Part shown: piece after piece, positions 1 through 64,000 of the stretch | Position numbering within the stretch: position 1 is the stretch's first letter | Layout of the letters: every line of letters begins with the position of its first letter | DNA from: Marinomonas aquiplantarum | Lineage (GTDB): Bacteria; Pseudomonadota; Gammaproteobacteria; Pseudomonadales; Marinomonadaceae | DNA: 64,000 nucleotides | Reading direction: 5' to 3' | Assembly: GCF_003314975.1 (NCBI RefSeq) | Contig: NZ_QNRF01000001.1 | Coordinates: forward strand, 248,001-312,000 | The notes under the pieces: model-generated | Databases searched by the model: none | Told to the model about the DNA's origin: nothing | The model's input: only the letters and a program-made list of their open reading frames with translations | Position numbers and translations under genes: made by a program

Positions 1-784
1 TAATACCTTTACCCAATAAAACATAAGGAGCATCGCCTTCTTCACCACCACGGTAATGCATGACAATCAAGTAGCTCGGTTGATCACTACCACGACCAAC
101 AGACAGCATACAGTGCATACCCAGCTCATCCATCTTAGTTTCATCCAACAACTCGACGTCGATAGAGAAGTCTTCTGCTAATTGCTGCGCTTTCGAAGCA
201 AGGTAACTTGGCGTACATACATTGCCTGGCAAATTGCCTAGCTGACGCGCAAAAGCTGAACCACTTGCGGTGGCTTTACCAATTGCCAATGCGGATTCAT
301 CGCTACCTTGAAGTAATAGGGTCTCCACTTTTGTGGCTTTTTCAGCATCGTCTTGTTTGAAACCAATGAAGTTGTAGAAACCTTCGTTCAACCACTGTGC
401 TACCAAGGCAATGATTTCTGACTCCGAACGGTCTTTCATGACCAAACCTTGGTTTGCCACAGCGACGTTCGCGAACGGCAGACCTTTAATTTGTGCCGCC
501 ACTGCCGCCACCACTTTACGCGACTGCATATCACTTAAAGCATCGCCTTTACCGACGCCGACCAACAATACGGCTTGCGCAAAATCTTGACTTAAAGAAG
601 GCAGCAATAAAGTCTGTGCAACACCCCCTTTGAAAACACCGGTTTCACGCAATTGAGAAATGTGCCCAGCGGCATTTTCATCCACCCAAGCGGTCGACTC
701 AGGCAAGTCGCCTTCACTTGGTACAAACACGACCAACAAATCTGCCTCTACATTAGGCAGGCGATCAAATAACGCCATATTCAT
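1..784 (-). CDS. pepA: Leucyl aminopeptidase (PepA), N-terminal part; gene runs off the left edge
   Basis: The minus strand reads open from an ATG at 784 to the window edge, giving about 261 residues that start MNMALFDRLPNVEADLLVVF and end at the edge with VLLGKGI. That ending is the entry to the metallopeptidase M17 catalytic domain (the family continues with a TFDSGG-type motif). Only the N-terminal macro-like domain and the linker are visible; the metal ligands lie outside. The protein is a cytoplasmic, metal-dependent exopeptidase that in some bacteria also binds DNA. It is divergent from lptF, an arrangement common in gammaproteobacteria. An ATG two codons further in is an alternative start. 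No stop or frameshift interrupts the visible part. Confidence 0.9.
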   Translation of the reverse strand, partial: MNMALFDRLPNVEADLLVVFVPSEGDLPESTAWVDENAAGHISQLRETGVFKGGVAQTLLLPSLSQDFAQAVLLVGVGKGDALSDMQSRKVVAAVAAQIKGLPFANVAVANQGLVMKDRSESEIIALVAQWLNEGFYNFIGFKQDDAEKATKVETLLLQGSDESALAIGKATASGSAFARQLGNLPGNVCTPSYLASKAQQLAEDFSIDVELLDETKMDELGMHCMLSVGRGSDQPSYLIVMHYRGGEEGDAPYVLLGKGI

Positions 785-903
785 GAAAGAACCCTCAATA
801 AAATAACTTTAAAAAAATACTGGATAATGTCCTTCTTACCACGAGATAATGGGGGCTTTAGATGTGTAATCAACTCTCGGCTTAGAAGCATTAATCATCA
901 GAG

Positions 904-2022
904 GTGACTTTGAGACTATTCAGATACTTAGCGAAAGAAGTGCTGGTGTCAACTGCTGGCGTCACGCTAATTTTATTATTAGTGATTTTGAGCGGGCGTT
1001 TTTCCTACTACTTAGGGCGCATTGCGGAAGGCAAAATGACCTTCGAATTTCTCTTTGTTATCTTGGGGTATCACATTCCCAGTTTTGTACAAATGATCAT
1101 TCCATTGGCCTTTTTTCTTTCTCTGCTGCTCGCGTTTGGTCGCTTGTACATTGAAAATGAAATGTCGATTTTATTCTCCAGTGGCATCAGTAAAGTCAAG
1201 CTAGCAGGTTACACCCTAGGCATTGCCTTTCTAATCAGCCTTTTCAGTGCCACCATCAATCTTTGGCTCGCACCAGCCAGTGAATACAAAGCCGCCGAAG
1301 CCTCACAACAGCAGAATCAGCTCTCTACTTTTGACTTTTTGATTCCAGGACGTTTTGAAGGCAGCGGACAACGCACCACTTATGTTGACAGTTTCACGCC
1401 GGAAGAAGGTTGGATGAATAACCTTTTCATCTCGGATGTTATTCGTAAAAAAGGGCAAAATATTCCAGTGCAAACCTTTGCCGCGAATGCTGAACAGATT
1501 CGCATCAGTGATAGGGGCGATCAAAATTACCTCGTCTTTAAAAATGGCACTCGCTACGAAGGCCAGCCCGGCACCGCAGAATATCGTGTGACGCAGTTTG
1601 ATACCTATGCCATCAGAATGGAAAATCAAGCCAGCGATCCCATCGACGATCCTTTCACTCAAAGCACACTTACGTTGCTTAACAGTGATCGTAAAATTGA
1701 TAAAATTGAACTGCAGTGGCGCTTATCCCTCGTCATTATCATTCCAATTCTGGCCATCATTGGTTTGTCTCTGAGTCAGGTAAACCCGAGACAAGGTCGC
1801 TTCTTTAAAATGCTACCCGCCATTCTTATTATGATTCTCTATCTCGCACTACTGATATGGGGTCGCACAGGACTGGAAAAAGGCAAGCTACCAATGCAAT
1901 ACGGATTATGGTGGATTCATGGCATCTTCTTACTCTTGGCCGGGTTACTGTTTGCCCAGTACAACCAAGTATTTCATCGCCGCAAAGCACGCTTACCAAG
2001 CACCACAGAGGTTGAACAGTAA
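904..2022 (+). CDS. lptF: LPS export ABC transporter permease LptF
   Basis: This 372-residue inner-membrane protein belongs to the LptF/LptG (YjgP/YjgQ) permease family. With LptG and the ATPase LptB it extracts lipopolysaccharide from the inner membrane and passes it to the LptCAD bridge. Three hydrophobic segments lie in residues 1-125 and three after about 275, flanking a large periplasmic domain (about 130-270), which is the family layout. The start is uncertain. GTG at 904 is given, but no clear ribosome site precedes it, while TTG at 910 has GAGGTGAC just upstream. lptG follows after 3 bases, so the two are translated as a unit. The gene is divergent from pepA. Confidence 0.93.
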   Translation: MTLRLFRYLAKEVLVSTAGVTLILLLVILSGRFSYYLGRIAEGKMTFEFLFVILGYHIPSFVQMIIPLAFFLSLLLAFGRLYIENEMSILFSSGISKVKLAGYTLGIAFLISLFSATINLWLAPASEYKAAEASQQQNQLSTFDFLIPGRFEGSGQRTTYVDSFTPEEGWMNNLFISDVIRKKGQNIPVQTFAANAEQIRISDRGDQNYLVFKNGTRYEGQPGTAEYRVTQFDTYAIRMENQASDPIDDPFTQSTLTLLNSDRKIDKIELQWRLSLVIIIPILAIIGLSLSQVNPRQGRFFKMLPAILIMILYLALLIWGRTGLEKGKLPMQYGLWWIHGIFLLLAGLLFAQYNQVFHRRKARLPSTTEVEQ

Positions 2023-2025
2023 GTC

Positions 2026-3087
2026 ATGAGTAAAATAGACAAGTACATTGCCAGCAGTGTGTTATGGGCATTTTTGATTGTGGTTCTGGTGTTACTCGGG
2101 CTCGACTTTGCATTAACCTTTATTGAGCAGATCAAAAAAGTTAATGAGCACTATACCGTCGCATCTTTGCTGCAAGTTATTCTCTTTCGCTTGCCTGGAA
2201 AATTTGCCGAATACGTTCCTATCGCCTCACTGATAGGCACCCTAATGGGGTTAGGAACTCTGGCCGCAACATCTGAACTGACCGTCATGAGAGCCGCTGG
2301 CATGCCCATTTGGCGCATTGGATTCGCCGCTTGCCAGCCCATTTTATTGGTGTCTTTGATTGGCCTTGGTGTGTCTGAATTCGTGTCGCCAGTCAGCGAG
2401 CAAAAAGCCAACCTTATTGAAAAATTTCGCAATCAAAAAAGCGGCGAGTTTTCCCTTACCGGTGGCGTATGGCTAAAAGCAGACAATCGCTTTATCTACA
2501 TCGATGCGGCAGACAATGCTGGAAAACTGTACGGCATTGAAATTTTTGACCCCCAAGAGCAACAACTAAAAAGCGTTAAAAAAGCCGCAACAGCAACCTA
2601 TGTGGACGATTCACTCTGGCAACTGAACCAAGTTTCTGAAACCCTCTTTTACCCAGATCGAATCGATATAAAACAAGCTGAAACTCAAGACTGGCATATG
2701 AGCATCAAACCAGAACACCTCTATCTGGCATCTCAAGACCCTGAAACCTTGTCTCTGAGTCAATCCATCAGCTATCAAAACTATTTAAGCCAACAAAATT
2801 TGGATGCGTCACAATACGAACTGGAGTTCTGGATTACCATACTAAGACCCATTGCCGCGATGGCTTTGGTACTCGTCGCGTTATCCAGTGTCTTTGGGCC
2901 ACTGAGATCCTCCACCATGGGAGGCCGCATCTTCTCCGGCGTGTTGATTGGCTTAGCGTTTCAGAATGCGCTTAACCTATTTGGACGCATGAGTGTCGCC
3001 GTGGATTTTCCACCCGCCATTGGTGTGAGTATTCCTATCGCCATTTGCCTTTGCGCAGGCATCTTATTAATGAAGAGAAGAGGTTAA
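2026..3087 (+). CDS. lptG: LPS export ABC transporter permease LptG
   Basis: This 353-residue protein is the second membrane subunit of the LptB2FG lipopolysaccharide extractor. It has the family arrangement of three N-terminal membrane segments (residues about 10-120), a periplasmic jellyroll domain (about 130-260) and three C-terminal segments. The N-terminal MSKIDKYIASSVLWAFLIVV is a typical LptG beginning. The ATG lies 3 bases after the lptF stop, so the two form an operon. It ends 29 bases before the stop of the convergent aminotransferase gene. No defect is seen. Confidence 0.93.
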   Translation: MSKIDKYIASSVLWAFLIVVLVLLGLDFALTFIEQIKKVNEHYTVASLLQVILFRLPGKFAEYVPIASLIGTLMGLGTLAATSELTVMRAAGMPIWRIGFAACQPILLVSLIGLGVSEFVSPVSEQKANLIEKFRNQKSGEFSLTGGVWLKADNRFIYIDAADNAGKLYGIEIFDPQEQQLKSVKKAATATYVDDSLWQLNQVSETLFYPDRIDIKQAETQDWHMSIKPEHLYLASQDPETLSLSQSISYQNYLSQQNLDASQYELEFWITILRPIAAMALVLVALSSVFGPLRSSTMGGRIFSGVLIGLAFQNALNLFGRMSVAVDFPPAIGVSIPIAICLCAGILLMKRRG

Positions 3088-3116
3088 CCCTCTCTCTTCA
3101 ACCAGAGCTAGGTCAA

Positions 3117-4283
3117 TTATTTCTTGATGAAGCGCTCAATGCGAGACAAGGCCTCCAATAAATCCGCCTCATCACAAGCGTACGCGAAACGCACATAAAG
3201 GTGCGAATCTTTGGTACCAAAATCCGCTCCTGGCGTTAATGCCACATATTCCGTTTCTAATAAAGCCAGACACCAAGCCATGGCATCCTGAGTCACACTG
3301 GAAACATCCACATAGACATAAAACGCTCCCTGAGCTGGCGAAGCAACTGGCAGACCAAGTCTTTCAAGCCCCTCTAGCAAAACCAAACGACGGGCATTCA
3401 AGGTTTGTCGGCGCCGCTCACACTCGTCCAACACATCCTGCTCAAAGGCTCGTATCGCAGCATATTGAGACACACTTGGGGCCGAAATAAACAGATTTTG
3501 CGCCAATTTGGTCGCCCCTTCCACCGCCCACTCTGGCACCACCAACCACCCTAGTCGCCAGCCGGTCATGGCAAAATATTTCGAAAAGCTGTTAATCACA
3601 AACACATCGTCTGCAATTGATAAGGCTGAAAAATCGTCCCCTTCGTACACCAAGCCCTGATAAATCTCATCCACCAACAAATGACCGCCCAAGCGCCGCA
3701 CTGTGTCATACATAGATTCCACATAAGATCGACTAAGCACCGCTCCGGTTGGATTAGAAGGCGAGGCCAGCCATACGCCTGACGTGGTTGCTTGCCATGC
3801 GGCTTCAACCGCTTCTGGGGTCATGGCAAAAGCTTCTTCGGCCCGCGTCTCAAGCAACTTCGCCTGCGCACCAACCTGCATCACAAAATGTCGATTGCAT
3901 GGGTAACAAGGGTCAGGCATCAACACCTCATCGCCAACATCCACCATCAAAGAAGCCATTAACAGTAACGCCCCAGAAGCACCGGGAGTCACTATTATTC
4001 GCTCTGCAGACACATCAACCTGATACCGTGAAGCATAATAATGACTAATCGCCCGCTTGAGCTCTGGCAACCCAGTGGCTGCGGTGTAACCTGTCTGGTG
4101 CTGAGCGATGGCCTGTATACCGGCTTGTTCAACTTGGGACACCGCCGAGAAATCGGGCTCACCTATTTCCAAATGGATAACGGGCTTTCCTTCTGCTTCT
4201 AACGCCTTAGCTTTTGCTAGCACCGCCATCACTTGAAAAGGAGAAATCTGCTCAACTCGAGCCGCCATTTTATGCTGTTTCAT
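3117..4283 (-). CDS. PLP-dependent class I/II aminotransferase
   Basis: A fold-type I aminotransferase of about 388 residues. The PLP-lysine motif SFSKYFAMTGWRLGW is clear, as are the substrate-arm sequence HLEIGEPDF near the N-terminus, the PSNPTGAV loop and a C-terminal VRFAYA arginine motif that binds the substrate carboxylate. These are shared by aspartate, alanine and related aminotransferases, so the exact amino donor cannot be assigned. The reading frame opens further upstream to 4385, but the homologous protein begins at MKQHKMAARVEQISPFQVM, so ATG at 4283 is used; ATG at 4268 is the alternative. It is convergent with lptG and divergent from dksA. A role as the beta-alanine aminotransferase needed by the pyrimidine pathway elsewhere in the window is possible but not supported by position. 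Confidence 0.85.
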   Translation of the reverse strand: MKQHKMAARVEQISPFQVMAVLAKAKALEAEGKPVIHLEIGEPDFSAVSQVEQAGIQAIAQHQTGYTAATGLPELKRAISHYYASRYQVDVSAERIIVTPGASGALLLMASLMVDVGDEVLMPDPCYPCNRHFVMQVGAQAKLLETRAEEAFAMTPEAVEAAWQATTSGVWLASPSNPTGAVLSRSYVESMYDTVRRLGGHLLVDEIYQGLVYEGDDFSALSIADDVFVINSFSKYFAMTGWRLGWLVVPEWAVEGATKLAQNLFISAPSVSQYAAIRAFEQDVLDECERRRQTLNARRLVLLEGLERLGLPVASPAQGAFYVYVDVSSVTQDAMAWCLALLETEYVALTPGADFGTKDSHLYVRFAYACDEADLLEALSRIERFIKK

Positions 4284-4443
4284 CCGGAGTTCTCTGCCTA
4301 ATTGAAAAATTTCGTGATATTTTGCGCAAAAAAAGTGGTGAACAACCGAATAATCTGGTAAGTTTCCGGCCGAAAAATAAACCACCTAATTTTTATTGGT
4401 TACAGGTTACCACAACGGATACCTGCGAAGTGAGGCAATGCAT

Positions 4444-4878
4444 ATGCCAAATATGAACCCAGATTCATTAATGAAAGACTTCACCCCTTATGTAGCTAAG
4501 GAAGGCGAAGAATACATGAACGAGAACCAGTTGGCGCATTTTAAAAGCATCCTACTCAACTGGAAACAAAACTTAATGGAAGAAGTGGATCGCACTGTTC
4601 ACCATCTGAAAGAAGAAGCGGTAAACTACGCAGATCCAAATGACCGAGCTAGCCAAGAAGAAGAGTTTAGCCTTGAATTGCGCGCCCGTGATCGTGAGCG
4701 TAAATTGGTCAAGAAAATCTCTCAAACCATCGAGCTAATCGACAACGACGATTACGGTTTTTGTGAAGAGTGCGGTATCGAAATCGGTATTCGTCGCTTA
4801 GAAGCTCGCCCAACGGCGACCATGTGCATTGACTGTAAAACACTTGCTGAAATCAAAGAGAAGCAAGTCGGCGGTTAG
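4444..4878 (+). CDS. dksA: RNA polymerase-binding transcription factor DksA
   Basis: DksA binds the RNA polymerase secondary channel and, with ppGpp, mediates the stringent response. The protein of 144 residues has the coiled-coil region with the acidic tip (NYADPNDRASQEEEFSLELR) and the C4 zinc finger (CEECG ... CIDCK). Length is close to the E. coli protein. ATG at 4444 is chosen because GAGG at 4432-4435 is 8 bases away; ATG at 4438 would add two residues but sits only 2 bases from that site. gluQRS follows after 3 bases, the order seen in Pseudomonas and E. coli. Confidence 0.95.
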   Translation: MPNMNPDSLMKDFTPYVAKEGEEYMNENQLAHFKSILLNWKQNLMEEVDRTVHHLKEEAVNYADPNDRASQEEEFSLELRARDRERKLVKKISQTIELIDNDDYGFCEECGIEIGIRRLEARPTATMCIDCKTLAEIKEKQVGG

Positions 4879-4881
4879 TCC

Positions 4882-5760
4882 GTGACACGTCGCTATATAG
4901 GCCGGTTTGCGCCATCGCCAACCGGTCCGCTTCATTTCGGCTCATTGGTCAGTGCCTTAGCGAGCTATCTGGAAGCCAAACAGCAACGAGGCAAATGGCT
5001 TATTCGCATTGAAGATGTGGATGGTACACGCTGCAAACCCATATTTGCCGAACAAATCCTTACCACTCTGCAAAGCTATCAACTGGTTTCTGACGACAAA
5101 GTCGAAGTACAAAGCCAACACCACCAATCTTATCAAGATCATTTAGAGCAACTAAAACAGCAAGGACAACTCTTCCCTTGCAATTGCACTCGTCAATCCC
5201 TGCAAGTATTCCAAGGCCGACATCCACACATTTGCGATAGTCATACTGACGCCCCGCATTCTTGGCGGTTAAAAAGCAGTGAGCTGATTTATCAATATCA
5301 CGACCCTATTCAGGGGACACTGAGGTTTACCAATGATCTCAAACATACTTGCCCCATTTTAAAACGAAAAGATGGTTACTTTTCCTATCAATTAGCCGTG
5401 GTAGTGGATGATCATAGACAACACATCACTCACCTTGTTCGCGGTGCCGACTTAATCGAAACCACCGCCCAACAACTGCATCTGTATTCACTGTTTAACT
5501 GGACGCCACCAGAACTGTGCCACATCCCCCTCATTGTGAATCAGAGAGGTGACAAGATCAGTAAACAGAATCACGCTAAAGCCATTGTCGATGGCGATAT
5601 CACTACTTTACTGTGTGCCTTGAAGTACCTTGGGCTGCAGATTCAAGCCTCCAGCATTCAAGAGGCCTTAGACCAAGCGATCAAATCATGGGACATAAAA
5701 CGCTTACAAGGACAAAGCGCCCTCCCGATCCAACCACAAGACTGGCACCTCATTCAATAA
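4882..5760 (+). CDS. gluQRS: Glutamyl-Q tRNA(Asp) synthetase
   Basis: A 292-residue truncated paralogue of glutamyl-tRNA synthetase. It has only the catalytic Rossmann domain and lacks the anticodon-binding half. It attaches glutamate to queuosine at position 34 of tRNA(Asp). The HIGH-type signature (FAPSPTGPLHFGSL, residues about 8-21) and the KMSKS-type loop (GDKISKQNHAK, about 229-239) are present. Cysteines in CNCTRQ and HICD fit the zinc site of the family. It starts at GTG 4882, 3 bases after dksA, so it is co-transcribed with it. Confidence 0.93.
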   Translation: MTRRYIGRFAPSPTGPLHFGSLVSALASYLEAKQQRGKWLIRIEDVDGTRCKPIFAEQILTTLQSYQLVSDDKVEVQSQHHQSYQDHLEQLKQQGQLFPCNCTRQSLQVFQGRHPHICDSHTDAPHSWRLKSSELIYQYHDPIQGTLRFTNDLKHTCPILKRKDGYFSYQLAVVVDDHRQHITHLVRGADLIETTAQQLHLYSLFNWTPPELCHIPLIVNQRGDKISKQNHAKAIVDGDITTLLCALKYLGLQIQASSIQEALDQAIKSWDIKRLQGQSALPIQPQDWHLIQ

Positions 5761-5794
5761 GCCAACGCTATTCCAACCTCGCTTCATCCGTGTG

Positions 5795-5800
5795 TATAAT
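5795..5800 (+). promoter_or_regulatory. Candidate extended -10 promoter of the cbrB-like gene
   Basis: TGTGTATAAT at 5791-5800 carries a perfect TATAAT with an extended TGTG ahead of it, about 30 bases before the regulator's start at 5831. No good -35 hexamer is obvious. The same TGTGTATAATCGT string recurs at 23170-23182 before the ABC substrate-binding protein gene. This is a pattern match only. Confidence 0.4.
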
Positions 5801-5830
5801 CGTTACATTGGTTACAAGAGGTGACATCTC

Positions 5831-7252
5831 ATGCACAGCATTATGATTATCTGTCCCGAAAACTCCCTGTTAAAAGAGTCGGAAAGGTGGCTATCAAAAT
5901 ACGGTTTTCAAATTAACACCAGCCAATCTTTTGAGCAGGCCAATAAATATTACGACCTCTCAGCATTCGACTTAATGTTAGTGGATCAGGCCGCTATCGA
6001 ATCATTAGAACACCCTGCTAGCGAGATCCCAGAAACGCCAAAGCACATTGTACTAGATGCCAAACCCAGCCTAAGCACTGGGGTAAACAGCATGGCCGAG
6101 GGTGCGGTTTATTATTTACCCTTACCGACGGATACCGAGACACTCCTCAAGCATGTTGTTAATACGCTTGAACAAAGAGACCAAGAAAAAGCCACAACAA
6201 CGCCTGAGACACTAGCCTCAAACCCGGTATTATTTGCGGCCAGTGAACGCGAAGAAGCCCTTCCTCTTGGCACACCTGGGAGCGGCATCATTGGCCAATG
6301 CCCACCCATGCTGGAGTTATTCAGCGACATGCGCAAAGTGGCGGCAACGGACGTTACGGTATTGATAAGAGGCGAGTCAGGGACAGGTAAAGAACTCGTG
6401 GCCAAAGCACTCCACAACCTAAGCCAACGACACGACTATCCCATTATCAGCGTCAACTGCGCCGCCATCCCTGAAAACTTAATAGAATCAGAGCTTTTCG
6501 GCCATGAAAAAGGCGCTTTCACCGGGGCTACCACGGCGCACGACGGTCTGATCGTAGCGGCAGACAAAGGCACTTTATTTCTGGATGAAATTGGCGAGCT
6601 TCCCCTTGAAGCACAAGCCAGATTACTCAGGGTATTACAAGAAGGTGAGATTCGTCGTGTCGGTGCCACACAATCCACTCACGTGAACATTCGCCTCATT
6701 ACAGCAACCCATAGAAACCTCTTTGAAATGGTCAAAAACGGTCAATTTCGAGAGGATTTATACTATCGCTTGTACGTCATGGAATTGCTGTTACCGCCTT
6801 TACGCGATCGCGGAGAAGACATCTCTATATTGGCGAAAGCCTTATTGGAGAAAACCTGTTTAAAACATCATCGGCCACCCGTTCCCTACAGCAAAACATT
6901 CGACAAAGCGATTCGCTCGCATGACTGGCCAGGCAACGTTCGAGAGCTGGAAAACGCCATAGAGCGAGCCATCATACTAAGCCCTATGGACAGAGTAGAA
7001 GCGGCCAACCTCAAATTGGCCAGCCAACATCACACCAAAGGGAAAAGCTCGCCAGCCTCGACCGAAAGCGACATTAATGCCACGCTTCCAGAAGGCACCA
7101 CCCTTGACGATTACTTTAAACACTTTGTGCTCACGCACCAGCACAAGATGACAGAAACCCAGCTTGCACATTCGTTGGGCATATCACGCAAAAGTTTATG
7201 GGAAAGAAGACAAAAGCTGGCAATACCCAAAAAAGTAACAACCGAAAAGTAA
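5831..7252 (+). CDS. cbrB: CbrB-like sigma-54-dependent activator with a degenerate receiver domain
   Basis: This 473-residue protein has a receiver-like domain (about 1-115), a sigma-54 AAA+ domain and a Fis-type helix-turn-helix. Walker A GESGTGKE is at 181-188 and the sigma-54 contact GAFTGA at 228-233. The C-terminal region (LDDYFKHFVLTHQ..MTETQLAHSLGISRKSLWERRQKL) closely resembles Pseudomonas CbrB as I remember it, and the dksA-gluQRS-X-pcnB position is that of cbrAB. The receiver is unusual. Asp52 (FDLMLVD) is kept, but the acidic pair near residue 9 is replaced (IMIICPEN), and the conserved lysine near residue 98 is missing (YYLPLPT). No histidine kinase is adjacent. It is therefore probably not controlled by a CbrA phosphorelay. 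Ribosome site AAGAGGTG precedes the start. The likely target is the sigma-54 promoter just downstream. Confidence 0.85.
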   Translation: MHSIMIICPENSLLKESERWLSKYGFQINTSQSFEQANKYYDLSAFDLMLVDQAAIESLEHPASEIPETPKHIVLDAKPSLSTGVNSMAEGAVYYLPLPTDTETLLKHVVNTLEQRDQEKATTTPETLASNPVLFAASEREEALPLGTPGSGIIGQCPPMLELFSDMRKVAATDVTVLIRGESGTGKELVAKALHNLSQRHDYPIISVNCAAIPENLIESELFGHEKGAFTGATTAHDGLIVAADKGTLFLDEIGELPLEAQARLLRVLQEGEIRRVGATQSTHVNIRLITATHRNLFEMVKNGQFREDLYYRLYVMELLLPPLRDRGEDISILAKALLEKTCLKHHRPPVPYSKTFDKAIRSHDWPGNVRELENAIERAIILSPMDRVEAANLKLASQHHTKGKSSPASTESDINATLPEGTTLDDYFKHFVLTHQHKMTETQLAHSLGISRKSLWERRQKLAIPKKVTTEK

Positions 7253-7254
7253 CA
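7235..7254 (+). promoter_or_regulatory. Direct GTAACA repeats, possible activator site
   Basis: GTAACA occurs at 7235-7240 and again at 7249-7254, 14 bases apart. They overlap the end of the cbrB-like gene, about 100-115 bases upstream of the -24/-12 promoter, a usual distance for an enhancer-binding protein site. I recall TGTTAC/GTAACA half-sites for Pseudomonas CbrB, but I cannot verify that here. The repeats themselves are seen; their function is inferred. Confidence 0.3.
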
Positions 7255-7349
7255 CTTGATACCAAAATACCCAAAAAAAGAGAAAGATATTGTAAAAAAA
7301 GTGTACAGTATTTTCCTAAAAACCAATAAAATCAGTACATTATGTTTTT

Positions 7350-7365
7350 TGGCACAACTAATGCC
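7350..7365 (+). promoter_or_regulatory. Sigma-54 (-24/-12) promoter
   Basis: TGGCACAACTAATGCC matches the sigma-54 consensus TGGCAC-N5-TTGCW with the invariant GG (7351-7352) and GC (7363-7364) at the exact 10-base internal spacing. It lies 98 bases downstream of a sigma-54-dependent activator gene and in front of an A-rich, non-coding stretch. Transcription would start near 7376. A second TGGCAC at 7373 lacks the -12 element. Confidence 0.75.
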
Positions 7366-7375
7366 TTATATATGG

Positions 7376-7664
7376 CACAACGATAATAAGATTGACCAAG
7401 AATAAAAATAAGTTAATCGTCGTATGTTAGGTTCTTAAAAATAAAAATAATAATTAGGAACACCGTGGCCTCTTCAAATAAAAATAAAATTTGAGGCCAT
7501 GGATGGAAAATCGCTTTGGATAATTGATTTTTTTAGATATACAAGCCCTCGGGCGATGAAAACAATGCAAAAATAAAAATAAGACCCAAGTAGAACTGCA
7601 GAAGCAGCACTGACTTTGTTTTCGGAACTAGTATCTTCATGTATCCAAAGCGATTATTTTATTT
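7376..7664 (+). ncRNA. Candidate CrcZ-like Hfq/Crc-sequestering small RNA
   Basis: No coding frame is credible between the cbrB-like gene and pcnB, the place where Pseudomonas encodes CrcZ. Four exact copies of AATAAAAATAA lie at 7401-7411, within 7437-7453, 7476-7490 and 7569-7582. Each reads as A-R-N triplets, the type bound by the distal face of Hfq. The third copy is presented in the loop of a perfect 7-bp hairpin (7466-7472 with 7493-7499). A 14-bp stem pairs 7509-7522 with 7642-7655 and is followed by ATTTTATTTCTTAATT, a plausible 3' end. The start is inferred from the sigma-54 promoter at 7350-7365. The expected length of about 290 nt is shorter than Pseudomonas CrcZ (about 400). Both ends are inferred. 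Confidence 0.65.
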
Positions 7665-7786
7665 CTTAATTCATCTCTTAGATTCCCGATCTTCACCAAT
7701 TTCACTGAAACTGCCTCATAAATCGTGTAACTTTTCGCCATCACGTGTAGAATGCCATTTTCGTTAACTTTTAAATTTGTTGTCTA

Positions 7787-9223
7787 ATGCTTACAGGATT
7801 CAAATCTCTGGTACGTAAAGCCTCTTCTGTGTTCACACCTAACAAAACACAGACTTACCCCATTATCATACCTCGTAAACAACACAGTCTTTCAAGACAG
7901 GACATGAGTCCAAATGCTGTTAAGGTTTTATATCGTCTTAATAAAGCAGGTTACGATGCTTACTTGGTGGGCGGCTGCATACGAGATCACTTGATAAACA
8001 TAGAACCAAAAGACTTTGACGTCGTCACCAATGCCACCCCCGAAGAAGTTCATGCCATCTTTTCCAACTCTCGATTGATCGGTCGACGCTTTCGCTTAGT
8101 CCACGTCACGTTTGGTCGAGAAATTATTGAAGTCTCTACCTTTCGAGCCAATACAGCACAAGAAGAGACACCAAGCCCGAGCGTCACACAGACATCACTG
8201 AAAAACAAAGATTCAGCACGCTCTACTCATGGCATTATTCTGCGCGACAACGTTTATGGCAGCATAGAAGAAGACGCAGAGCGTCGCGACTTCACCTTCA
8301 ATGCTCTTTATTACAATGTTCAAGACTTTAGCATTCACGATTATTGCGGTGGTCTTGCTGACATTAAAAACAAACAAATTCGCATCATCGGGGATCCTAA
8401 GCAACGCTATCAAGAAGACCCTGTCCGTATGCTTCGAGCGATTCGCTTTGCAGGTAAGCTTGGTTTCGACATTGAAGCCAGCACAGCGGCGCCTATTAAA
8501 GAGATGGCGCATTTACTGGATCACATCCCACCCGCACGCCTTTTTGAAGAAGTACTGAAATTACTGGGCAGTGGCAATGGCATTAAAACCTTTGCGCTAC
8601 TGCGAGAATTTGGCCTGTTTCGTTACTTATTTCCAGACACAGACGCAATACTACAAAGTGGCTGGAAACGGGATGACATTGACCCTGAAGCATTCATTCT
8701 GCGCGGCTTAAAAAATACTGACGACCGCATTCAAAGCGGTAAAAGTACCGCACCTTATTTTTTATACGCCATTTTACTGTGGCCAAGTGTCGTTTTAAGA
8801 CACGAAGAATTTCAGGCGCAAGGCATGCCCGTTACACCTGCACTGCATCAAGCCGCCAACATGGTGCTTGATAATCAAGTCGCGTCAACGGCAATTCCAC
8901 GTCGATTCTCAACGCCAATGCGTGAAATTTGGGACATGCAACTCAGACTACCGAAACGCTATGGCAAACGTGCTTTCCAATTATTAGAGCACCCAAGATT
9001 TCGTGCTGGCTTTGATTTCTTACTCATCCGCGAACAAAGCGGCACTGAGCTGAACGACCTTGGCGCTTGGTGGGAAGCATTCCAGCATGGCAACGAGAAC
9101 CAGCAACGAGAACTTATCAAACAAATTGACAGTCGCTCGAATAATGAAGGGCCAAAAAAACGTCGTCCTCGTCGACGCCGTAAAAGCAACGCCCCACAAA
9201 GAGACAGTTCAAGCGATTCATAA
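7787..9223 (+). CDS. pcnB: Poly(A) polymerase I (PcnB)
   Basis: PcnB adds 3' poly(A) tails that promote RNA decay. The 478-residue protein shows the class II nucleotidyltransferase head: LVGGCIRD, then PKDFDVVTNATPEEV with the catalytic aspartates, GRRFRLVHV, and RRDFTFNALYYN. The RNA-binding domain follows, and it ends in an Arg/Lys-rich tail (KKRRPRRRRK) typical of PcnB rather than of CCA-adding enzymes. The order cbrB-sRNA-pcnB-folK matches Pseudomonas. The ATG at 7787 has a weak ribosome site; residue 40 (MSPNAVKVLYRL) is where similarity becomes strong. folK follows after 11 bases. Confidence 0.93.
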   Translation: MLTGFKSLVRKASSVFTPNKTQTYPIIIPRKQHSLSRQDMSPNAVKVLYRLNKAGYDAYLVGGCIRDHLINIEPKDFDVVTNATPEEVHAIFSNSRLIGRRFRLVHVTFGREIIEVSTFRANTAQEETPSPSVTQTSLKNKDSARSTHGIILRDNVYGSIEEDAERRDFTFNALYYNVQDFSIHDYCGGLADIKNKQIRIIGDPKQRYQEDPVRMLRAIRFAGKLGFDIEASTAAPIKEMAHLLDHIPPARLFEEVLKLLGSGNGIKTFALLREFGLFRYLFPDTDAILQSGWKRDDIDPEAFILRGLKNTDDRIQSGKSTAPYFLYAILLWPSVVLRHEEFQAQGMPVTPALHQAANMVLDNQVASTAIPRRFSTPMREIWDMQLRLPKRYGKRAFQLLEHPRFRAGFDFLLIREQSGTELNDLGAWWEAFQHGNENQQRELIKQIDSRSNNEGPKKRRPRRRRKSNAPQRDSSSDS

Positions 9224-9234
9224 GAGACAGGCCG

Positions 9235-9720
9235 ATGATGACAGCTTACATTGGTCTTGGCAGCAATCTTGATCAGCCTCTTGAGCAGATTCGCCAAGCC
9301 ATTCAAACTCTTGCCACAGAGCCGAGTTTGATTCATTTTAGAGTCTCTAAACTCTACGCTAGCAAACCGGTTGGCCCACAAGATCAGCCGGATTATGTGA
9401 ATGCGGTTGCGTCATTCGAAACCTCATTATCTGGCATCAAATTATTGGATTTACTGCAATCCATCGAACAAGATCATCATCGGCGTCGCGAACGCCACTG
9501 GGGACCGCGCACCTTAGATTTAGATCTGTTATTGTATGGCCAAGAGCAGATTGATTTACCAAGATTGACCGTGCCACACCCTTTTATGCTTGAGCGAGGT
9601 TTTGTCATCCAACCTCTTCATGATCTTGCTCCCGATATGCTCTTGGTAAATGGCAAAACCGTTACTGAGCAGTTACACCAACTTGATACCAGCGACTTGG
9701 TTATTATCACAGAAGAATAA
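9235..9720 (+). CDS. folK: 2-amino-4-hydroxy-6-hydroxymethyldihydropteridine pyrophosphokinase (FolK)
   Basis: FolK transfers pyrophosphate from ATP to 6-hydroxymethyl-7,8-dihydropterin in folate synthesis. The 161-residue length is usual. The start AYIGLGSNL and the signature RHWGPRTLDLDLLLYG with its metal-binding DLD are clear, as is the conserved PHPFMLERGFV. The gene begins with tandem ATGs (9235 and 9238). It lies 11 bases after pcnB and 3 bases before panB, so it is part of the pcnB-folK-panB-panC operon. Confidence 0.95.
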   Translation: MMTAYIGLGSNLDQPLEQIRQAIQTLATEPSLIHFRVSKLYASKPVGPQDQPDYVNAVASFETSLSGIKLLDLLQSIEQDHHRRRERHWGPRTLDLDLLLYGQEQIDLPRLTVPHPFMLERGFVIQPLHDLAPDMLLVNGKTVTEQLHQLDTSDLVIITEE

Positions 9721-9723
9721 GAT

Positions 9724-10548
9724 ATGTATTCAGACAACTCACAGAAAAAACTGACCAAACCCGTTACTTTGTCGACACTCAAAAAAATGAAAATCGACAA
9801 AGAAAAAATCACCTGCCTAACCTCATATGATGCCTCCTTCACGAACGTCATGAATGCGGCTGGCGTTGAAACCATCCTAGTGGGTGATTCACTTGGCATG
9901 GTTGTTCAAGGTAAAGACAGCACCTTACCCGTTACCATCGAAGAAATGTGCTATCACACTGCAGCAGTAAAACGTGGCAACACCAATGCCTTCATCATGT
10001 CAGACATGTCTTTCATGAGTTACAGCAAGCCAGAACAAGCATTAGACAATGCCGCCAAGCTGATGCAGGCTGGGGCAAACATGGTTAAGCTAGAAGGCGG
10101 CAGCTGGCTGGCTGATACCATAAAACTGTTAAGCCAACGCGGCATTCCAGTTTGCGCTCATTTAGGTTTAACACCGCAATCTGTTCATAAGCTAGGTGGC
10201 TATAAAGTACAGGGCAAAAGCCAAGACGCCGCGGAACTGTTACTCCAAGAGTCTTTGGATTTAGTGGAAGCTGGCGCCGATATTTTATTGTATGAATGCA
10301 TCCCTACTGAACTTGGCAAAAGCTTAACTGAAGCCGTTCCTGTTCCGACGATCGGCATTGGTGCTGGTCATCATACAGACGGTCAGGTGTTGGTCATGCA
10401 TGACATGCTGGGCATCAACCTAGGCCATGTCCCACGTTTTGTCAAAAATTTCTTAGTGGATGGTCGTAATGTTAGCCAGGCCTTTGAAGCCTATGTCGAC
10501 GAAGTAAAAAGTGCCAGTTTCCCTGGTCCAGAACATGGATTCCAATAA
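9724..10548 (+). CDS. panB: 3-methyl-2-oxobutanoate hydroxymethyltransferase (PanB)
   Basis: PanB makes ketopantoate from 2-oxoisovalerate and methylenetetrahydrofolate, the first committed step of pantothenate synthesis. The protein has 274 residues. Family motifs are clear: [49 protein letters not shown] and [14 protein letters not shown]. Its stop shares one base with the panC start (TAATG), indicating translational coupling. It makes the folate-using step sit directly after folK. Confidence 0.97.
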
Positions 10549-11399
10549 TGCAGACGTTTCATACCATAGCTGAATTACGAGCAGCGCTTAAAACCTTACG
10601 CCTTCAAGATAAAAGCATCGCTTTTGTTCCGACTATGGGCAATCTACACGATGGCCACATGTCATTGATTCGTCGCGCTTCACAAGAAGCAGACATTGTT
10701 GTGTCATCTATTTTCGTCAACCCAATGCAGTTTTCCGCCAACGAAGATTTAGAACGTTATCCGAAAACCTTAGAGGAAGACAAAAAGGTACTCAAAGCCA
10801 ACGGTTGTGATTATGTCTTCGCTCCCGATGCCTTGGAAATGTACCCAGATGGCAAACGCAGTCAGACACAGATTGAAGTCGTTGGCCTATCTGACATACT
10901 TTGCGGCGCGTCTCGCCCTGGTCATTTTGTTGGCGTCGCCACCGTGGTCACGAAATTATTCAACATAGTGCAACCTGATTGCGCTATTTTTGGAAATAAA
11001 GATTTCCAACAATTGAAAGTCATCGAAGACATGACACGAGATCTCAGCTCCAATGTCCGAATTATAGGGATAGATACCGCCCGAAATGAAGATGGTTTAG
11101 CAATGAGTTCTCGCAACGGCTATTTAACAGAACAAGAACGAGACATTGCACCGACAATGTACAAAACATTGCTCTGGGCAAAAGACCAGCTCTTAGCAAA
11201 CAGCGCGAGTCACGAGGACATCCGCGAACAAGCTCAACAGAAGCTTGAAGCGGCCGGTTTCCGTCGTGATTATTTTGAAATCCGCGCGCAAGATAATTTA
11301 CAAATGCCAACAGAGGAAGAGAAGTGCTTGGTCATCTTGGCTGCAGCACATCTAGGGAGCGCACGTCTTATTGACAACCTGCGCGTCGACCTTGGGTAA
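10548..11399 (+). CDS. panC: Pantothenate synthetase (PanC)
   Basis: PanC condenses pantoate with beta-alanine using ATP. The 283-residue protein has the HIGH-type motif (PTMGNLHDGHMSLIR) and the KMSKS-type motif (LAMSSRNGYL), together with VFVNPMQF-like SSIFVNPMQF and FGNKDFQQL. It overlaps panB by one base. Its substrate beta-alanine is also the expected product of the pyrimidine pathway encoded at 41-46 kb, though nothing in the sequence ties their regulation together. Confidence 0.97.
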   Translation: MQTFHTIAELRAALKTLRLQDKSIAFVPTMGNLHDGHMSLIRRASQEADIVVSSIFVNPMQFSANEDLERYPKTLEEDKKVLKANGCDYVFAPDALEMYPDGKRSQTQIEVVGLSDILCGASRPGHFVGVATVVTKLFNIVQPDCAIFGNKDFQQLKVIEDMTRDLSSNVRIIGIDTARNEDGLAMSSRNGYLTEQERDIAPTMYKTLLWAKDQLLANSASHEDIREQAQQKLEAAGFRRDYFEIRAQDNLQMPTEEEKCLVILAAAHLGSARLIDNLRVDLG

Positions 11400-11459
11400 G
11401 TTGAGCCATTAAGCTCAACCCCATAACCTAATTCACTTTCAAACACGAGGGAGATTGTA

Positions 11460-13106
11460 ATGCGTTCACCCACTGAATTTTCTGCCTGGAAGAAACTCGC
11501 AGAACATCAACAGGAAATGGCCTCTGTTGATATGACATCACTTTTCCAGACGGACCCTAAACGCGCTGACAAATATCAAGCACAAGCGGCTGGCTGGACC
11601 CTTGATTACGCCAAAAACCGAGCGAATGACACCACCCTGTCTTTGTTGACTGAACTGGTCACTGAAGCAGGCATGAAAAACGCCATTGATGGCATGTTTA
11701 GCGGCGCTCACATTAACAATACAGAAGATCGCTCAGTACTGCATATCGCCTTGCGTGCTAGCCAAGCACAAGACAGCCTGATGGTCGATGGTGTCAACGT
11801 GCTTGCGGAAGTTCGTGCCACACTAAAGCAAATGGAACAATTTGTAGCGCAACTGCACAGTGGTGAGTGGCAAGGCTACACCGGAAAAACCATCACCGAC
11901 GTTGTATCAATTGGTATTGGCGGCTCCTACCTTGGCCCTAAAGTCGTTGCTGAAGCACTAACACCCTACAAAAAAGACGGCATTAAAGTTCACTTCGTTG
12001 CCAACATTGATGGCTCTGACATCACAGGCAAACTGAAGCAACTGAACCCTGAAACCACGGTATTTGTGGTGTCATCAAAAACCTTCGGAACACTGGAAAC
12101 CCTATCGAATGCCAATGCGGCTCGCGACTGGTTCTTAAGCAACGGCGGTTCGCAAGACAACGTCAGCAAACACTTCGCTGCCGTTAGCTCAAACGTTAAG
12201 AAAGCCGTTGATTTTGGCATGGCCGAAGAAAACATTTTCCCAATGTGGGATTGGGTTGGCGGACGTTACTCTCTTTGGTCGGCGATTGGCTTACCGGTAG
12301 CCATTGCAGTTGGCACGGATAACTTCTACGCATTACTAGACGGCGCTCACCAAATGGATGAGCATTTCCGTACCGCTCCGTTTGAAGAAAACCTGCCCGT
12401 CATTATGGGTGCCTTAGGTGTGTGGTACATCAACTTCCACAATGCACAAACCCATGCCTTGATTCCTTACGATCATTACTTGCGCGCCATGCCTGCTCAT
12501 ATTCAGCAGCTTGATATGGAAAGTAATGGTAAAGCGAATCTACTCAATGGCGACGGTGTCGAAACAGACACAGGACCAATCATCTGGGGTGGCGCTGGCA
12601 CAAATGGTCAACATGCTTACCACCAATTGTTGCACCAAGGCACTCGCCTTGTACCTGTGGATTTCATCGCGCCATTAACCAGCCACAACCCCATTGCTGA
12701 ACACCACACGCACTTGTTCGCGAACTGCCTGAGTCAGTCGCAAGCGCTAATGGTAGGCAAAACCCTTGAACAAGCTCAACAAGAGCTAAAAGAAGCTGGG
12801 GCAACCGACGAGCAAGTCGCTAAAATTGCGCCACACAAAGTAATCAAGGGCAATCGTCCGAGCAACACCCTACTAACCGACAAAATGACACCAGCCACCG
12901 TTGGTGCGTTAATCGCGCTTTACGAGCACCGCACTTTTGTCCAAGGCACTATTTGGGGCATCAACTCATTCGATCAATGGGGCGTTGAACTCGGTAAAGT
13001 ATTGGGTACAGACATCTATAACCGCCTAGTCAGCAACAGCGACAACAGCGCACTGGATGCATCAACTCAAGCTTTGATTGACGCCTTTAAGAAAGCTCAA
13101 GCTTAA
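11460..13106 (+). CDS. pgi: Glucose-6-phosphate isomerase
   Basis: Pgi interconverts glucose-6-phosphate and fructose-6-phosphate. The 548-residue length is usual for the bacterial enzyme. The first SIS domain has SIGIGGSYLGPKV, the catalytic region WDWVGGRYSLWSAIG, and the histidine motif GTNGQHAYHQLLHQG; the C-terminal lysine segment lies near HKVIKGNRPSNT. A ribosome site GAGGGAG precedes the ATG by 6-7 bases. It follows panC after 60 bases and is closed by a strong terminator at 13133-13160. Confidence 0.97.
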   Translation: MRSPTEFSAWKKLAEHQQEMASVDMTSLFQTDPKRADKYQAQAAGWTLDYAKNRANDTTLSLLTELVTEAGMKNAIDGMFSGAHINNTEDRSVLHIALRASQAQDSLMVDGVNVLAEVRATLKQMEQFVAQLHSGEWQGYTGKTITDVVSIGIGGSYLGPKVVAEALTPYKKDGIKVHFVANIDGSDITGKLKQLNPETTVFVVSSKTFGTLETLSNANAARDWFLSNGGSQDNVSKHFAAVSSNVKKAVDFGMAEENIFPMWDWVGGRYSLWSAIGLPVAIAVGTDNFYALLDGAHQMDEHFRTAPFEENLPVIMGALGVWYINFHNAQTHALIPYDHYLRAMPAHIQQLDMESNGKANLLNGDGVETDTGPIIWGGAGTNGQHAYHQLLHQGTRLVPVDFIAPLTSHNPIAEHHTHLFANCLSQSQALMVGKTLEQAQQELKEAGATDEQVAKIAPHKVIKGNRPSNTLLTDKMTPATVGALIALYEHRTFVQGTIWGINSFDQWGVELGKVLGTDIYNRLVSNSDNSALDASTQALIDAFKKAQA

Positions 13107-13132
13107 TTAAAAGCGCGCAGCTAATGCTATAA

Positions 13133-13160
13133 AAAAACACCAGCTTCGGCTGGTGTTTTT
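13133..13160 (+). terminator. Intrinsic terminator after pgi
   Basis: The stem AAAAACACCAGC / GCTGGTGTTTTT closes on a UUCG tetraloop at 13145-13148, an exceptionally stable loop, and is followed by T-rich sequence. It lies 26 bases after the pgi stop. The flanking A and T runs make it usable on either strand. Confidence 0.93.
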
Positions 13161-13678
13161 GTTTACTTTCCTTAAGGTAAAAAGCTCAAGGGGAGGGGTT
13201 ATTAAAAGCGAAGCTTTCATGTATATAGTACCTTCAGCCCCCCAGCGATAAGCTTTTTACAGCCTTCATAGTCACTCATTGCTACCGCATTAGCTAATTG
13301 AATGTCAAAGCTCCGTACGCTCATTCCCTTTCACACTTTCAGACCTGAGAAGCTATATTAATTTAAAAAATAGAGCACCAACATCAACCACATTACTTAC
13401 CAAAGGTAACCATTTCACGACACAAAAAATACAACACGCAACCAAATAAAGTGGTCGTTTCAAGTCCAAACTTCTATATTTTTCGTATCCAACAATAACG
13501 TTATCGTTTGAAGTGACAGTGGAATCAACAGCGCCGTTTGTTTTGTGGCTGTGTTGATTTCGTGAAATACCAGTAAGGATGCTAAAGCACTCGTTGATGA
13601 TGCTTGCAACGCCAGCACCAAATTTCCATTCAGTCACTTGTGTCATGTATTCGATTGATCATTCTGAGTGAGGCATGA
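13161..13678. other. Intergenic stretch with a structured 84-base segment
   Basis: No convincing gene on the plus strand. A 10-bp inverted repeat pairs GTAAAAAGCT (13177-13186) with AGCTTTTTAC (13251-13260). Inside it GGGGAGGGG (13190-13198) faces a run of six C (13238-13243), so a long two-part hairpin could form. No T-run follows it. The remainder is unremarkable apart from a doubtful minus-strand frame listed separately. Confidence 0.35.
13353..13646 (-). CDS. Doubtful small hypothetical protein
   Basis: A 97-codon open frame with ATG at 13646 and a stop at 13353, in the otherwise empty gap between pgi and the GGDEF/EAL gene. The translated C-terminal third is hydrophobic (YLVACCIFCVVKWLPLVSN) and could be one membrane segment; the first half is polar with no recognisable motif. 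There is no clear ribosome site upstream. I do not recognise it. It is listed because no other gene occupies the stretch, but it may be chance. Confidence 0.2.
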   Translation of the reverse strand: MTQVTEWKFGAGVASIINECFSILTGISRNQHSHKTNGAVDSTVTSNDNVIVGYEKYRSLDLKRPLYLVACCIFCVVKWLPLVSNVVDVGALFFKLI

Positions 13679-15979
13679 ATGGCTTTAATCAAAAAAAATA
13701 TCTGGGCGGCCTTTTATCTGACCGCTACCATTTGGTTGGTGTTTTTTGGGGCGGCGACTTTTGTCAGCTATCAGACCGTCTACGAAGAATACACCTCCGA
13801 ACAGAAAAGACTGATGGCACTAACAGCCAATTCCATACAGTCCATTTTACGTCAATATGAAGTGTTACTTGATCTGGTTGCCAAAGAAGTCATTGCCTAT
13901 GGCAATCTTGCAGACAAGGAAACCATTCAAAATGTTATGGATTCGGTTGTGGAAGTGGACAACTCCATGCTGGGTGTGGGTCTTTTTCTGCCTCACGGCG
14001 ATGTGTATGTTGCCTCATCTGGTGTAAAACTTCCGCCTAGTTTCAATATACTGTCTCAGCCTGAAAACCGTGAAAGTTTCCAGCAAACGCTGGAATCCAA
14101 CAAAATGGTTTTAGGGCGAACCTATCAAAGTGATGTACTCAATTCCGTCGTTTTTCCTTTACGGAAATCCGTCGTAGACCAAGATGGTAATGTCCTGTTT
14201 GTGTTATCCACAGTGATCAACATTCCAAAAGGCTTCCGCTTTTTCTTCGAAGGCGAGAGCAATCAAAACAACAGCAACCTCTACCTCTATCGAGACAGTG
14301 ATCGTTATTTCCAAATAGTGTTATCTCATCATGAAATAGACTCAAACATTTACCGCTATCAGATCCCTCAAGCCACTTTTGATCAGGCTTTTCGCAAATT
14401 AGAGAAGAAAAAAGGCCTGAGCATTAAAGACATCAAAACAAATGAGTTGGAAGTCATTACCACCAGTGTACAACCCGGCCAAACTAGCCAAGCCGTAAGT
14501 CGTTATTTACCTAAATACGATTTATGGGCCGAGCTTAAATTGAACAACCGCCACGTAATGAGCTTGTTCTTAAAAGAGCTCCAAGTACTCATTGGCATTT
14601 TTTCGGGCTCGTTATTACTCATTTATTTACTATTCAGAGGCATAGCCACCAATGAGAAACGCATTAAAAACGCGTTAGAACATCAGGCGAACCATGACTA
14701 CTTAACAACCCTGAATAATCGTTTTTATTTGGATCAACAGCTGTCTTTGATGAAAACAGACTCACTGTATTACCTTATTTTCATCGACTTAGATAATTTC
14801 AAAGCCATCAATGATGGCTACGGCCACGAAGTGGGAGATAAAGTACTTCGCCTCGTTGCCAGAAGATTGCAATCCTTAGTAAACCCAGACGATGTATTAG
14901 TGCGCTACAGTGGCGATGAATTCATTATTGTGGTGTTCAATCAAGATGAGAACAATATAAATCTATTCTGCAAAGCCATTCAGAATGATTTGGCCTTACC
15001 TGCACAAATTGGAGATTATCGCTTTGTATTAAGCGCAAGTATTGGCATCGCGGCGTTCCCAGAAGATGGTCAAGACTTGGATGAACTAAAACGTTATGCA
15101 GACCTCGCTATGTATGAAGCGAAGAAAACACGCAACACCATCACCTTCTTTCGCGAGGACTTCAAACAAGCTTATCAATACCGTGCACAAATGGAACAAG
15201 AGCTTAAGAAAGCCTTATTGCAGAATGAGATATACATGATGTATCAGCCGCAAATTCGCCGTGATGGCAGCTCTTTTGGGGTAGAAGCTTTAGTTCGCTG
15301 GGAAAACAAACTGCTCGGTTTTGTGCCACCAGATAAATTTATTGCCGTTGCCGAATCCTGTGGCCTGATGTTACCCATCGGGGAATTTATTATTGATCAA
15401 ACGTTTACCGATATGACGGAAGTGCAAAAAGAAACAGGTTTACCTGTGACGGTGTCGATCAATATCTCTGTACGGCAATTCCAGCACAATGAATTCTTCG
15501 ACAGATTGATTGAGTTGATGGAAAAACACTCCTTTATTCACGTTGAATTGGTACTTGAAGTAACAGAGAACCTCTTCATTGACGATGTCATCGGCATTCA
15601 AAACCTAATGAAAAAAATACGTGAAAAAGGTATTCGCATCTCTTTAGACGATTTTGGGACAGGTTACTCATCACTGAACTTATTGAATCAGTTACCGATT
15701 GATGAACTTAAAATAGACAAAAGCTTTGTGGATGACATCACCACCAACAGCAATACCCTTGCCATGGTGGAAGGCATCATTGCCATCGCTAGAAGATTAA
15801 ACATCACCACCGTCGTCGAAGGCGTGGAAACGGATGAACAAAGACAGATCCTAGCGGACTTACAATGCGATATTTTCCAAGGCTATCATTTCTCTAAACC
15901 ATTGAAAATCGATGATCTTAAAGCATTCATGACCTCGAATACGCATTTATTGCAAGGGGACAACAACGCAAGCTCTTGA
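13679..15979 (+). CDS. Membrane-bound GGDEF/EAL cyclic-di-GMP signalling protein
   Basis: A 766-residue protein. A membrane segment at residues 8-30 and another at about 300-319 enclose a periplasmic sensor region of about 270 residues, likely Cache-like. A GGDEF domain (about 330-495) and an EAL domain (about 505-755) follow. The active-site motif is SGDEF (411-415) in place of GGDEF, which often remains active. The EAL domain keeps EAL at 536-538 and DDFGTGYSS, so phosphodiesterase activity is likely. Both activities on cyclic di-GMP are possible; the net direction cannot be read. GAGG lies just upstream of the ATG. The gene stands alone and is closed by the terminator at 16005-16030. Confidence 0.9.
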   Translation: MALIKKNIWAAFYLTATIWLVFFGAATFVSYQTVYEEYTSEQKRLMALTANSIQSILRQYEVLLDLVAKEVIAYGNLADKETIQNVMDSVVEVDNSMLGVGLFLPHGDVYVASSGVKLPPSFNILSQPENRESFQQTLESNKMVLGRTYQSDVLNSVVFPLRKSVVDQDGNVLFVLSTVINIPKGFRFFFEGESNQNNSNLYLYRDSDRYFQIVLSHHEIDSNIYRYQIPQATFDQAFRKLEKKKGLSIKDIKTNELEVITTSVQPGQTSQAVSRYLPKYDLWAELKLNNRHVMSLFLKELQVLIGIFSGSLLLIYLLFRGIATNEKRIKNALEHQANHDYLTTLNNRFYLDQQLSLMKTDSLYYLIFIDLDNFKAINDGYGHEVGDKVLRLVARRLQSLVNPDDVLVRYSGDEFIIVVFNQDENNINLFCKAIQNDLALPAQIGDYRFVLSASIGIAAFPEDGQDLDELKRYADLAMYEAKKTRNTITFFREDFKQAYQYRAQMEQELKKALLQNEIYMMYQPQIRRDGSSFGVEALVRWENKLLGFVPPDKFIAVAESCGLMLPIGEFIIDQTFTDMTEVQKETGLPVTVSINISVRQFQHNEFFDRLIELMEKHSFIHVELVLEVTENLFIDDVIGIQNLMKKIREKGIRISLDDFGTGYSSLNLLNQLPIDELKIDKSFVDDITTNSNTLAMVEGIIAIARRLNITTVVEGVETDEQRQILADLQCDIFQGYHFSKPLKIDDLKAFMTSNTHLLQGDNNASS

Positions 15980-16004
15980 GTCGGATTGCTTTTCTTAGCG
16001 CACA

Positions 16005-16030
16005 AAAAAACCACCCGAGGGTGGTTTTTT
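16005..16030. terminator. Bidirectional terminator between the GGDEF/EAL gene and greA
   Basis: The perfect 12-bp stem AAAAAACCACCC / GGGTGGTTTTTT with a 2-base centre lies 25 bases from each of the two converging stop codons. The A and T tracts let it act for both strands. Confidence 0.9.
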
Positions 16031-16054
16031 CAAGGTCAGCAACATTAATGAAAT

Positions 16055-16534
16055 TTAAATGTATTCAACCTTCTCAATTTCATATACCGCTTCGCCGCTA
16101 GGAATTTTAACAGCCACTTCGTCGCCTTCTTCCTTGCCGATAATGGCTTTCGCGATAGGAGACGCGTATGAAATTTTCTTCATTTTCACATCCGCTTCAT
16201 CATCACCAACGATCTGATAAGTCACCGTATCTTCTGTATCAACATTATACAAAGTCACGGTTGTACCGAAGACAACCTTACCGGTTGCAGGCATGGACTT
16301 AACATCAATCACTTGTGAATCAGCCAGCTTACCTTCGATCTCTTTAATACGACCTTCAGTAAAACCTTGCTCTTCACGAGCAGCATGATATTCCGCGTTT
16401 TCTTTTAAGTCGCCATGCTCTCGCGCTGTTGCAATGTCTGCAATAACGCGAGGACGGACAACAGCTTTCAAGTGATTCAGCTCTTCCCTAAGACGAGCTT
16501 CACCCTCTACTGTCATTGGAACTTTTTTCATCAT
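16055..16534 (-). CDS. greA: Transcription elongation factor GreA
   Basis: GreA enters the polymerase secondary channel and stimulates cleavage of backtracked RNA. The 159-residue protein has the N-terminal coiled coil with the tip acidic residues ([21 protein letters not shown]) and the C-terminal FKBP-like domain ([19 protein letters not shown]). Its first ATG overlaps the carB stop (ATGA), so it is the third gene of carA-carB-greA, the usual pseudomonad order. The second of the tandem ATGs (16531) is better spaced from GGGG. Confidence 0.96.
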
Positions 16535-19500
16535 TTCCCCAAGTGCAAATCTTGTAATCTTCTGACTTTGGTTTCGCCGGTTAGGCCAATAGCCAAACTC
16601 GTCGCCTCAGCGCCAGCCAATGTTGTAGTGTAACAAACCTTGCGCTGTAATGCTGTACGACGAATCAAAGAAGAGTCTGTGATCGCTTGAGTTCCAGAAG
16701 TCGTGTTAATAATGTAATCGATTTCGCCGTTTTTCATCATATCAACGATATGTGGACGACCTTCATTTACCTTATTTACTTTGCGAACTTCAACACCGTG
16801 TTCGGTCAAGTATTTGGCTGTGCCTTCTGTTCCCACAAGATCAAAGCCTTGTTCAGCCAGACGCTGAGCAACTGCAACCGCACCTTCTTTATCCATGTCG
16901 CGAACACTGATAAAAGCACAACCAGATGTTGGCAATTCTGTACCACCACCCAATACCGCTTTACCAAAGGCTTCAGCAAACGTATCGCCGACACCCATGA
17001 CTTCACCAGTCGATTTCATTTCAGGCCCAAGAATTGGATCAACACCTTGGAACTTGTTGAATGGGAAAACGGCTTCTTTAACACTGTAATAAGAAGGAAT
17101 AATTTCTTCAGTGAAACCTAACTCTACAAGGGTTTTACCTGCCATCACTAAGGCAGCGACTTGCGCCAAAGAGCGACCAATGCACTTAGACACGAATGGC
17201 ACAGTACGTGATGCACGAGGGTTAACCTCGATGACATAAATCTCACCATCTTGAACCGCTAGCTGAGTGTTCATCAAACCGATTACACCCAATTCCAGCG
17301 CCATGCTCTTAATCATGTCACGGATTTGATCTTGAACGTCAGCTGGCAACGAGTAAGGAGGTAAAGAACACGCTGAGTCACCAGAGTGAACCCCTGCTTG
17401 CTCAATGTGCTGCATGATACCGCCAATCACCACTTGCTCACCGTCAGACACACAGTCGATATCAATCTCGATAGCGGCATTTAGGAAGTGATCAAGCAAT
17501 ACTGGGCTGTCATTAGACACTTTAACGGCCGTTGTCATATAACGAGTCAGTTCTTTCTCGTTGTAGACGATTTCCATTGCGCGTCCACCCAAAACATAAG
17601 ATGGACGAACCACTAACGGATAACCAATTTCAGCCGCTTTTACAATCGCTTGCTCAGTTGAACGTACGGTAGCGTTTTTCGGTTGCTTGTAACCAAGACG
17701 CTGAATCATGCTTTGGAAACGCTCACGGTCTTCGGCACGGTCAATGGCTTCTGGGGTGGTACCAATGATAGGCACACCTTCATTTTGTAGCGCACGAGCA
17801 ATCTTCAATGGCGTTTGACCACCGAACTGTACGATCACGCCTTTTGGCTTCTCAGTACGTACGATTTCCAATACGTCTTCCAAGGTAACTGGCTCGAAGT
17901 ACAAACGATCAGAGGTATCGTAATCTGTTGATACGGTTTCTGGGTTACAGTTCACCATAATGGTTTCGTAACCATCTTCACGCAAACCAAGGGCTGCGTG
18001 TACACAGCAGTAATCAAACTCGATACCTTGACCGATACGGTTTGGACCACCACCTAGAATGATCACCTTGTCTTTATCACTTGGCGCTGCTTCACATTCA
18101 TCTTCGTAAGAAGAGTACATGTAAGCCGTGTTCGTCGCGAACTCTGCTGCACAAGTATCAACACGCTTGTAAACCGGATGCACGTCCAACAAATAACGAC
18201 GCTCACGCAAGGATTTTTCGGTCACTTGTAGCAAATCCGCAAGACGCGCATCCGAGAAGCCTTTACGCTTCAAGCGACGCATCACATCAAACGTCATGTC
18301 CGCCAAGCCTTTATCAGACAAAGCCATTTCTTCTTTGATCAGGTCTTCGATCTGCACCAAGAACCATGGATCCACGCCAGTTACCGCATACAATTCGTCA
18401 ACCGTCATGCCAGCACGGAAACCGTCGCCAATGTACCAGATACGGTCCGCACCAGGAGATTGCAGCTCATGAGACAATTTCTCTTTGCTGTTCTCTTCAG
18501 CCATGTCTAACTGAGGATTGAAGCCATCAGAGCCAGTCTCTAAGCCACGTAGGGCTTTTTGCAAAGACTCTTGGAAGCTACGACCAATCGCCATGACTTC
18601 ACCCACAGATTTCATCTGTGTGGTCAAACGGTCATTCGCCGTTGGGAACTTTTCAAAAGTGAAACGTGGGATCTTAGTGACCACGTAGTCAATGGCAGGC
18701 TCAAAGCTCGCTGGCGTTTGACCGCCAGTGATGTCGTTCTGCAACTCATCTAGAGTGTAACCAATGGCCAATTTAGCGGCGATTTTCGCAATCGGGAAAC
18801 CGGTTGCTTTTGATGCCAAAGCAGAAGAACGCGATACACGAGGGTTCATCTCGATGACCACAAGGCGACCTGTTTTTGGATCCATACCAAACTGTACGTT
18901 CGAACCACCGGTTTCAACACCGATTTCACGCAATACGGCCAAAGAGGCGTTACGCATGATTTGGTATTCTTTGTCTGTCAGCGTTTGTGCGGGTGCCACT
19001 GTGATGGAGTCACCTGTGTGAACGCCCATGGCATCGAAGTTTTCAATGGCACAGACAATAATACAATTGTCTTTTTTGTCTCGTACCACTTCCATTTCGT
19101 ATTCTTTCCAACCGATCAAAGACTCATCGATTAGCAACTCGTTGGTTGGCGACAAATCCAAACCACGCGTACAAATTTCTTCAAATTCTTCCATGTTGTA
19201 AGCGATACCACCACCGGTACCACCCATGGTGAAAGAAGGACGAATAATACAAGGGAAGCCTACTTCACTTTGTACTTTTAACGCTTCTTCCATGTTGTGA
19301 GCGATACCAGCACGTGGACACTCTAGTCCGATCGACTTCATCGCTTGGTCAAAACGATTACGGTCTTCTGCTTTGTCGATCGCATCAGCCGTCGCACCAA
19401 TCATTTCAACATTGTATTTTTCTAAAACACCATGACGCTCTAAATCCAGCGCACAGTTCAATGCCGTTTGCCCACCCATAGTAGGCAATACTGCGTCTGG

Positions 19501-19746
19501 ACGCTCTTTCTCGATGATCTTCTCAACGGTTTTCCACTCAATCGGTTCGATGTAAGTGGCATCCGCCATAACAGGGTCCGTCATGATGGTGGCTGGGTTA
19601 GAGTTCACCAGAATAACGCGGAAACCTTCTTCACGCAGGGCTTTACAAGCTTGTGCGCCTGAGTAGTCAAACTCACAGGCTTGACCGATTACAATTGGGC
19701 CGGCACCTAAAATTAAGACGCTTTTTATGTCAGTACGTTTTGGCAT
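16531..19746 (-). CDS. carB: Carbamoyl-phosphate synthase large subunit
   Basis: CarB makes carbamoyl phosphate from ammonia delivered by CarA, bicarbonate and two ATP, feeding arginine and pyrimidine synthesis. The 1071-residue length is normal. Two homologous ATP-grasp halves are visible: the first starts [22 protein letters not shown], the second near residue 557 with [23 protein letters not shown]-terminal MGS-like allosteric domain (from about 935) follows, containing the segment that binds UMP/ornithine effectors in E. coli. It lies 20 bases after carA. Confidence 0.98.
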
Positions 19747-19766
19747 AATCTTTCGTTCCGCTCCTT

Positions 19767-20897
19767 TTAGGCTTTTGAGGCTTTGATGTTGTCAATAAAT
19801 TGGTCGAACAAAGGCGCAACGTCATGTGGCCCTGGGCTCGCTTCTGGGTGACCTTGGAAGCTGAACGCTTTCTTATCTGTTCGACTAATTCCCTGCAAAG
19901 AGCCATCAAACAGAGACTTGTGAGTCATCTCCAAGTTGGCTGGCAAGCTGTCTTCATCCACTGCAAAACCATGGTTTTGGCTAGTGATCATCACAGTGCC
20001 TTGTTTAATGTCTTGAACTGGGTGGTTGGCACCGTGGTGACCAAACTTCATTTTCTTGGTCTTAGCACCGCTGGCCAGCGCCAACAATTGGTGACCAAGA
20101 CAGATACCGAATACAGGCACATCGGTTTCTAAAATCTCTTTAATTGCGGTGATCGCGTAATCACATGGCTCTGGGTCACCAGGGCCGTTTGATAGGAAAA
20201 CGCCATCTGGGTTCAAAGCCAACACATCACTGGCTGGGGTTTTCGCTGGTACAACCGTTAAGCGGCAACCACGCTCAACTAGCATACGAAGAATGTTTCG
20301 TTTTACACCGAAGTCATAGGCAACAACATGAAATTCGGAGCTTTCTGGTGTGGTATGACCCTTCACAAGATCCCAAGTAGACTCAGTCCACTGGTAAGCT
20401 TCTTGTACTGTCACCTCTTTTGCTAAATCCATCCCCTTTAGACCAGGGAAAGCACGTGCCGCTGCAATGGCTTCTTCTTCGTTGATGTTATCACCGGCCA
20501 TGATACAGCCAGCTTGTGCACCTTTTTCGCGAAGAATACGTGTTAATTTACGCGTATCGATATCCGCGATACCCACCACACCTTTGCGAGTCAGGTAGTC
20601 AGACAAAGTCTCTTCTTTACGCCAGCTGCTGGCTAATAAAGGTAAATCACGAATAATTAAACCCGAACACCACACTTGGTTAGACTCTTCATCTTCAGAG
20701 TTAACACCAGTATTACCAATGTGAGGATAGGTCAAAGTGACCATTTGTCGAGCGTAGGAAGGATCAGTAAGAATTTCTTGATAACCAGTCATTGAGGTGT
20801 TGAATACCACCTCTGCGGTTGAGGAGCCATCCGCTCCGATCGACACGCCCTTAAAAATTGTGCCGTCTTCCAGAGCTAGAATCGCTGATGTTGCCAA
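19767..20897 (-). CDS. carA: Carbamoyl-phosphate synthase small (glutaminase) subunit
   Basis: CarA is the class I glutamine amidotransferase subunit. The nucleophile motif [14 protein letters not shown] and the catalytic histidine/glutamate region [12 protein letters not shown] are present. The chosen start is TTG at 20897, giving 376 residues that begin with the family-typical (M)[20 protein letters not shown] lies 5 bases upstream, whereas the frame's farther ATG at 20957 lies inside the loop and arm of a terminator-like hairpin. The leader carries that hairpin (20932-20966) and an ArgR-like palindrome further up, suggesting control by attenuation and arginine. Confidence 0.95.
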
Positions 20898-20930
20898 AGG
20901 AACCTCCCGTTTAGAGCCTATCAGGTTGCA

Positions 20931-20966
20931 AAAAAGCGAGACGAACCGGCGGCCCATCTCGCTTTT
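20931..20966 (-). terminator. Attenuator-like intrinsic terminator in the carA leader
   Basis: On the minus strand a perfect 10-bp stem (AAAAGCGAGA with TCTCGCTTTT) encloses a 15-base loop and runs into six T, ending 34 bases before the carA TTG. This is a complete intrinsic terminator between promoter and gene. A smaller hairpin (ATCCATC 20990-20996 with GATGGAT 21008-21014) precedes it. It could also simply end the upstream yajL transcript, which lies 180 bases away. Confidence 0.7.
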
Positions 20967-21132
20967 AAGAAATTGCGTTTTTGCCGTCTATCCATCGTCA
21001 GAATGTAGATGGATCTCGCGTTCAAAAAATCTGCCTAATTTTACTCTGAACTGGCCTAACCGTCCACCTAAGAATGGGGCTGAAATGGTCAAAAACAGCC
21101 TATTTTCACGCTTTTTAACTAACTCTTTGGTC

Positions 21133-21148
21133 AAGAATAAATATTCTT
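21133..21148. promoter_or_regulatory. ArgR-like palindrome upstream of carA
   Basis: AAGAATAAATATTCTT is a palindrome with the GAAT-W4-ATTC core of the ARG box (consensus WNTGAATWWWWATTCANW), differing at the outer T/A pair. It lies about 240 bases before carA at the end of yajL. carA regulation by ArgR is established in enteric bacteria and pseudomonads. A single AT-rich site of this sort can arise by chance. Confidence 0.35.
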
Positions 21149-21699
21149 TAACACAACAGACCGTCAGCGACTTTTTGCGCCTCTTCATAGCCTGTCAAAT
21201 TTGCTAACAAGGTCAATGCAAACACCATGGAAACCGCCGGACCTTTCGCCGTTAGAATATTGCCGTCCATCACCACTGGTTCGTCCGCCAAATATTCCGC
21301 TCCGGTTAAACCCGATTCAAAACCTGGGTAACAAGTCGCTTGTTTGTCTACCACAAAGCCATGTGTGCCAAAAACAACAGCTGGCGATGCGCAAATCGCC
21401 GCTAATAACGCATCTTGAATATCGTGCTTTTCCAATAAATCCACCAACAACTTACAATCACGAAGGTGCTCTGCACCTGGCATGCCACCGGGCAACGCAA
21501 TGGCATCGAACATTTTGTCAGTGTGCTCGCTCAACAGAGAGTCCGCAGTCAACTGACAACCATTAGCCAAGGTCACATCCGTTGTTTCGTGGACACTGGC
21601 AACCGTTACCTCTACACCACCACGTCTCAGCACATCAATAATAGTAATAGCTTCAATGTCTTCACTGCCATTGGCGATTGGTACCAATACTTGGGTCAT
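21148..21699 (-). CDS. yajL: DJ-1/PfpI family protein, YajL-like
   Basis: A 183-residue member of the DJ-1 superfamily, cytoplasmic proteins linked to oxidative-stress protection and glyoxal-adduct repair. The nucleophile elbow AAICASPAVVF holds the reactive cysteine. The early glutamate in GSEDIEAITIIDVLRRGG is the residue that tunes it. Start MTQVLVPIANG at 21699 is preceded by GAGGATG at good spacing; the frame extends 6 codons further to a TTG. It lies 4 bases after rimI on the same strand. Confidence 0.88.
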   Translation of the reverse strand: MTQVLVPIANGSEDIEAITIIDVLRRGGVEVTVASVHETTDVTLANGCQLTADSLLSEHTDKMFDAIALPGGMPGAEHLRDCKLLVDLLEKHDIQDALLAAICASPAVVFGTHGFVVDKQATCYPGFESGLTGAEYLADEPVVMDGNILTAKGPAVSMVFALTLLANLTGYEEAQKVADGLLC

Positions 21700-21703
21700 T
21701 TTT

Positions 21704-22174
21704 TCATCCTCTTCCAACAGGGGTAACTAATGTATACAAGCAAGCCGCTTCACGACCCGTCTCTGTTTGATAATATTGTTTACGACGCCCAACCAATTCA
21801 AAACCCAGCGCCTCATACAAATGAATTGCCGCCAAATTTGATTCCCGAACCTCTAATAAAAATTCCGCAACGCCTTGTTGGTTCAAACTGTCTAACCAAT
21901 GACGCACCAGTTGCTTTGCGATCCCTAGTCGACGCACACTTGAATCCACCAAGATCAGCTCCAGTTCAGATTGATCCACACTTCTGGAGGCCGTCAGCCA
22001 AGCAAGCAGGTTACTGGGATTTTGTGCTTCGCACATCACCCAGTTTAGTCTGACTTCCAAAGCATCAGCCACTAAAGTGCGGCCCCAAGGATGAGGGTTT
22101 GAATGTTTGTCCAAGCGTTCGAGACCTAACACATCAGATTCAACAGCTGGACGAATCACGTAGGTAGAATTCAT
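21704..22174 (-). CDS. rimI: Ribosomal-protein S18-alanine N-acetyltransferase (RimI-like GNAT)
   Basis: A GNAT acetyltransferase of about 156 residues. The acetyl-CoA loop is VDSSVRRLGIAKQLV, which resembles the Q/RxxGxG/A motif, and the C-terminal LLEVRESNLAAIHLYEALGFE is the typical RimI segment. RimI acetylates the N-terminal alanine of ribosomal protein S18. The start is uncertain between ATG 22174 (MNSTYVIRP, used here) and 22189. It follows the holD-like gene, as rimI does in E. coli. Confidence 0.85.
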   Translation of the reverse strand: MNSTYVIRPAVESDVLGLERLDKHSNPHPWGRTLVADALEVRLNWVMCEAQNPSNLLAWLTASRSVDQSELELILVDSSVRRLGIAKQLVRHWLDSLNQQGVAEFLLEVRESNLAAIHLYEALGFELVGRRKQYYQTETGREAACLYTLVTPVGRG

Positions 22175-22198
22175 AGATAGACGCCACATTTCATTGTA

Positions 22199-23047
22199 TT
22201 AATGGGACGAAAAGAAACTCGTTTGCATGCTATTCCAAGCTTCCTTTCGCAACTCAGGAATTCGGTGTAACTCTGATAAACTCACAATCCTTGCCGTAGG
22301 ATAGAATTTCAAAGGACTGCTGCTAGGTAAATCGTCCATTAACTGGGCAATTTTACTGCCCGCTAACACCAGCTTAGCCTCAGGCAAAAAGCCTTGAGTC
22401 CAACGTTGGACTGAGGATTCCAACGCGCCGATTAACCAATCGGTACGATTTAAAAAGTGTGGATTTTTTAATGTTCCAGGCCAAGCAAATGCATAGCGCT
22501 GCCAATTTTCAACAGGGTCTTTCAATAAGGCTTGCGCCATTTTCAACGCCAGCTGATCAATTTCTTCCTGTTGCGAGAATACCGCAGGCACATCACTCAA
22601 AATTAACAACTTATTCGACAAGGCATAGGCCCTAAGCTCAATTGACGACACCTGACTCAAATGAACGTCCGTCGCCACCTCAATGTCGACAGCCAATTCT
22701 TCAATCGGCTGCAAGTCTTCCACAATGATTTCGGGCGCGGCATTTAACTGCTCACGCAAATTGGAAACCGACTGCTGCTTCTCTTGTGGGTCTAACATCA
22801 CAGGAGGTTGAGCCGCTTTGGCCGAGAAACCAGACACCCTGTCATGGTCAGAAACAGCTGACAGCGTTTCTTCTGATGGGGCAGAATCCGTCAACACATT
22901 GCCTTGAGCTTGCCAAGGTTGCGCAGGGAGATAAACTTGCCCTACAACCTCTTCCACACCATTCAGCCAAGTCACCACCCCCATTTGTGCAAGGCACTGG
23001 GTTTGGAAAGCATGCTGTGACGATAATTCGCGTAAGCGATTACTCAT
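22199..23047 (-). CDS. Hypothetical protein, possibly DNA polymerase III psi subunit (HolD-like)
   Basis: A 282-residue protein I do not firmly recognise. The first 130 residues are low in structure and rich in Gln, Glu and Pro. The rest (about 140-275) looks like a small globular alpha/beta domain (LLILSDVP, WLIGALES, AKLVLAG, ARIVSLSELHRIPELRKEAW). The position directly before rimI is that of holD in E. coli, and the C-terminal leucine-rich pattern followed by KxxAW resembles HolD-like proteins of pseudomonads. The assignment rests on context more than on motifs. No membrane segment or signal peptide. Confidence 0.5.
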   Translation of the reverse strand: MSNRLRELSSQHAFQTQCLAQMGVVTWLNGVEEVVGQVYLPAQPWQAQGNVLTDSAPSEETLSAVSDHDRVSGFSAKAAQPPVMLDPQEKQQSVSNLREQLNAAPEIIVEDLQPIEELAVDIEVATDVHLSQVSSIELRAYALSNKLLILSDVPAVFSQQEEIDQLALKMAQALLKDPVENWQRYAFAWPGTLKNPHFLNRTDWLIGALESSVQRWTQGFLPEAKLVLAGSKIAQLMDDLPSSSPLKFYPTARIVSLSELHRIPELRKEAWNSMQTSFFSSH

Positions 23048-23173
23048 ATTAGTAATGACTCATCAGTGAAGGTGGTAAATTAGGGCTATTTCGAATAACC
23101 AGAATATACGCGTTTCCTTGCTTAGATGCTACCGAACAGGCGGTTCCGCATAGTGTCCAATGGCACAAATGTG

Positions 23174-23179
23174 TATAAT
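23174..23179 (+). promoter_or_regulatory. Candidate extended -10 promoter of the ABC transporter genes
   Basis: TGTGTATAAT at 23170-23179 carries a perfect -10 with an extended TGTG, 60 bases before the substrate-binding protein start. The same string precedes the cbrB-like gene. No convincing -35 hexamer is seen. Confidence 0.4.
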
Positions 23180-23238
23180 CGTAAACGAATATCAAGTCGA
23201 TAACACCCTTTCAACCGTTTCTCTAAAAGGTAATCATC

Positions 23239-24027
23239 ATGCATTCTTTGCTGTCCCGTTTGGCTTTAATAACGAGCTTATTTATTGCCAGTGCAAGCCA
23301 GGCTGCTGCGCTACCCGATCTTCAAGGTCGCACTATTCTGGCCGTTACCGAAAATGCCTACACGCCATTGAACTTTATTGATCCAGAAACGGGCAAAGGC
23401 ATTGGTTGGGAATACGATGCCATGAACGAAATAGGTAAACGCTTGAATGCGAATATTGAATGGCAATTAAGCAGCTGGGACGCCATGATCCAAGCGGTTA
23501 AACAAGGTCTATATGATATCGGTATGGATGGCATTACTATTAATCCTGAACGAGCTCAGCAAATTGATTTCTCCATTCCTTACATGACCTCACAACAATT
23601 CATGTTAGTCAGAGCGGACGAAGACCGATTTACTGACGCCGAAAGTTTTGCCGCTAATGATGACTTACACTTTGGGGCTCAAGCTGGCACCACAAACTTT
23701 TATGTGGCTGTATACGATGTGTTAGATGGCAATGAAGACAACCCTCGCATTACCTTGTTAGAAACCTTTGGCGCTTCTGTACAGGCGTTGAAATCCGGTG
23801 ACGTTGACAGTGTCCTAATGGATGCCACATCGGCACGCGGATACATAGGCGCTAACCCAGGCGCGTTTAAAATTGTCGGCGGCCCACTCGGCACAGAAGA
23901 TTTTGGCTTTATCTTCACTCCAGGTTCTGATTTGGTAGAACCTGTAAATGCAGCGTTACGAAGTATGAAGACGGATGGCACATTAGATGCATTAAACAAG
24001 AAGTGGTTTTTCGACTATAACCAATAA
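23239..24027 (+). CDS. Amino-acid ABC transporter substrate-binding protein
   Basis: A 262-residue periplasmic solute receptor of family 3 (polar amino acids). A signal peptide of about 22 residues ends in ASASQA. The domain begins with [19 protein letters not shown] and includes the family signature [16 protein letters not shown] and [21 protein letters not shown]. The ligand is probably a polar or basic amino acid, but it cannot be specified. The matching permease is 114 bases downstream; no ATPase gene is present in this cluster. Confidence 0.88.
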
Positions 24028-24078
24028 GCCATCTTTTATTGTTTAAGCGCCAATAATGACGCCGCAACATGGCCGACA

Positions 24079-24116
24079 CTTCAGTGATAAGCAACTAAAC
24101 ACCTTTATCACTGAAG
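24079..24116. other. Intercistronic hairpin between receptor and permease genes
   Basis: A perfect 12-bp stem CTTCAGTGATAA (24079-24090) / TTATCACTGAAG (24105-24116) with a 14-base loop and only a weak T-run after it. Such structures between receptor and permease genes usually stabilise the receptor mRNA and lower downstream expression. Confidence 0.6.
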
Positions 24117-24141
24117 CATTCTTATCATCAACAATTGAAAT

Positions 24142-24951
24142 ATGATGCCCCTTAAAAAGACCTTAGATCGCACCCCTTGGTGGCTTGTTGCTACTATTAT
24201 CATAGGCATAGTCTTGCTCTGGAACATGGTAGCAAACCACAGCTATCAAAAGATCGCAGGCGCATTAAGTAACGGATTATTGACCACCATTGGCGTAACC
24301 TTAGTCGCTTTCCTATTAGCCAGCGCCATAGGCTTGATCATCGCCCTAGCCGGTTTTTCAAAATGGCGTATTTTACGAGAATTCGCTCGTTTTTATGTGG
24401 AAATTTTTCGTGGCATTCCTGTCTTGGTATTGCTGTTTTATATCGCCTTCGTTGGCGCAAGCGAAATGGTCCACCTATATAATTGGCTATTACAATGGCC
24501 CATTGAAGCTGGCTGGATGGAAAAGGCCAGAACTCGTGACTTCGATATGCTCTGGCGTGCTATTTTAGCCTTATCCATCAGTTACAGTGCGTTTATTGCG
24601 GAAGTCTTTCGCGCCGGTATTCAAGAGGTCAGCAAAGGCCAAATCGAAGCCGCACAATCCCTTGGTTTATCTAGCTGGTTGCGATTCCGCTTGATCATCT
24701 TGCCACAAGCCATGCGTAAGATTCTTCCTCCGCTAGGTAATGATTTTGTTGCCATGATTAAAGATTCTGCTTTGGTCTCTGTTCTCGGCGTACAAGACAT
24801 CACCCAGCTCGCTAAGGTCTACAGCTCTTCAACCTTTCAGTTCTTTGAAACCTACAACGTGGTGGCCTTCATGTACCTAACCCTAACGCTCAGTTTATCC
24901 TTATTAATTCGAGCTTTTGAGGCCCATTTACGGCGCAATGATCATCACTGA
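24142..24951 (+). CDS. Amino-acid ABC transporter permease (HisM/GlnP family)
   Basis: A 269-residue inner-membrane permease. Hydrophobic segments occur near residues 16-34, 47-72, 92-108, 135-152 and 232-255. The EAA loop is EAAQSLGLSSWLRFRLIILPQAMRKILPPLGNDF, the site that contacts the ATPase. FVEIFRGIPVLVLLFYI-like sequence is typical of the family. It pairs with the receptor gene upstream. The usual third gene, an ATP-binding subunit, is absent; the convergent dddD begins 186 bases later. The ATPase must come from another locus. Confidence 0.9.
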   Translation: MMPLKKTLDRTPWWLVATIIIGIVLLWNMVANHSYQKIAGALSNGLLTTIGVTLVAFLLASAIGLIIALAGFSKWRILREFARFYVEIFRGIPVLVLLFYIAFVGASEMVHLYNWLLQWPIEAGWMEKARTRDFDMLWRAILALSISYSAFIAEVFRAGIQEVSKGQIEAAQSLGLSSWLRFRLIILPQAMRKILPPLGNDFVAMIKDSALVSVLGVQDITQLAKVYSSSTFQFFETYNVVAFMYLTLTLSLSLLIRAFEAHLRRNDHH

Positions 24952-25073
24952 TCCGTGGAAAATCCAGATCAGCAGACGCGTCACCTTGTTTACGTCAATG
25001 CCTTCTTATCTTCTCAGCTCATAGAAAACAGAAAATAAGCCAGTGCAAGATAAGGGACATGTCGACAAAAAAT

Positions 25074-25101
25074 CAAAAAAAGCCAACTCATTGAGTTGGC
25101 T
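25074..25101 (-). terminator. Intrinsic terminator after dddD
   Basis: On the minus strand the stem AGCCAACTC / GAGTTGGCT with a 3-base loop (25081-25101) is followed by seven T. It lies 37 bases past the dddD stop. On the plus strand no T-run follows, so it mainly serves dddD. Confidence 0.85.
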
Positions 25102-25137
25102 AAGTTTGGCAATCTTCATCGAATTACCGGCTCGCCA

Positions 25138-27651
25138 TCAGCTTGGTAAGAATTCATTACTCCACTTGGTGGCTACAATTTTCTTCGCCAACATCTGGTC
25201 AATATCCTCATTACTAAAGCCTAGTTCGGCCAAAACAGTTTTGGTCGAATGACCAAATTTTTCGGTTGGCGTTGCCGCTTTAATGGTCGACTCTGCGGGA
25301 CGAATCGCATATTGATCAATTTGGGTGACGCAATGTCCGCTTGGGTGATCCGCATAAATCGAGAAAGCATAGCTCCCCCGATCAATACCAACTTTTTGAT
25401 CGGCTGGACGACTGTAGGTATCACGCAAATGCTCAATAGACAAAGGCTCAGCACAAGCCACATCAACACGACGGAAAGCCTCCAACCAAAACTCAGTCTC
25501 TTGCGTGACAAAGGCTTCGCTTAAGAAACGCCCAACATCTTCACTCGCTTTAATGCCTTCAAGCTCTGCAATTTGATTGATTTTATCCAGTTCTGTTGGC
25601 TTCGCATCTAGGAACAGCCAACCATTTTGCGTCTGATAAAAATGAGACAAGGCATGACTACCAAGCACTTCTCGACCAGATGGCTCATCAAAAGGCCCTC
25701 GACCTTCATAATCAAAAGCAAATGGTAACTGGGCAATATTAGTCACCGCCGACAAAGAGGTTCTCACACGACTCACTTTGCCAGTTTTACGTTTCTGATA
25801 TAACGCCAATGCCATACCCAAACCGGCGGCAAAACCACAGTTCACATCAAGGGTACCTAGATGGGCATGTTCCTCTGGCGTTTCTGGGCGACCAAAACGA
25901 CTCATGATGCCACTGTTTGCCTGAATAATGTCATCATAACCAATGTAATTGGTTTTACGTCCTTTACGCGGCGCACCGAAGCAGTCAAGACGACAAAACA
26001 GCACTTCTGGATTAATCGCACTCAGGGTCGCTTGATCTAATCCTAAAGGCTCCATTTGACGCTCAGGTGCATTCATCACCACCATATCGACACTTTTTAC
26101 TAGCTGCTCAAATATTTCTCGTCCTTCTGGAGTCATAATATCCATCAGAACACTTTTCTTACCCACTCCTGCTTGGAAGGTAAAGAGAATACCAATCAGA
26201 GGATCATACAAGGGTGTTACTGGGTCTAACTTGATAATATCGGCACCGAAACGGGACAAAAATGCAGACGAATGTGGCCCTGCAATCACATTGGTCAAAT
26301 CCAAAATACGAATACCACTTAGCCAACCGTCGCCACTGGCGGCTTGAATCTCTGCACCACGAGGGCGTGACGATTGATCTGTCTTTTGCGCTGCTTGCAA
26401 ACGGCTTATCGCGTCATCAAAGGAGACATTTTCACGTGCTTTTGGTGACAACATCGCCTCAGCTTCGCCTTCAAACCAAACAATGGGCCCTGGTTGTTTC
26501 ATGACACCAAGTTCTGCATCTTCGACCTCCACGATCAAACCAGATTCATTGGTGTATTCGCAGTTCACCCACTCTTGTGTCGTTCGATGAGGAGCCCCCG
26601 GAATTTGCCCTTCACCAAAAATAACGCCCCATTCTTCAGACGTTTTTTGCAAAAAGGCGCGTTTCATCTTGGCTGAAATAATATCCGCCCACTTTTTCGG
26701 TAATGGATAAACACCAATCGAAGTTTCTCCATCCCACTCACAAATCGGAGCATGCAAATCTTTCACATCCGGCAAACCTTCTGCGATTAATTCATCATAA
26801 ATACCCAAGACTTGGAGTGCTCTTTTGGCATGATTACGGTGAGAAGGACAAACGCAATAAAACATCCGTCCATCCGCACAAAGATAAGTGCGATAGAAGG
26901 GGTCCAAATATTCCTGCAATTCCTCGTAACTTAAGTCCATTTCAATGTTATTAAGTTTGCGATGTTCAATTTCCAATTCACGCATGGTTTTATAGCGCTC
27001 AGGCAATTGATCGACCACATAGGAGTTGTAGGAAAGACCTTCCATCAATGCTGCGGCAACAGGCACTTCAATGGTATCACCTCGGCCTGTTTTTTCTCTC
27101 TCAAACAAAGCCAAAGCAATGGAACTGGCGGCTAAAGTAATCGCATAAGCCGAGCCTAACGGCAGTGGAGAATAGCTCGGATTAACCCCCATCAACACGC
27201 GGTTAAAGCCCATATCGGTAAAGGCTCCCGATGTAGCCGCCACAACGGCTTCTGTCGCTTTCCAATCACGACGAAGTTGGTCGTTACTGGCAAAACCTGG
27301 CATGGAAAGTGTGATTAATTCAGGACGTTGTTGACGCAATTCCGCAAAATCAATGCCTAAGTTTTTCATCACATCTGGGCGAAAACTTTCAATCACAATG
27401 TCAGCATTGGCAATAATCCCCAGCGCTTGTTCTAAACCTGACTGACTTTTCAGATCCAACCGTAAAGACGCTTTATTTCGATTCAAAATTGCATTAGCAG
27501 GATGCTGCCAGCTAGGGCCTGTTGGTGGGTCTATGTGCACCACCGTTGCCCCTAAATCGGCCAATACCATAGCAACAGCAGGACCCGCAATTTGCTGACC
27601 AAAATCGGCCACACGAACACCCGCCAAAGGTAATTGATTGTGTTTGTTCAT
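25138..27651 (-). CDS. dddD: DMSP CoA-transferase/lyase DddD
   Basis: DddD converts dimethylsulfoniopropionate to dimethyl sulfide and 3-hydroxypropionate (as the CoA ester) using a CoA donor. The protein of 837 residues is a tandem of two class III (CaiB/BaiF) CoA-transferase domains, about 10-420 and 445-830. The second contains the catalytic-Asp region HLGTLDVNCGF. Counting from ATG 27651 that aspartate is residue 602, the number I recall for the nucleophile of Marinomonas MWYL1 DddD, which supports this start over GTG 27657. AGGA lies 10 bases upstream. It is divergent from dddT and under likely control of the LysR gene dddR. Gene order and length match the MWYL1 cluster. Confidence 0.95.
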   Translation of the reverse strand: MNKHNQLPLAGVRVADFGQQIAGPAVAMVLADLGATVVHIDPPTGPSWQHPANAILNRNKASLRLDLKSQSGLEQALGIIANADIVIESFRPDVMKNLGIDFAELRQQRPELITLSMPGFASNDQLRRDWKATEAVVAATSGAFTDMGFNRVLMGVNPSYSPLPLGSAYAITLAASSIALALFEREKTGRGDTIEVPVAAALMEGLSYNSYVVDQLPERYKTMRELEIEHRKLNNIEMDLSYEELQEYLDPFYRTYLCADGRMFYCVCPSHRNHAKRALQVLGIYDELIAEGLPDVKDLHAPICEWDGETSIGVYPLPKKWADIISAKMKRAFLQKTSEEWGVIFGEGQIPGAPHRTTQEWVNCEYTNESGLIVEVEDAELGVMKQPGPIVWFEGEAEAMLSPKARENVSFDDAISRLQAAQKTDQSSRPRGAEIQAASGDGWLSGIRILDLTNVIAGPHSSAFLSRFGADIIKLDPVTPLYDPLIGILFTFQAGVGKKSVLMDIMTPEGREIFEQLVKSVDMVVMNAPERQMEPLGLDQATLSAINPEVLFCRLDCFGAPRKGRKTNYIGYDDIIQANSGIMSRFGRPETPEEHAHLGTLDVNCGFAAGLGMALALYQKRKTGKVSRVRTSLSAVTNIAQLPFAFDYEGRGPFDEPSGREVLGSHALSHFYQTQNGWLFLDAKPTELDKINQIAELEGIKASEDVGRFLSEAFVTQETEFWLEAFRRVDVACAEPLSIEHLRDTYSRPADQKVGIDRGSYAFSIYADHPSGHCVTQIDQYAIRPAESTIKAATPTEKFGHSTKTVLAELGFSNEDIDQMLAKKIVATKWSNEFLPS

Positions 27652-27657
27652 ATTCAC

Positions 27658-28071
27658 TTCATCCTAGTTAACCTAGAGCCAAACCCGTGTATATAAAGGG
27701 CTTAAACAGATTGGCATTATTTATTTTTATACCGGTAAACCGGCTGCTTTTAGGTTTGTACGACGTAATTGGTAATCGTGAATTTACCCAGCGAATCGTC
27801 GAAAGCAGAATCTTAGGAGTGAATTTGAACGCGAACCAGCAAAATAAAAATGGCCTCAGATATCATTTTTTTTATGCCTGAAAAATGGCAAAAATGACCC
27901 ATAAAATTTATAGGGTCTTAGGTGAATTTTTTATTGCTTCTCAGTTTGGAAGAGATTCATAACAATGTTTTCCGCAACAAAACCATTAAGACAAACCAAC
28001 GAGATTTGATCTTCGTTAGTGGCCGATGAATGTCTTAACAATAAAATAAAAATAAAAGAGAGAATCGCAAT
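27658..28071. promoter_or_regulatory. Divergent dddD/dddT regulatory region
   Basis: No gene is supported here. It should contain the divergent promoters and the DddR site, but I cannot point to a convincing T-N11-A operator. Visible structure: on the minus strand TATAAAAATAAATAATG (27715-27731) in the dddD leader; on the plus strand a 10-bp-armed hairpin GACCC-ATAAA / TTTAT-AGGGTC (27896-27917) followed by a T-rich stretch; and the A-rich element AATAAAATAAAAATAAAAG (28040-28058), which contains the exact 11-mer repeated in the sRNA at 7.4-7.6 kb. Confidence 0.55.
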
Positions 28072-28182
28072 ATGAAACACACAATGCACTCTTGTCTCAT
28101 CTACGCAAAACAGCCCAGGCAGGCTGAATTTACTTTGCAATTGTCAAAGCATAACAACGCGCAGACGGGGTCAATACTATGA
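28072..28182 (+). CDS. 36-codon leader ORF translationally coupled to dddT
   Basis: The frame starts at ATG 28072, with AGAGAG about 8 bases upstream, and stops at TGA 28180-28182, overlapping the dddT ATG as ATGA. The peptide starts MKHTMHSCLIYAKQPRQ and ends NNAQTGSIL. I do not recognise it. The 4-base overlap suggests that ribosomes ending here reinitiate at dddT, whose own ribosome site (ACGGGG) is poor. The A-rich element at 28040-28058 lies directly before its ribosome site. It could be a chance frame. Confidence 0.4.
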   Translation: MKHTMHSCLIYAKQPRQAEFTLQLSKHNNAQTGSIL

Positions 28183-29762
28183 ATAACAAATCTTATGTCC
28201 TTCCAAAAACAGGTGTTTTTTCAGGTACTCACCCAATATTAGCCGTTGGTTCTGCTCTGCTGGTGACCTTGTTTGTCTTGTTCACCGTCTTCGATCCAAC
28301 CTTAGCAAACAGTCTTTACAGCTCAGCCAATAGCTATATCTCGTCTAATCTAGATTGGTATTACATTGGTTTAATTAGTTTTTTCCTATTTTTCGCGGTT
28401 TGGATCAGTTTTAGCCCATACGGTGACATTCGCCTTGGAAAAGATTCAGATCGTCCAGAATTCAGCAATTATGCCTGGTTCTCCATGCTGTTCAGCGCCG
28501 GTATTGGCATTGGCATTCTATTTTGGAGTATTGCCGAACCCATTTATCACTTACAAAGCAACCCTCTAATCACTGAGTCTCAGCAGAACGGCGTTGAGGC
28601 AGCGCAAGTCGCTATGCGTATCGCGATTTTCCATTGGGGCCTTCACGGCTGGGGATTGTTTGCTGTGATTGGTTTGGCCTTGGCGTATTTTTCCTACCGA
28701 AAAGGTCTGCCACTTTCCATTCGATCTAGCTTACATCCCATCTTTGGTGACCGAATCTATGGACCAATTGGTCACGCCGCGGATTTGCTAGCGGTATTCG
28801 GTACTGTATTTGGTATTGCCACTTCTCTAGGTTTAGGCGCGCAGCAGATGAACGCGGGTCTGTCTTATTTGTTTGGTATCGAAATTTCGACGACCAACCA
28901 AATTGTCCTCATTGCCATCTTGTCGGTGATTGCAACAGGCTCGGTTTTAACTGGCCTAAATAAAGGTATCAAGATCTTAAGTGAGTGGAATATGCACTTA
29001 ACCATCGTGATCCTTTTGCTGTTCATTGTCTTTGGACCAACGGTTTATGTATTAGGCGCGTTTATTACTAACTTGGGTGATTATGTTGCCAACGTCGTTG
29101 AGCTAGGTTTCTGGGTCGATCCAGATCCAAAAGGTCAATGGCAAGGTTGGTGGACGATTTTCTACTGGGGTTGGTGGATCGCTTGGGCACCTTTCTGCGG
29201 TATCTTCATCGCGCGTATCTCTAAAGGCCGTACCATTCGTGAATTCGTCTTCGGTGTGTTAATTGCACCAACGCTATTGGCCGCTTTCTGGATTTCTATT
29301 TTTGGTAACACAGCGATGTTTGTTGAGTTGTTTGGCGCAGGCGGCATCACTGAAGCCGTGAATGCCGACACCACCATGGCATTGTTCACGACCATTGAAA
29401 GCATGAACGCAGGGGATATTGTCACCATCATTATTTCCAGCCTGTGTACCTTGATGCTCGTGACTTACTTTGTTACCTCTGCGGACTCCGCCACTCTAGT
29501 TATTTGTACTATTGTGTCTTTTGGTGATGAACATCCACCAGCAAAATTCAGAGTCTTTTGGGGCGCGGCCATCGGTGCTGTTGCCGCAGTACTTCTCTAT
29601 GCTGGCGGATTGAAAGCCTTGCAAACAGCGTCCATCGTCGCCGCTCTGCCTTTCTCTTTCATCGTCATTATGGCGGCTTACGGACTGGTTAAATCGCTAA
29701 AAGAAGAGATCCGAAACAGTCAGGATGAACAACTGAAACCCTCAACGGAAGGAAAGTCTTAA
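28179..29762 (+). CDS. dddT: BCCT-family DMSP/betaine transporter DddT
   Basis: A 527-residue sodium- or proton-coupled uptake carrier of the betaine-choline-carnitine family, with about 12 membrane segments. The family signature is seen in the FYWGWWIAWAPFCGIFIARISKGRTIREFV stretch (about 328-357), which contains the Trp-rich substrate box. SADSATLVI is also typical. In the DMSP context it imports DMSP; glycine betaine is a structural analogue it may share. It is the first gene of dddT-dddB-dddC and is divergent from dddD. Two hairpins follow before dddB. Confidence 0.93.
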   Translation: MNNKSYVLPKTGVFSGTHPILAVGSALLVTLFVLFTVFDPTLANSLYSSANSYISSNLDWYYIGLISFFLFFAVWISFSPYGDIRLGKDSDRPEFSNYAWFSMLFSAGIGIGILFWSIAEPIYHLQSNPLITESQQNGVEAAQVAMRIAIFHWGLHGWGLFAVIGLALAYFSYRKGLPLSIRSSLHPIFGDRIYGPIGHAADLLAVFGTVFGIATSLGLGAQQMNAGLSYLFGIEISTTNQIVLIAILSVIATGSVLTGLNKGIKILSEWNMHLTIVILLLFIVFGPTVYVLGAFITNLGDYVANVVELGFWVDPDPKGQWQGWWTIFYWGWWIAWAPFCGIFIARISKGRTIREFVFGVLIAPTLLAAFWISIFGNTAMFVELFGAGGITEAVNADTTMALFTTIESMNAGDIVTIIISSLCTLMLVTYFVTSADSATLVICTIVSFGDEHPPAKFRVFWGAAIGAVAAVLLYAGGLKALQTASIVAALPFSFIVIMAAYGLVKSLKEEIRNSQDEQLKPSTEGKS

Positions 29763-29773
29763 TCGATAACTGA

Positions 29774-29831
29774 CTATTTGACTAGACTATCAAATAGCCG
29801 CGATTTGCTTCTGCATTATGGCAAATCGCGG
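29774..29831. other. Two tandem hairpins between dddT and dddB
   Basis: The first hairpin pairs CTATTTG (29774-29780) with CAAATAG (29791-29797). The second starts at the next base: CCGCGATTTGC (29798-29808) with GCAAATCGCGG (29821-29831). No T-run follows, so they look like mRNA-stability or processing elements rather than a terminator. Confidence 0.65.
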
Positions 29832-29887
29832 TCTGTAATCGATCAACGACGCAACCGTTTTTCACACTCATAACATTAGGAAACAGT

Positions 29888-31048
29888 ATGTCTACTCAAA
29901 TCATTCTTCCGCGCATGTTACAGGTCGGCAAAGACGCCAGTCATGCCACTCCTAATATTCTAGAGAGCCTTGGCTGTCGCCGTCCTTTGATCATCACAGA
30001 TAAAATGATGGTGCAATTGGGCTATGCGGCAAAAATTCAAGCCGTTCTCGCTGACCAAAACATGTCGGCTGACATCTTTGACGACACAGTACCAGAACCC
30101 ACTGTCGCGTCGATTCAATCTGGCGTTAACAAAGTAAGAGAAGGCGATTACGACAGCATTATTGCCTTGGGTGGCGGTAGCCCAATCGACAGTGCTAAAG
30201 CCATTAGCATACTGGGTAAATTTGGTGGCGAAATGCGCGATTATAAATTTCCTCGCGTTGTCACTGAAGCTGGTTTACCCATTATTGCCATCCCAACGAC
30301 GGCGGGTACAGGCTCAGAAGTCACCAAGGTAACCATCATTACAGATGAAAACACAGACGAAAAAATGCTCTGCATGGGCGTCGGTTTTATGCCTGTGGCA
30401 GCCTTGGTTGATTACAACTTGACGCTATCCTTGCCACCACGTACCACAGCTGATACGGGTATTGATGCGCTGACCCATGCGATGGAAGCCTATGTCAGTA
30501 AAAAAGCCAGCTTATACAGTGATGCTCAAGCTTTGGAAGCCATGCGTTTAATCGCACCGAATCTTCGCCGTGTATATCATGATGGCACTGACGAAACCGC
30601 TCGTGAAGCCATGATGCTTGGTTCGACACTCGCTGGCATCGCATTCTCAAATGCTTCTGTGGCATTGGTGCATGGCATGAGTCGCCCCATTGGCGCTGCG
30701 TTCCACGTTCCACATGGTTTATCCAACGCCATGTTATTGCCTGCTGTCACTGAATATTCTATTCCTGCCGCCGTTCAACGCTACGCGGATTGTGCTCGTG
30801 CCATGGGCATTGCGTCACAACAAGACAGTAACGACAGTGCCAACGAAAAGCTGATCGCTGAGCTTAAAGCCCTAAACGAAGAGCTAAAAGTCCCCACACC
30901 GGAAGAATTTGGCATCGACAGAGCCCATTACATGGGATTACTAGACACCATGGCTGAACAAGCGATCGCTTCTGGCTCACCGGGCAACAACCCGAGAGTA
31001 CCAAGTCCAGAAGAAGTCATTGAGCTTTATAAACAACTTTGGGATTAA
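29888..31048 (+). CDS. dddB: Iron-containing alcohol dehydrogenase DddB
   Basis: A 386-residue group III (Fe-dependent) alcohol dehydrogenase. The NAD loop is IALGGGSPIDSAKAI, and metal-site segments are DALTHAMEAYVS and VHGMSRPIGAAFHVPHGLSNAML with their histidines. In the DMSP pathway it oxidises 3-hydroxypropionate to malonate semialdehyde. AGGA precedes the ATG by 7 bases. It is between dddT and dddC on the same strand, as in the Marinomonas ddd cluster. Confidence 0.92.
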   Translation: MSTQIILPRMLQVGKDASHATPNILESLGCRRPLIITDKMMVQLGYAAKIQAVLADQNMSADIFDDTVPEPTVASIQSGVNKVREGDYDSIIALGGGSPIDSAKAISILGKFGGEMRDYKFPRVVTEAGLPIIAIPTTAGTGSEVTKVTIITDENTDEKMLCMGVGFMPVAALVDYNLTLSLPPRTTADTGIDALTHAMEAYVSKKASLYSDAQALEAMRLIAPNLRRVYHDGTDETAREAMMLGSTLAGIAFSNASVALVHGMSRPIGAAFHVPHGLSNAMLLPAVTEYSIPAAVQRYADCARAMGIASQQDSNDSANEKLIAELKALNEELKVPTPEEFGIDRAHYMGLLDTMAEQAIASGSPGNNPRVPSPEEVIELYKQLWD

Positions 31049-31108
31049 ATTCGATTTAAACATTGAGAGCCTTTACTACGGCTCAGATAACTTTTTGAGG
31101 AAACGTAA

Positions 31109-32605
31109 ATGAATACCATTGGACAACTGATTAATGGCGAAGTCATCGTCGAAGGCACTCGTCAACAAGACGTTTACAACCCATCTACTGGTGAAGTAAG
31201 CAAGCAAGTAGATCTTGCTTCTAAAAGTACCGTCGAAAGTGCCATTGCCGCTGCTCAAACGGCTTTCCCAGCTTGGCGTAATACTCCGGCCATTAAACGT
31301 GCTCGCATCATGTTTAAGTTTAAAAACTTGCTGGAAGAGAACGCCGATAAGATTTGCGCCATGATCGGCGAAGAACATGGCAAGATCAGTCATGATGCCG
31401 CAGGTGAATTGCAACGTGGTATCGAGAACGTAGAATACGCATGCGGTGCTCCTGAACTTCTAAAAGGTGAACACAGCAAAAACGTTGGTCCAAACATCGA
31501 TTCTTGGAGCGAATTCCAGCCACTTGGCGTTGTTGCGGGTATCACACCGTTCAACTTCCCAGCCATGGTGCCACTGTGGATGTTCCCAATGGCATTAGTT
31601 TGCGGTAACTGTTTCATCCTTAAGCCGTCTGAACGTGATCCAAGCTCAACGCTTTTCATTGCTCAGTTGCTAAAAGAAGCTGGGCTACCAGACGGTGTCA
31701 TGAATGTAATTAACGGCGACAAAGAAGCCGTTGATACTCTACTGCATGATGACCATATCAAGGCCGTGAGCTTTGTTGGGTCAACTCCCATTGCGGAATA
31801 CATCTATACCACTGCCAATGCCAATGGCAAACGTTGCCAAGCACTAGGTGGTGCGAAAAACCACGCCATCGTGATGCCTGATGCGGATATGGACAATGCC
31901 GTTAACCAGCTCGTCGGCGCGGCGTTTGGTTCTTCTGGCGAACGCTGTATGGCTCTGTCTGTGGCCGTTGCCGTAGGCGATACAGCGGGGGATGCTCTTG
32001 TGTCAAAAATGCAAGAAGCCATGAAGAATCTAAACGTTGGTGCCTACTCTGATGCCACAAACGATTTTGGCCCTGTCATCACAAAAGCTCATCAAGAGAA
32101 AGTTATCGGCTATATTAATAGTGCAGAACAGCAAGGTTCCAAGATTGTCGTTGATGGTCGACAAACTAAGGTTGCCGGTTATGAAAACGGCTTCTTTGTT
32201 GGCGCAACGCTAATTGATAATGTGAGCTCTGACATGCTCAGCTACAAAGAAGAAATCTTTGGCCCAGTACTACAAGTAGTCCGAGTTGGCACCATGCAAG
32301 AAGCGATGGATTTAATCGATGCCCACGAATACGGTAATGGCACCTGCATCTTTACCCGTGATGGTGAAGCCGCACGTTATTTCTCTGACAATATTCAAGT
32401 TGGCATGGTTGGCATTAACGTTCCATTGCCAGTGCCTGTGGCGTATCACAGCTTCGGTGGCTGGAAACGTTCATTGTTTGGCGACCTGCATGCCTATGGC
32501 CCAGATGCGGTACGTTTTTACACTAAACGTAAAACCGTGACACAACGTTGGCCTTCTGCTGGTGTTCGCGAAGGCGTTGAATTTTCAATGCCAACCATGA
32601 AGTAA
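31109..32605 (+). CDS. dddC: CoA-acylating (methyl)malonate-semialdehyde dehydrogenase DddC
   Basis: A 498-residue aldehyde dehydrogenase of the MmsA subfamily. It oxidises malonate semialdehyde with NAD and CoA to acetyl-CoA and CO2. The catalytic cysteine is C280 in GSSGERCMALSV. PFNFPAMVPLWMFP and KPSERDPSS are subfamily hallmarks. It completes the conversion of DMSP-derived 3-hydroxypropionate. The same reaction would be needed for beta-alanine from pyrimidine degradation (genes at 41-46 kb) after transamination. GAGGA precedes the ATG. Confidence 0.94.
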   Translation: MNTIGQLINGEVIVEGTRQQDVYNPSTGEVSKQVDLASKSTVESAIAAAQTAFPAWRNTPAIKRARIMFKFKNLLEENADKICAMIGEEHGKISHDAAGELQRGIENVEYACGAPELLKGEHSKNVGPNIDSWSEFQPLGVVAGITPFNFPAMVPLWMFPMALVCGNCFILKPSERDPSSTLFIAQLLKEAGLPDGVMNVINGDKEAVDTLLHDDHIKAVSFVGSTPIAEYIYTTANANGKRCQALGGAKNHAIVMPDADMDNAVNQLVGAAFGSSGERCMALSVAVAVGDTAGDALVSKMQEAMKNLNVGAYSDATNDFGPVITKAHQEKVIGYINSAEQQGSKIVVDGRQTKVAGYENGFFVGATLIDNVSSDMLSYKEEIFGPVLQVVRVGTMQEAMDLIDAHEYGNGTCIFTRDGEAARYFSDNIQVGMVGINVPLPVPVAYHSFGGWKRSLFGDLHAYGPDAVRFYTKRKTVTQRWPSAGVREGVEFSMPTMK

Positions 32606-32647
32606 AAAAACCAATGCTAAGGATAGCAAAAGTGTTATCTTTCCATC

Positions 32648-32688
32648 GCCATAGCTCTCACCAATAAGAGCTATGGCTTTGTTTTATA
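32648..32688 (+). terminator. Terminator after dddC
   Basis: A perfect 11-bp stem GCCATAGCTCT / AGAGCTATGGC with an 8-base loop is followed by TTTGTTTTATAT. It lies 43 bases after the dddC stop and separates dddTBC from dddR, though read-through into dddR is possible. Confidence 0.88.
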
Positions 32689-32806
32689 TAAAATAAATAT
32701 AAAAACTAAAAGTCTATTAAGTCCTATTCCAGCTTAGGGTTACTGCAATAGGAAGTTTTGGCATCAATTAATAGCTAACATTGAAATATATGTTGAGATT
32801 ACGAAC

Positions 32807-33700
32807 ATGAAAAAAAGACTGCCTCCACTAAATTGGTTACGCTCATTTGAAGCGTCAGCTCGTCACCTAAACTTCACACAAGCGGCCAATGAACTCAATC
32901 TCACCCAAGCCGCCATTAGCCAACAAGTCAAAAGTCTTGAATCACAACTGGGTACAACCCTTTTTAAACGACTGCCTCGCGGTCTCGCCTTGACCGATGC
33001 AGGCTTGGCCTACATGCCCGCCATTCATGACTCTATTGGCAGACTTGCTGCGGTCACAGATGAATTGTTTGGCCAAGGCCGAAGTCGACAAGTGACCATT
33101 CGTGTCACCTTGGTGTTTTTTACCACTTGGTTGGCCCCAAAATTGCCACTTTTTTACGAACAATACCCAGATATTCAGATACGCTTTACCAGCAATATTT
33201 GGAAAGAGGAAAAAGAAAAAGACACAGATTTAGATATCCGCTACGGTCGAGGTATATGGTCAGATGTGAAAGCCGAAAGACTCACTTGGGATGAACTCTT
33301 TCCTGTCTGCAGTCCTGATCTTGTAAAAGACCACGCACTTCCACTCGAAAAAGACCTGTTGTCAGAGCACAGATTACTGCACGTATTAGGTTATGAAGAG
33401 GGCTGGGGTTATTGGCTCAACCAAACCAGCACCGACTACCATGACAAAGGCCAAGGCATTCAATTCGACACTTTAATCTCGGCTCTTGAAATGGCCAAGC
33501 TTGGACTAGGCTTTGCACTTGGTCGCACCTCATTGGTATCAAGTATGTTGGAAGAGGGCAGTCTAATCGCTCCCTTTGAAGATAAGCTGGAAACGTCTGA
33601 AGCGTTTTTCTTAACCCATCCTGTACAACAATACCTTCACCCTAATGCTGAAATTTTCAAGCAATGGATTTTGACGAACTTGCAGGATCAGCCCGCCTAA
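32807..33700 (+). CDS. dddR: LysR-family regulator DddR
   Basis: A 297-residue LysR-type regulator of the GcvA-like subgroup. The winged helix (residues about 7-65) includes FTQAANELNLTQAAISQQVKSLE; the rest is the type 2 periplasmic-binding effector domain. Its place after dddC is that of dddR in Marinomonas MWYL1, where it is needed for DMSP-induced dddD expression. The effector is probably DMSP or a product. It has its own upstream gap of 201 bases, so it may have its own promoter. Confidence 0.9.
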   Translation: MKKRLPPLNWLRSFEASARHLNFTQAANELNLTQAAISQQVKSLESQLGTTLFKRLPRGLALTDAGLAYMPAIHDSIGRLAAVTDELFGQGRSRQVTIRVTLVFFTTWLAPKLPLFYEQYPDIQIRFTSNIWKEEKEKDTDLDIRYGRGIWSDVKAERLTWDELFPVCSPDLVKDHALPLEKDLLSEHRLLHVLGYEEGWGYWLNQTSTDYHDKGQGIQFDTLISALEMAKLGLGFALGRTSLVSSMLEEGSLIAPFEDKLETSEAFFLTHPVQQYLHPNAEIFKQWILTNLQDQPA

Positions 33701-33766
33701 TAGTGCCTCCAGTTGAAACGCTAATAAGCGGTTCCGCTCATACCTAAAAGGCCAATTTATTGCCAA

Positions 33767-33795
33767 AAAATAGCCAACCGAACGTTGGCTATTTT
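33767..33795. terminator. Bidirectional terminator between dddR and the F420 operon
   Basis: AAAATAGCCAAC (33767-33778) pairs perfectly with GTTGGCTATTTT (33784-33795) around a 5-base loop. It sits between the converging stops of dddR and the LLM oxidoreductase gene and has A/T tracts on both sides. Confidence 0.88.
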
Positions 33796-33814
33796 CGCCT
33801 TTCAAGGCCATTTA

Positions 33815-34816
33815 TTAACGAAATTTTGGAATAATCTCAGCACCGTATTTGGCAATAATTTCTTCTTCGTCGCCGCTGTCTAGATAGATGTTGAACTGCG
33901 TGGCTCCCGCCGCTTCAAGATCTTTGATCTTAGCGATGTGATCTTCTGGTGTACCCAATACACAGAAGCTTTTCACTATATCTTCGGTGATGAAATCTAA
34001 GAATGGGTTGTCGCTTTGACCATGTTTCGAGTAATCGTAGCCACGACGTTTTTCGATGTAATCCGTTAAGCTTTTTGGCACTAAGCCTGAATCACTACCG
34101 TATTTCTCAACAATATCTGCCACATGGTTACCCACCATAGCAGGGAACCATTTGGTGTGTTCAATACAGTAATCCATGTCACCAAAGTAAGCGGGAGCTG
34201 CCGCTTGAACTTTAAAGTTAGACATATCACGTCCCGCTTCATTACCCGCTGCAATGGCTTGATCTTTGAACCATTTCACCAAGTCAGGATCGCCAATTTG
34301 CAGGATCAAACCATCTCCTACTTGTCCTGCGGTTGCTAAGGCTTTTGGTCCATAAGCACCAATCCAAACAGGCAGTTCATAACCTGTTGCCCAAGGCAAT
34401 TTGACTGGCTCAGGGCATTCACCGTACTCCACTTCTTCCCCTCGCACCATGGCTTTAACTTTCGTAGTAAATTCTGCCAAACGAGCCAATGTGGCGGGCT
34501 TTTTCCCCATCACTCGCATTGATGAATCCCCTCGCCCCAAACCAATATCAAAGCGTCCATTACTTTGATGCGCCAAGCTGGCGTATAAGCTTGCGGAGAG
34601 AGACCAATCACGAATATTAGGGTTGGTCACACATGGGCCAAATCGCATGTTTTCAGTGTGTTCCATACACATGGCCATGGCGACAAACGATTCGCGCCAT
34701 AAAATGTGAGAATCGTAAAACCAACAGTAAGTAAAACCCGCTTCCTCAGCCTGACGTACCAAACTGCGTGCCCGATCAGGGCTCACAAAGCCTTTAAAAG
34801 TGATGCCGAATTCCAT
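33815..34816 (-). CDS. F420-dependent LLM-class oxidoreductase (CPS_4043-type), candidate pyrimidine reductase
   Basis: A 333-residue luciferase-like TIM-barrel flavin/deazaflavin oxidoreductase, related to methylenetetrahydromethanopterin reductase. Typical segments are AEEAGFTYCWFYDSH, FDIGLGRGDSSMRVMG, PVWIGAYGPKALATAGQVGDGLILQ and CVLGTPEDHIAKI. It resembles what I recall as TIGR03842, a family of unknown function that is often the only F420-dependent LLM enzyme in proteobacteria. It is the last gene of the cof operon, 54 bases after npdG, with AGAGGA before the ATG. The linked pyrimidine genes lack a dihydropyrimidine dehydrogenase, so reduction of uracil/thymine with F420H2 is a reasonable inference. 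A RutA-like oxygenase role is less likely because RutA partners are missing. Confidence 0.85.
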   Translation of the reverse strand: MEFGITFKGFVSPDRARSLVRQAEEAGFTYCWFYDSHILWRESFVAMAMCMEHTENMRFGPCVTNPNIRDWSLSASLYASLAHQSNGRFDIGLGRGDSSMRVMGKKPATLARLAEFTTKVKAMVRGEEVEYGECPEPVKLPWATGYELPVWIGAYGPKALATAGQVGDGLILQIGDPDLVKWFKDQAIAAGNEAGRDMSNFKVQAAAPAYFGDMDYCIEHTKWFPAMVGNHVADIVEKYGSDSGLVPKSLTDYIEKRRGYDYSKHGQSDNPFLDFITEDIVKSFCVLGTPEDHIAKIKDLEAAGATQFNIYLDSGDEEEIIAKYGAEIIPKFR

Positions 34817-34870
34817 AGTAAGTTCCTCTTATGATCATTTTTTAGTATGAGTTTTTTGTGAGATAAAACC

Positions 34871-35563
34871 TTAATGAGCCTGCTCTGGTGGGCAAATTCG
34901 CACCCCAGCATGGGAAAAAGGCACATCCTTTGAAATGTTCAGACGAATCAGAATAGGAGTTAATGCCTCGATGCATCGAGCACTCTCAGCCAACCCTGCG
35001 TTGTAGGCTTGCGTGCCCATTGTTTGGCATAATTGGATCACCCGTTTTTTCGCTGCCAAATCATTACCACACACCAGAATGTCGCAATTAATGGGGCGCG
35101 ATAAATCGTTTAGCGTAATGGCTGACACATTATGCAATGCACCGACGACTGGAATGTCGTCGCCTAACAAGGCTTGCGCGGCTTCGGTCACCGAGCCTTC
35201 AACCGGCATTTCTACCGCTTTTGGGTTCCCCGGTGCCAGAGGCACAACAATGTCCACTAGGGTTTTACCAGCCAACGTCGATGCCAATGCCTTTAAGGTC
35301 TCATCGTGACCTGCATAAGGCACAGATAGAATCACCAAATCGTCAGCTGTTTTGGTTGCTGTGACCATATCCGCCCCCGTTATCTGAGCGGTTACGCCAA
35401 GCGCATTGAGCTGTTCCGTTAATTCACTGGCGGTCTGTTGAGCTTTACTGGCGTCTCTCGACCCAAGCACAATATGAACACCAGCCTGTGCTAAACGCAG
35501 GGCTAACCCCTTACCTTGTGGACCGGTGCCACCTAAAATAGCGACTGTGTTATCTTCACTCAT
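34871..35563 (-). CDS. npdG: NADPH-dependent F420 reductase
   Basis: A 230-residue enzyme that transfers hydride between NADPH and coenzyme F420, here most likely supplying F420H2. The N-terminal Rossmann motif is [21 protein letters not shown], followed by GSRDASKAQ, which binds the NADPH phosphate. The family pattern [11 protein letters not shown] and VGALHNVSA is present. Its ATG overlaps the cofE stop (ATGA), so it is translated with the cof genes. Together with the LLM gene it forms the use-and-recycle part of the operon. Confidence 0.92.
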
Positions 35564-36333
35564 CTAAATAAATCCTCATTATGTGAACGGATAAGGTCTC
35601 GACTTGAGCTCTGTGTTTTTGACCAATTTAAACCTCTAAAAAGAATCACTGGGGACTTGGCACTTTTTTCCATTAAAAGACCGGACGCAGCCGCCAGCTC
35701 GTCGGCGAACGCAGGGGCGGTAACACTCAGAGGGCGACCAAAGGCATCGACTTCTCCTAGCATGTGCATAACCCCAGGAACATTGGCGAGACCGATTGCC
35801 ACATTGGTTTGGCCCAAACGCCAAGGGCGACCAAAGGTATCGCTGATCACCACACCTAATTCACATTGAAAATGTGCTTCCAAGCGCTGACATAATGTGG
35901 TTGCACTTTTATCTGGATCTTCGGGCAATAAAATCAGCTGCCCAGGATGATCCGCATTGGACTCATCCACTGCGGCATTGGCACAGATATAGCCTTTTTT
36001 GTGCTCTGCGATCAGCACACCTTCTTGCTGATCTGGTCGTTTCATTGCCCGAACGATACGATTCGACTGAGACAAGATAACTTCTACTTTACGTGGGTCT
36101 TTATTCACGGTTTTCGCCAGCTCAATGGCTTCGTTACTAGGCGTCACATCGGATAAGTAGACACAAGCCCCTTCTGTTTTGGACACCACCTTGTGTGCAA
36201 CCACTAAGATGTCGCCCTGCTGCAAACCTTGGTTTTGTGTCGATAAGGTATCAATAATGCTCTGCGCCAGATCATCTCCAGATTGAAAGTCCGGTAACCC
36301 CATCAAACGTGACATAGTCATAGAATCAGGCAT
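35560..36333 (-). CDS. cofE: Coenzyme F420-0:L-glutamate ligase (CofE)
   Basis: CofE adds glutamate residues to F420-0 with GTP. The 257-residue protein shows [37 protein letters not shown] and the acidic metal-binding segments of the family. It lacks the C-terminal nitroreductase-like domain of actinobacterial FbiB, so it is of the archaeal, stand-alone type. Start ATG 36333 is inside the last codons of cofC (ATGCCTGA), an 8-base overlap; a farther ATG-less extension to 36357 is unlikely. Confidence 0.93.
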
Positions 36334-36997
36334 ATCGGACCGCCTTAACGGAAGCAATGAGAGACTTATGCCAGAACTGAAAACGCTCAGGTTGACGGCG
36401 AGATGCCAGCGACAAATCTTCCTTTTGATCGATGTCCAACGACAAGTGAGTCAAATGCAAGCTACGACAACTGAGTTGCTGCATTTGCGCATTGGTTTGA
36501 TGGGCCACCGCAGAGAGACAACCGTACTCGAACTCAATGGCATCAGGCGGAGAAGTGAATAAAGCATTGGTCCCTCCATCTTTGGCCACGGCAATCACCA
36601 CCTGAGCTTCCAACCCTGCGGTTAACAAGGCTTGAATCTCTGATTTTTCCAACATAGCGATGTCACTCGGGATGATCAATTGACCATCGTAGCCGGACTG
36701 TTTCACCCAATCGCAGGCAAACCGTAAAGCGCCATTTAAGCCCCTTTCACCGTCATCAAACAGACTGTTCGCTTGGTAATCTTGCGCCAACCGAAGGACA
36801 TCCAGCGACTCACTCACCACCAACACATCTAACTCAGGAAAATGCTGCTGGAAAAACTGCAAAGTCGTTTCAAACAAACTGAGTGACAAGCTCTCTCGCG
36901 CCTCAGCTGGCAAGTTCGACGACAAACGCTGCTTTCCTTTAGCCGGTGATTTCATTGGAATCACCACACATAGATTGTTTACTTTTGGTTTCATCAA
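36326..36997 (-). CDS. cofC: 2-phospholactate-type guanylyltransferase (CofC)
   Basis: CofC activates phospholactate, phosphoenolpyruvate or a related 3-carbon acid with GTP for CofD. The 223-residue protein has the nucleotidyltransferase start CVVIPMKSPAKGKQRLS, the IIPSDIAML metal site and NALFTSPPDAIEFEYG. Which 3-carbon acid it uses cannot be read from sequence. It overlaps cofD by 4 bases and cofE by 8. Confidence 0.92.
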   Translation of the reverse strand: MMKPKVNNLCVVIPMKSPAKGKQRLSSNLPAEARESLSLSLFETTLQFFQQHFPELDVLVVSESLDVLRLAQDYQANSLFDDGERGLNGALRFACDWVKQSGYDGQLIIPSDIAMLEKSEIQALLTAGLEAQVVIAVAKDGGTNALFTSPPDAIEFEYGCLSAVAHQTNAQMQQLSCRSLHLTHLSLDIDQKEDLSLASRRQPERFQFWHKSLIASVKAVRYA

Positions 36998-37956
36998 GCG
37001 GCCCTCTTTGCTTGTTTATCTAATGCAAAAGCCACCACTTGATCGAGCAAGTTCACTTTGTCATCACGCTCTTTCATCAAGGTTGGTGTCACTAAGACAT
37101 CCACGCCTTGAGCCTGCAACCAGTCAGCTTCTTGTGCATCTTGCAGGTCGATCACCATGCCATCTAAAAAACCTTGGTAAGAATCGTAAATGCCTTTTGA
37201 ATCGACGCTCTTCCCTTCGCTTAACAGCATTTTGTCTGCGGGACCTTTAACCGTTTTTCCACCGATCAAGGGTGAAATAGCCACAACATAAGCGTCACTG
37301 TCGATAACGGCTTGGCGAATATCTGGGATGGACAGAATGGCTCCGATGCTAACCACAGGGTTACTGGGCGCAATGACAATCAAATCACTAGTCGATAATT
37401 GAGCTAAGGCGGCGGCATTGGGTGTCGCGTGATCCGCCCCTTGATAAGCCACTTCAATCACGTCTGGTTGACAATGTTCGCGAACAAAAAATTCTTGAAA
37501 AGACAGCCAACCAGAGGGCGTCTTAACACGAGTCTGCAGCGTATCATCCGTCGGTAATAAAATCGGCAGATTTACCCCATGTCGCGTTGCTAACCTTTGA
37601 GTAATCTCACTCATGCTGACGCCTTGCTTTCTTAGCTGAGTGCGATAAATGTGCGTCGCCAGATCCAAATCGCCTAAGGTCATCCAAGTATCTTGGCCCA
37701 ACGCCGCAAGCTCTTTTAGTGTTTGGTGGCTCTCGCCTTTACGCCCCCAACCTTGCTGACGATCTATTTGACCACCAAGGGAATAAATCAAGGTATCAAT
37801 GTCTGGGGAGACCCAAAGCCCATGAAATTCATCGTCATCGGCGACGTTTCCAATCACTTTTGCCCTTTGTGCATAGCGCCCAAACGCCAAACCTTCTGCT
37901 GCTTTAGCACCTCCTACTCCGCCGGCTAATAAGGTGATATTTAACCCCGCCATCAC
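36994..37956 (-). CDS. cofD: 2-phospho-L-lactate transferase (CofD)
   Basis: CofD joins the activated phospho-acid to FO to give F420-0 or its dehydro form. The 320-residue protein begins ITLLAGGVGGAKAAEGLAF, the nucleotide-binding loop of the family, and contains VGNVADDDEFHGLWVSPDID and APSNPVVSIGAIL. Family length is normal. It overlaps cofH by 4 bases upstream and cofC by 4 bases downstream. Confidence 0.94.
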   Translation of the reverse strand: MMAGLNITLLAGGVGGAKAAEGLAFGRYAQRAKVIGNVADDDEFHGLWVSPDIDTLIYSLGGQIDRQQGWGRKGESHQTLKELAALGQDTWMTLGDLDLATHIYRTQLRKQGVSMSEITQRLATRHGVNLPILLPTDDTLQTRVKTPSGWLSFQEFFVREHCQPDVIEVAYQGADHATPNAAALAQLSTSDLIVIAPSNPVVSIGAILSIPDIRQAVIDSDAYVVAISPLIGGKTVKGPADKMLLSEGKSVDSKGIYDSYQGFLDGMVIDLQDAQEADWLQAQGVDVLVTPTLMKERDDKVNLLDQVVAFALDKQAKRAA

Positions 37957-39167
37957 GCCACTCCTTGAATCGCTATACGATTCGGCTGCACTGGATCTTG
38001 GGTATAATCTCTCACCGTCTGATACTTGGTATTACGCTGAATCGCACTTAGTCCCGCCGCTTCAATATTGGCCACCATGTCTTCAGGCATCACTTCCTGA
38101 CCATGAGTCGCGCCCGCCGCACGAGAAATGCTTTCATTCATCAAGGTACCGCCCAGATCATTGGCGCCGGAACGTAACATTTGAGCCGCAACATCCGGCC
38201 CCATTTTCACCCACGAAGCTTGAATATTGTCGATGTGGCCTTGCAACATAAGACGAGCAATGGCGTGCATTTTAAAGTGTTCATCTCGGGTGGGACCGGG
38301 ACGAACTTTATCTGGGTTATCCTTATATAAACGTGTTTCATAATGGATAAAACCAAGTGGTACAAACTCGGTAAAACCGCCAGTGTCTTTTTGAATATCT
38401 CGCAGCAATTTGAGGTGATTCGCCCAATGAATCGGCTGATCCACATGACCGTACATAATGGTAGAAGTTGTCGGCACACCCACTGAATGCGCAGCACGTA
38501 TAATGCGGACCCATTCTTCTGTGGTGAGTTTGTTCTTGGTCAGCTGTTTACGCACTTCCGTATCCAAGATCTCCGCCGCGGTGCCCGGCATAGAACCTAG
38601 ACCCAATGCTTTTAACTCAGACAAAAACACCTCTGGTTCAAGGCGAGCTTTTTTACAGCCATACCAAATTTCAAACGGTGAAAACGCATGGATATGAATC
38701 TCTGGCACACGTTTTTTGACGGCAATGACCAGGTTCCGGTAATAATTTGCGTCTATGTCTGGGTGCAAACCGCCTTGAATACAAACCTCAGTGGCGCCAC
38801 GCTGCCAAGCCTCTTCAGCACGGTCAGCCACTTGCTCCACCGTCAAAAATTCCGCGTCTTTGCTGCCTTTTTCCGTCGCAAAGTTACAAAAGCGACACCC
38901 CATGTAACAGACATTGGTGAAATTAATATTACGGGTCACCACAAAGCTGCCGGTATTACCCACACGTTGTTCTCGTACTTGGTCAGCCGCCGCTAACACG
39001 GCTTGCGCTTCCTCACCTTCTGTTGCAAACAACACACAGGCTTCGTCAACACTCAGCTCCTCACCCAAAATCGCCTTATTCAGAATCGTTTGAACTTCCG
39101 AATTTAGCTGTTGGGATCGAATAATCGCCTCAGAGGTCGACGTTTCATTGATGGTATTTAGACTCAT
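37953..39167 (-). CDS. cofH: FO synthase subunit 2, radical SAM (CofH)
   Basis: CofH joins tyrosine to 5-amino-6-ribitylaminouracil, the first FO-forming step. The 404-residue protein has the radical SAM cluster motif CYMGCRFC (C87, C91, C94). QGGLHPDIDANYY and GTAAEILDTEVR are typical of CofH/MqnC relatives; linkage to cofG, cofC, cofD and cofE decides between F420 and futalosine pathways. It overlaps cofG by 4 bases. The substrate comes from riboflavin synthesis, for which ribD is encoded at 50.5-51.7 kb. Confidence 0.93.
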   Translation of the reverse strand: MSLNTINETSTSEAIIRSQQLNSEVQTILNKAILGEELSVDEACVLFATEGEEAQAVLAAADQVREQRVGNTGSFVVTRNINFTNVCYMGCRFCNFATEKGSKDAEFLTVEQVADRAEEAWQRGATEVCIQGGLHPDIDANYYRNLVIAVKKRVPEIHIHAFSPFEIWYGCKKARLEPEVFLSELKALGLGSMPGTAAEILDTEVRKQLTKNKLTTEEWVRIIRAAHSVGVPTTSTIMYGHVDQPIHWANHLKLLRDIQKDTGGFTEFVPLGFIHYETRLYKDNPDKVRPGPTRDEHFKMHAIARLMLQGHIDNIQASWVKMGPDVAAQMLRSGANDLGGTLMNESISRAAGATHGQEVMPEDMVANIEAAGLSAIQRNTKYQTVRDYTQDPVQPNRIAIQGVA

Positions 39168-40312
39168 GCGACAAGTCCTCCTGTAGCGGAAAGAGAGTAA
39201 GCAGATGACGAATATGACGTCGCCATGGACGCCACTCGTTGTATTAGGTTTTCAGTCAGGTATTTGCCCTGCGCTTGTTGATAGCGAGGATAGATGGTCA
39301 GTCGCTCTTGCAATGAATACCCCAAGCCTTCACAGGCTTGGGCGACACTACTGATTTGCGGCCAAGCTCTTTCAGGGTTAATGAAATCTTTAGTCAAAGG
39401 AGAAATGCCCCCCCAATCATTGATGCCTGCATGAAGGTAGCTGCCATATTCTTCTTCTAAATTGGGCGGAGCTTGTAGACTAATCTCACCCGGCAGAATT
39501 AGTCGAGCCACAGCAATGGTTCGCTTCATGTCATCCAGATCCGGCTCTTGGCAACCCGCCATTTGCGTCCCTGGCTTAGCACGAAAATTTTGAATAATGA
39601 CTTCTTGAATATGGCCGTATGCCAGGTGCCGGTCACGAATGGCCACCAGACTGCGTACTCTGTCTTCCCAACTTTCCCCTATGCCAATCAAAATTCCCGT
39701 AGTAAAGGCAATGTCTAAACGACCTGCGTACTCCAAAGTATTTAAGCGCCGCTTCGGAGTTTTATCTGGGCAGGCATAATGGGCTTGGCCTTGTTTGAGT
39801 AACTCGGTGGTGACGTTTTCCAACATCATGCCCATACTCGCAGCCACAGGTTTTAGGCGTTTCAATTCGTCATAAGTCAAAGCCCCTGCGTTCACATGGG
39901 GCAATAGACTGGTGTTATCGAGCACATTGGCACATTGATCATGGAGATAGTCTAAGGTGTTGTCGTACCCTAATTCCGCCAGCTTATCCCGCGCCTTTTG
40001 ATAACGCAGTTCAGGACGCTCACCCAAACTAAATAACGCTTCTTTGCAATCTAAAGCCGCGCCTTCTTGTGCGGTTTTCAATACTTGCTCAGGCGTCATG
40101 TAGTTAGCGTGAATGGAATCTGGTGATTGAACAAAGGTGCAGTAACCGCAAGTGTCACGACACATATTCGTTAAAGGTATAAAAACTTTTTTTGAATAAC
40201 TGATGGCGTTTCCCCAAGCTTGATCACGGGTATTTGCCGCCTGTTGGCAGAGTGCGTACAAGTCTGGACCAGTCGCAAACTCATAAGATATGGCTTCGGT
40301 AACAGAGATCAT
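39164..40312 (-). CDS. cofG: FO synthase subunit 1, radical SAM (CofG)
   Basis: CofG closes the deazaflavin ring to give FO. The radical SAM motif CRDTCGYC is at C51, C55, C58 counted from ATG 40312; the protein has 382 residues. Family segments include NMCRDTCGYCTF, ALFSLGERPE and APPNLEEEYGSYLHAGINDWGG. The frame extends 21 codons further to 40375, but that would cover a palindromic operator, and GGAG stands just before ATG 40312. It is the first gene of the seven-gene operon cofG-H-D-C-E-npdG-LLM. CofG and CofH are separate, unlike the fused actinobacterial FbiC. Confidence 0.93.
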   Translation of the reverse strand: MISVTEAISYEFATGPDLYALCQQAANTRDQAWGNAISYSKKVFIPLTNMCRDTCGYCTFVQSPDSIHANYMTPEQVLKTAQEGAALDCKEALFSLGERPELRYQKARDKLAELGYDNTLDYLHDQCANVLDNTSLLPHVNAGALTYDELKRLKPVAASMGMMLENVTTELLKQGQAHYACPDKTPKRRLNTLEYAGRLDIAFTTGILIGIGESWEDRVRSLVAIRDRHLAYGHIQEVIIQNFRAKPGTQMAGCQEPDLDDMKRTIAVARLILPGEISLQAPPNLEEEYGSYLHAGINDWGGISPLTKDFINPERAWPQISSVAQACEGLGYSLQERLTIYPRYQQAQGKYLTENLIQRVASMATSYSSSAYSLSATGGLVA

Positions 40313-40344
40313 ATTCACTCCACTCAATATTAGAAAATTAACTT

Positions 40345-40364
40345 TTTTACCATTTGGTATAAAA
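40345..40364. promoter_or_regulatory. RutR-type operator upstream of cofG
   Basis: The centre TACCA-TT-TGGTA (40348-40359) is a perfect palindrome with the ACCA-N2-TGGT core of the E. coli RutR site (TTGACCANNTGGTCAA). It lies 33-52 bases before the chosen cofG start, where a repressor would block the promoter. A closely similar site precedes the amidohydrolase gene (41436-41451), and a RutR-like gene lies between them. Confidence 0.65.
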
Positions 40365-40462
40365 ATTAATAACAAGCATTTTGGTGGTAGTAAATTGTTT
40401 TTTTTAGTGCAAATAGCGCACTAAAATTGCGCCATTGAATTAAAGTTTAGTTAAACAAAAAG

Positions 40463-40478
40463 TTAACTAAATGGTTAA
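40463..40478. promoter_or_regulatory. Weaker third palindrome of the same type
   Basis: TTAACTAAATGGTTAA has TTAAC/GTTAA arms and, on the minus strand, AACCATTTAGTT, which resembles the operator core with one half degraded. It lies between the cofG operator and the regulator gene. It may be an auxiliary site or chance in AT-rich DNA. Confidence 0.25.
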
Positions 40479-40572
40479 GATCATGAAAAGACGTGCTTTT
40501 TTAAAGGTTTTAGACTGGCTATTTTTTCACCAGCCAAGTAAAAATGAGAAGGAATTGAAGTAAGAAAGAATT

Positions 40573-41220
40573 TTAATTTATTTTTTTGGCACCAAGAGCG
40601 CGCATTACAAATTCAGTGACCGCTAATTCGGCTCGTTCAAAGTCATCTTCATCTAATGATGTCTTAGCAAGTAATACTTCCATTTGCAGAGAGAAATCCG
40701 CATAGGTTTGGGTCGCAGCCCAAATGGTAAAAAATAAATGTTCAGCGTCGATATCTGCTATTAACCCTTTACTTATCCATGACTTAACTAATTTAACATC
40801 CCGTTCAAACTGTGGTTTTAAATGGCTCACTAGGTAGTCTTTTAGCATTGGTGCACCGCTAATAATTTCATGAGCGAAAACTTTCGAACCGTTCGGATAA
40901 AGACGCGATAGCTGCATTTTTTCATGGACGTAGCGACGTATCACAAGTTCTGGAGTATCGCCGTCTTTTTCAAGAAAAGACAGCTTTTCAATCCAAATAT
41001 CAAGCATCTCTTTGAGCACCCTTTTATAAAGTAACTCTTTGTTTGAAAAGTAATAAATCAGATTTTGCTTGGATATTTTAGCGACCGCGGCGATGGCTTC
41101 CATAGACGATCCGTTATAACCTTTCTCAGCAAAGACAATTTCCGCTGAACGTAAAATTCTCGCTTCCAACTCTTGTCGATTAATAGACTGCTTCGTTTGT
41201 TTCTGTTTTTTCACTACCAA
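40573..41220 (-). CDS. TetR-family regulator, RutR-like
   Basis: A 215-residue TetR protein. The helix-turn-helix spans residues about 16-62 (EARILRSAEIVFAEKGYNGSSMEAIAAVAKISKQNLIYYF, described in parts). The ligand domain keeps landmarks of E. coli RutR as I recall it: LDIW, a LSRLYP-like loop and FTIWAATQTYADF. RutR binds uracil/thymine and represses pyrimidine-use genes. The start is TTG 41220 with AAGGTGG 8 bases upstream; GTG 41214 is an alternative. It lies between the F420 operon and the pyrimidine genes, with matching palindromes on both sides, so it probably controls both. Confidence 0.85.
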   Translation of the reverse strand: MVVKKQKQTKQSINRQELEARILRSAEIVFAEKGYNGSSMEAIAAVAKISKQNLIYYFSNKELLYKRVLKEMLDIWIEKLSFLEKDGDTPELVIRRYVHEKMQLSRLYPNGSKVFAHEIISGAPMLKDYLVSHLKPQFERDVKLVKSWISKGLIADIDAEHLFFTIWAATQTYADFSLQMEVLLAKTSLDEDDFERAELAVTEFVMRALGAKKIN

Positions 41221-41435
41221 ACTTTATTCCACCTTTTATTGGTCTTTAATCGCTTTTCTAAAGTATCACAAATATATGTTTTTAAAGGTTAATTTTTAAT
41301 TAATTAGTATTATTCTGAGAGCTCTTATGACTATTAATATGGCTTTGTTTCACTGAATCAAGACAGTGTTATTTAAAAACTTGGCCTAGTTATTGCTGAC
41401 CAAAAAGACAAGTTCAAATTTTTTTATTCAGCTTT

Positions 41436-41451
41436 TTTACCTTTTGGTAAA
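41436..41451. promoter_or_regulatory. RutR-type operator upstream of the amidohydrolase
   Basis: TTTACC-TTTT-GGTAAA is a palindrome with perfect 6-base arms. Its core ACCT-TT-TGGT differs by one base from the ACCA-TT-TGGT core before cofG. It lies 28 bases before the start at 41479, next to AGGAG (41468-41472). Confidence 0.6.
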
Positions 41452-41478
41452 TGTATTTAACGGTAATAGGAGACGGCC

Positions 41479-42726
41479 ATGCAAGACCTTCGAATTAACG
41501 AACAACGCCTTTGGGATACGTTAATGGAAATGGGGGAAATTGGCGGCACCGAAAAAGGCGGCTGTAATCGTTTAGCCGGAACGGATTTGGATAAACAAGC
41601 TCGTGATCTTTTTGTGTCTTGGTGTGAAGCCTGCGGTTGCACAGTGGAAGTTGACAAAATTGGCAACATTTTTGCTCGTCGACCTGGTATCAATAACGAT
41701 TTACCAGCCGTCGGCACAGGCAGCCACCTTGATACTCAACCTACTGGTGGTAAGTTCGATGGTGTCTTTGGTGTGCTATCAGGCGTTGAGGTATTACGAA
41801 CCCTTCATGAAAACAAGATAGAGACACCTACGGCGATGGAGTTCTCTGTCTGGACCAACGAAGAAGGCTCTCGTTTCCAGCCCGCTATGCAAGGTTCTGG
41901 TACCTATGTTGGTCGCTTCGACTTAGCAGCTGAATTAAATAAAACCGATGTGAATGGCATTCGTCTCGGTGATGAGTTGGAACGCATCGGCTACCTAGGA
42001 GATATGGAATTGGGTAGCCGCCATATGGGGGCATTTTTTGAAGCACACATTGAACAAGGCCCTATACTGGAAGATGAAAAAAAGGCCATTGGTATTGTGC
42101 GCTTAGGCCAAGGTATTCGCTGGTACAACATAGAAGTAGTCGGTCGACCTTCTCATTCTGGCACCACGCCAATGCATTTACGTAAAGATGCCATGTTAGC
42201 AGCGTCAGCCATTGTGACCGAAATGAATAACATTGCCCATCGTCATGAGAACGGTTTGGGTACCGTTGGCTATATGGATGTGTGGCCAAACTCACGCAAT
42301 ACGATTCCAGGTAAGGTGACCTTCAGTGCCGATTTGCGTAACCCCCGTCCTGATGTGTTGCTGACCATGCATGAAGAACTAGAAGCCTTTTGTGAAAAGG
42401 TCGCCAAAGAGCATAACCTTGATGTCAATCTGGATCACTTTTGGTATTTCGCGCCGGTGGAGTTTAATGCTTCTGACGATGTTAAAGCCGCCACCGAAAA
42501 ATTAGGTTATAGCCATATGGATATCTATGCTGGCGCTGGGCATGACGCCTGCTATATGGCGGATTTGGTCCCAACAGGGATGATTTTTACACCTTGTTTA
42601 AACGGCATCAGTCACAACGAAGCCGAGTACAGTTCTCCTGAAGAGTGTGCTGCCGGTGCCAATGTGCTGCTGCATACCATGTTAGAAGCCAGTAAACGGA
42701 TAGCCCAAGAACATACAAAAGCATAA
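41479..42726 (+). CDS. M20-family N-carbamoyl amidohydrolase, probable beta-ureidopropionase
   Basis: A 415-residue dinuclear-metal amidase of the hydantoinase/carbamoylase group. Metal-site motifs are GTGSHLDTQPTGGKFDGVFG, WTNEEGSRFQPAMQGS and EAHIEQGP; the C-terminal GAGHDACYMADLVPTGMIF holds the last ligand. Members hydrolyse N-carbamoyl-beta-alanine or N-carbamoyl amino acids to the amino acid, CO2 and ammonia. The adjacent dihydropyrimidinase and nucleobase permease favour beta-ureidopropionase; hydantoin use is the alternative. A strong ribosome site (AGGAG) precedes the ATG. A 9-bp hairpin follows at 42757-42780. Confidence 0.88.
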   Translation: MQDLRINEQRLWDTLMEMGEIGGTEKGGCNRLAGTDLDKQARDLFVSWCEACGCTVEVDKIGNIFARRPGINNDLPAVGTGSHLDTQPTGGKFDGVFGVLSGVEVLRTLHENKIETPTAMEFSVWTNEEGSRFQPAMQGSGTYVGRFDLAAELNKTDVNGIRLGDELERIGYLGDMELGSRHMGAFFEAHIEQGPILEDEKKAIGIVRLGQGIRWYNIEVVGRPSHSGTTPMHLRKDAMLAASAIVTEMNNIAHRHENGLGTVGYMDVWPNSRNTIPGKVTFSADLRNPRPDVLLTMHEELEAFCEKVAKEHNLDVNLDHFWYFAPVEFNASDDVKAATEKLGYSHMDIYAGAGHDACYMADLVPTGMIFTPCLNGISHNEAEYSSPEECAAGANVLLHTMLEASKRIAQEHTKA

Positions 42727-42756
42727 TCCTTGTCCACAAGAGACGAGATGAAGAAA

Positions 42757-42780
42757 GGGCACTCAATAAACTGAGTGCCC
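42757..42780. other. Intercistronic hairpin after the amidohydrolase
   Basis: GGGCACTCA (42757-42765) pairs perfectly with TGAGTGCCC (42772-42780) around a 6-base loop. No T-run follows, so it is more likely an mRNA-stability element than a terminator within the amidohydrolase-permease-dihydropyrimidinase unit. Confidence 0.6.
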
Positions 42781-42842
42781 ACCTTGAATGAAGCAATAAT
42801 CCCATAATAACGATCAACCCAAGAATAGAAGAGGTGGCAAAA

Positions 42843-44327
42843 ATGACCAGCAAGTCTGTTAAGCAAGGTGAGTTTTATGAGTTAGAGGTCGATAGCGACC
42901 TGCAAAATAGCACAGCCTATAATGACGACCTTGCTCCGACTAAGATCAAGGATCGCACATGGAGTAAATGGAACATCGCCGCCCTTTGGGTCGGGATGTC
43001 CATTTGTGTACCAACTTACACCCTAGGTGGCGTACTGACCGCTTACTTCGGGTTATCTGTTACGGAAGCCCTGTTCACCATTTTGATTGCAAATATTATC
43101 TTGCTGGTGCCACTCACCTTGAATGCCTACCCTGGTACCAAGTTTGGCATTCCCTTCCCTGTCTTATTACGCTCTTCCTTTGGCATGGTGGGGTCCAATA
43201 TCCCCTGCTTGATTCGTGCCGTAGTTGCCTGTGGTTGGTTTGGTATTCAAACTATGTTTGGTGGCTTAGCCATTCACTTATTCCTGTCAGCCATTTCAGA
43301 TGGTTGGGCTAGCTTAGGTGGCGTTGGCGAAGTCATTGGTTTCTTTGTCTTCTGGGCACTGAATATGTATGTGGTCATCAAGGGCGCAGAATCCATCAAA
43401 TGGCTGGAAACATTGGCCGCTCCTTTGCTTCTTATAGTAGGTATTGGCTTAATGGTTTGGGCTGGCGGTAAAGTATCCTTTACGGAAATTTTAGCCACAC
43501 CTGCTAACCGTCCAGAAGACGCTGGCTTTATGGGCTACTTTTTAGGTGGTTTGACCGCGATGGTTGGTTTTTGGGCGACACTGTCACTCAATATTCCTGA
43601 CTTCAGTCGTTATGCCAAAACACAGAAAGACCAAGTGATTGGTCAAATTATTGGCCTGCCGGTCACTATGTTTTTCTTTGCTGCATTAGGTGTCGTACTA
43701 ACGGCCGCTTCTAGTACGTTAGTCGGGGAAACCATTTCCGATCCGATTTCATTAATTGGTAAAATTGACAGCCCTGTTTGGGTTGCGGTGGCTATGGTGT
43801 TGATTGTGATTGCGACTCTATCAACCAACACAGCGGCCAACGTGGTATCGCCAACCAATGACTTCCAGAACATTGCACCGAAACTCATCAACCATACTCG
43901 CGGAGCTTTATTAACGGGGTTTATTGGCATTTTATTGATGGGCTGGGAACTGCTCAAAAAAATGGGCATGTTGGAATCGGATGTCAGTGTTGAAAGCATG
44001 TACTCTAACTGGCTATTAGGCTACTCCAGCTTACTTGGCCCTATTGCAGGCATTATGATTGTCGATTACTTCTTAATCAAACGTCAGCATTTGGATCTGG
44101 TTGCCTTGTATACTCCAAGTAGTTTATATCCAGCCTTCAATAACGCCGGACTTATCGCTTTTGCGATTCCTGTCTTAATCACCCTCATCGCTTTGAATGT
44201 ACCGTCATTAGGCTGGTTCTATAACTATGGCTGGTTTACCGGTGCTTTCACGGGGGCTTTGCTGTACTTCATCTTAGCAAACCTACAAAGCGCTTCAGCA
44301 AACCAAACCGATGCTGTGGCTTCATAA
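42843..44327 (+). CDS. NCS1-family nucleobase/hydantoin permease
   Basis: A 494-residue carrier of the nucleobase-cation-symport-1 family (cytosine, uracil, allantoin, hydantoin) with about 12 membrane segments. Family features are WNIAALWVGMSICVPTYTLGG, FPVLLRSSFGMVGSNIP, LSLNIPDFSRYA and the NVVSPTNDFQNIAP stretch. ATG 42843 is preferred over GTG 42834 because AGAGG lies 8 bases ahead of it. Placed between amidohydrolase and dihydropyrimidinase it probably imports a pyrimidine base such as uracil or thymine. Confidence 0.9.
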   Translation: MTSKSVKQGEFYELEVDSDLQNSTAYNDDLAPTKIKDRTWSKWNIAALWVGMSICVPTYTLGGVLTAYFGLSVTEALFTILIANIILLVPLTLNAYPGTKFGIPFPVLLRSSFGMVGSNIPCLIRAVVACGWFGIQTMFGGLAIHLFLSAISDGWASLGGVGEVIGFFVFWALNMYVVIKGAESIKWLETLAAPLLLIVGIGLMVWAGGKVSFTEILATPANRPEDAGFMGYFLGGLTAMVGFWATLSLNIPDFSRYAKTQKDQVIGQIIGLPVTMFFFAALGVVLTAASSTLVGETISDPISLIGKIDSPVWVAVAMVLIVIATLSTNTAANVVSPTNDFQNIAPKLINHTRGALLTGFIGILLMGWELLKKMGMLESDVSVESMYSNWLLGYSSLLGPIAGIMIVDYFLIKRQHLDLVALYTPSSLYPAFNNAGLIAFAIPVLITLIALNVPSLGWFYNYGWFTGAFTGALLYFILANLQSASANQTDAVAS

Positions 44328-44340
44328 GAAGCTAATTTAA

Positions 44341-45930
<1,590 letters not shown>

Positions 45931-45964
45931 TTCATCATAATTTAACGCAAAAAGTACGACTCAC

Positions 45965-45998
45965 AAAAAAGCGATGTGATCACTCACATCGCTTTTTT
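45965..45998. terminator. Bidirectional terminator between dihydropyrimidinase and pgpA
   Basis: The perfect 15-bp stem AAAAAAGCGATGTGA / TCACATCGCTTTTTT with a TCAC loop lies 34 bases after the dihydropyrimidinase stop and 31 bases from the pgpA stop. The A and T runs serve both strands. Confidence 0.93.
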
Positions 45999-46029
45999 GA
46001 TGATCTAATTTAGGCTCCAAGGAAGCGTA

Positions 46030-46521
46030 TTAGAAACGTTCTATAACAAAATGCACAATGGCTTGCAGCACCACAAAAGACATGACGCCAGCGAGAATAT
46101 CGTCAAGCATAATGCCAAAGCCGCCATGAATGTTTTTATCGACCCATGAAATCGGCCAAGGCTTTAAAATGTCAAACAGACGAAACAAAATAAACCCTAA
46201 TACAAGATAAAGCCAACCTGCTGGAGCCATCCACATGGTGATCCAGAAACCAACGAATTCATCCCACACAATACCTGCATGGTCATGCACTCCCATGTCT
46301 TTCGACGTCTTGCCACACAGATAAATCCCCAGCAGCGAGGTAAGCACTAATACCACCAAGTATTCCATATTGGACAAGTCTTGTAGGAACCAAATAAATA
46401 GCGGCACCGCCGCCAAGGTACCAAACGTGCCAGGGGCTTTTGGTGCCGCACCAGAACCAAGACCAAACGCCAGAAAATGAATCGGATTTCGCCATACAGA
46501 GGCGGGGGCAGAATTTGCCAT
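46030..46521 (-). CDS. pgpA: Phosphatidylglycerophosphatase A
   Basis: PgpA removes phosphate from phosphatidylglycerophosphate in the inner membrane. The 163-residue protein has GLGSGAAPKAPGTFGTLAAVP, the IVWDEFVGFWI acidic motif and LFDILKPWPISWVD, all conserved in the family, with several membrane segments. It follows thiL after 39 bases on the same strand, the usual gammaproteobacterial thiL-pgpA pair. Confidence 0.94.
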   Translation of the reverse strand: MANSAPASVWRNPIHFLAFGLGSGAAPKAPGTFGTLAAVPLFIWFLQDLSNMEYLVVLVLTSLLGIYLCGKTSKDMGVHDHAGIVWDEFVGFWITMWMAPAGWLYLVLGFILFRLFDILKPWPISWVDKNIHGGFGIMLDDILAGVMSFVVLQAIVHFVIERF

Positions 46522-46560
46522 AACGCGGAAACCTTCTAAAAAATTAAATGTATTGTACTG

Positions 46561-47511
46561 CTAAAAATGTTGCCAGCCAGACACATCACCATCATACCCT
46601 TGAATGGTGAAACCTGACGTTGTAACTTCGCCAACTTTGATACAAGGCAACCCTAGAGTTTGAGTAATCAAAGCAATTTCGGCCGCTTGAGAAGGCTCTG
46701 CGGTAAAGCACAGTTCGTAATCGTCGCCACCGGTTAACGCCAAATTCAATGCTTGCTCTGGTTGCCACTGCCTCAACTCATAAGAAATCGGTATGCGGCT
46801 GGCATCCAAGTTTGCTCCCACCTTTGACGCCGTTAAAATATGCTGAATATCTTGCGCTAAACCATCCGAAATATCCATCATGGCATTCACCACTCGCTTC
46901 AACGCCATACCAGCGATTAAACGCGGTGACGGCCGCCAAAAGCGTTCATAGAAATAATCAAAACGTTCACTGGAAACCTGTGTTTGGCCGGTCACAATCG
47001 CCACAGCCGCTGCGGCATCTCCCAAGCAACCGGTGACATAAATGTCATCTCCCACTTGCGCGTTAGCACGACAAGGGGTTTGATCGTGCTCGACATAACC
47101 ATGAACTTGCAAGCTGATGGTTAAAGGGCCTTTTGTGGTATCCCCGCCAACCAAAATCAAGCCTATCGGCTCCGCCAATTCGGCCATACCTTGCGCTAAC
47201 CCTGCAAGCCATTGTGGATCTGAGTGAGGTAACGTCAAAGCTAGAGTAAAGAAGGCCGGTTTTGCGCCCATTGCCGCTAAATCGCTGACACAGGTTGCCA
47301 CCGCCCGATAACCAATATCGACAGGATCGGCATCATAGGGAAAATGACGACCTTCAACCAAGGTATCCATTGAAAACACCAAACTTTGACCTGTGGGCAC
47401 TTGCACCTGAGCACAGTCATCACCAATGCCCAGTAAAAGATCGTCACGACCTCGAATACTAGCCATTTCAGAAGCCTGAAAGATGCTTTTTATCAACTCA
47501 AATTCTTTCAA
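46561..47511 (-). CDS. thiL: Thiamine-monophosphate kinase
   Basis: ThiL phosphorylates thiamine monophosphate to thiamine pyrophosphate. The 316-residue protein has GIGDDCAQV near residue 29, the SMDTLVEGRHF metal site, VSDLAAMGAKP, ILVGGDTTKGP and MDISDGLAQDI, all ATP/metal-binding elements of the PurM-like fold. The nusB that normally precedes thiL is displaced here by two extra genes (48-49.4 kb). Confidence 0.95.
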   Translation of the reverse strand: MKEFELIKSIFQASEMASIRGRDDLLLGIGDDCAQVQVPTGQSLVFSMDTLVEGRHFPYDADPVDIGYRAVATCVSDLAAMGAKPAFFTLALTLPHSDPQWLAGLAQGMAELAEPIGLILVGGDTTKGPLTISLQVHGYVEHDQTPCRANAQVGDDIYVTGCLGDAAAAVAIVTGQTQVSSERFDYFYERFWRPSPRLIAGMALKRVVNAMMDISDGLAQDIQHILTASKVGANLDASRIPISYELRQWQPEQALNLALTGGDDYELCFTAEPSQAAEIALITQTLGLPCIKVGEVTTSGFTIQGYDGDVSGWQHF

Positions 47512-47641
47512 CAGAATGTCCTTTTATTCCCCAGCCAAGCCCATCAACGAGGGGTTGAGGAAAATCAATTTACTCAATAAGAGGATACCGTATTGTCAGT
47601 AAGATGTCAGAAGCAAAATGGTGAGGCTAGACCAAGCGTGC

Positions 47642-47684
47642 AAAAATAAACAAGGCCGATCGCTTATCGCTGATCAGCCTTGTT
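47642..47684 (-). terminator. Terminator after the DUF6172-like gene
   Basis: On the minus strand AACAAGGC...GATC pairs with GATC...GCCTTGTT (arms about 47649-47663 and 47669-47684, with a mismatch) and is followed by TTTATTTTTG. It lies 31 bases after the stop at 47716. Confidence 0.65.
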
Positions 47685-47715
47685 AACCGCCAATGATAGG
47701 TTCTCTGCCGCGAGA

Positions 47716-48012
47716 TTAATCTTCTTTCGGGCGCTTCATTCTTGTCTTAGGCGTTGGCACCACTTCAAGATAAAAAGACTTCCAGTGCTGACTTTGTGCA
47801 GAACTGATATTGACGTTGATATCGCCTTCATGAATGTCGCGAGCCTTGCTTTCAACTTGCCCAAACTTACAATTAAATCCCCAAAAGTCAGCCCCTTCTG
47901 GTAAAGCTCTAGCACGCTCTTGCTTAATGTATTTCTTTACTTCGTTTTTAGCGGCTTCGATCACGCGCTGATATGAAAGCTTGGGGTGGGAGAGAACAAA
48001 CGTCTTTTTCAT
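47716..48012 (-). CDS. Conserved small protein, DUF6172-like
   Basis: A 98-residue basic protein: MKKTFVLSHPKLSYQRVIEAAK, then KKYIKQERARALPEGADFWGF and a C-terminal half of beta-strand character ending PKTRMKRPKED. I believe it belongs to the uncharacterised proteobacterial family DUF6172, from the KxLPEGxDFWxFxCxFG pattern, but cannot confirm. It is soluble, with no signal peptide. It stands between the MFS gene and thiL with hairpins on both sides, so it is likely its own unit. Confidence 0.75.
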   Translation of the reverse strand: MKKTFVLSHPKLSYQRVIEAAKNEVKKYIKQERARALPEGADFWGFNCKFGQVESKARDIHEGDINVNISSAQSQHWKSFYLEVVPTPKTRMKRPKED

Positions 48013-48034
48013 TTTAATCCTAAAATTATTGAAT

Positions 48035-48056
48035 AAGGCTGCGTTCTAGCAGCCTT
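48035..48056. other. Hairpin upstream of the DUF6172-like gene
   Basis: AAGGCTGC (48035-48042) and GCAGCCTT (48049-48056) form a perfect 8-bp stem with a 6-base loop. On the minus strand it is followed by AT-rich sequence with TTTT; it may weakly end the MFS transcript. Confidence 0.4.
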
Positions 48057-48167
48057 GATGTGCCTATGATAACGGGTTAGTCATCAACCAGCCATCGATA
48101 TGAAGAAGCAAAGCCTGTTTTAATCGTCATGCGTCTTCAATTCGGCTAGAAAAGCATTCTAATTCAC

Positions 48168-49436
48168 TCAAGGCGTGTCGGTAGCTTCTCGCTCTGCTTC
48201 GGCATGTTCGGCCGCCCACTCACCTGCCGCCTCTACCGCCACCACTGAAGACGTCGGCACAACCCCAAGGTAACTTTCCGTTTCCTCTGTCGGAACGACC
48301 ACAGGGTTTTGTGTCATACAATAAACGGCATAAAACGCAATCACGATAAAAATAGCACTCAGCACCAACCAGAATGCGAACGGCCCCAACCATTGCATAA
48401 CCCACCCTGTCACCAGTGGTCCTGTGATTGCCCCCAACCCAAAGGTAAACACCAGTCCACCCGAGGCCGCTGGCATATCACTGGCGGAAAGAGAGTCATT
48501 GGTATAAGCCAAAAACAAAGCATACAGTGGTGTGGTAACACCACCAGCAAAGAAAGCCGCTGCCATTAAAGACCATATTCCGTCATGCGCTACCCAGCCA
48601 ACAGCACAAGACAAACCACCAATAAAGGCCGCACTAAAAATCAATTTACGTCGATCCATGCGATCAGACAGCCAACCGATGGGATATTGCAGTATCAATG
48701 CCCCCGCAAACAGTGTCGCAATAAACAAAGCAATACTGTTCGCAGTTAACCCAATCTGACTACCAAACACCGCGCCCATACCAGCTTGCGTAGCATACGC
48801 ACTGCCTAATAAGAAGATGCCAACCGTTCCTAAAGGGGAACGTTTAAACAAAAAGCTTAATGCCATCGGGCGTGCCACATCCACCGCGGGAACAGAAGCC
48901 ACAGACAAAAGAATAGGCGCAAATGAAATAGAAACTAGGATCGACGCACAAATAAACAGTACAGAGGTCGCTGCATCACCCAGTGTTAACATGCCCTGAG
49001 CACCAATAATGCCAAGCGTCTGGGCAATCATGTAAGCCGATAACACCTTACCCCGAGTCTCATTGGTAGCGGCATCGTTTAACCAGCTCTCCGCCACCAC
49101 ATAAATACCCGACATACAAAAGCCAACCAGTAAGCGCAACACTGTCCAAGCCCAAGGCTCCGTCAGTAAAGGAAAAGCAATAAGACCAGCGGAAATAAAA
49201 CTGCCCAGTGCGGCAAAGACACGAACATGGCCCACTCGACGAATCAATAAAGGGGTAAATCTAGCACCAGATAAGAAACCGACAAAATAACTGGAAGTAA
49301 TGACCGCTAGTTCCGCTGACGAAAAACCTTCAATCCCGCCGCGCAAACCAATTAGCGTAAAATGCATACCATTACCCAGCATGATCAAAACAATACCGAG
49401 TAACAATGCCCACACTCTTAGCAATACATTGACCAT
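48168..49436 (-). CDS. Major facilitator superfamily transporter, YcaD-like
   Basis: A 422-residue, 12-segment MFS protein. The N-terminal half has GFLSGARFTPLLIRRVGHVRVFAALG, an MFS motif A variant, and AESWLNDAATNETRGKVLSAY; the second half repeats it as GWLSDRMDRRKL. The pattern is that of the YcaD/UMF-type transporters, whose substrates are unknown. The cytoplasmic tail is acidic (AEHAEAEREATDTP). It interrupts the usual nusB-thiL adjacency. Substrate cannot be inferred from context. Confidence 0.85.
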   Translation of the reverse strand: MVNVLLRVWALLLGIVLIMLGNGMHFTLIGLRGGIEGFSSAELAVITSSYFVGFLSGARFTPLLIRRVGHVRVFAALGSFISAGLIAFPLLTEPWAWTVLRLLVGFCMSGIYVVAESWLNDAATNETRGKVLSAYMIAQTLGIIGAQGMLTLGDAATSVLFICASILVSISFAPILLSVASVPAVDVARPMALSFLFKRSPLGTVGIFLLGSAYATQAGMGAVFGSQIGLTANSIALFIATLFAGALILQYPIGWLSDRMDRRKLIFSAAFIGGLSCAVGWVAHDGIWSLMAAAFFAGGVTTPLYALFLAYTNDSLSASDMPAASGGLVFTFGLGAITGPLVTGWVMQWLGPFAFWLVLSAIFIVIAFYAVYCMTQNPVVVPTEETESYLGVVPTSSVVAVEAAGEWAAEHAEAEREATDTP

Positions 49437-49792
49437 AAAACACCCTCATATGAACGATTGAGACGCGGTTGGTGCCATTAAATTTACTTATATTAAGCAA
49501 AGCGCTCTAAGAAAGGTGTGAATAAGTTCACTGGCTTCCTTAATTATTGGATGCCGTTAAACTGCCGACAGTCTCGCTAATGTATAGTGATACGCCCTCT
49601 CATTTCACCACTAACTGCGTCATCTTTATGCCTACAAACGGCAGTGTATTTTCGACATAAAAAAAAGCCCCCGTATTATTGCAGTTAGGCAATAATACGG
49701 GGGCTTTCATATAATCTCTTTCGTGCTTTCGTTTGCTATGACATCGGGGTTAAAACAAATAACCTGACAGATGTCTGAACAACGTTATTTGC
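49437..49792. other. Intergenic gap between the MFS gene and nusB
   Basis: Apart from the nusB terminator (49657-49707) and the presumed minus-strand promoter of the MFS gene, I see no gene or repeat here. Confidence 0.5.
49657..49707 (-). terminator. Strong terminator after nusB
   Basis: A perfect 19-bp stem with arms 49664-49682 and 49689-49707 (AAAGCCCCCGTATTATTGC and its complement) and a 6-base loop. On the minus strand it runs into eight T, so it ends the nrdR-ribD-nusB transcript. It lies 86 bases after the nusB stop. Confidence 0.93.
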
Positions 49793-50293
49793 TTAGCGAT
49801 TACGACGTGCAGCAATCTCTTCACGGCGCACACGTTGCGCTAACTTGTCCAAAATACCATTCACATATTTATGACTTTCTGTGGCGCCAAAGCCTTTTGC
49901 CAATTCAACGCTTTCGTTGATCGCCACTCGATATGGGACATCTAAACGCTCAGACAACTCAAAAGCACCAATTCGCAATACAGCGAGTTCAATTGGATCA
50001 AGTTCAGCGAATGGACGATCTAATAGCTCTTCAAACAGGCTATCCAGTTTCTTAGCACCAGACGTGACGCCTTGTAACACTTCACGGAAGTACGCTTTAT
50101 CGCAAGCCCCCATGTCTTGGTCCATCACAAACTGGGTTTCAATTTCACTTACCGCAGTGTGATTCATCTGCCATTGGTAGACAGCTTGCAATGCCAAACG
50201 ACGCGACGCACTGCGCATTTGTGAGCGTGAAGGTTTTTTGTCCTTACGCTGCGGTGCTGGGTTTTGTTCGTTTGTAGTTTCCACTTCGCTCAT
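49793..50293 (-). CDS. nusB: Transcription antitermination factor NusB
   Basis: NusB, with NusE (S10), binds boxA RNA for rRNA antitermination. The 166-residue protein has an extra basic N-terminal tail (RKDKKPSRSQMRSASRR), then the all-helical domain with RLALQAVYQWQMN, ELDPIELAVLRIGAFEL and AINESVELAKGFGATESHKYVNGILDK. In most gammaproteobacteria ribH precedes nusB; here ribD does, after a 239-base gap without a gene. Confidence 0.95.
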   Translation of the reverse strand: MSEVETTNEQNPAPQRKDKKPSRSQMRSASRRLALQAVYQWQMNHTAVSEIETQFVMDQDMGACDKAYFREVLQGVTSGAKKLDSLFEELLDRPFAELDPIELAVLRIGAFELSERLDVPYRVAINESVELAKGFGATESHKYVNGILDKLAQRVRREEIAARRNR

Positions 50294-50532
50294 TTTTTGC
50301 CTCAGTTATCCAGACTACACGACCTTTTGAGTATGTGTGTTCAGCCTGTTTTGTTGTGCTCTAAGCCACGATGGCCAAGAGCACGAGAATACGCTTTATC
50401 TTGGCGGGCGATTATAGCAACATTTACGCTAGGTTTCTCGGCAAACTTATCGAAATTTCACCAAGTTTTTAAGGTTTTTCTGCTTTCCTAAAAAAAGCGA
50501 GTGAAAGCAATGACTCAGTGATCTCTAGTCAC

Positions 50533-51678
50533 TCATTCCAGCTCGTCTTCTGACTCATCAAGATAAACCGGTTGATACACCAAGCGTAGATCTTGTCCTA
50601 CCTGACGCACAGATTTTAACTGCAAATCTACCGCATCGGCCATCACCTCAATAGGTAGCTGGAATAAGGCACGAGCGCTGGAACCCAATAATTTCGGTGC
50701 CATATAGACAATGATTTCATCGATCAAACCAGCTTGCAAAAAGCCGCCCGCCAACTCAGCCCCCGTTTCCAACAGAGCTTCATTAATGCCCATGTCCGCC
50801 AGTTGTTCCATCGCATCAATCAGGTCCAAGCGGCCGTCTTCTCCAGGAGGCGAAAATTTCACCTGCACTCCTTTTTGCTGCAAGACCTCAAGGTGCTCAG
50901 CTTCCACTTCCTCTTCAATGGCAAACACGCACGCCTGTGAACTAGGATAAAGAATCTTGGCTTCTGGCACGATCGAAAGTGCCGTGTCCATAATGACACG
51001 CAAAGGTTGGCGAACTGTCTTAGCATCGACTTCCTGACCCTGTTCATTAATGCGCACTGTCATACTAGGGTTATCCGCTAATACCGAGCCAATGCCCGTC
51101 ACAATCGCATCACTTTGAGCTCGCCATTTCTGTACATCCAAGCGCGCATCGGGTCCTGTAATCCACTGACTTTCACCAGATTCCATCGCCGTTCGACCAT
51201 CTAAACTCATGGCTAACTTCACTCGAACAAAGGGTAAACCTTCGCGCATACGTTTATTGAAACCTGGGTTTAAAGCATCACATTCAGCTTCTAGAATGGG
51301 GCCAATAACTTCGATGCCAGCAGCTTTTAATTTCGCTAGACCATTACCTGCCACTTCTGGATTCGGGTCTTGCATACCGTACACAACACGCGCCACTCCC
51401 GCTTTAATCAGTGCGTCGGCACAAGGTGGTGTTTTGCCCTGATGGCTGCAAGGCTCTAAGGTGACATACGCGGTCGCACCACTCACATCTTGCTTGGCAT
51501 CCGCTAGAGCATTGACTTCAGCATGACCTTCGCCAGCTTTCACGTGGTAGCCTTGTCCAATCAATTCATCTTGTTTCACTAACACACAACCCACTCTTGG
51601 GTTTGGATGTGTGGTAAACAGGCCCTTTTGAGCGAGTTGCAGCGCTTTGGTCATCCAATATTCGTGGTTATGCATCAT
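50533..51678 (-). CDS. ribD: Bifunctional riboflavin biosynthesis deaminase/reductase RibD
   Basis: RibD deaminates the pyrimidine and reduces the ribosyl side chain to give 5-amino-6-ribitylaminouracil phosphate. The protein has 381 residues. The deaminase zinc motif is [10 protein letters not shown] and [14 protein letters not shown] (residues about 45-80); the reductase domain (about 150-370) has [14 protein letters not shown]. The start is the tandem ATG at 51678/51675 inside the end of nrdR; the frame is open 64 codons further but that part only mirrors nrdR. Dephosphorylated product is the precursor for CofH, so this gene serves both flavin and F420. ribE, ribBA and ribH, usual neighbours, are absent. 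Confidence 0.94.
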
Positions 51679-52165
51679 CTTTATCTTCTTCAATGGCGTT
51701 AGGCAATGCCACACTGTGGCTTTCAAGGCGATCAATGGCCTCACGGAATTCGCTGATGTCTTTAAAGCTTCGATACACGGAAGCAAAACGAACATAAGCA
51801 ACTTGATCAAGTCGCTGAAGCTCTTCCATAACCGCTTCCCCCGTCCAACGAGATGGTAATTCCCGCTCACCTGTGGCCTGCATTTTTTCTTTAATACGCG
51901 TGATCGCGGTTTCCACGGCTTCCATGCTCACGGGGCGTTTTTCAATGGCTTTGAGTATGCCATTACGTAATTTGTCATCGTCAAATGTCTCTCGACTGCC
52001 ATCGCTTTTGATCAATTTAGGCATTTGTAATTCAGCCACTTCAAAAGTGGTGAAGCGCTCCTGACAGTGAATGCAAGTGCGCCGACGTCGAACCTGTGCG
52101 CCTTCTGACACAAGTCGAGAATCCACTACTTTAGTATCTTGAGTTCCACAAAAAGGGCATCGCAT
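51668..52165 (-). CDS. nrdR: Transcriptional repressor NrdR
   Basis: NrdR represses ribonucleotide reductase genes in response to bound ATP/dATP. The 165-residue protein starts [17 protein letters not shown] and continues [17 protein letters not shown], a four-cysteine zinc ribbon, followed by the ATP-cone ([23 protein letters not shown]). It overlaps the start of ribD by 11 bases, the conserved nrdR-ribD arrangement. Confidence 0.96.
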
Positions 52166-52300
52166 AGTGCTTCCAATATCACAGGTTTGATGTAAGAATG
52201 TTTGGCTATTATTTCTGGCTCAGATGATACCAACCCCATTCTTAGATAGCCACTAAGCGCGCTGTTTGCTCGCCCAGTAAATACATTAATAAGGAATCTA

Positions 52301-53215
52301 ATGGCTTTTGCTGAATTATCCGGTCTGGTCGCTGCCTTATGCTGGACCTTATCCAGCTTGATGGCACCACGACTGATTCTGCGCTTTGGCACCATGCGCT
52401 TTAATACCTGTCGAATCACCATCGCCAGCAGCATTTTATTAATACTCTGTTTGGCAACTAATCGCTTTGACGACACACTTTGGCAACATGCTGAGCTTGT
52501 TATGCTATCTGGTGTATTGGGTATTTTCTTAGGCGATACCATGCTCTTCACCGCCGTTCATCGCCTTGGACCAAGACGAGCTGGTGTTTTATTCTCAATG
52601 AACGCGCCCATTTCCATTGTATTAGGCTGGCTCTTCCTCAACGAACATCTGTCTATTTTGCAATTATTTGCCTGTGGGTTGGTGTTAACCGGTGTCATCA
52701 TCGCCATCTTATTTGGCAAGCGCGATAATGCTCATGCTTGGGAACAAACCCGAGGCCATCTGGGATTTGGCATTACCATGGCACTTGGTGGTGCGCTTGG
52801 ACAAGCCAGTGGTGCTTTATTGAGTAAACCGGCTTTGCTCAGCGGGGCCGATCCGATTGCCGTCTCTGGCCTGCGGGTTACCACAGGGGCGATCGCCTTA
52901 ATTCTGGCATACAGTTTGTACTATCGTCACAAGCAACCAGTCGACGCCATCCCTTTTTCACAACTGACAAAACGAGACTTTATTGGCATCAGTGCACTGG
53001 CGACCATCGGCATGGTCATTGGCATGAGCGTGTTAGTGTGGGGGGTTGGTAATGCCAATGTGGGTATTGTCACAACCTTATCCGCAGTCGTGCCGGTGCT
53101 GATTCTTCCCGGCTTATGGATCACCACAGGACAACGGCCAGCATTTGGTGCTTGGTTGGGCGCCATTCTGGTGGTGATTGGCGCTGGCTTAATTATTCAA
53201 TTCAGTCAGTCATAG
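52301..53215 (+). CDS. EamA/DMT-superfamily transporter
   Basis: A 304-residue inner-membrane protein with about 10 hydrophobic segments arranged as two EamA repeats (residues about 5-137 and 155-300). The first repeat has GLVAALCWTLSSLMAPRLILRFG and ends LTGVIIAILFGKR; the second ends in GAGLIIQFSQS. Substrates of this family are varied (metabolite efflux or uptake) and cannot be told. It is divergent from nrdR and 192 bases ahead of ettA. Confidence 0.85.
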   Translation: MAFAELSGLVAALCWTLSSLMAPRLILRFGTMRFNTCRITIASSILLILCLATNRFDDTLWQHAELVMLSGVLGIFLGDTMLFTAVHRLGPRRAGVLFSMNAPISIVLGWLFLNEHLSILQLFACGLVLTGVIIAILFGKRDNAHAWEQTRGHLGFGITMALGGALGQASGALLSKPALLSGADPIAVSGLRVTTGAIALILAYSLYYRHKQPVDAIPFSQLTKRDFIGISALATIGMVIGMSVLVWGVGNANVGIVTTLSAVVPVLILPGLWITTGQRPAFGAWLGAILVVIGAGLIIQFSQS

Positions 53216-53407
53216 CCCTCACTTAAAATGAACGCCAGAAAATAATATGGAATTTGCGTTTCTTGTCTGTGGTTATATTTTGCCCCTTGTTCCCATGTGC
53301 TATTCTTAGCGCACTTATACATCAGCGTGCTATCCCATCATTAAGCCTATTTTCATTAATCATGGTAAGGCGCGTTTTATCAATCTCAGGAATAAGTTGG
53401 CTCTGTT

Positions 53408-55069
53408 ATGGCTCAGTTTGTATACAGCATGAATCGCGTTGGGAAAGTTGTTCCACCTAAACGCGAAATTCTTAAAGACATTTCTCTCTCTTTCTTCCCA
53501 GGCGCTAAGATCGGTGTATTGGGCCTTAACGGCTCTGGTAAATCCACACTATTGCGCATCATGGCAGGCGTTGATACCGAATATAATGGTGAAGCACGTC
53601 CTATGCCGGGCATTAAAATCGGCTACTTGGAACAAGAACCTCACCTTGACCCGACTAAAAATGTTCGTGGCATCGTCGAAGAAGCCTTTGCCGATGTGAT
53701 CGACGCTATGGCGCGATTGGATGCCGTTTACGCAGCCTACGCGGAACCGGATGCCGATTTTGATGCCTTAGCCAAAGAACAAGGTCAGCTAGAAGCGTTA
53801 ATCGAAGCAAAAGAAGGTCACAACCTAGAGCGTGCTTTGGAAGTCGCCGCTGAAGCACTTCGCCTACCACCATGGGAAGCCAGTGTTGAGCACCTTTCAG
53901 GTGGTGAACGTCGTCGTGTCGCACTGTGTCGTCTATTGCTCGACAAGCCAGATATGATCCTACTAGATGAGCCAACTAACCACTTGGATGCCGAATCCGT
54001 AGCTTGGTTAGAGCGCTTCTTGAAAGATTACCCAGGCACAGTGGTTGCCATTACCCACGACCGTTACTTCCTAGATAACGCAGCGGGTTGGATTCTAGAG
54101 TTAGACCGTGGTCACGGCATTCCATACGAAGGTAACTATTCATCTTGGTTGGAGCAAAAAGATGCTCGTTTGGAACAAGAAGCCAAACAACAAGCCTCTC
54201 ACCAAAAAGCCATCAAATCTGAGCTTGAATGGGTTCGTCAGAATGCCAAAGGGCGTCAGTCTAAATCTAAAGCGCGCTTAGCTCGCTTCGAAGAAATGAA
54301 CTCTCAAGAGTTCCAAGATCGTAACGAAACCAACGAGCTGTACATTCCACCTGGTCCACGTCTTGGCTCTAAAGTCATCGAAATCGAAGGCGTGAGCAAG
54401 AGCTTCGAACATAAGATGCTACTAGAAGACTTCAACATGGTGGTGCCGCAAGGCGCGATTGTCGGTGTGGTCGGTGGTAACGGCGCCGGTAAATCAACGC
54501 TGTTTAAAATGATTGCGGGGGTTGAAAAACCCGATACTGGAACTGTGACCTTGGGTGACACAGTTCAACTGGCTTACGTAGACCAAATGCGTGAATTAGA
54601 TGGCGACAAAACCGTCTTTGAAGAAATCGCTGACGGCCAAGATATGATCACGGTTCACAACTACAAAGTACCGTCTCGTGCTTACATTGGGCGTTTTAAC
54701 TTTAAAGGGTCTGATCAACAAAAATTGGTTAAACACTTGTCTGGTGGTGAGCGTAACCGTTTGCACCTTGCCAAACTACTAAAAGAAGGTGGCAACGTAT
54801 TGCTACTCGATGAGCCGACCAACGACCTTGATGTGGAAACCTTACGTGCACTGGAAGACGCGCTATTGGCCTTCCCTGGCGCTGCCATTGTGATTTCCCA
54901 CGACCGTTGGTTCCTTGACCGTATCGCAACGCATATCCTAGCGTACGAAGGCGATTCAAAAGCCGTCTTCTTTGAAGGTAACTACGCAGAATACGAAGCC
55001 GACTACAAACAACGTACTGGCAACGATGCGACACCAACACGTATCAAGTACAAACGTATTGATGCTTAA
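53408..55069 (+). CDS. ettA: Energy-dependent translational throttle protein EttA
   Basis: EttA is an ABC-F protein that binds the ribosomal E site and gates translation by ATP/ADP ratio. The 553-residue protein has two ABC domains: Walker A GLNGSGKST with signature LSGGERRR, and GGNGAGKST with LSGGERNR. The Walker B motifs are LLDEPTNHLDAES and LLDEPTNDLDVET. A linker (P-site tRNA interaction motif, about 245-300) lies between, containing WVRQNAKGRQSKSKARLARFEEM in part. No membrane domain exists. A strong terminator follows at 55094-55123. Confidence 0.96.
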   Translation: MAQFVYSMNRVGKVVPPKREILKDISLSFFPGAKIGVLGLNGSGKSTLLRIMAGVDTEYNGEARPMPGIKIGYLEQEPHLDPTKNVRGIVEEAFADVIDAMARLDAVYAAYAEPDADFDALAKEQGQLEALIEAKEGHNLERALEVAAEALRLPPWEASVEHLSGGERRRVALCRLLLDKPDMILLDEPTNHLDAESVAWLERFLKDYPGTVVAITHDRYFLDNAAGWILELDRGHGIPYEGNYSSWLEQKDARLEQEAKQQASHQKAIKSELEWVRQNAKGRQSKSKARLARFEEMNSQEFQDRNETNELYIPPGPRLGSKVIEIEGVSKSFEHKMLLEDFNMVVPQGAIVGVVGGNGAGKSTLFKMIAGVEKPDTGTVTLGDTVQLAYVDQMRELDGDKTVFEEIADGQDMITVHNYKVPSRAYIGRFNFKGSDQQKLVKHLSGGERNRLHLAKLLKEGGNVLLLDEPTNDLDVETLRALEDALLAFPGAAIVISHDRWFLDRIATHILAYEGDSKAVFFEGNYAEYEADYKQRTGNDATPTRIKYKRIDA

Positions 55070-55093
55070 TCAGTTCAATATCGTTTAGAAAGC

Positions 55094-55123
55094 AAAAAGC
55101 CGCTTCAGAGGAAGCGGCTTTTT
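55094..55123 (+). terminator. Terminator after ettA
   Basis: AAAAAGCCGCTTC / GAAGCGGCTTTTT, a 13-bp stem with an AGAG loop, starts 25 bases after the ettA stop. It also touches the end of a small minus-strand frame. Confidence 0.93.
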
Positions 55124-55274
55124 ATTTTGAAACATCAATTTCATTAAACACCACATTATCTTTTAACTCACCAGTTCCACGGAGAGTTAAAGCATGTAAC
55201 TGCTTGAATAATAAATATTTTGCATCTTTGCCATAGTGGTACAAGTTGATCGTTTTATCAGAATCTTCTGACAT
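55122..55274 (-). CDS. 50-residue orphan ORF or gene remnant
   Basis: ATG at 55274 opens a clean 50-codon frame ending TAA at 55122-55124: it starts MSEDSDKTINLYHYGKDAKY and ends FNEIDVSK. Amino-acid composition looks like a real protein. An in-frame stop lies 6 codons upstream, so it is not simply an extension. I do not recognise it. It may be the leftover C-terminus of a lost gene next to the hicAB module, or a small protein. No clear ribosome site is seen. Confidence 0.35.
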   Translation of the reverse strand: MSEDSDKTINLYHYGKDAKYLLFKQLHALTLRGTGELKDNVVFNEIDVSK

Positions 55275-55390
55275 ATAACTGAAGTTAGGTTACGAAAAAA
55301 CTTTATATCGTACAAACACAAAAGAGACCAACCCCATCTTCTGTCTTCCCCTTACAAGACACAAGGGGAAGAGACTTGCTCAGCACATGA

Positions 55391-55795
55391 CTAAATCAAC
55401 TGTAGCACCTTCTTAGACGCCTCAGCCAAGAAGCCAGATCGGGATTTATATTTTGGATTGGCGGCGACGACCTTATCGATTTTGGTAATCAGTAAATGCG
55501 GTAATGTGACGTTAATTTTTTCACTTTTACCAAGTAATGGAGTGATGTCTACATCGATGACCGCCCAGACACCATTGCTGAAGTCAGGATTGTCTTTTAA
55601 CTCGGCAATCGGACTCGCCACGGGAATCTCCTCACCATCTTCCAGCATCAATTCTAGATGGCTGAAAATTGCTTCTTCTGCCATTTCCAATGCTTCATCA
55701 AATGTATCGCCAGCAGAAAAACAACCTGGGATATCTGGCACAGTAACGCCATAACTTACGCCATTGTCAGTATGTAATACGATTGGATATTTCAT
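55391..55795 (-). CDS. hicB: HicB-family antitoxin
   Basis: A 134-residue antitoxin. The N-terminal HicB domain reads YPIVLHTDNGVSYGVTVPDIPGCFSAGDTFDEAL, a partial RNase H-like fold that binds HicA. The C-terminal part (SEKINVTLPHLLITKIDKVV..SRSGFLAEASKKVL) looks like a ribbon-helix-helix DNA-binding domain for autoregulation. It follows hicA after 9 bases on the same strand. Together they form a type II toxin-antitoxin pair. Confidence 0.93.
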   Translation of the reverse strand: MKYPIVLHTDNGVSYGVTVPDIPGCFSAGDTFDEALEMAEEAIFSHLELMLEDGEEIPVASPIAELKDNPDFSNGVWAVIDVDITPLLGKSEKINVTLPHLLITKIDKVVAANPKYKSRSGFLAEASKKVLQLI

Positions 55796-55804
55796 GGTCG
55801 ATAC

Positions 55805-55990
55805 CTACCCATCAAGCTGTGCTTGTTTTCTGATGCTGTTAAACGTGCCGAGAGGCAGGTCTTTTTTCGGGTGTGGCACTGTTACTGTGCCTCGTTTTGT
55901 TGGGTGCTTAAACTGTACGTGACTCCCTTTTACACGAATTTGATACCAGCCATCCTCCAACAGAAGCCGAATAACCTCTCTACTCTTCAT
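55805..55990 (-). CDS. hicA: HicA-family mRNA interferase toxin
   Basis: A 61-residue toxin with a double-stranded-RNA-binding-like fold that cleaves mRNA. The catalytic histidine lies in GSHVQFKHPTKRGTVTVPHP, and the N-terminal SREVIRLLLEDGWYQIRVKG is typical. Length is normal. The toxin gene precedes its antitoxin, the common hicAB order. No defect is seen, so it is probably functional. Confidence 0.93.
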   Translation of the reverse strand: MKSREVIRLLLEDGWYQIRVKGSHVQFKHPTKRGTVTVPHPKKDLPLGTFNSIRKQAQLDG

Positions 55991-56121
55991 ACGATCATTC
56001 CTTTGATCTTAAGAATTTTAAATATAACCCCAATAACCCCAAATTTCCAATGCAGCAATTAGTGAAAGCAAAAAATCCGTATCTTCACTTTTCAAAAGGT
56101 CAGCGTTTTTTGTTGTACGAG

Positions 56122-56964
56122 TTACATCCTCGCCATCTCAATATTCGTTAAGAGAATGGCTTTACAACCGATTGCCTTCAGCTGATCTAATATTTGATGT
56201 GCGTCTTCTTTTTTGACCATGGATTTCACAGAACACCAAGCATGATTTTTAAGCTGACTGATAGTAGGGGATTGAATGCCGGGGGTTAGTTCACACGCTT
56301 TGTCCAATAGGTTGGTTGGCACATCGTACTCTACCATCTGATATTCCAACGCTATCAAACGGCCATTTACTCTGTCGATGAAGCGCTTAACGTCTTCCTT
56401 GCTTTGCGACTCCTGCGCAGAAAACAAAGCGGCATTTGAAGTAAATATCGGCTCTCCCACGACTTTTAGCCCTGCGGATTTAAGCGTGGCACCCGTTTCA
56501 ACTATGTCTACAACACAATCCGCCAAACCTAAGCTGATGGATATTTCTACTGCCCCGTCCAACTCAACCAAATCTAGCCCAGTGGAATTAAAGTGCTGCT
56601 TAACTAAATTGGGGAATGAGGTAGCAATTCTTAATGACTTAACTTGATTAGAATCATCAAGTATTGTGTTTTCCATAGCAGCAATACAGAGTTTGGAATG
56701 ACCGAATGGCAAGTCCAGCATTTTAGAGGCCTGACTTTGCTTCTCTCGATGAAAGTCTTCGCCCGTCACGCCCACATCAATAATCCCTTTATTTAGGTAC
56801 ATGGGGATATCGCTGGCTCTTAAAAAGTAGAACTCAACCTGATTCTTAGAATCTTCAAAGTAAAGCCCCTTGGTTGGTTTTTTGACCTTGTAACCACAAG
56901 AAGTCAATAACTCGACACAAGGCCCATACAAAGCCCCTTTATTTGGTAACGCCACTCTGATCAT
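56122..56964 (-). CDS. hisG: ATP phosphoribosyltransferase, long form (HisG)
   Basis: HisG starts histidine synthesis by joining ATP and PRPP. The 280-residue length and the C-terminal regulatory domain (from about residue 210, SPTISQLKNHAWCSVKSMVKKEDAHQILDQLKAIGC in part) mark the hexameric long form, which binds histidine. The PRPP loop region DCVVDIVETGATLKSAGL is intact. No other his gene is nearby. As I recall, this bacterial group usually carries the short HisG with HisZ, so this may be a second or acquired copy, possibly serving another role. It lies beside hicAB, which also suggests an accessory spot. Confidence 0.85.
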   Translation of the reverse strand: MIRVALPNKGALYGPCVELLTSCGYKVKKPTKGLYFEDSKNQVEFYFLRASDIPMYLNKGIIDVGVTGEDFHREKQSQASKMLDLPFGHSKLCIAAMENTILDDSNQVKSLRIATSFPNLVKQHFNSTGLDLVELDGAVEISISLGLADCVVDIVETGATLKSAGLKVVGEPIFTSNAALFSAQESQSKEDVKRFIDRVNGRLIALEYQMVEYDVPTNLLDKACELTPGIQSPTISQLKNHAWCSVKSMVKKEDAHQILDQLKAIGCKAILLTNIEMARM

Positions 56965-57136
56965 CTGAAACTCCCTGTTATGAAACTTACCATTCGCTCG
57001 TTGTAAGCATTAAAAAATCCCTCAAGAATCTTAGCAAGAATTCACCCACGCTTGTCATACTATTTCCACATAATCTCAGTGGGTTAAAAGAACTTAACCC
57101 TAGAGTTTGTCATAAAAAAATTCAAATCCCATGAAT

Positions 57137-57172
57137 AAAAAGCCCTCTTTACCAAAGTAAAGAGGGCTTTTT
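57137..57172 (-). terminator. Terminator after the EamA transporter gene
   Basis: AAAAAGCCCTCTTTAC / GTAAAGAGGGCTTTTT, a perfect 16-bp stem with a CAAA loop. It begins 30 bases past the EamA stop on the minus strand and separates that gene from hisG. Confidence 0.93.
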
Positions 57173-57201
57173 ATGACTTGCATGATGAACAGTTTCTTAG
57201 C

Positions 57202-58158
57202 TTAGCGCTTTTTCAGAATACCGCTGGCCAACAACACACCTGTGGCGACCAGACCTAACCCCACTATGGAGTAGGCTTCTAGGGTTTCCCCCAAAATAGG
57301 AATGGCAATAATTGAGGCTAAAACTGGGGTGAAAGCACCAATGGCCGCCATGTTTTCAGCGCCTAGCTTCTGTACAGCATAGCCATAAGTGAAGCCTGTC
57401 ATTAATCCAACCAATAAACTTTGCACCACCAGCTGCACAGCAATCATGTCCCAAGAAGCTTCCGAAAGCCCACTGGATACCAAACCGGTTGACCAAAGCA
57501 CCAATAAAACAACGAAAGACACAAACCCCATCAAGGAGGTAGACAGCAAAGGCGGTAAGCCTGCAATGCGTAAGCTCACAGTATAAACGGCCCAAAACAT
57601 ACTGGCCGCTAGAAGCAACAAGTCGCCTTTCCAAGTCCCCTCTGCTGCGGTCAGCATGGAAAGACTCAACAACACAATCACACCCGTGCACACAAGGCCT
57701 AAGCCAATTTTACGCGCTCGAGTGACTTTTTCCTGATAAAAAATCACCGCTAACAAAGTCACAAAGAATGGATACGCACCGAGAATCAGCAAGCCAGCAT
57801 GGGACGCTGGCGCATATTTCAGGCCTGTTGCACTCAAAAAGAAGAAGGGGACGCCTGCACCACACACAATGCCTAATAGCAAAATAGGTGACACGGCTTT
57901 GATCTTTTCTCGACCACGCCACAAAATAGGCAGTAACAAAAGTGCAGGCGGCGTAAAGCGCAAAAGTCCAAGATCAAAAGGCGTTAAGGTATTGGTCACA
58001 CCAGCACGCATACTGACCAACCAAGACGCCCAAATCAAAATACTGACAAACGCCGCCAATAATCCCAATTTAAAGCCCCAACCCGTTGCGTACACCTTAT
58101 AGTCAGGTTGAGGATTGGAAGCAGGTTCAGAGTAGTCTTGTGTTGCAGAATGAGCCAT
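57202..58158 (-). CDS. EamA/DMT-superfamily transporter
   Basis: A 318-residue transporter with a polar N-terminal tail of about 30 residues and 10 hydrophobic segments in two EamA repeats (about 33-165 and 175-310). Landmarks are LAAFVSILIWASWLVSMRAGV and FTPPALLLLPI. ATG 58158 is chosen since GAGG lies 5 bases upstream; GTG 58164 would add two residues. A divergent Lrp-type regulator and a palindrome just upstream suggest amino-acid-responsive control, so export of an amino acid is a reasonable guess. Confidence 0.87.
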   Translation of the reverse strand: MAHSATQDYSEPASNPQPDYKVYATGWGFKLGLLAAFVSILIWASWLVSMRAGVTNTLTPFDLGLLRFTPPALLLLPILWRGREKIKAVSPILLLGIVCGAGVPFFFLSATGLKYAPASHAGLLILGAYPFFVTLLAVIFYQEKVTRARKIGLGLVCTGVIVLLSLSMLTAAEGTWKGDLLLLAASMFWAVYTVSLRIAGLPPLLSTSLMGFVSFVVLLVLWSTGLVSSGLSEASWDMIAVQLVVQSLLVGLMTGFTYGYAVQKLGAENMAAIGAFTPVLASIIAIPILGETLEAYSIVGLGLVATGVLLASGILKKR

Positions 58159-58170
58159 ACGCACCTCGCC

Positions 58171-58194
58171 AGATAATATTAAGTTATATTATCT
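58171..58194. promoter_or_regulatory. Palindromic operator between the EamA and Lrp-type genes
   Basis: AGATAATAT (58171-58179) and ATATTATCT (58186-58194) are perfect 9-base arms around TAAGTT. AT-rich palindromes of this kind fit Lrp/AsnC sites. It lies 13 bases before the EamA ATG and 87 bases before the regulator start, so binding would mainly affect the transporter. Confidence 0.55.
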
Positions 58195-58280
58195 CTGCAA
58201 ATCTGCGAGCATGTCCTTGCTATTTCACCCAGTTATCCTCTATTTTTTAGCATATATACAAACCACAAGACCATAAAGTT

Positions 58281-58763
58281 ATGAAAGATGCCAATATAGA
58301 CAAAATCGATCTACAAATCCTTGCCCACCTTCAAGAGGACGGACGTTTGACAAACGTGGCGTTAGCCGACGAAATCCACTTATCACCGTCACCTTGTTTA
58401 AGGCGCGTTAAGCAACTGGAGGGACAGGGCGTTATTCAGGGTTATCATGCCAGAATTGACCGTTTAAAAGCCGGTTTCTCCATGACAGTTTTTGTCGAGG
58501 TAAAGCTCCGAAATCACGCTGATGACTATCATTTAGAATTTGAGCAAGCGATTTTAGCAATGGAAGACGTCATCAGTGCGCATTTGGTATCTGGCTTGGC
58601 TGATTACAAACTGGAAGTCGTCGCAAGAGATTTACCAGATTACGAAAACATTTTAAAACAGATTCAATCCTTACCACATGTAAAAGACATTCAAAGTTAT
58701 TTTGCCATTCGCTCAGTAAAAACATCAGCGCCACTGCCATTGAATAAACCCATAGTGGATTAA
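58281..58763 (+). CDS. Lrp/AsnC-family transcriptional regulator
   Basis: A 160-residue regulator. The helix-turn-helix is at about 5-62 (DLQILAHLQEDGRLTNVALADEIHLSPSPCLRRVKQLE in parts), followed by the RAM ligand domain (MTVFVEVKL, VISAHLVSGLADYKLEVVARDL). Such proteins sense amino acids. It is divergent from an EamA transporter with a palindrome between them, the usual set-up of a local regulator and its exporter. The terminator at 58767-58798 follows. Confidence 0.92.
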   Translation: MKDANIDKIDLQILAHLQEDGRLTNVALADEIHLSPSPCLRRVKQLEGQGVIQGYHARIDRLKAGFSMTVFVEVKLRNHADDYHLEFEQAILAMEDVISAHLVSGLADYKLEVVARDLPDYENILKQIQSLPHVKDIQSYFAIRSVKTSAPLPLNKPIVD

Positions 58764-58766
58764 TAA

Positions 58767-58798
58767 AAAAACCGCCAAGAGCTTGCTCTGGCGGTTTT
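58767..58798. terminator. Bidirectional terminator between the Lrp-type gene and the chemoreceptor
   Basis: AAAACCGCCA pairs with TGGCGGTTTT, extended by GAGC/GCTC after a one-base bulge, with a 2-base tip. It starts 4 bases after the Lrp-type stop and lies 24 bases from the chemoreceptor stop. Confidence 0.88.
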
Positions 58799-58821
58799 GA
58801 GGGGTAGGGTTCGATCAATGA

Positions 58822-60435
58822 CTAAACTTTAAAGCTGCCGACTTGCTTATCAAGCGCTTTATATAAGTCAGAAATATCACTCGACTGCTTCTTAATGGTG
58901 TCTGAGACCGCTTGCACAGAGTCAGTTTGCTCTTTCAACGACAACATATTTTGATTAATGTCGTTAGCTACCGTCGACTGCTCTTGCGTTGCTTGCGCTG
59001 TCTGCGCTGCCATTTCTTGAACTTTCGCGAAGGACTCTTGTAGGTCTTGGAAAGCCTTGGTCACATCACCAAAATTGTTCACCGTAAAGTCAGCATTGTT
59101 ACGACTATTTTGAATGGCTTTAGACGATTCCGCCACATTCACTTTCAGCTGCTCAATCATGGCTTCAATTTCATTGGTACTGTCTTGTGTACGAGTCGCA
59201 AGGGTTCGGACTTCATCAGCAACGACAGCAAAACCACGACCTTGTTCACCGGCACGAGCGGCCTCAATGGCTGCGTTCAATGCCAACAGGTTGGTTTGTT
59301 CCGCAATATTACGAATCACTTCCAATACTGAAGCAATGCTCTCAGAACTCTTCTGCAATTCGTCGGAACGTCCTAGTGCCAGCTCAATGTCAGACACCAA
59401 TTCCGTGACCGCAGAATGGGACTTGTTCACCGCGGTAATACCATTTTCAGTTAAGCTACTTGAGTTGTTGGCTTCATTAGCCGCTTCACGAGCTACTTCT
59501 GCCATTTGTTGGTTTGACATGTCCATCTGATGACCGGCACTGACAATCGAAGCCGATGCATTTGCCAAGGAACCTGTAATATCCGTTGTTTTTGATGCCG
59601 CATCATTCAGCTGACTTGTCACCTTACCTAGGGCATTCGCTTGTTGATGAATACTAGAGATAATGCCTCGCAAGTTTTCAACAAAATTATTGAACTCGTT
59701 TGCTAGATCTCCTAGCTCATCTTTCGTTGAAAATTCAATACGCTGCGTTAAATCGCCGTCACCTTCGGAAATTTCACGAATACGCTGACCAAGGTAACGC
59801 ACTTGATCGGTAAGGGTTTTAGGCGTCTTATAACTGAACCATACTGCGATCAGTACACCAATGATCACCACAATGGTCGCAACTCGCATTGAAGAAGCCA
59901 ACTGCGCTTCCAATACTTTCTTGCTTTCAATAGCATGCTCATAAACGGCCACACCCGCTGCATCAAGAATGTCACGCATGGTACTAAAGGTGTCGTTGGC
60001 TTGTTTTTCAACCGACAAATAGTTTGCCGCGTTTGTGTCCGTTTGTACCATTGCCTCCGAGGCTTTTACCCAAGCATCAAAGGCTTTATCGAAGTCACCT
60101 AAACTGTTTACAACTTGAGGGGCGATTGACATGTGTTCTTTGTATAGGTTGAAGCGGTCTTTCACTTGCTGAATGTTATCAGTACGATCGACTTCTTCGC
60201 TTTTCACATCCCCTAGGTCGGCAACAATGCGTTGCTCTGCTAGTTTGGCTTGATAAGCATCACGGTCGGCATTCAGAATCACTGAAATCGCCTTCTCGTA
60301 ATGATTAGTGTGCTCATTTAACGAAGCTTTTAACTGATTAATAATGAAACCTAAAGCAAGTAGCGTTACGACGAATGTCAACGCCATTACCACAACAGGC
60401 AAAGAACTCTTCACCCTGACTGAATTAAAACGCAT
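58822..60435 (-). CDS. Methyl-accepting chemotaxis protein
   Basis: A 537-residue chemoreceptor. Membrane segments at about 12-34 and 184-201 enclose a helical periplasmic domain of about 150 residues (four-helix-bundle type). HAMP covers about 202-255, and the signalling tip [22 protein letters not shown] begins near residue 377. No C-terminal CheR-docking pentapeptide is present (ends DKQVGSFKV). The ligand is unknown. ATG 60435 is chosen because AGGAGGTGGGG stands directly before it; the open frame continues 23 codons further with no signal sequence sense. Confidence 0.93.
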
Positions 60436-60787
60436 ACCCCACCTCCTAGATTCACGCGTCCCACAATTACAGCAATAGTAGGCTTTCGGAGTTGTGCAAT
60501 TCAATGAGGGTTAACAAATACACACACTAATACTGTAGGACTTTACCTACAAATAAAAAAACATTGCGTTAAATCAAAAAAACACGAGCTTAAGGTAATT
60601 TTAAGTGAGAACAATGGGATACAAACCTACCTCCAAGTATCAAAAAAAGCCTAGTTCATTTCTCGACGCTACGACAGAAACGCTCTTTTTCGTCTCCGCC
60701 TTCATCGCCTAATTTTGCCTTTAACCTTGAGTTCGCGTACAAAAGAAGCATGTTCTTTTATGACCGCACAATGAGACTGTATTAGGT
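60436..60787. other. Intergenic gap between the chemoreceptor and DUF2868 genes
   Basis: Contains the divergent promoters; I see no small gene, clear hairpin or repeat. It is AT-rich in the middle (A-tracts near 60550-60590). No convincing sigma-28 promoter could be picked out for the chemoreceptor. Confidence 0.4.
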
Positions 60788-62113
60788 ATGACGTTTCCAT
60801 CAAGGAATGAAAAACTGGCGTTAGCCGCTTATTTAGAGAGCCACTCAGATTTAACACTGCCTGCACACGCCAACCATTTAGATCAGGCGCTGCAGGCACT
60901 CGACCAACCAACCGCCGTCAATGCTTCAAGCTACATGGAACAATACGCTCGTCTTAAACGCTATTTTACTAATGGCATTTTGGCTCTAATGTTGCTGAGT
61001 TTTGTCATTGGACTTGTGATTACGCCTAGCAGTTTTCTGCTCAACGAAAGCAAGCACATTAATATTTATTGGTTGTTGTTAACCCTATTAGGGGTTCACC
61101 TAATCAACCTGTTTTTGTGGTTAGGTAGCCTCATTTGGTTACACCTTAAACCCAGCCGGAACAACAGCCCTTTTTTATTAGGTTTATTAACTTTTTTACT
61201 CCATAAGATCAGTCATTGGCTGGCCATTGAGGTGCAAGTCAGTAAGGCTTTTTGGCATTGGCAGAACCCAGCAAAAAGCCAAACTTGGCTTGCTAGCAGC
61301 CTGTCTCATGGCGCTTGGTTAAGTTATCTGTGTGCTGGTTTATTAATGACAATATTGCTGTTACTGACCAATCAAGTGAGTTTTATCTGGGAAACGACGT
61401 TGCTTAGCGACAGTCGCTTTTTAGCGTTAACGCAATGGTTAAGCACCCCATTAACATGGTTAGGCTTAGATCTACCAACTCAAGCCGACATACTTTCCAG
61501 CCGTGTCGATCAAACACTACAAAACCAAGCCACACGACAACACTGGGCAAACTTCTTACTCGGCAGTGTGATCATGTATGGTATTTTGCCTAGGTTACTG
61601 TTACTGATGATGTGTATGGCAATGTATCGGCTCAAGCGTGTAACCCGTAAACGCAGCCCACAAGAAGACATCATTCTGAATCGCTACACACACCAAGAAA
61701 GACAACAAAAACGTATTATCGATCCAGACCATCACCAGCGACATCAGAATCAATCAAAGCCCAGCAAAACCCGGTCAATTTGCCAAGTAGAAGCTGATAG
61801 TTTGTGGGGGCTTTTTGAATGGAGTGATGACATTCCTGCGCCTCTCATACAAGCCAATACGCAGGTACTAAATGACCAAACGCAACAACAAGCCTTTTTA
61901 GCGCTTGCTCCACAGCAAACAACGTATCTCTTGGTCAGTAACACTTACAGTCCTGACCGAGGCACGACTCGCTTTCTAAGCAGCTTAGCGAGGCAACAAC
62001 CACACCTCCAAATGGTGCTATGGAAAACCAAGTCAGGGCATTTTGATAATGCGTGGGCCGCCTTATCTGAACAACTGAACTTACCTGAACTCAAGTGCTT
62101 GCCGGAGGAGTAA
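60788..62113 (+). CDS. DUF2868 membrane protein
   Basis: A 441-residue protein that I place in the DUF2868 family from its partner and layout. A polar start (about 1-55) is followed by membrane segments near 58-78, 92-115, 178-198 and 258-285, and a soluble C-terminal domain (about 290-441) containing ADSLWGLFEWSDDIPAPL. In pseudomonads a DUF2868 protein is encoded next to a DUF3482 GTPase, as here. It lies 3 bases before that gene, so the two act together. Function is unknown; a membrane-anchored GTPase system is a fair description. Confidence 0.8.
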   Translation: MTFPSRNEKLALAAYLESHSDLTLPAHANHLDQALQALDQPTAVNASSYMEQYARLKRYFTNGILALMLLSFVIGLVITPSSFLLNESKHINIYWLLLTLLGVHLINLFLWLGSLIWLHLKPSRNNSPFLLGLLTFLLHKISHWLAIEVQVSKAFWHWQNPAKSQTWLASSLSHGAWLSYLCAGLLMTILLLLTNQVSFIWETTLLSDSRFLALTQWLSTPLTWLGLDLPTQADILSSRVDQTLQNQATRQHWANFLLGSVIMYGILPRLLLLMMCMAMYRLKRVTRKRSPQEDIILNRYTHQERQQKRIIDPDHHQRHQNQSKPSKTRSICQVEADSLWGLFEWSDDIPAPLIQANTQVLNDQTQQQAFLALAPQQTTYLLVSNTYSPDRGTTRFLSSLARQQPHLQMVLWKTKSGHFDNAWAALSEQLNLPELKCLPEE

Positions 62114-62116
62114 ACT

Positions 62117-63481
62117 ATGCCAATTAAATTGTTAGTCGTTGGGCATGCAAACACAGGCAAAACCTCTTTGATTCGCACCTTACTGCGTCGTCATGATTTT
62201 GGTGAGATAGCCGACCAAGCAGGCACAACACGTCATGTCGAAAGTGTCGCCATCACGCTGGAAAATCAGCAAATCATGCAATTAACCGACACGCCGGGAT
62301 TTGAAGATTCCATTGGGTTGTGGCAACTCAGACAACAACCTCCCTTTTTCTCCCACACGGGCAGTGACTGGTTAACCATGTTTTGCCAAAGCGATTATGC
62401 TCATGGCGAGTTCGAACAAGAAGCGAAAATACTGACTCAACTCACGCAAACGGACATCATCTTATATGTGATCGATGTACGTCAGGCACCACTTGGTAAA
62501 TATCTGAATGAGCTGGACATTCTTGCCAGTGCAAACAAGCCCATTGTGCCCATTCTAAATTTCAGCGCCAGCGCAACGCCTCACACCAGTATGTGGCGAG
62601 AAATTCTAGCGGAACGCCATCTGCATACTTTGGTGAAATACGATTCTGTGGCGTTTTACTTTGAAGACGAAAAGCGCTTATACCAAAGCATTCAAAGCCT
62701 CATGCCCGAGGACTATGATCTATTGGAGCGCTTTATCCAAGTTCGTCAGCAAGCGGCTAAATTGCGCTTTCAATCCGCCATTGCTCAACTTGCGCAACTG
62801 CTCATCAATGCGGCCAGCTATCGACTGTTAGCAGATCAGTATCCACCTAATGCTCAACAACAAACCAACTTTGAACAGGTTATACAAGGGTTGGAACACA
62901 GCTTTTTAGAGCGCCTTTTAGGGCTTTATGAATTTCGCTCAGACGATGTTCAGCTCAGTCATCTCGACATCCAAAATGCTCAATGGCAACAAGACTTGTT
63001 TGCCAAAGACACGCTACAAGAATGGGGACTGGAAACAAGTAGTGGAGCTCTAACCGGAGCGGCTATTGGCGCAGGCATCGATGTTATGTCAGCAGGATTG
63101 AGTTTAGGAACAGCCACAGGGATTGGCTCGTTATTAGGGGCGGGATGGCAAACAGGGAAACACTATAAAGACACCATCAAAAGCAAACTGACCAAGCGTC
63201 ATTATTTATGCCTTGATGATGCCACTTTGGGGTTACTGGCATTACGAGGCTTGCAGACAATCGCTCATTTACATCAGCGCGGTCACGCAACTCAACAGGC
63301 TTTCCAAGTAAATGAGGGCAATGCAAAAGACAGTTCTAGCAACAAAGACACCATTAAGCCCTTGTTGAACGACTTTCAAAAAGCCAGACAACATCCACAA
63401 TGGTATCAAGCCGATAATCCACTACAAGCGCCATTAGAAAGCTCCTTGCAGCAGATAGTAACCAATAAGCTTACCCCTTAG
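62117..63481 (+). CDS. DUF3482 GTPase, Era/TrmE-like P-loop protein
   Basis: A 454-residue GTPase. Motifs are G1 GHANTGKTSL (about 9-18), G2 threonine in AGTTRHVE, and G3 DTPGFEDS; a G4 NKxD is not clear (ILNFSA occupies its position). The C-terminal DUF3482 region holds a glycine-rich hydrophobic stretch (GAAIGAGIDVMSAGLSLGTATGIGSLLGAGW in parts) that could insert in a membrane. GGAGGAG precedes the ATG. It is the partner of the DUF2868 protein. Its end overlaps the convergent acyltransferase gene by 11 bases. Function unknown. Confidence 0.85.
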   Translation: MPIKLLVVGHANTGKTSLIRTLLRRHDFGEIADQAGTTRHVESVAITLENQQIMQLTDTPGFEDSIGLWQLRQQPPFFSHTGSDWLTMFCQSDYAHGEFEQEAKILTQLTQTDIILYVIDVRQAPLGKYLNELDILASANKPIVPILNFSASATPHTSMWREILAERHLHTLVKYDSVAFYFEDEKRLYQSIQSLMPEDYDLLERFIQVRQQAAKLRFQSAIAQLAQLLINAASYRLLADQYPPNAQQQTNFEQVIQGLEHSFLERLLGLYEFRSDDVQLSHLDIQNAQWQQDLFAKDTLQEWGLETSSGALTGAAIGAGIDVMSAGLSLGTATGIGSLLGAGWQTGKHYKDTIKSKLTKRHYLCLDDATLGLLALRGLQTIAHLHQRGHATQQAFQVNEGNAKDSSSNKDTIKPLLNDFQKARQHPQWYQADNPLQAPLESSLQQIVTNKLTP

Positions 63482-64000
63482 CCGCCAACTCCGCATCTAA
63501 GCGCTGCTGCGCTTGGTGCATCTGCTCTTCACACTGTTGCATCAGTGTGATCACATCGGTTTCATGAAGACCTTCTGTGGAAATCGGATCCAACATGACC
63601 ACTTTTGCTTTACCATTATTCCAACGATTTAATTTAACCTGATTATGTGTACTGCTACAGACCACAGGAATGACAGGCACGCCAGCCTGAACTGCCGCAT
63701 GAAATGCACCACGTTTAAAGGGTAACCAACCACGACCACGACTGCGCGTCCCTTCAGGAAACATCCAAATGGATAACCCGGTTCGTTTCATACTGCTGAC
63801 CACCTGATCTATGGTCGCAATCGCTTTTTTTCGATCGTTACGATTAATTAGAATGTTGCCACTTACCCAGTACAGCAGGCCAAAGAAGGGGATCCAGCGT
63901 AAACTGGTTTTTCCCACCGTCACCACACCTTTTGGCACCACCACGGCAAGAGTAAAGAGATCAAAGTTGTTTTGGTGATTAGCAACATACACAGCTTGAG
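63471..64000 (-). CDS. 1-acyl-sn-glycerol-3-phosphate acyltransferase (PlsC-like), C-terminal part
   Basis: The frame is open to the window's right edge, so the N-terminus is missing. The visible 176 residues contain the acyltransferase motif I NHQNNFD, motif III FPEGTRSRGRGW and the PVIPVVC segment, all in order. The enzyme acylates lysophosphatidic acid at the inner membrane. The GTG at 63992 lies within the reading frame and just before motif I, so it is not a true start. It is convergent with the DUF3482 gene, overlapping by 11 bases. Confidence 0.9.
   Translation of the reverse strand, partial: QAVYVANHQNNFDLFTLAVVVPKGVVTVGKTSLRWIPFFGLLYWVSGNILINRNDRKKAIATIDQVVSSMKRTGLSIWMFPEGTRSRGRGWLPFKRGAFHAAVQAGVPVIPVVCSSTHNQVKLNRWNNGKAKVVMLDPISTEGLHETDVITLMQQCEEQMHQAQQRLDAELAAKG

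Follow-up and report, generated by a model that had tools for sequence, protein, structure and literature searches.

A predicted CrcZ-like decoy RNA for Hfq and Crc between cbrB and pcnB in Marinomonas

The analyzed window, a stretch of 64,000 nucleotides from Marinomonas aquiplantarum, contains the gene order dksA, gluQ-like, cbrB-like, candidate RNA and pcnB, followed by folK-, panB- and panC-like open reading frames (the latter three named from reading their translations). The gluQ-like gene (4882-5760, + strand) is the upstream neighbor of a CbrB ortholog (5831-7252, +) with no cbrA between them; the 473-aa product is an AAA+ sigma-54 activator with a degenerate receiver. The downstream neighbor, pcnB, encodes poly(A) polymerase (7787-9223, +). 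An earlier note on this DNA had described the gap between cbrB and pcnB as holding a correctly spaced sigma-54 promoter and no gene, and both statements are borne out. The promoter TGGCACAACTAATGC lies at 7350-7364 (+), and its GG-N10-GC element places the predicted RNA start at about 7376; the open reading frames of at least 20 aa that overlap the gap measure 24-49 aa, plus one antisense frame of 71 aa that is situated mostly inside cbrB, and none of them makes a fitting gene. The promoter site by itself is not rare, as TGGCAC-N6-TGC has two matches in the window against 0.83 expected. A second sigma-54-like match (23976-23990, +) lies in coding-like sequence with no A-rich block after it, and is probably due to chance. 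The predicted CrcZ-like RNA spans 7376-7664 (+). Its 5' end is taken from the promoter, and its 3' end is a guess, because no canonical intrinsic terminator was found between 7200 and 7850.

Exact copies of AATAAAAATAA start at 7401, 7440, 7477 and 7572 (+) in this gap, as the earlier note had counted them. The whole window has only one more, at 28045 (+); dinucleotide shuffles of the window contain 0.07 copies on average, and 0 of 100 reach five. Counting both strands, the 64-kb window has only eight blocks that read (AAn)3AA or more, and four of them are within the candidate RNA. The consensus of the CA motif is AAnAAnAA, to which AATAAAAATAA conforms. Its letters, AAT-AAA-AAT-AA, are a run of A-A-N steps, and such a run obeys the A-R-N rule that PMC4063720 gives for binding to the distal face of Hfq. 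The opinion of the earlier note that the motif departs from the Pseudomonas type was thus wrong.

Upstream of the promoter, the locus carries putative binding sites for CbrB. In P. putida, CbrB binds the subsites TGTTAC and GTAACA upstream of crcZ, with 20-25 bp between subsite centers, according to the relevant section of PMC6296734. By this definition the window has an R-type subsite GTAACA inside the end of cbrB (7235-7240, +) and a second one across the cbrB stop codon (7249-7254, +), 14 bp apart. We counted perfect subsites between -220 and -20 of the promoter, where mononucleotide shuffles expect 0.06-0.14 per locus. At least one is present in 28/28 Marinomonas loci (two or more in 27), in 28/28 Pseudomonadaceae, in both Cobetia and in all 14 other named loci with CbrA. 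In the sample of the order described below, the same holds for 43/43 loci with CbrA and CbrB, for 12/12 with CbrB alone, and for three of four without CbrB at the locus, two of these four ending at contig ends; among the Kushneria loci, which lack CbrB, one in six has a subsite. Left out of this count were 21 of the 80 order loci, in which no TGGCA-N7-TGC promoter is followed by two or more blocks, and three named loci at contig ends (L068, L074 and L107). Since the first Marinomonas subsite lies in coding sequence, part of its conservation may reflect the protein; the second, which all six loci inspected possess, overlaps the cbrB stop or lies after it.

The activator itself is recognized as a CbrB ortholog by its position, its AAA+ domain (PF00158, 240 bits) and the upstream subsites. 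What is absent is its kinase. With CbrA of P. luteola as query, no CbrA ortholog occurs among the matches listed in 48 Marinomonas genomes, an ortholog being defined as an SLC5-PAS-kinase protein of about 980 aa with at least 43% identity over its length. The best listed matches are partial, with 27-32% identity in 47 genomes and less in a genome that is 77% complete. CbrA orthologs at the cbrB locus outside Pseudomonadaceae reach 43-53% over most of their length. The best match in the host genome is a 1147-aa SLC5-kinase protein with a receiver-like C-terminal end, which we take for a CrbS-type protein by comparison with the CrbS architecture outlined in parts of PMC5715377.

The receiver of CbrB has changed along with the kinase. 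We read five letters of it, i.e. the acidic pair, the Asp, the Thr/Ser and the Lys. They are [E/D]DDTK in all 96 CbrB proteins encoded beside CbrA (86/86 and a further 10/10), and xPDDL in 28/28 Marinomonas proteins (window plus 27 named), in which the Asp is kept and the acidic pair, the Thr/Ser and the Lys are lost. At a threshold of 0.001, Pfam Response_reg is not matched in CbrB of the window or of another Marinomonas locus (L060); it is matched in CbrB of Motiliproteus and Cobetia. Other CbrA-less lineages deviate in their own ways: two Cobetia read EKDAK, all six loci of family f13 TDEVK, and one locus of family f36 EP-SY, while the five loci of family f11 read EDETK (two) or EGDSS (two) or have no receiver (one). 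In the last case (L193), CbrB begins just before the AAA+ domain, so that the receiver is wholly missing. Genome-wide searches returned no CbrA match at 1e-30 in 6/6 f11 genomes, and only partial ones of 29-35% in 6/6 f13 genomes, in G114, in two Cobetia and one Kushneria, and in G079 and G158; the positive controls of these searches, G080 and G109, gave full-length CbrA at 52% and 44%. The sole exception to the association of kinase and receiver is a locus of family f38 (L184, genome G114), which has an intact receiver and no CbrA ortholog found; this locus has only one (AAn)3AA block. Two loci were left out of the receiver counts, namely L180 (f36; a 42% CbrB match, a 60-base gap and no CbrA) and L068 (intact receiver; the contig ends before cbrA). 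A quick tree of CbrB without the receiver (88 rows) implies six changes in the presence of CbrA, at least three of which are forced by well-supported branches; as some branches are long (L200, L201) and many forks are poorly supported, we claim only "at least three".

Because CbrA is gone and the receiver lacks the residues for ordinary phosphorylation, the output of the Marinomonas RNA is presumably set by another input. This could be the level of CbrB, another ligand or partner of its receiver, or the supply of sigma-54 or IHF. For P. putida, one passage of PMC6296734 calls CbrB "barely dependent on phosphorylation". Another histidine kinase might nevertheless phosphorylate CbrB in Marinomonas, a sub-case of the decoy reading developed below that differs in the input alone. 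The phospho-acceptor Asp position is kept in 28/28 Marinomonas proteins, and the host has other kinases, including the 1147-aa CrbS-like protein; but with the acidic pair and the Lys lost in the same 28 proteins, and with the Response_reg model unmatched in the two proteins named above, we give this input an outside chance.

Within the genus, the locus is highly conserved. We compared 57 regions upstream of pcnB, i.e. those of the best 30 of 48 genus genomes (host included) and of 27 named Marinomonas loci; they comprise 36 distinct sequences, since 21 named ones duplicate others, and pcnB of the window is 98% identical to that of Marinomonas sp. TW1. All 57 keep TGGCA-N7-TGC, followed within 330 nt by exactly four blocks of (AAn)3AA or longer. 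The number of blocks is thus fixed at four while the spacers vary. The earlier note had held that its reading would fall if promoter and repeats were not conserved in related genomes; the comparison was run and gave the opposite result. Over 27 gaps (the window and 26 named), column identity is 0.944 for 7376-7664 and 0.941 for the promoter, against 0.776 before the promoter, 0.705 for 7665-7786 and 0.34 for 7673-7692. Long invariant stretches also occur outside the blocks, in the 3' domain. The blocks are strand-biased: 28 Marinomonas gaps have on average 4.07 in sense, 0.36 in antisense and 0.45 after shuffling.

The predicted fold displays these blocks. Its minimum free energy is -75.5 kcal/mol (z -6.1), a value as low as which was found in 0/200 shuffles; the reverse strand, too, is predicted to be more stable than its shuffled versions (z -3.7). 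On the + strand, hairpin 1 (7377-7427) presents block 1 (7398-7411) in its loop (7397-7411), hairpin 2 (7431-7461) presents most of block 2 (7437-7453; loop 7439-7453), and hairpin 3 (7463-7502) presents block 3 (7477-7487; loop 7473-7492). They are followed by a 3' domain (7503-7662) that is closed by a long stem and holds block 4 (7569-7582) in an internal loop. The closing element is the 14-bp long-range stem seen in the earlier note, 7509-7522 with 7642-7655. Where that note had the motif in a hairpin loop once, the minimum-energy structure places blocks 1 and 3 and 15 of the 17 bases of block 2 in hairpin loops and the fourth in an internal loop. In the ensemble, the unpaired fractions of blocks 1 to 4 are 0.98, 0.81, 0.93 and 0.97, compared with 0.32 for the bases outside the blocks (0.43 if only A is counted). 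Ten further loci (one from Marinomonas, nine from other lineages) were folded, and most, though not all, of their blocks are unpaired.

The covariation analysis of relatives' gaps that the earlier note had proposed gives additional support for this structure. RNAalifold predicts 75 pairs on a 36-sequence alignment. Over 35 distinct rows, 99.5% of the cells are paired, against 37-45% in slid controls, and seven of the 75 pairs show compensatory changes on both sides. Six of these seven are in hairpins 1-3: hairpin 2 contains compensatory changes, and two pairs of hairpin 3 have 12 and 16 both-side changes. On four of five measures the observed value exceeds that of all 500 shuffles; on the fifth, further pair types, 99 of the 500 equal or exceed it. 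The 3' half, including the long 3' stem, hardly varies, and covariation there cannot probe the pairing.

Alternatively, the region could be mainly the 5' leader of pcnB: read-through from the sigma-54 promoter would produce an A-rich, structured leader that controls pcnB via Hfq. The lack of a canonical terminator between 7200 and 7850 agrees with this. So does the presence of pcnB downstream in all loci, but this is so by construction, because the loci were fetched by pcnB. Conservation falls right after 7664, to the values of 0.705 and 0.34 given above, no block lies between -60 and +3 of the pcnB start in 27/27 named Marinomonas loci, and four spaced, loop-displayed blocks fit a decoy better than a single leader. 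We rejected the pcnB-leader reading on the drop in conservation past the RNA and the absence of blocks at the pcnB start, and regard it as improbable.

A decoy would require competing sites elsewhere, and the same motif indeed recurs at the starts of other genes. The host genome contains 42 copies of AATAAAAATAA, while about four are predicted from the window shuffles. We read 30 loci, of which four are in the candidate RNA, leaving 26. In 14 of these 26, an ATG or GTG with an SD-like string follows 20-36 nt past the motif start (open reading frames of at least 30 codons); the identical rule on the opposite strand gives 0/26. Without the SD rule the figures are 16 in sense and 2 in opposite orientation, and 17 versus 6 when TTG is also allowed. 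A looser count (three start codons, frames of at least 100 codons, -15 to +60) shows only a weak contrast, 12/30 in sense and 6/30 in antisense. As AATAAAAATAA reads the same backwards, a reversed-pattern control of the genome search is uninformative. In two loci (L212, L238) a longer reading frame would place the motif inside the gene, and in a third (L234) it is also within an upstream frame of 121 aa.

Pfam supports nine products among the 14: an L-rhamnose mutarotase-FGGY kinase frame, an aldehyde dehydrogenase, an SDR enzyme, a GntR-aminotransferase regulator, a thioesterase, a GFO/IDH/MocA oxidoreductase, a FadB-type enoyl-CoA hydratase-3-hydroxyacyl-CoA dehydrogenase, an FAD-binding-3 protein and a DUF4212 protein. 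For a DctP protein, the motif is 50 nt before the start. The fifth copy in the window (28045-28055, +) is likewise a candidate Hfq/Crc target. It precedes the SD-like string of a 36-codon frame whose end runs into the beginning of the gene for a BCCT transporter, and 28045-28183 (+) is possibly an Hfq/Crc-controlled leader with translational coupling to that gene. Two other copies (L230, L232) stand ahead of very short frames (44 and 38 codons), which may encode leader peptides, as may the 36-codon frame at BCCT. In fadB, a (AAn)3AA block adjoins the SD in 30/30 species read (46 genomes with a match), with the exact AATAAAAATAA in 23, and the sequence ahead of the block changes freely between species. 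A block near a start is not specific alone, since the panB starts of the 27 named Marinomonas loci also carry them, (AAn)2AA in 24/27 and (AAn)3AA in 14/27, and for fadB it is therefore the placement and the conservation of the block that carry the argument. At the starts of seven other genes around pcnB, (AAn)3AA was seen in 0-2 of 27 loci. The (AAn)2AA-or-longer blocks before panB (window 9664-9726; L039-L064 and L066) may belong to the end of folK or mark a further target.

These sites bear on another explanation, in which the transcript is an Hfq-bound sRNA that base-pairs with mRNAs and the A-rich blocks are merely loading sites for Hfq. The long invariant stretches in the 3' domain would suit such a role. 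The constancy of four blocks in 57/57 regions with variable spacers would not, and the return of the motif where catabolic genes begin suggests that all these sites compete for a single protein; we therefore consider base-pairing quite unlikely as the main function. That the gap is a functionless A-rich spacer can be dismissed: A-rich words are common here (42 copies of AATAAAAATAA against about four predicted), but conservation, strand bias and covariation leave this idea a negligible chance.

The host also possesses the proteins on which a decoy would act. Its genome contains hfq, and the encoded protein (L119:1483-1728) matches the best PDB chain, 1u1s, over 78 residues, the differences being F for Y25, positions 5 and 14, and the tail. 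The chain 1u1s is Hfq of P. aeruginosa. In that species Y25 belongs to the distal face, and its replacement by D prevents Hfq from binding CrcZ (PMC4063720). A crc homolog, the presence of which the earlier note had wished to see checked, was found as well. The host has three Exo_endo_phos (PF03372) proteins, one of which is ExoIII; another, of 258 aa, is encoded by a gene that adjoins a pyrE-like frame. In Pseudomonas, crc is located beside pyrE. The 258-aa protein has two PDB chains called Crc as its best matches (2.3e-76 and 3.4e-76), followed by 2myi (3.7e-75), a chain called exodeoxyribonuclease III, and then by nucleases at 4.2e-61. As in the Crc chain, LQD is present and the Asp of the nuclease motif GDxN is absent; SDHAP is kept where the Crc chain reads SQHAP. 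Because the Crc family is close to nucleases and SDHAP is kept, we derive the Crc role from gene position and best match. Among 61 genomes of the order (host included), a crc-like protein has at least 38% identity in 53 and 28-30% in three; none was found in five.

Taken together, we estimate a probability of roughly 0.85 that the region encodes a CrcZ-like decoy RNA for Hfq/Crc, the positional counterpart of Pseudomonas CrcZ. The evidence is of the sequence level: promoter, motifs, predicted structure, conservation, partner genes and CbrB-type sites, together with the absence of CbrA, the receiver change and the candidate targets. The CrcZ-like reading of the earlier note is supported by position, promoter class, A-A-N motifs, partners and the 57/57 conservation, and was even understated; that note had not noticed the missing cbrA, the degenerate CbrB receiver or the wide occurrence of the arrangement across the order. 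According to this model, an RNA of about 290 nt would be transcribed by sigma-54 RNA polymerase under the control of the neighboring CbrB, and its four loop-displayed A-A-N blocks would be occupied by Hfq, through its distal face, along with Crc. When abundant, the RNA would draw Hfq/Crc off similar motifs at the ribosome-binding sites of catabolic and transport genes, such as fadB, the rhaM-kinase frame and the genes for the GFO/IDH/MocA oxidoreductase, aldehyde dehydrogenase, BCCT and DUF4212 proteins, and this withdrawal would release their translation. For the Marinomonas RNA, we infer transcription, Hfq/Crc binding, de-repression and a CbrA-independent input. Several observations weigh against the model: the low Rfam score given below, the lack of a canonical terminator, the stable fold of the reverse strand, F in place of Y25 in Hfq, the kinship of Crc with nucleases, the one covariation measure that shuffles often reach, and the blocks at panB starts.

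The arrangement is not confined to Marinomonas. A first set of 80 pcnB loci was picked by similarity; at least three blocks are present in 45/45 named non-Marinomonas loci with CbrB and in 6/6 Kushneria loci, and two loci at contig ends have five (L074) and one (L107). A family sample then comprised 60 upstream regions of 40 families, taken from 155 genomes of the order over 43 families, and 20 further regions were added, several of them chosen to follow CbrA-less families (80 in total). In the first 60 regions, CbrB is present in 48, and 39 of those have at least three blocks. Over all 80, regions with CbrB have at least three blocks in 49/68 and at least two in 58/68; without CbrB, at least three occur in 2/10, both of family f33, and two more loci are at contig ends. 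By family, CbrB is found in 34/40, CbrB and at least three blocks (in at least one locus) in 28/40, and CbrA in addition in 26/40. Antisense means are 0 to 0.36 blocks in all groups. Six loci show no (AAn)3AA block despite matches to CbrA and CbrB (L141 and L206 of f8, L151 of f16, L185 of f39, L199 and L201 of f38); the RNA may have been lost or moved there, or have another form.

The Kushneria loci (L071, L075, L078, L082, L084, L086) combine the promoter and five or six blocks with the lack of cbrB between gluQ and pcnB. In two genomes related to Kushneria (L172, L174), the promoter and the RNA likewise persist although cbrB is missing from the locus. Searches with Cobetia CbrB in the genomes of L071, L078 and L086, in G079 and in G158 gave near-full-length matches of at most 45%, and of at most 51% for the ATPase domain alone, a level which other activators also reach (52% in G109, 54% in the host genome); the CbrB that G109 keeps at its pcnB locus is 62% identical to that of Cobetia. 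The CbrA search covered two Kushneria-type genomes (that of L071, and G079, whose promoter letters equal those of L071) and G158.

We lean towards the view that the CbrB-CrcZ circuit is ancestral to the whole order and that its input has been severed repeatedly. On this hypothesis, the kinase was lost and the CbrB receiver decayed in Marinomonas, in Cobetia and in at least two further families; the receiver itself was lost once, and its Asp became Glu in one family and part of another. CbrB would now be a one-component or level-controlled activator which still drives an Hfq decoy, and in Kushneria, without CbrB and its sites, some other sigma-54 activator would drive the RNA. What is new is the occurrence of CbrB with a decoy-type RNA beyond Pseudomonadaceae, the repeated loss of the phosphorelay input with the output RNA kept, and the retention of promoter and RNA in Kushneria, where CbrA, CbrB and nearly all CbrB subsites are missing. 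If this is true, carbon catabolite control by decoy RNA and Hfq/Crc would be general in a large bacterial order, much CrcZ-type control would be missed by the public RNA model, and the CbrA-less lineages and CbrB-less Kushneria would represent natural deletion experiments on the signal that sets CrcZ and on the need for CbrB phosphorylation.

PMC8871633 restricts CbrAB to the Pseudomonadaceae and names Pseudomonas and Azotobacter as its only hosts, and PMC6296734 likewise limits it to these two genera. In the open-licence literature, we found no report of CrcZ in Marinomonas, Oceanospirillales or Cellvibrionales (earlier priority is possible), none on CrcZ-Hfq in Halomonas or CbrA/CbrB in Halomonadaceae, and none on CrcZ with Rfam and Pseudomonadaceae; for CbrB in Marinomonas, only papers on unrelated matters were found. 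The Rfam model of CrcZ (RF01675) does not recognize the Marinomonas RNA, which scores 12.4 and 11.3 bits against a cut-off of 95, and there is no gathering hit in the window; across the window, and in the gap under permissive settings, no Rfam family passed its threshold. Over the host assembly, the model has nine weak hits, none above the cut-off or at the RNA locus, and as it also rings in 9 of 14 control genomes, this search carries no information. Among twelve sources, four pass with 139.6-351.5 bits (P. cichorii, P. luteola, Stutzerimonas, Halopseudomonas), and eight fail: Motiliproteus, Terasakiispira, Gilvimarinus, Microbulbifer, Cobetia, Kushneria, Marinomonas (L060) and a MAG (L087). 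In Stutzerimonas (L080:4793-4854), the Rfam P36 sRNA has a hit between cbrB and CrcZ.

Among the traits of CrcZ as a functional kind are several (A-R-N)n repeats with n of at least 4, and four blocks of (AAn)3AA or longer are found in 57/57 Marinomonas regions. With Pseudomonas CrcZ, the RNA shares the position between cbrB and pcnB, the sigma-54 promoter, the CbrB-type subsites, several A-R-N blocks and the accompanying hfq and crc. Unlike it, the Marinomonas RNA has four blocks rich in AATAAAAATAA, a length of about 290 nt as against a model of 398 positions, and no CbrA; CrcZ of P. aeruginosa has six A-R-N blocks, as a portion of PMC4063720 reports. With the CbrA/CbrB system, Marinomonas has the CbrB ortholog in common, whereas its receiver is without the acidic pair and Lys and no CbrA ortholog was found. 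The RNA is thus not a member of the Rfam CrcZ family by score, but its position, promoter and motif, the activator sites and the partner genes lead us to expect that it works in a CrcZ-like manner. CrcY and CrcX of Pseudomonas follow the same decoy logic at other loci; CsrB and RsmZ differ in the protein, CsrA or RsmA, and in the motif, GGA. CrcY is named in the section of PMC6296734 concerned, and a comparison drawn in part of PMC4063720 sets CrcZ beside CsrB and RsmZ, which likewise titrate a translational repressor.
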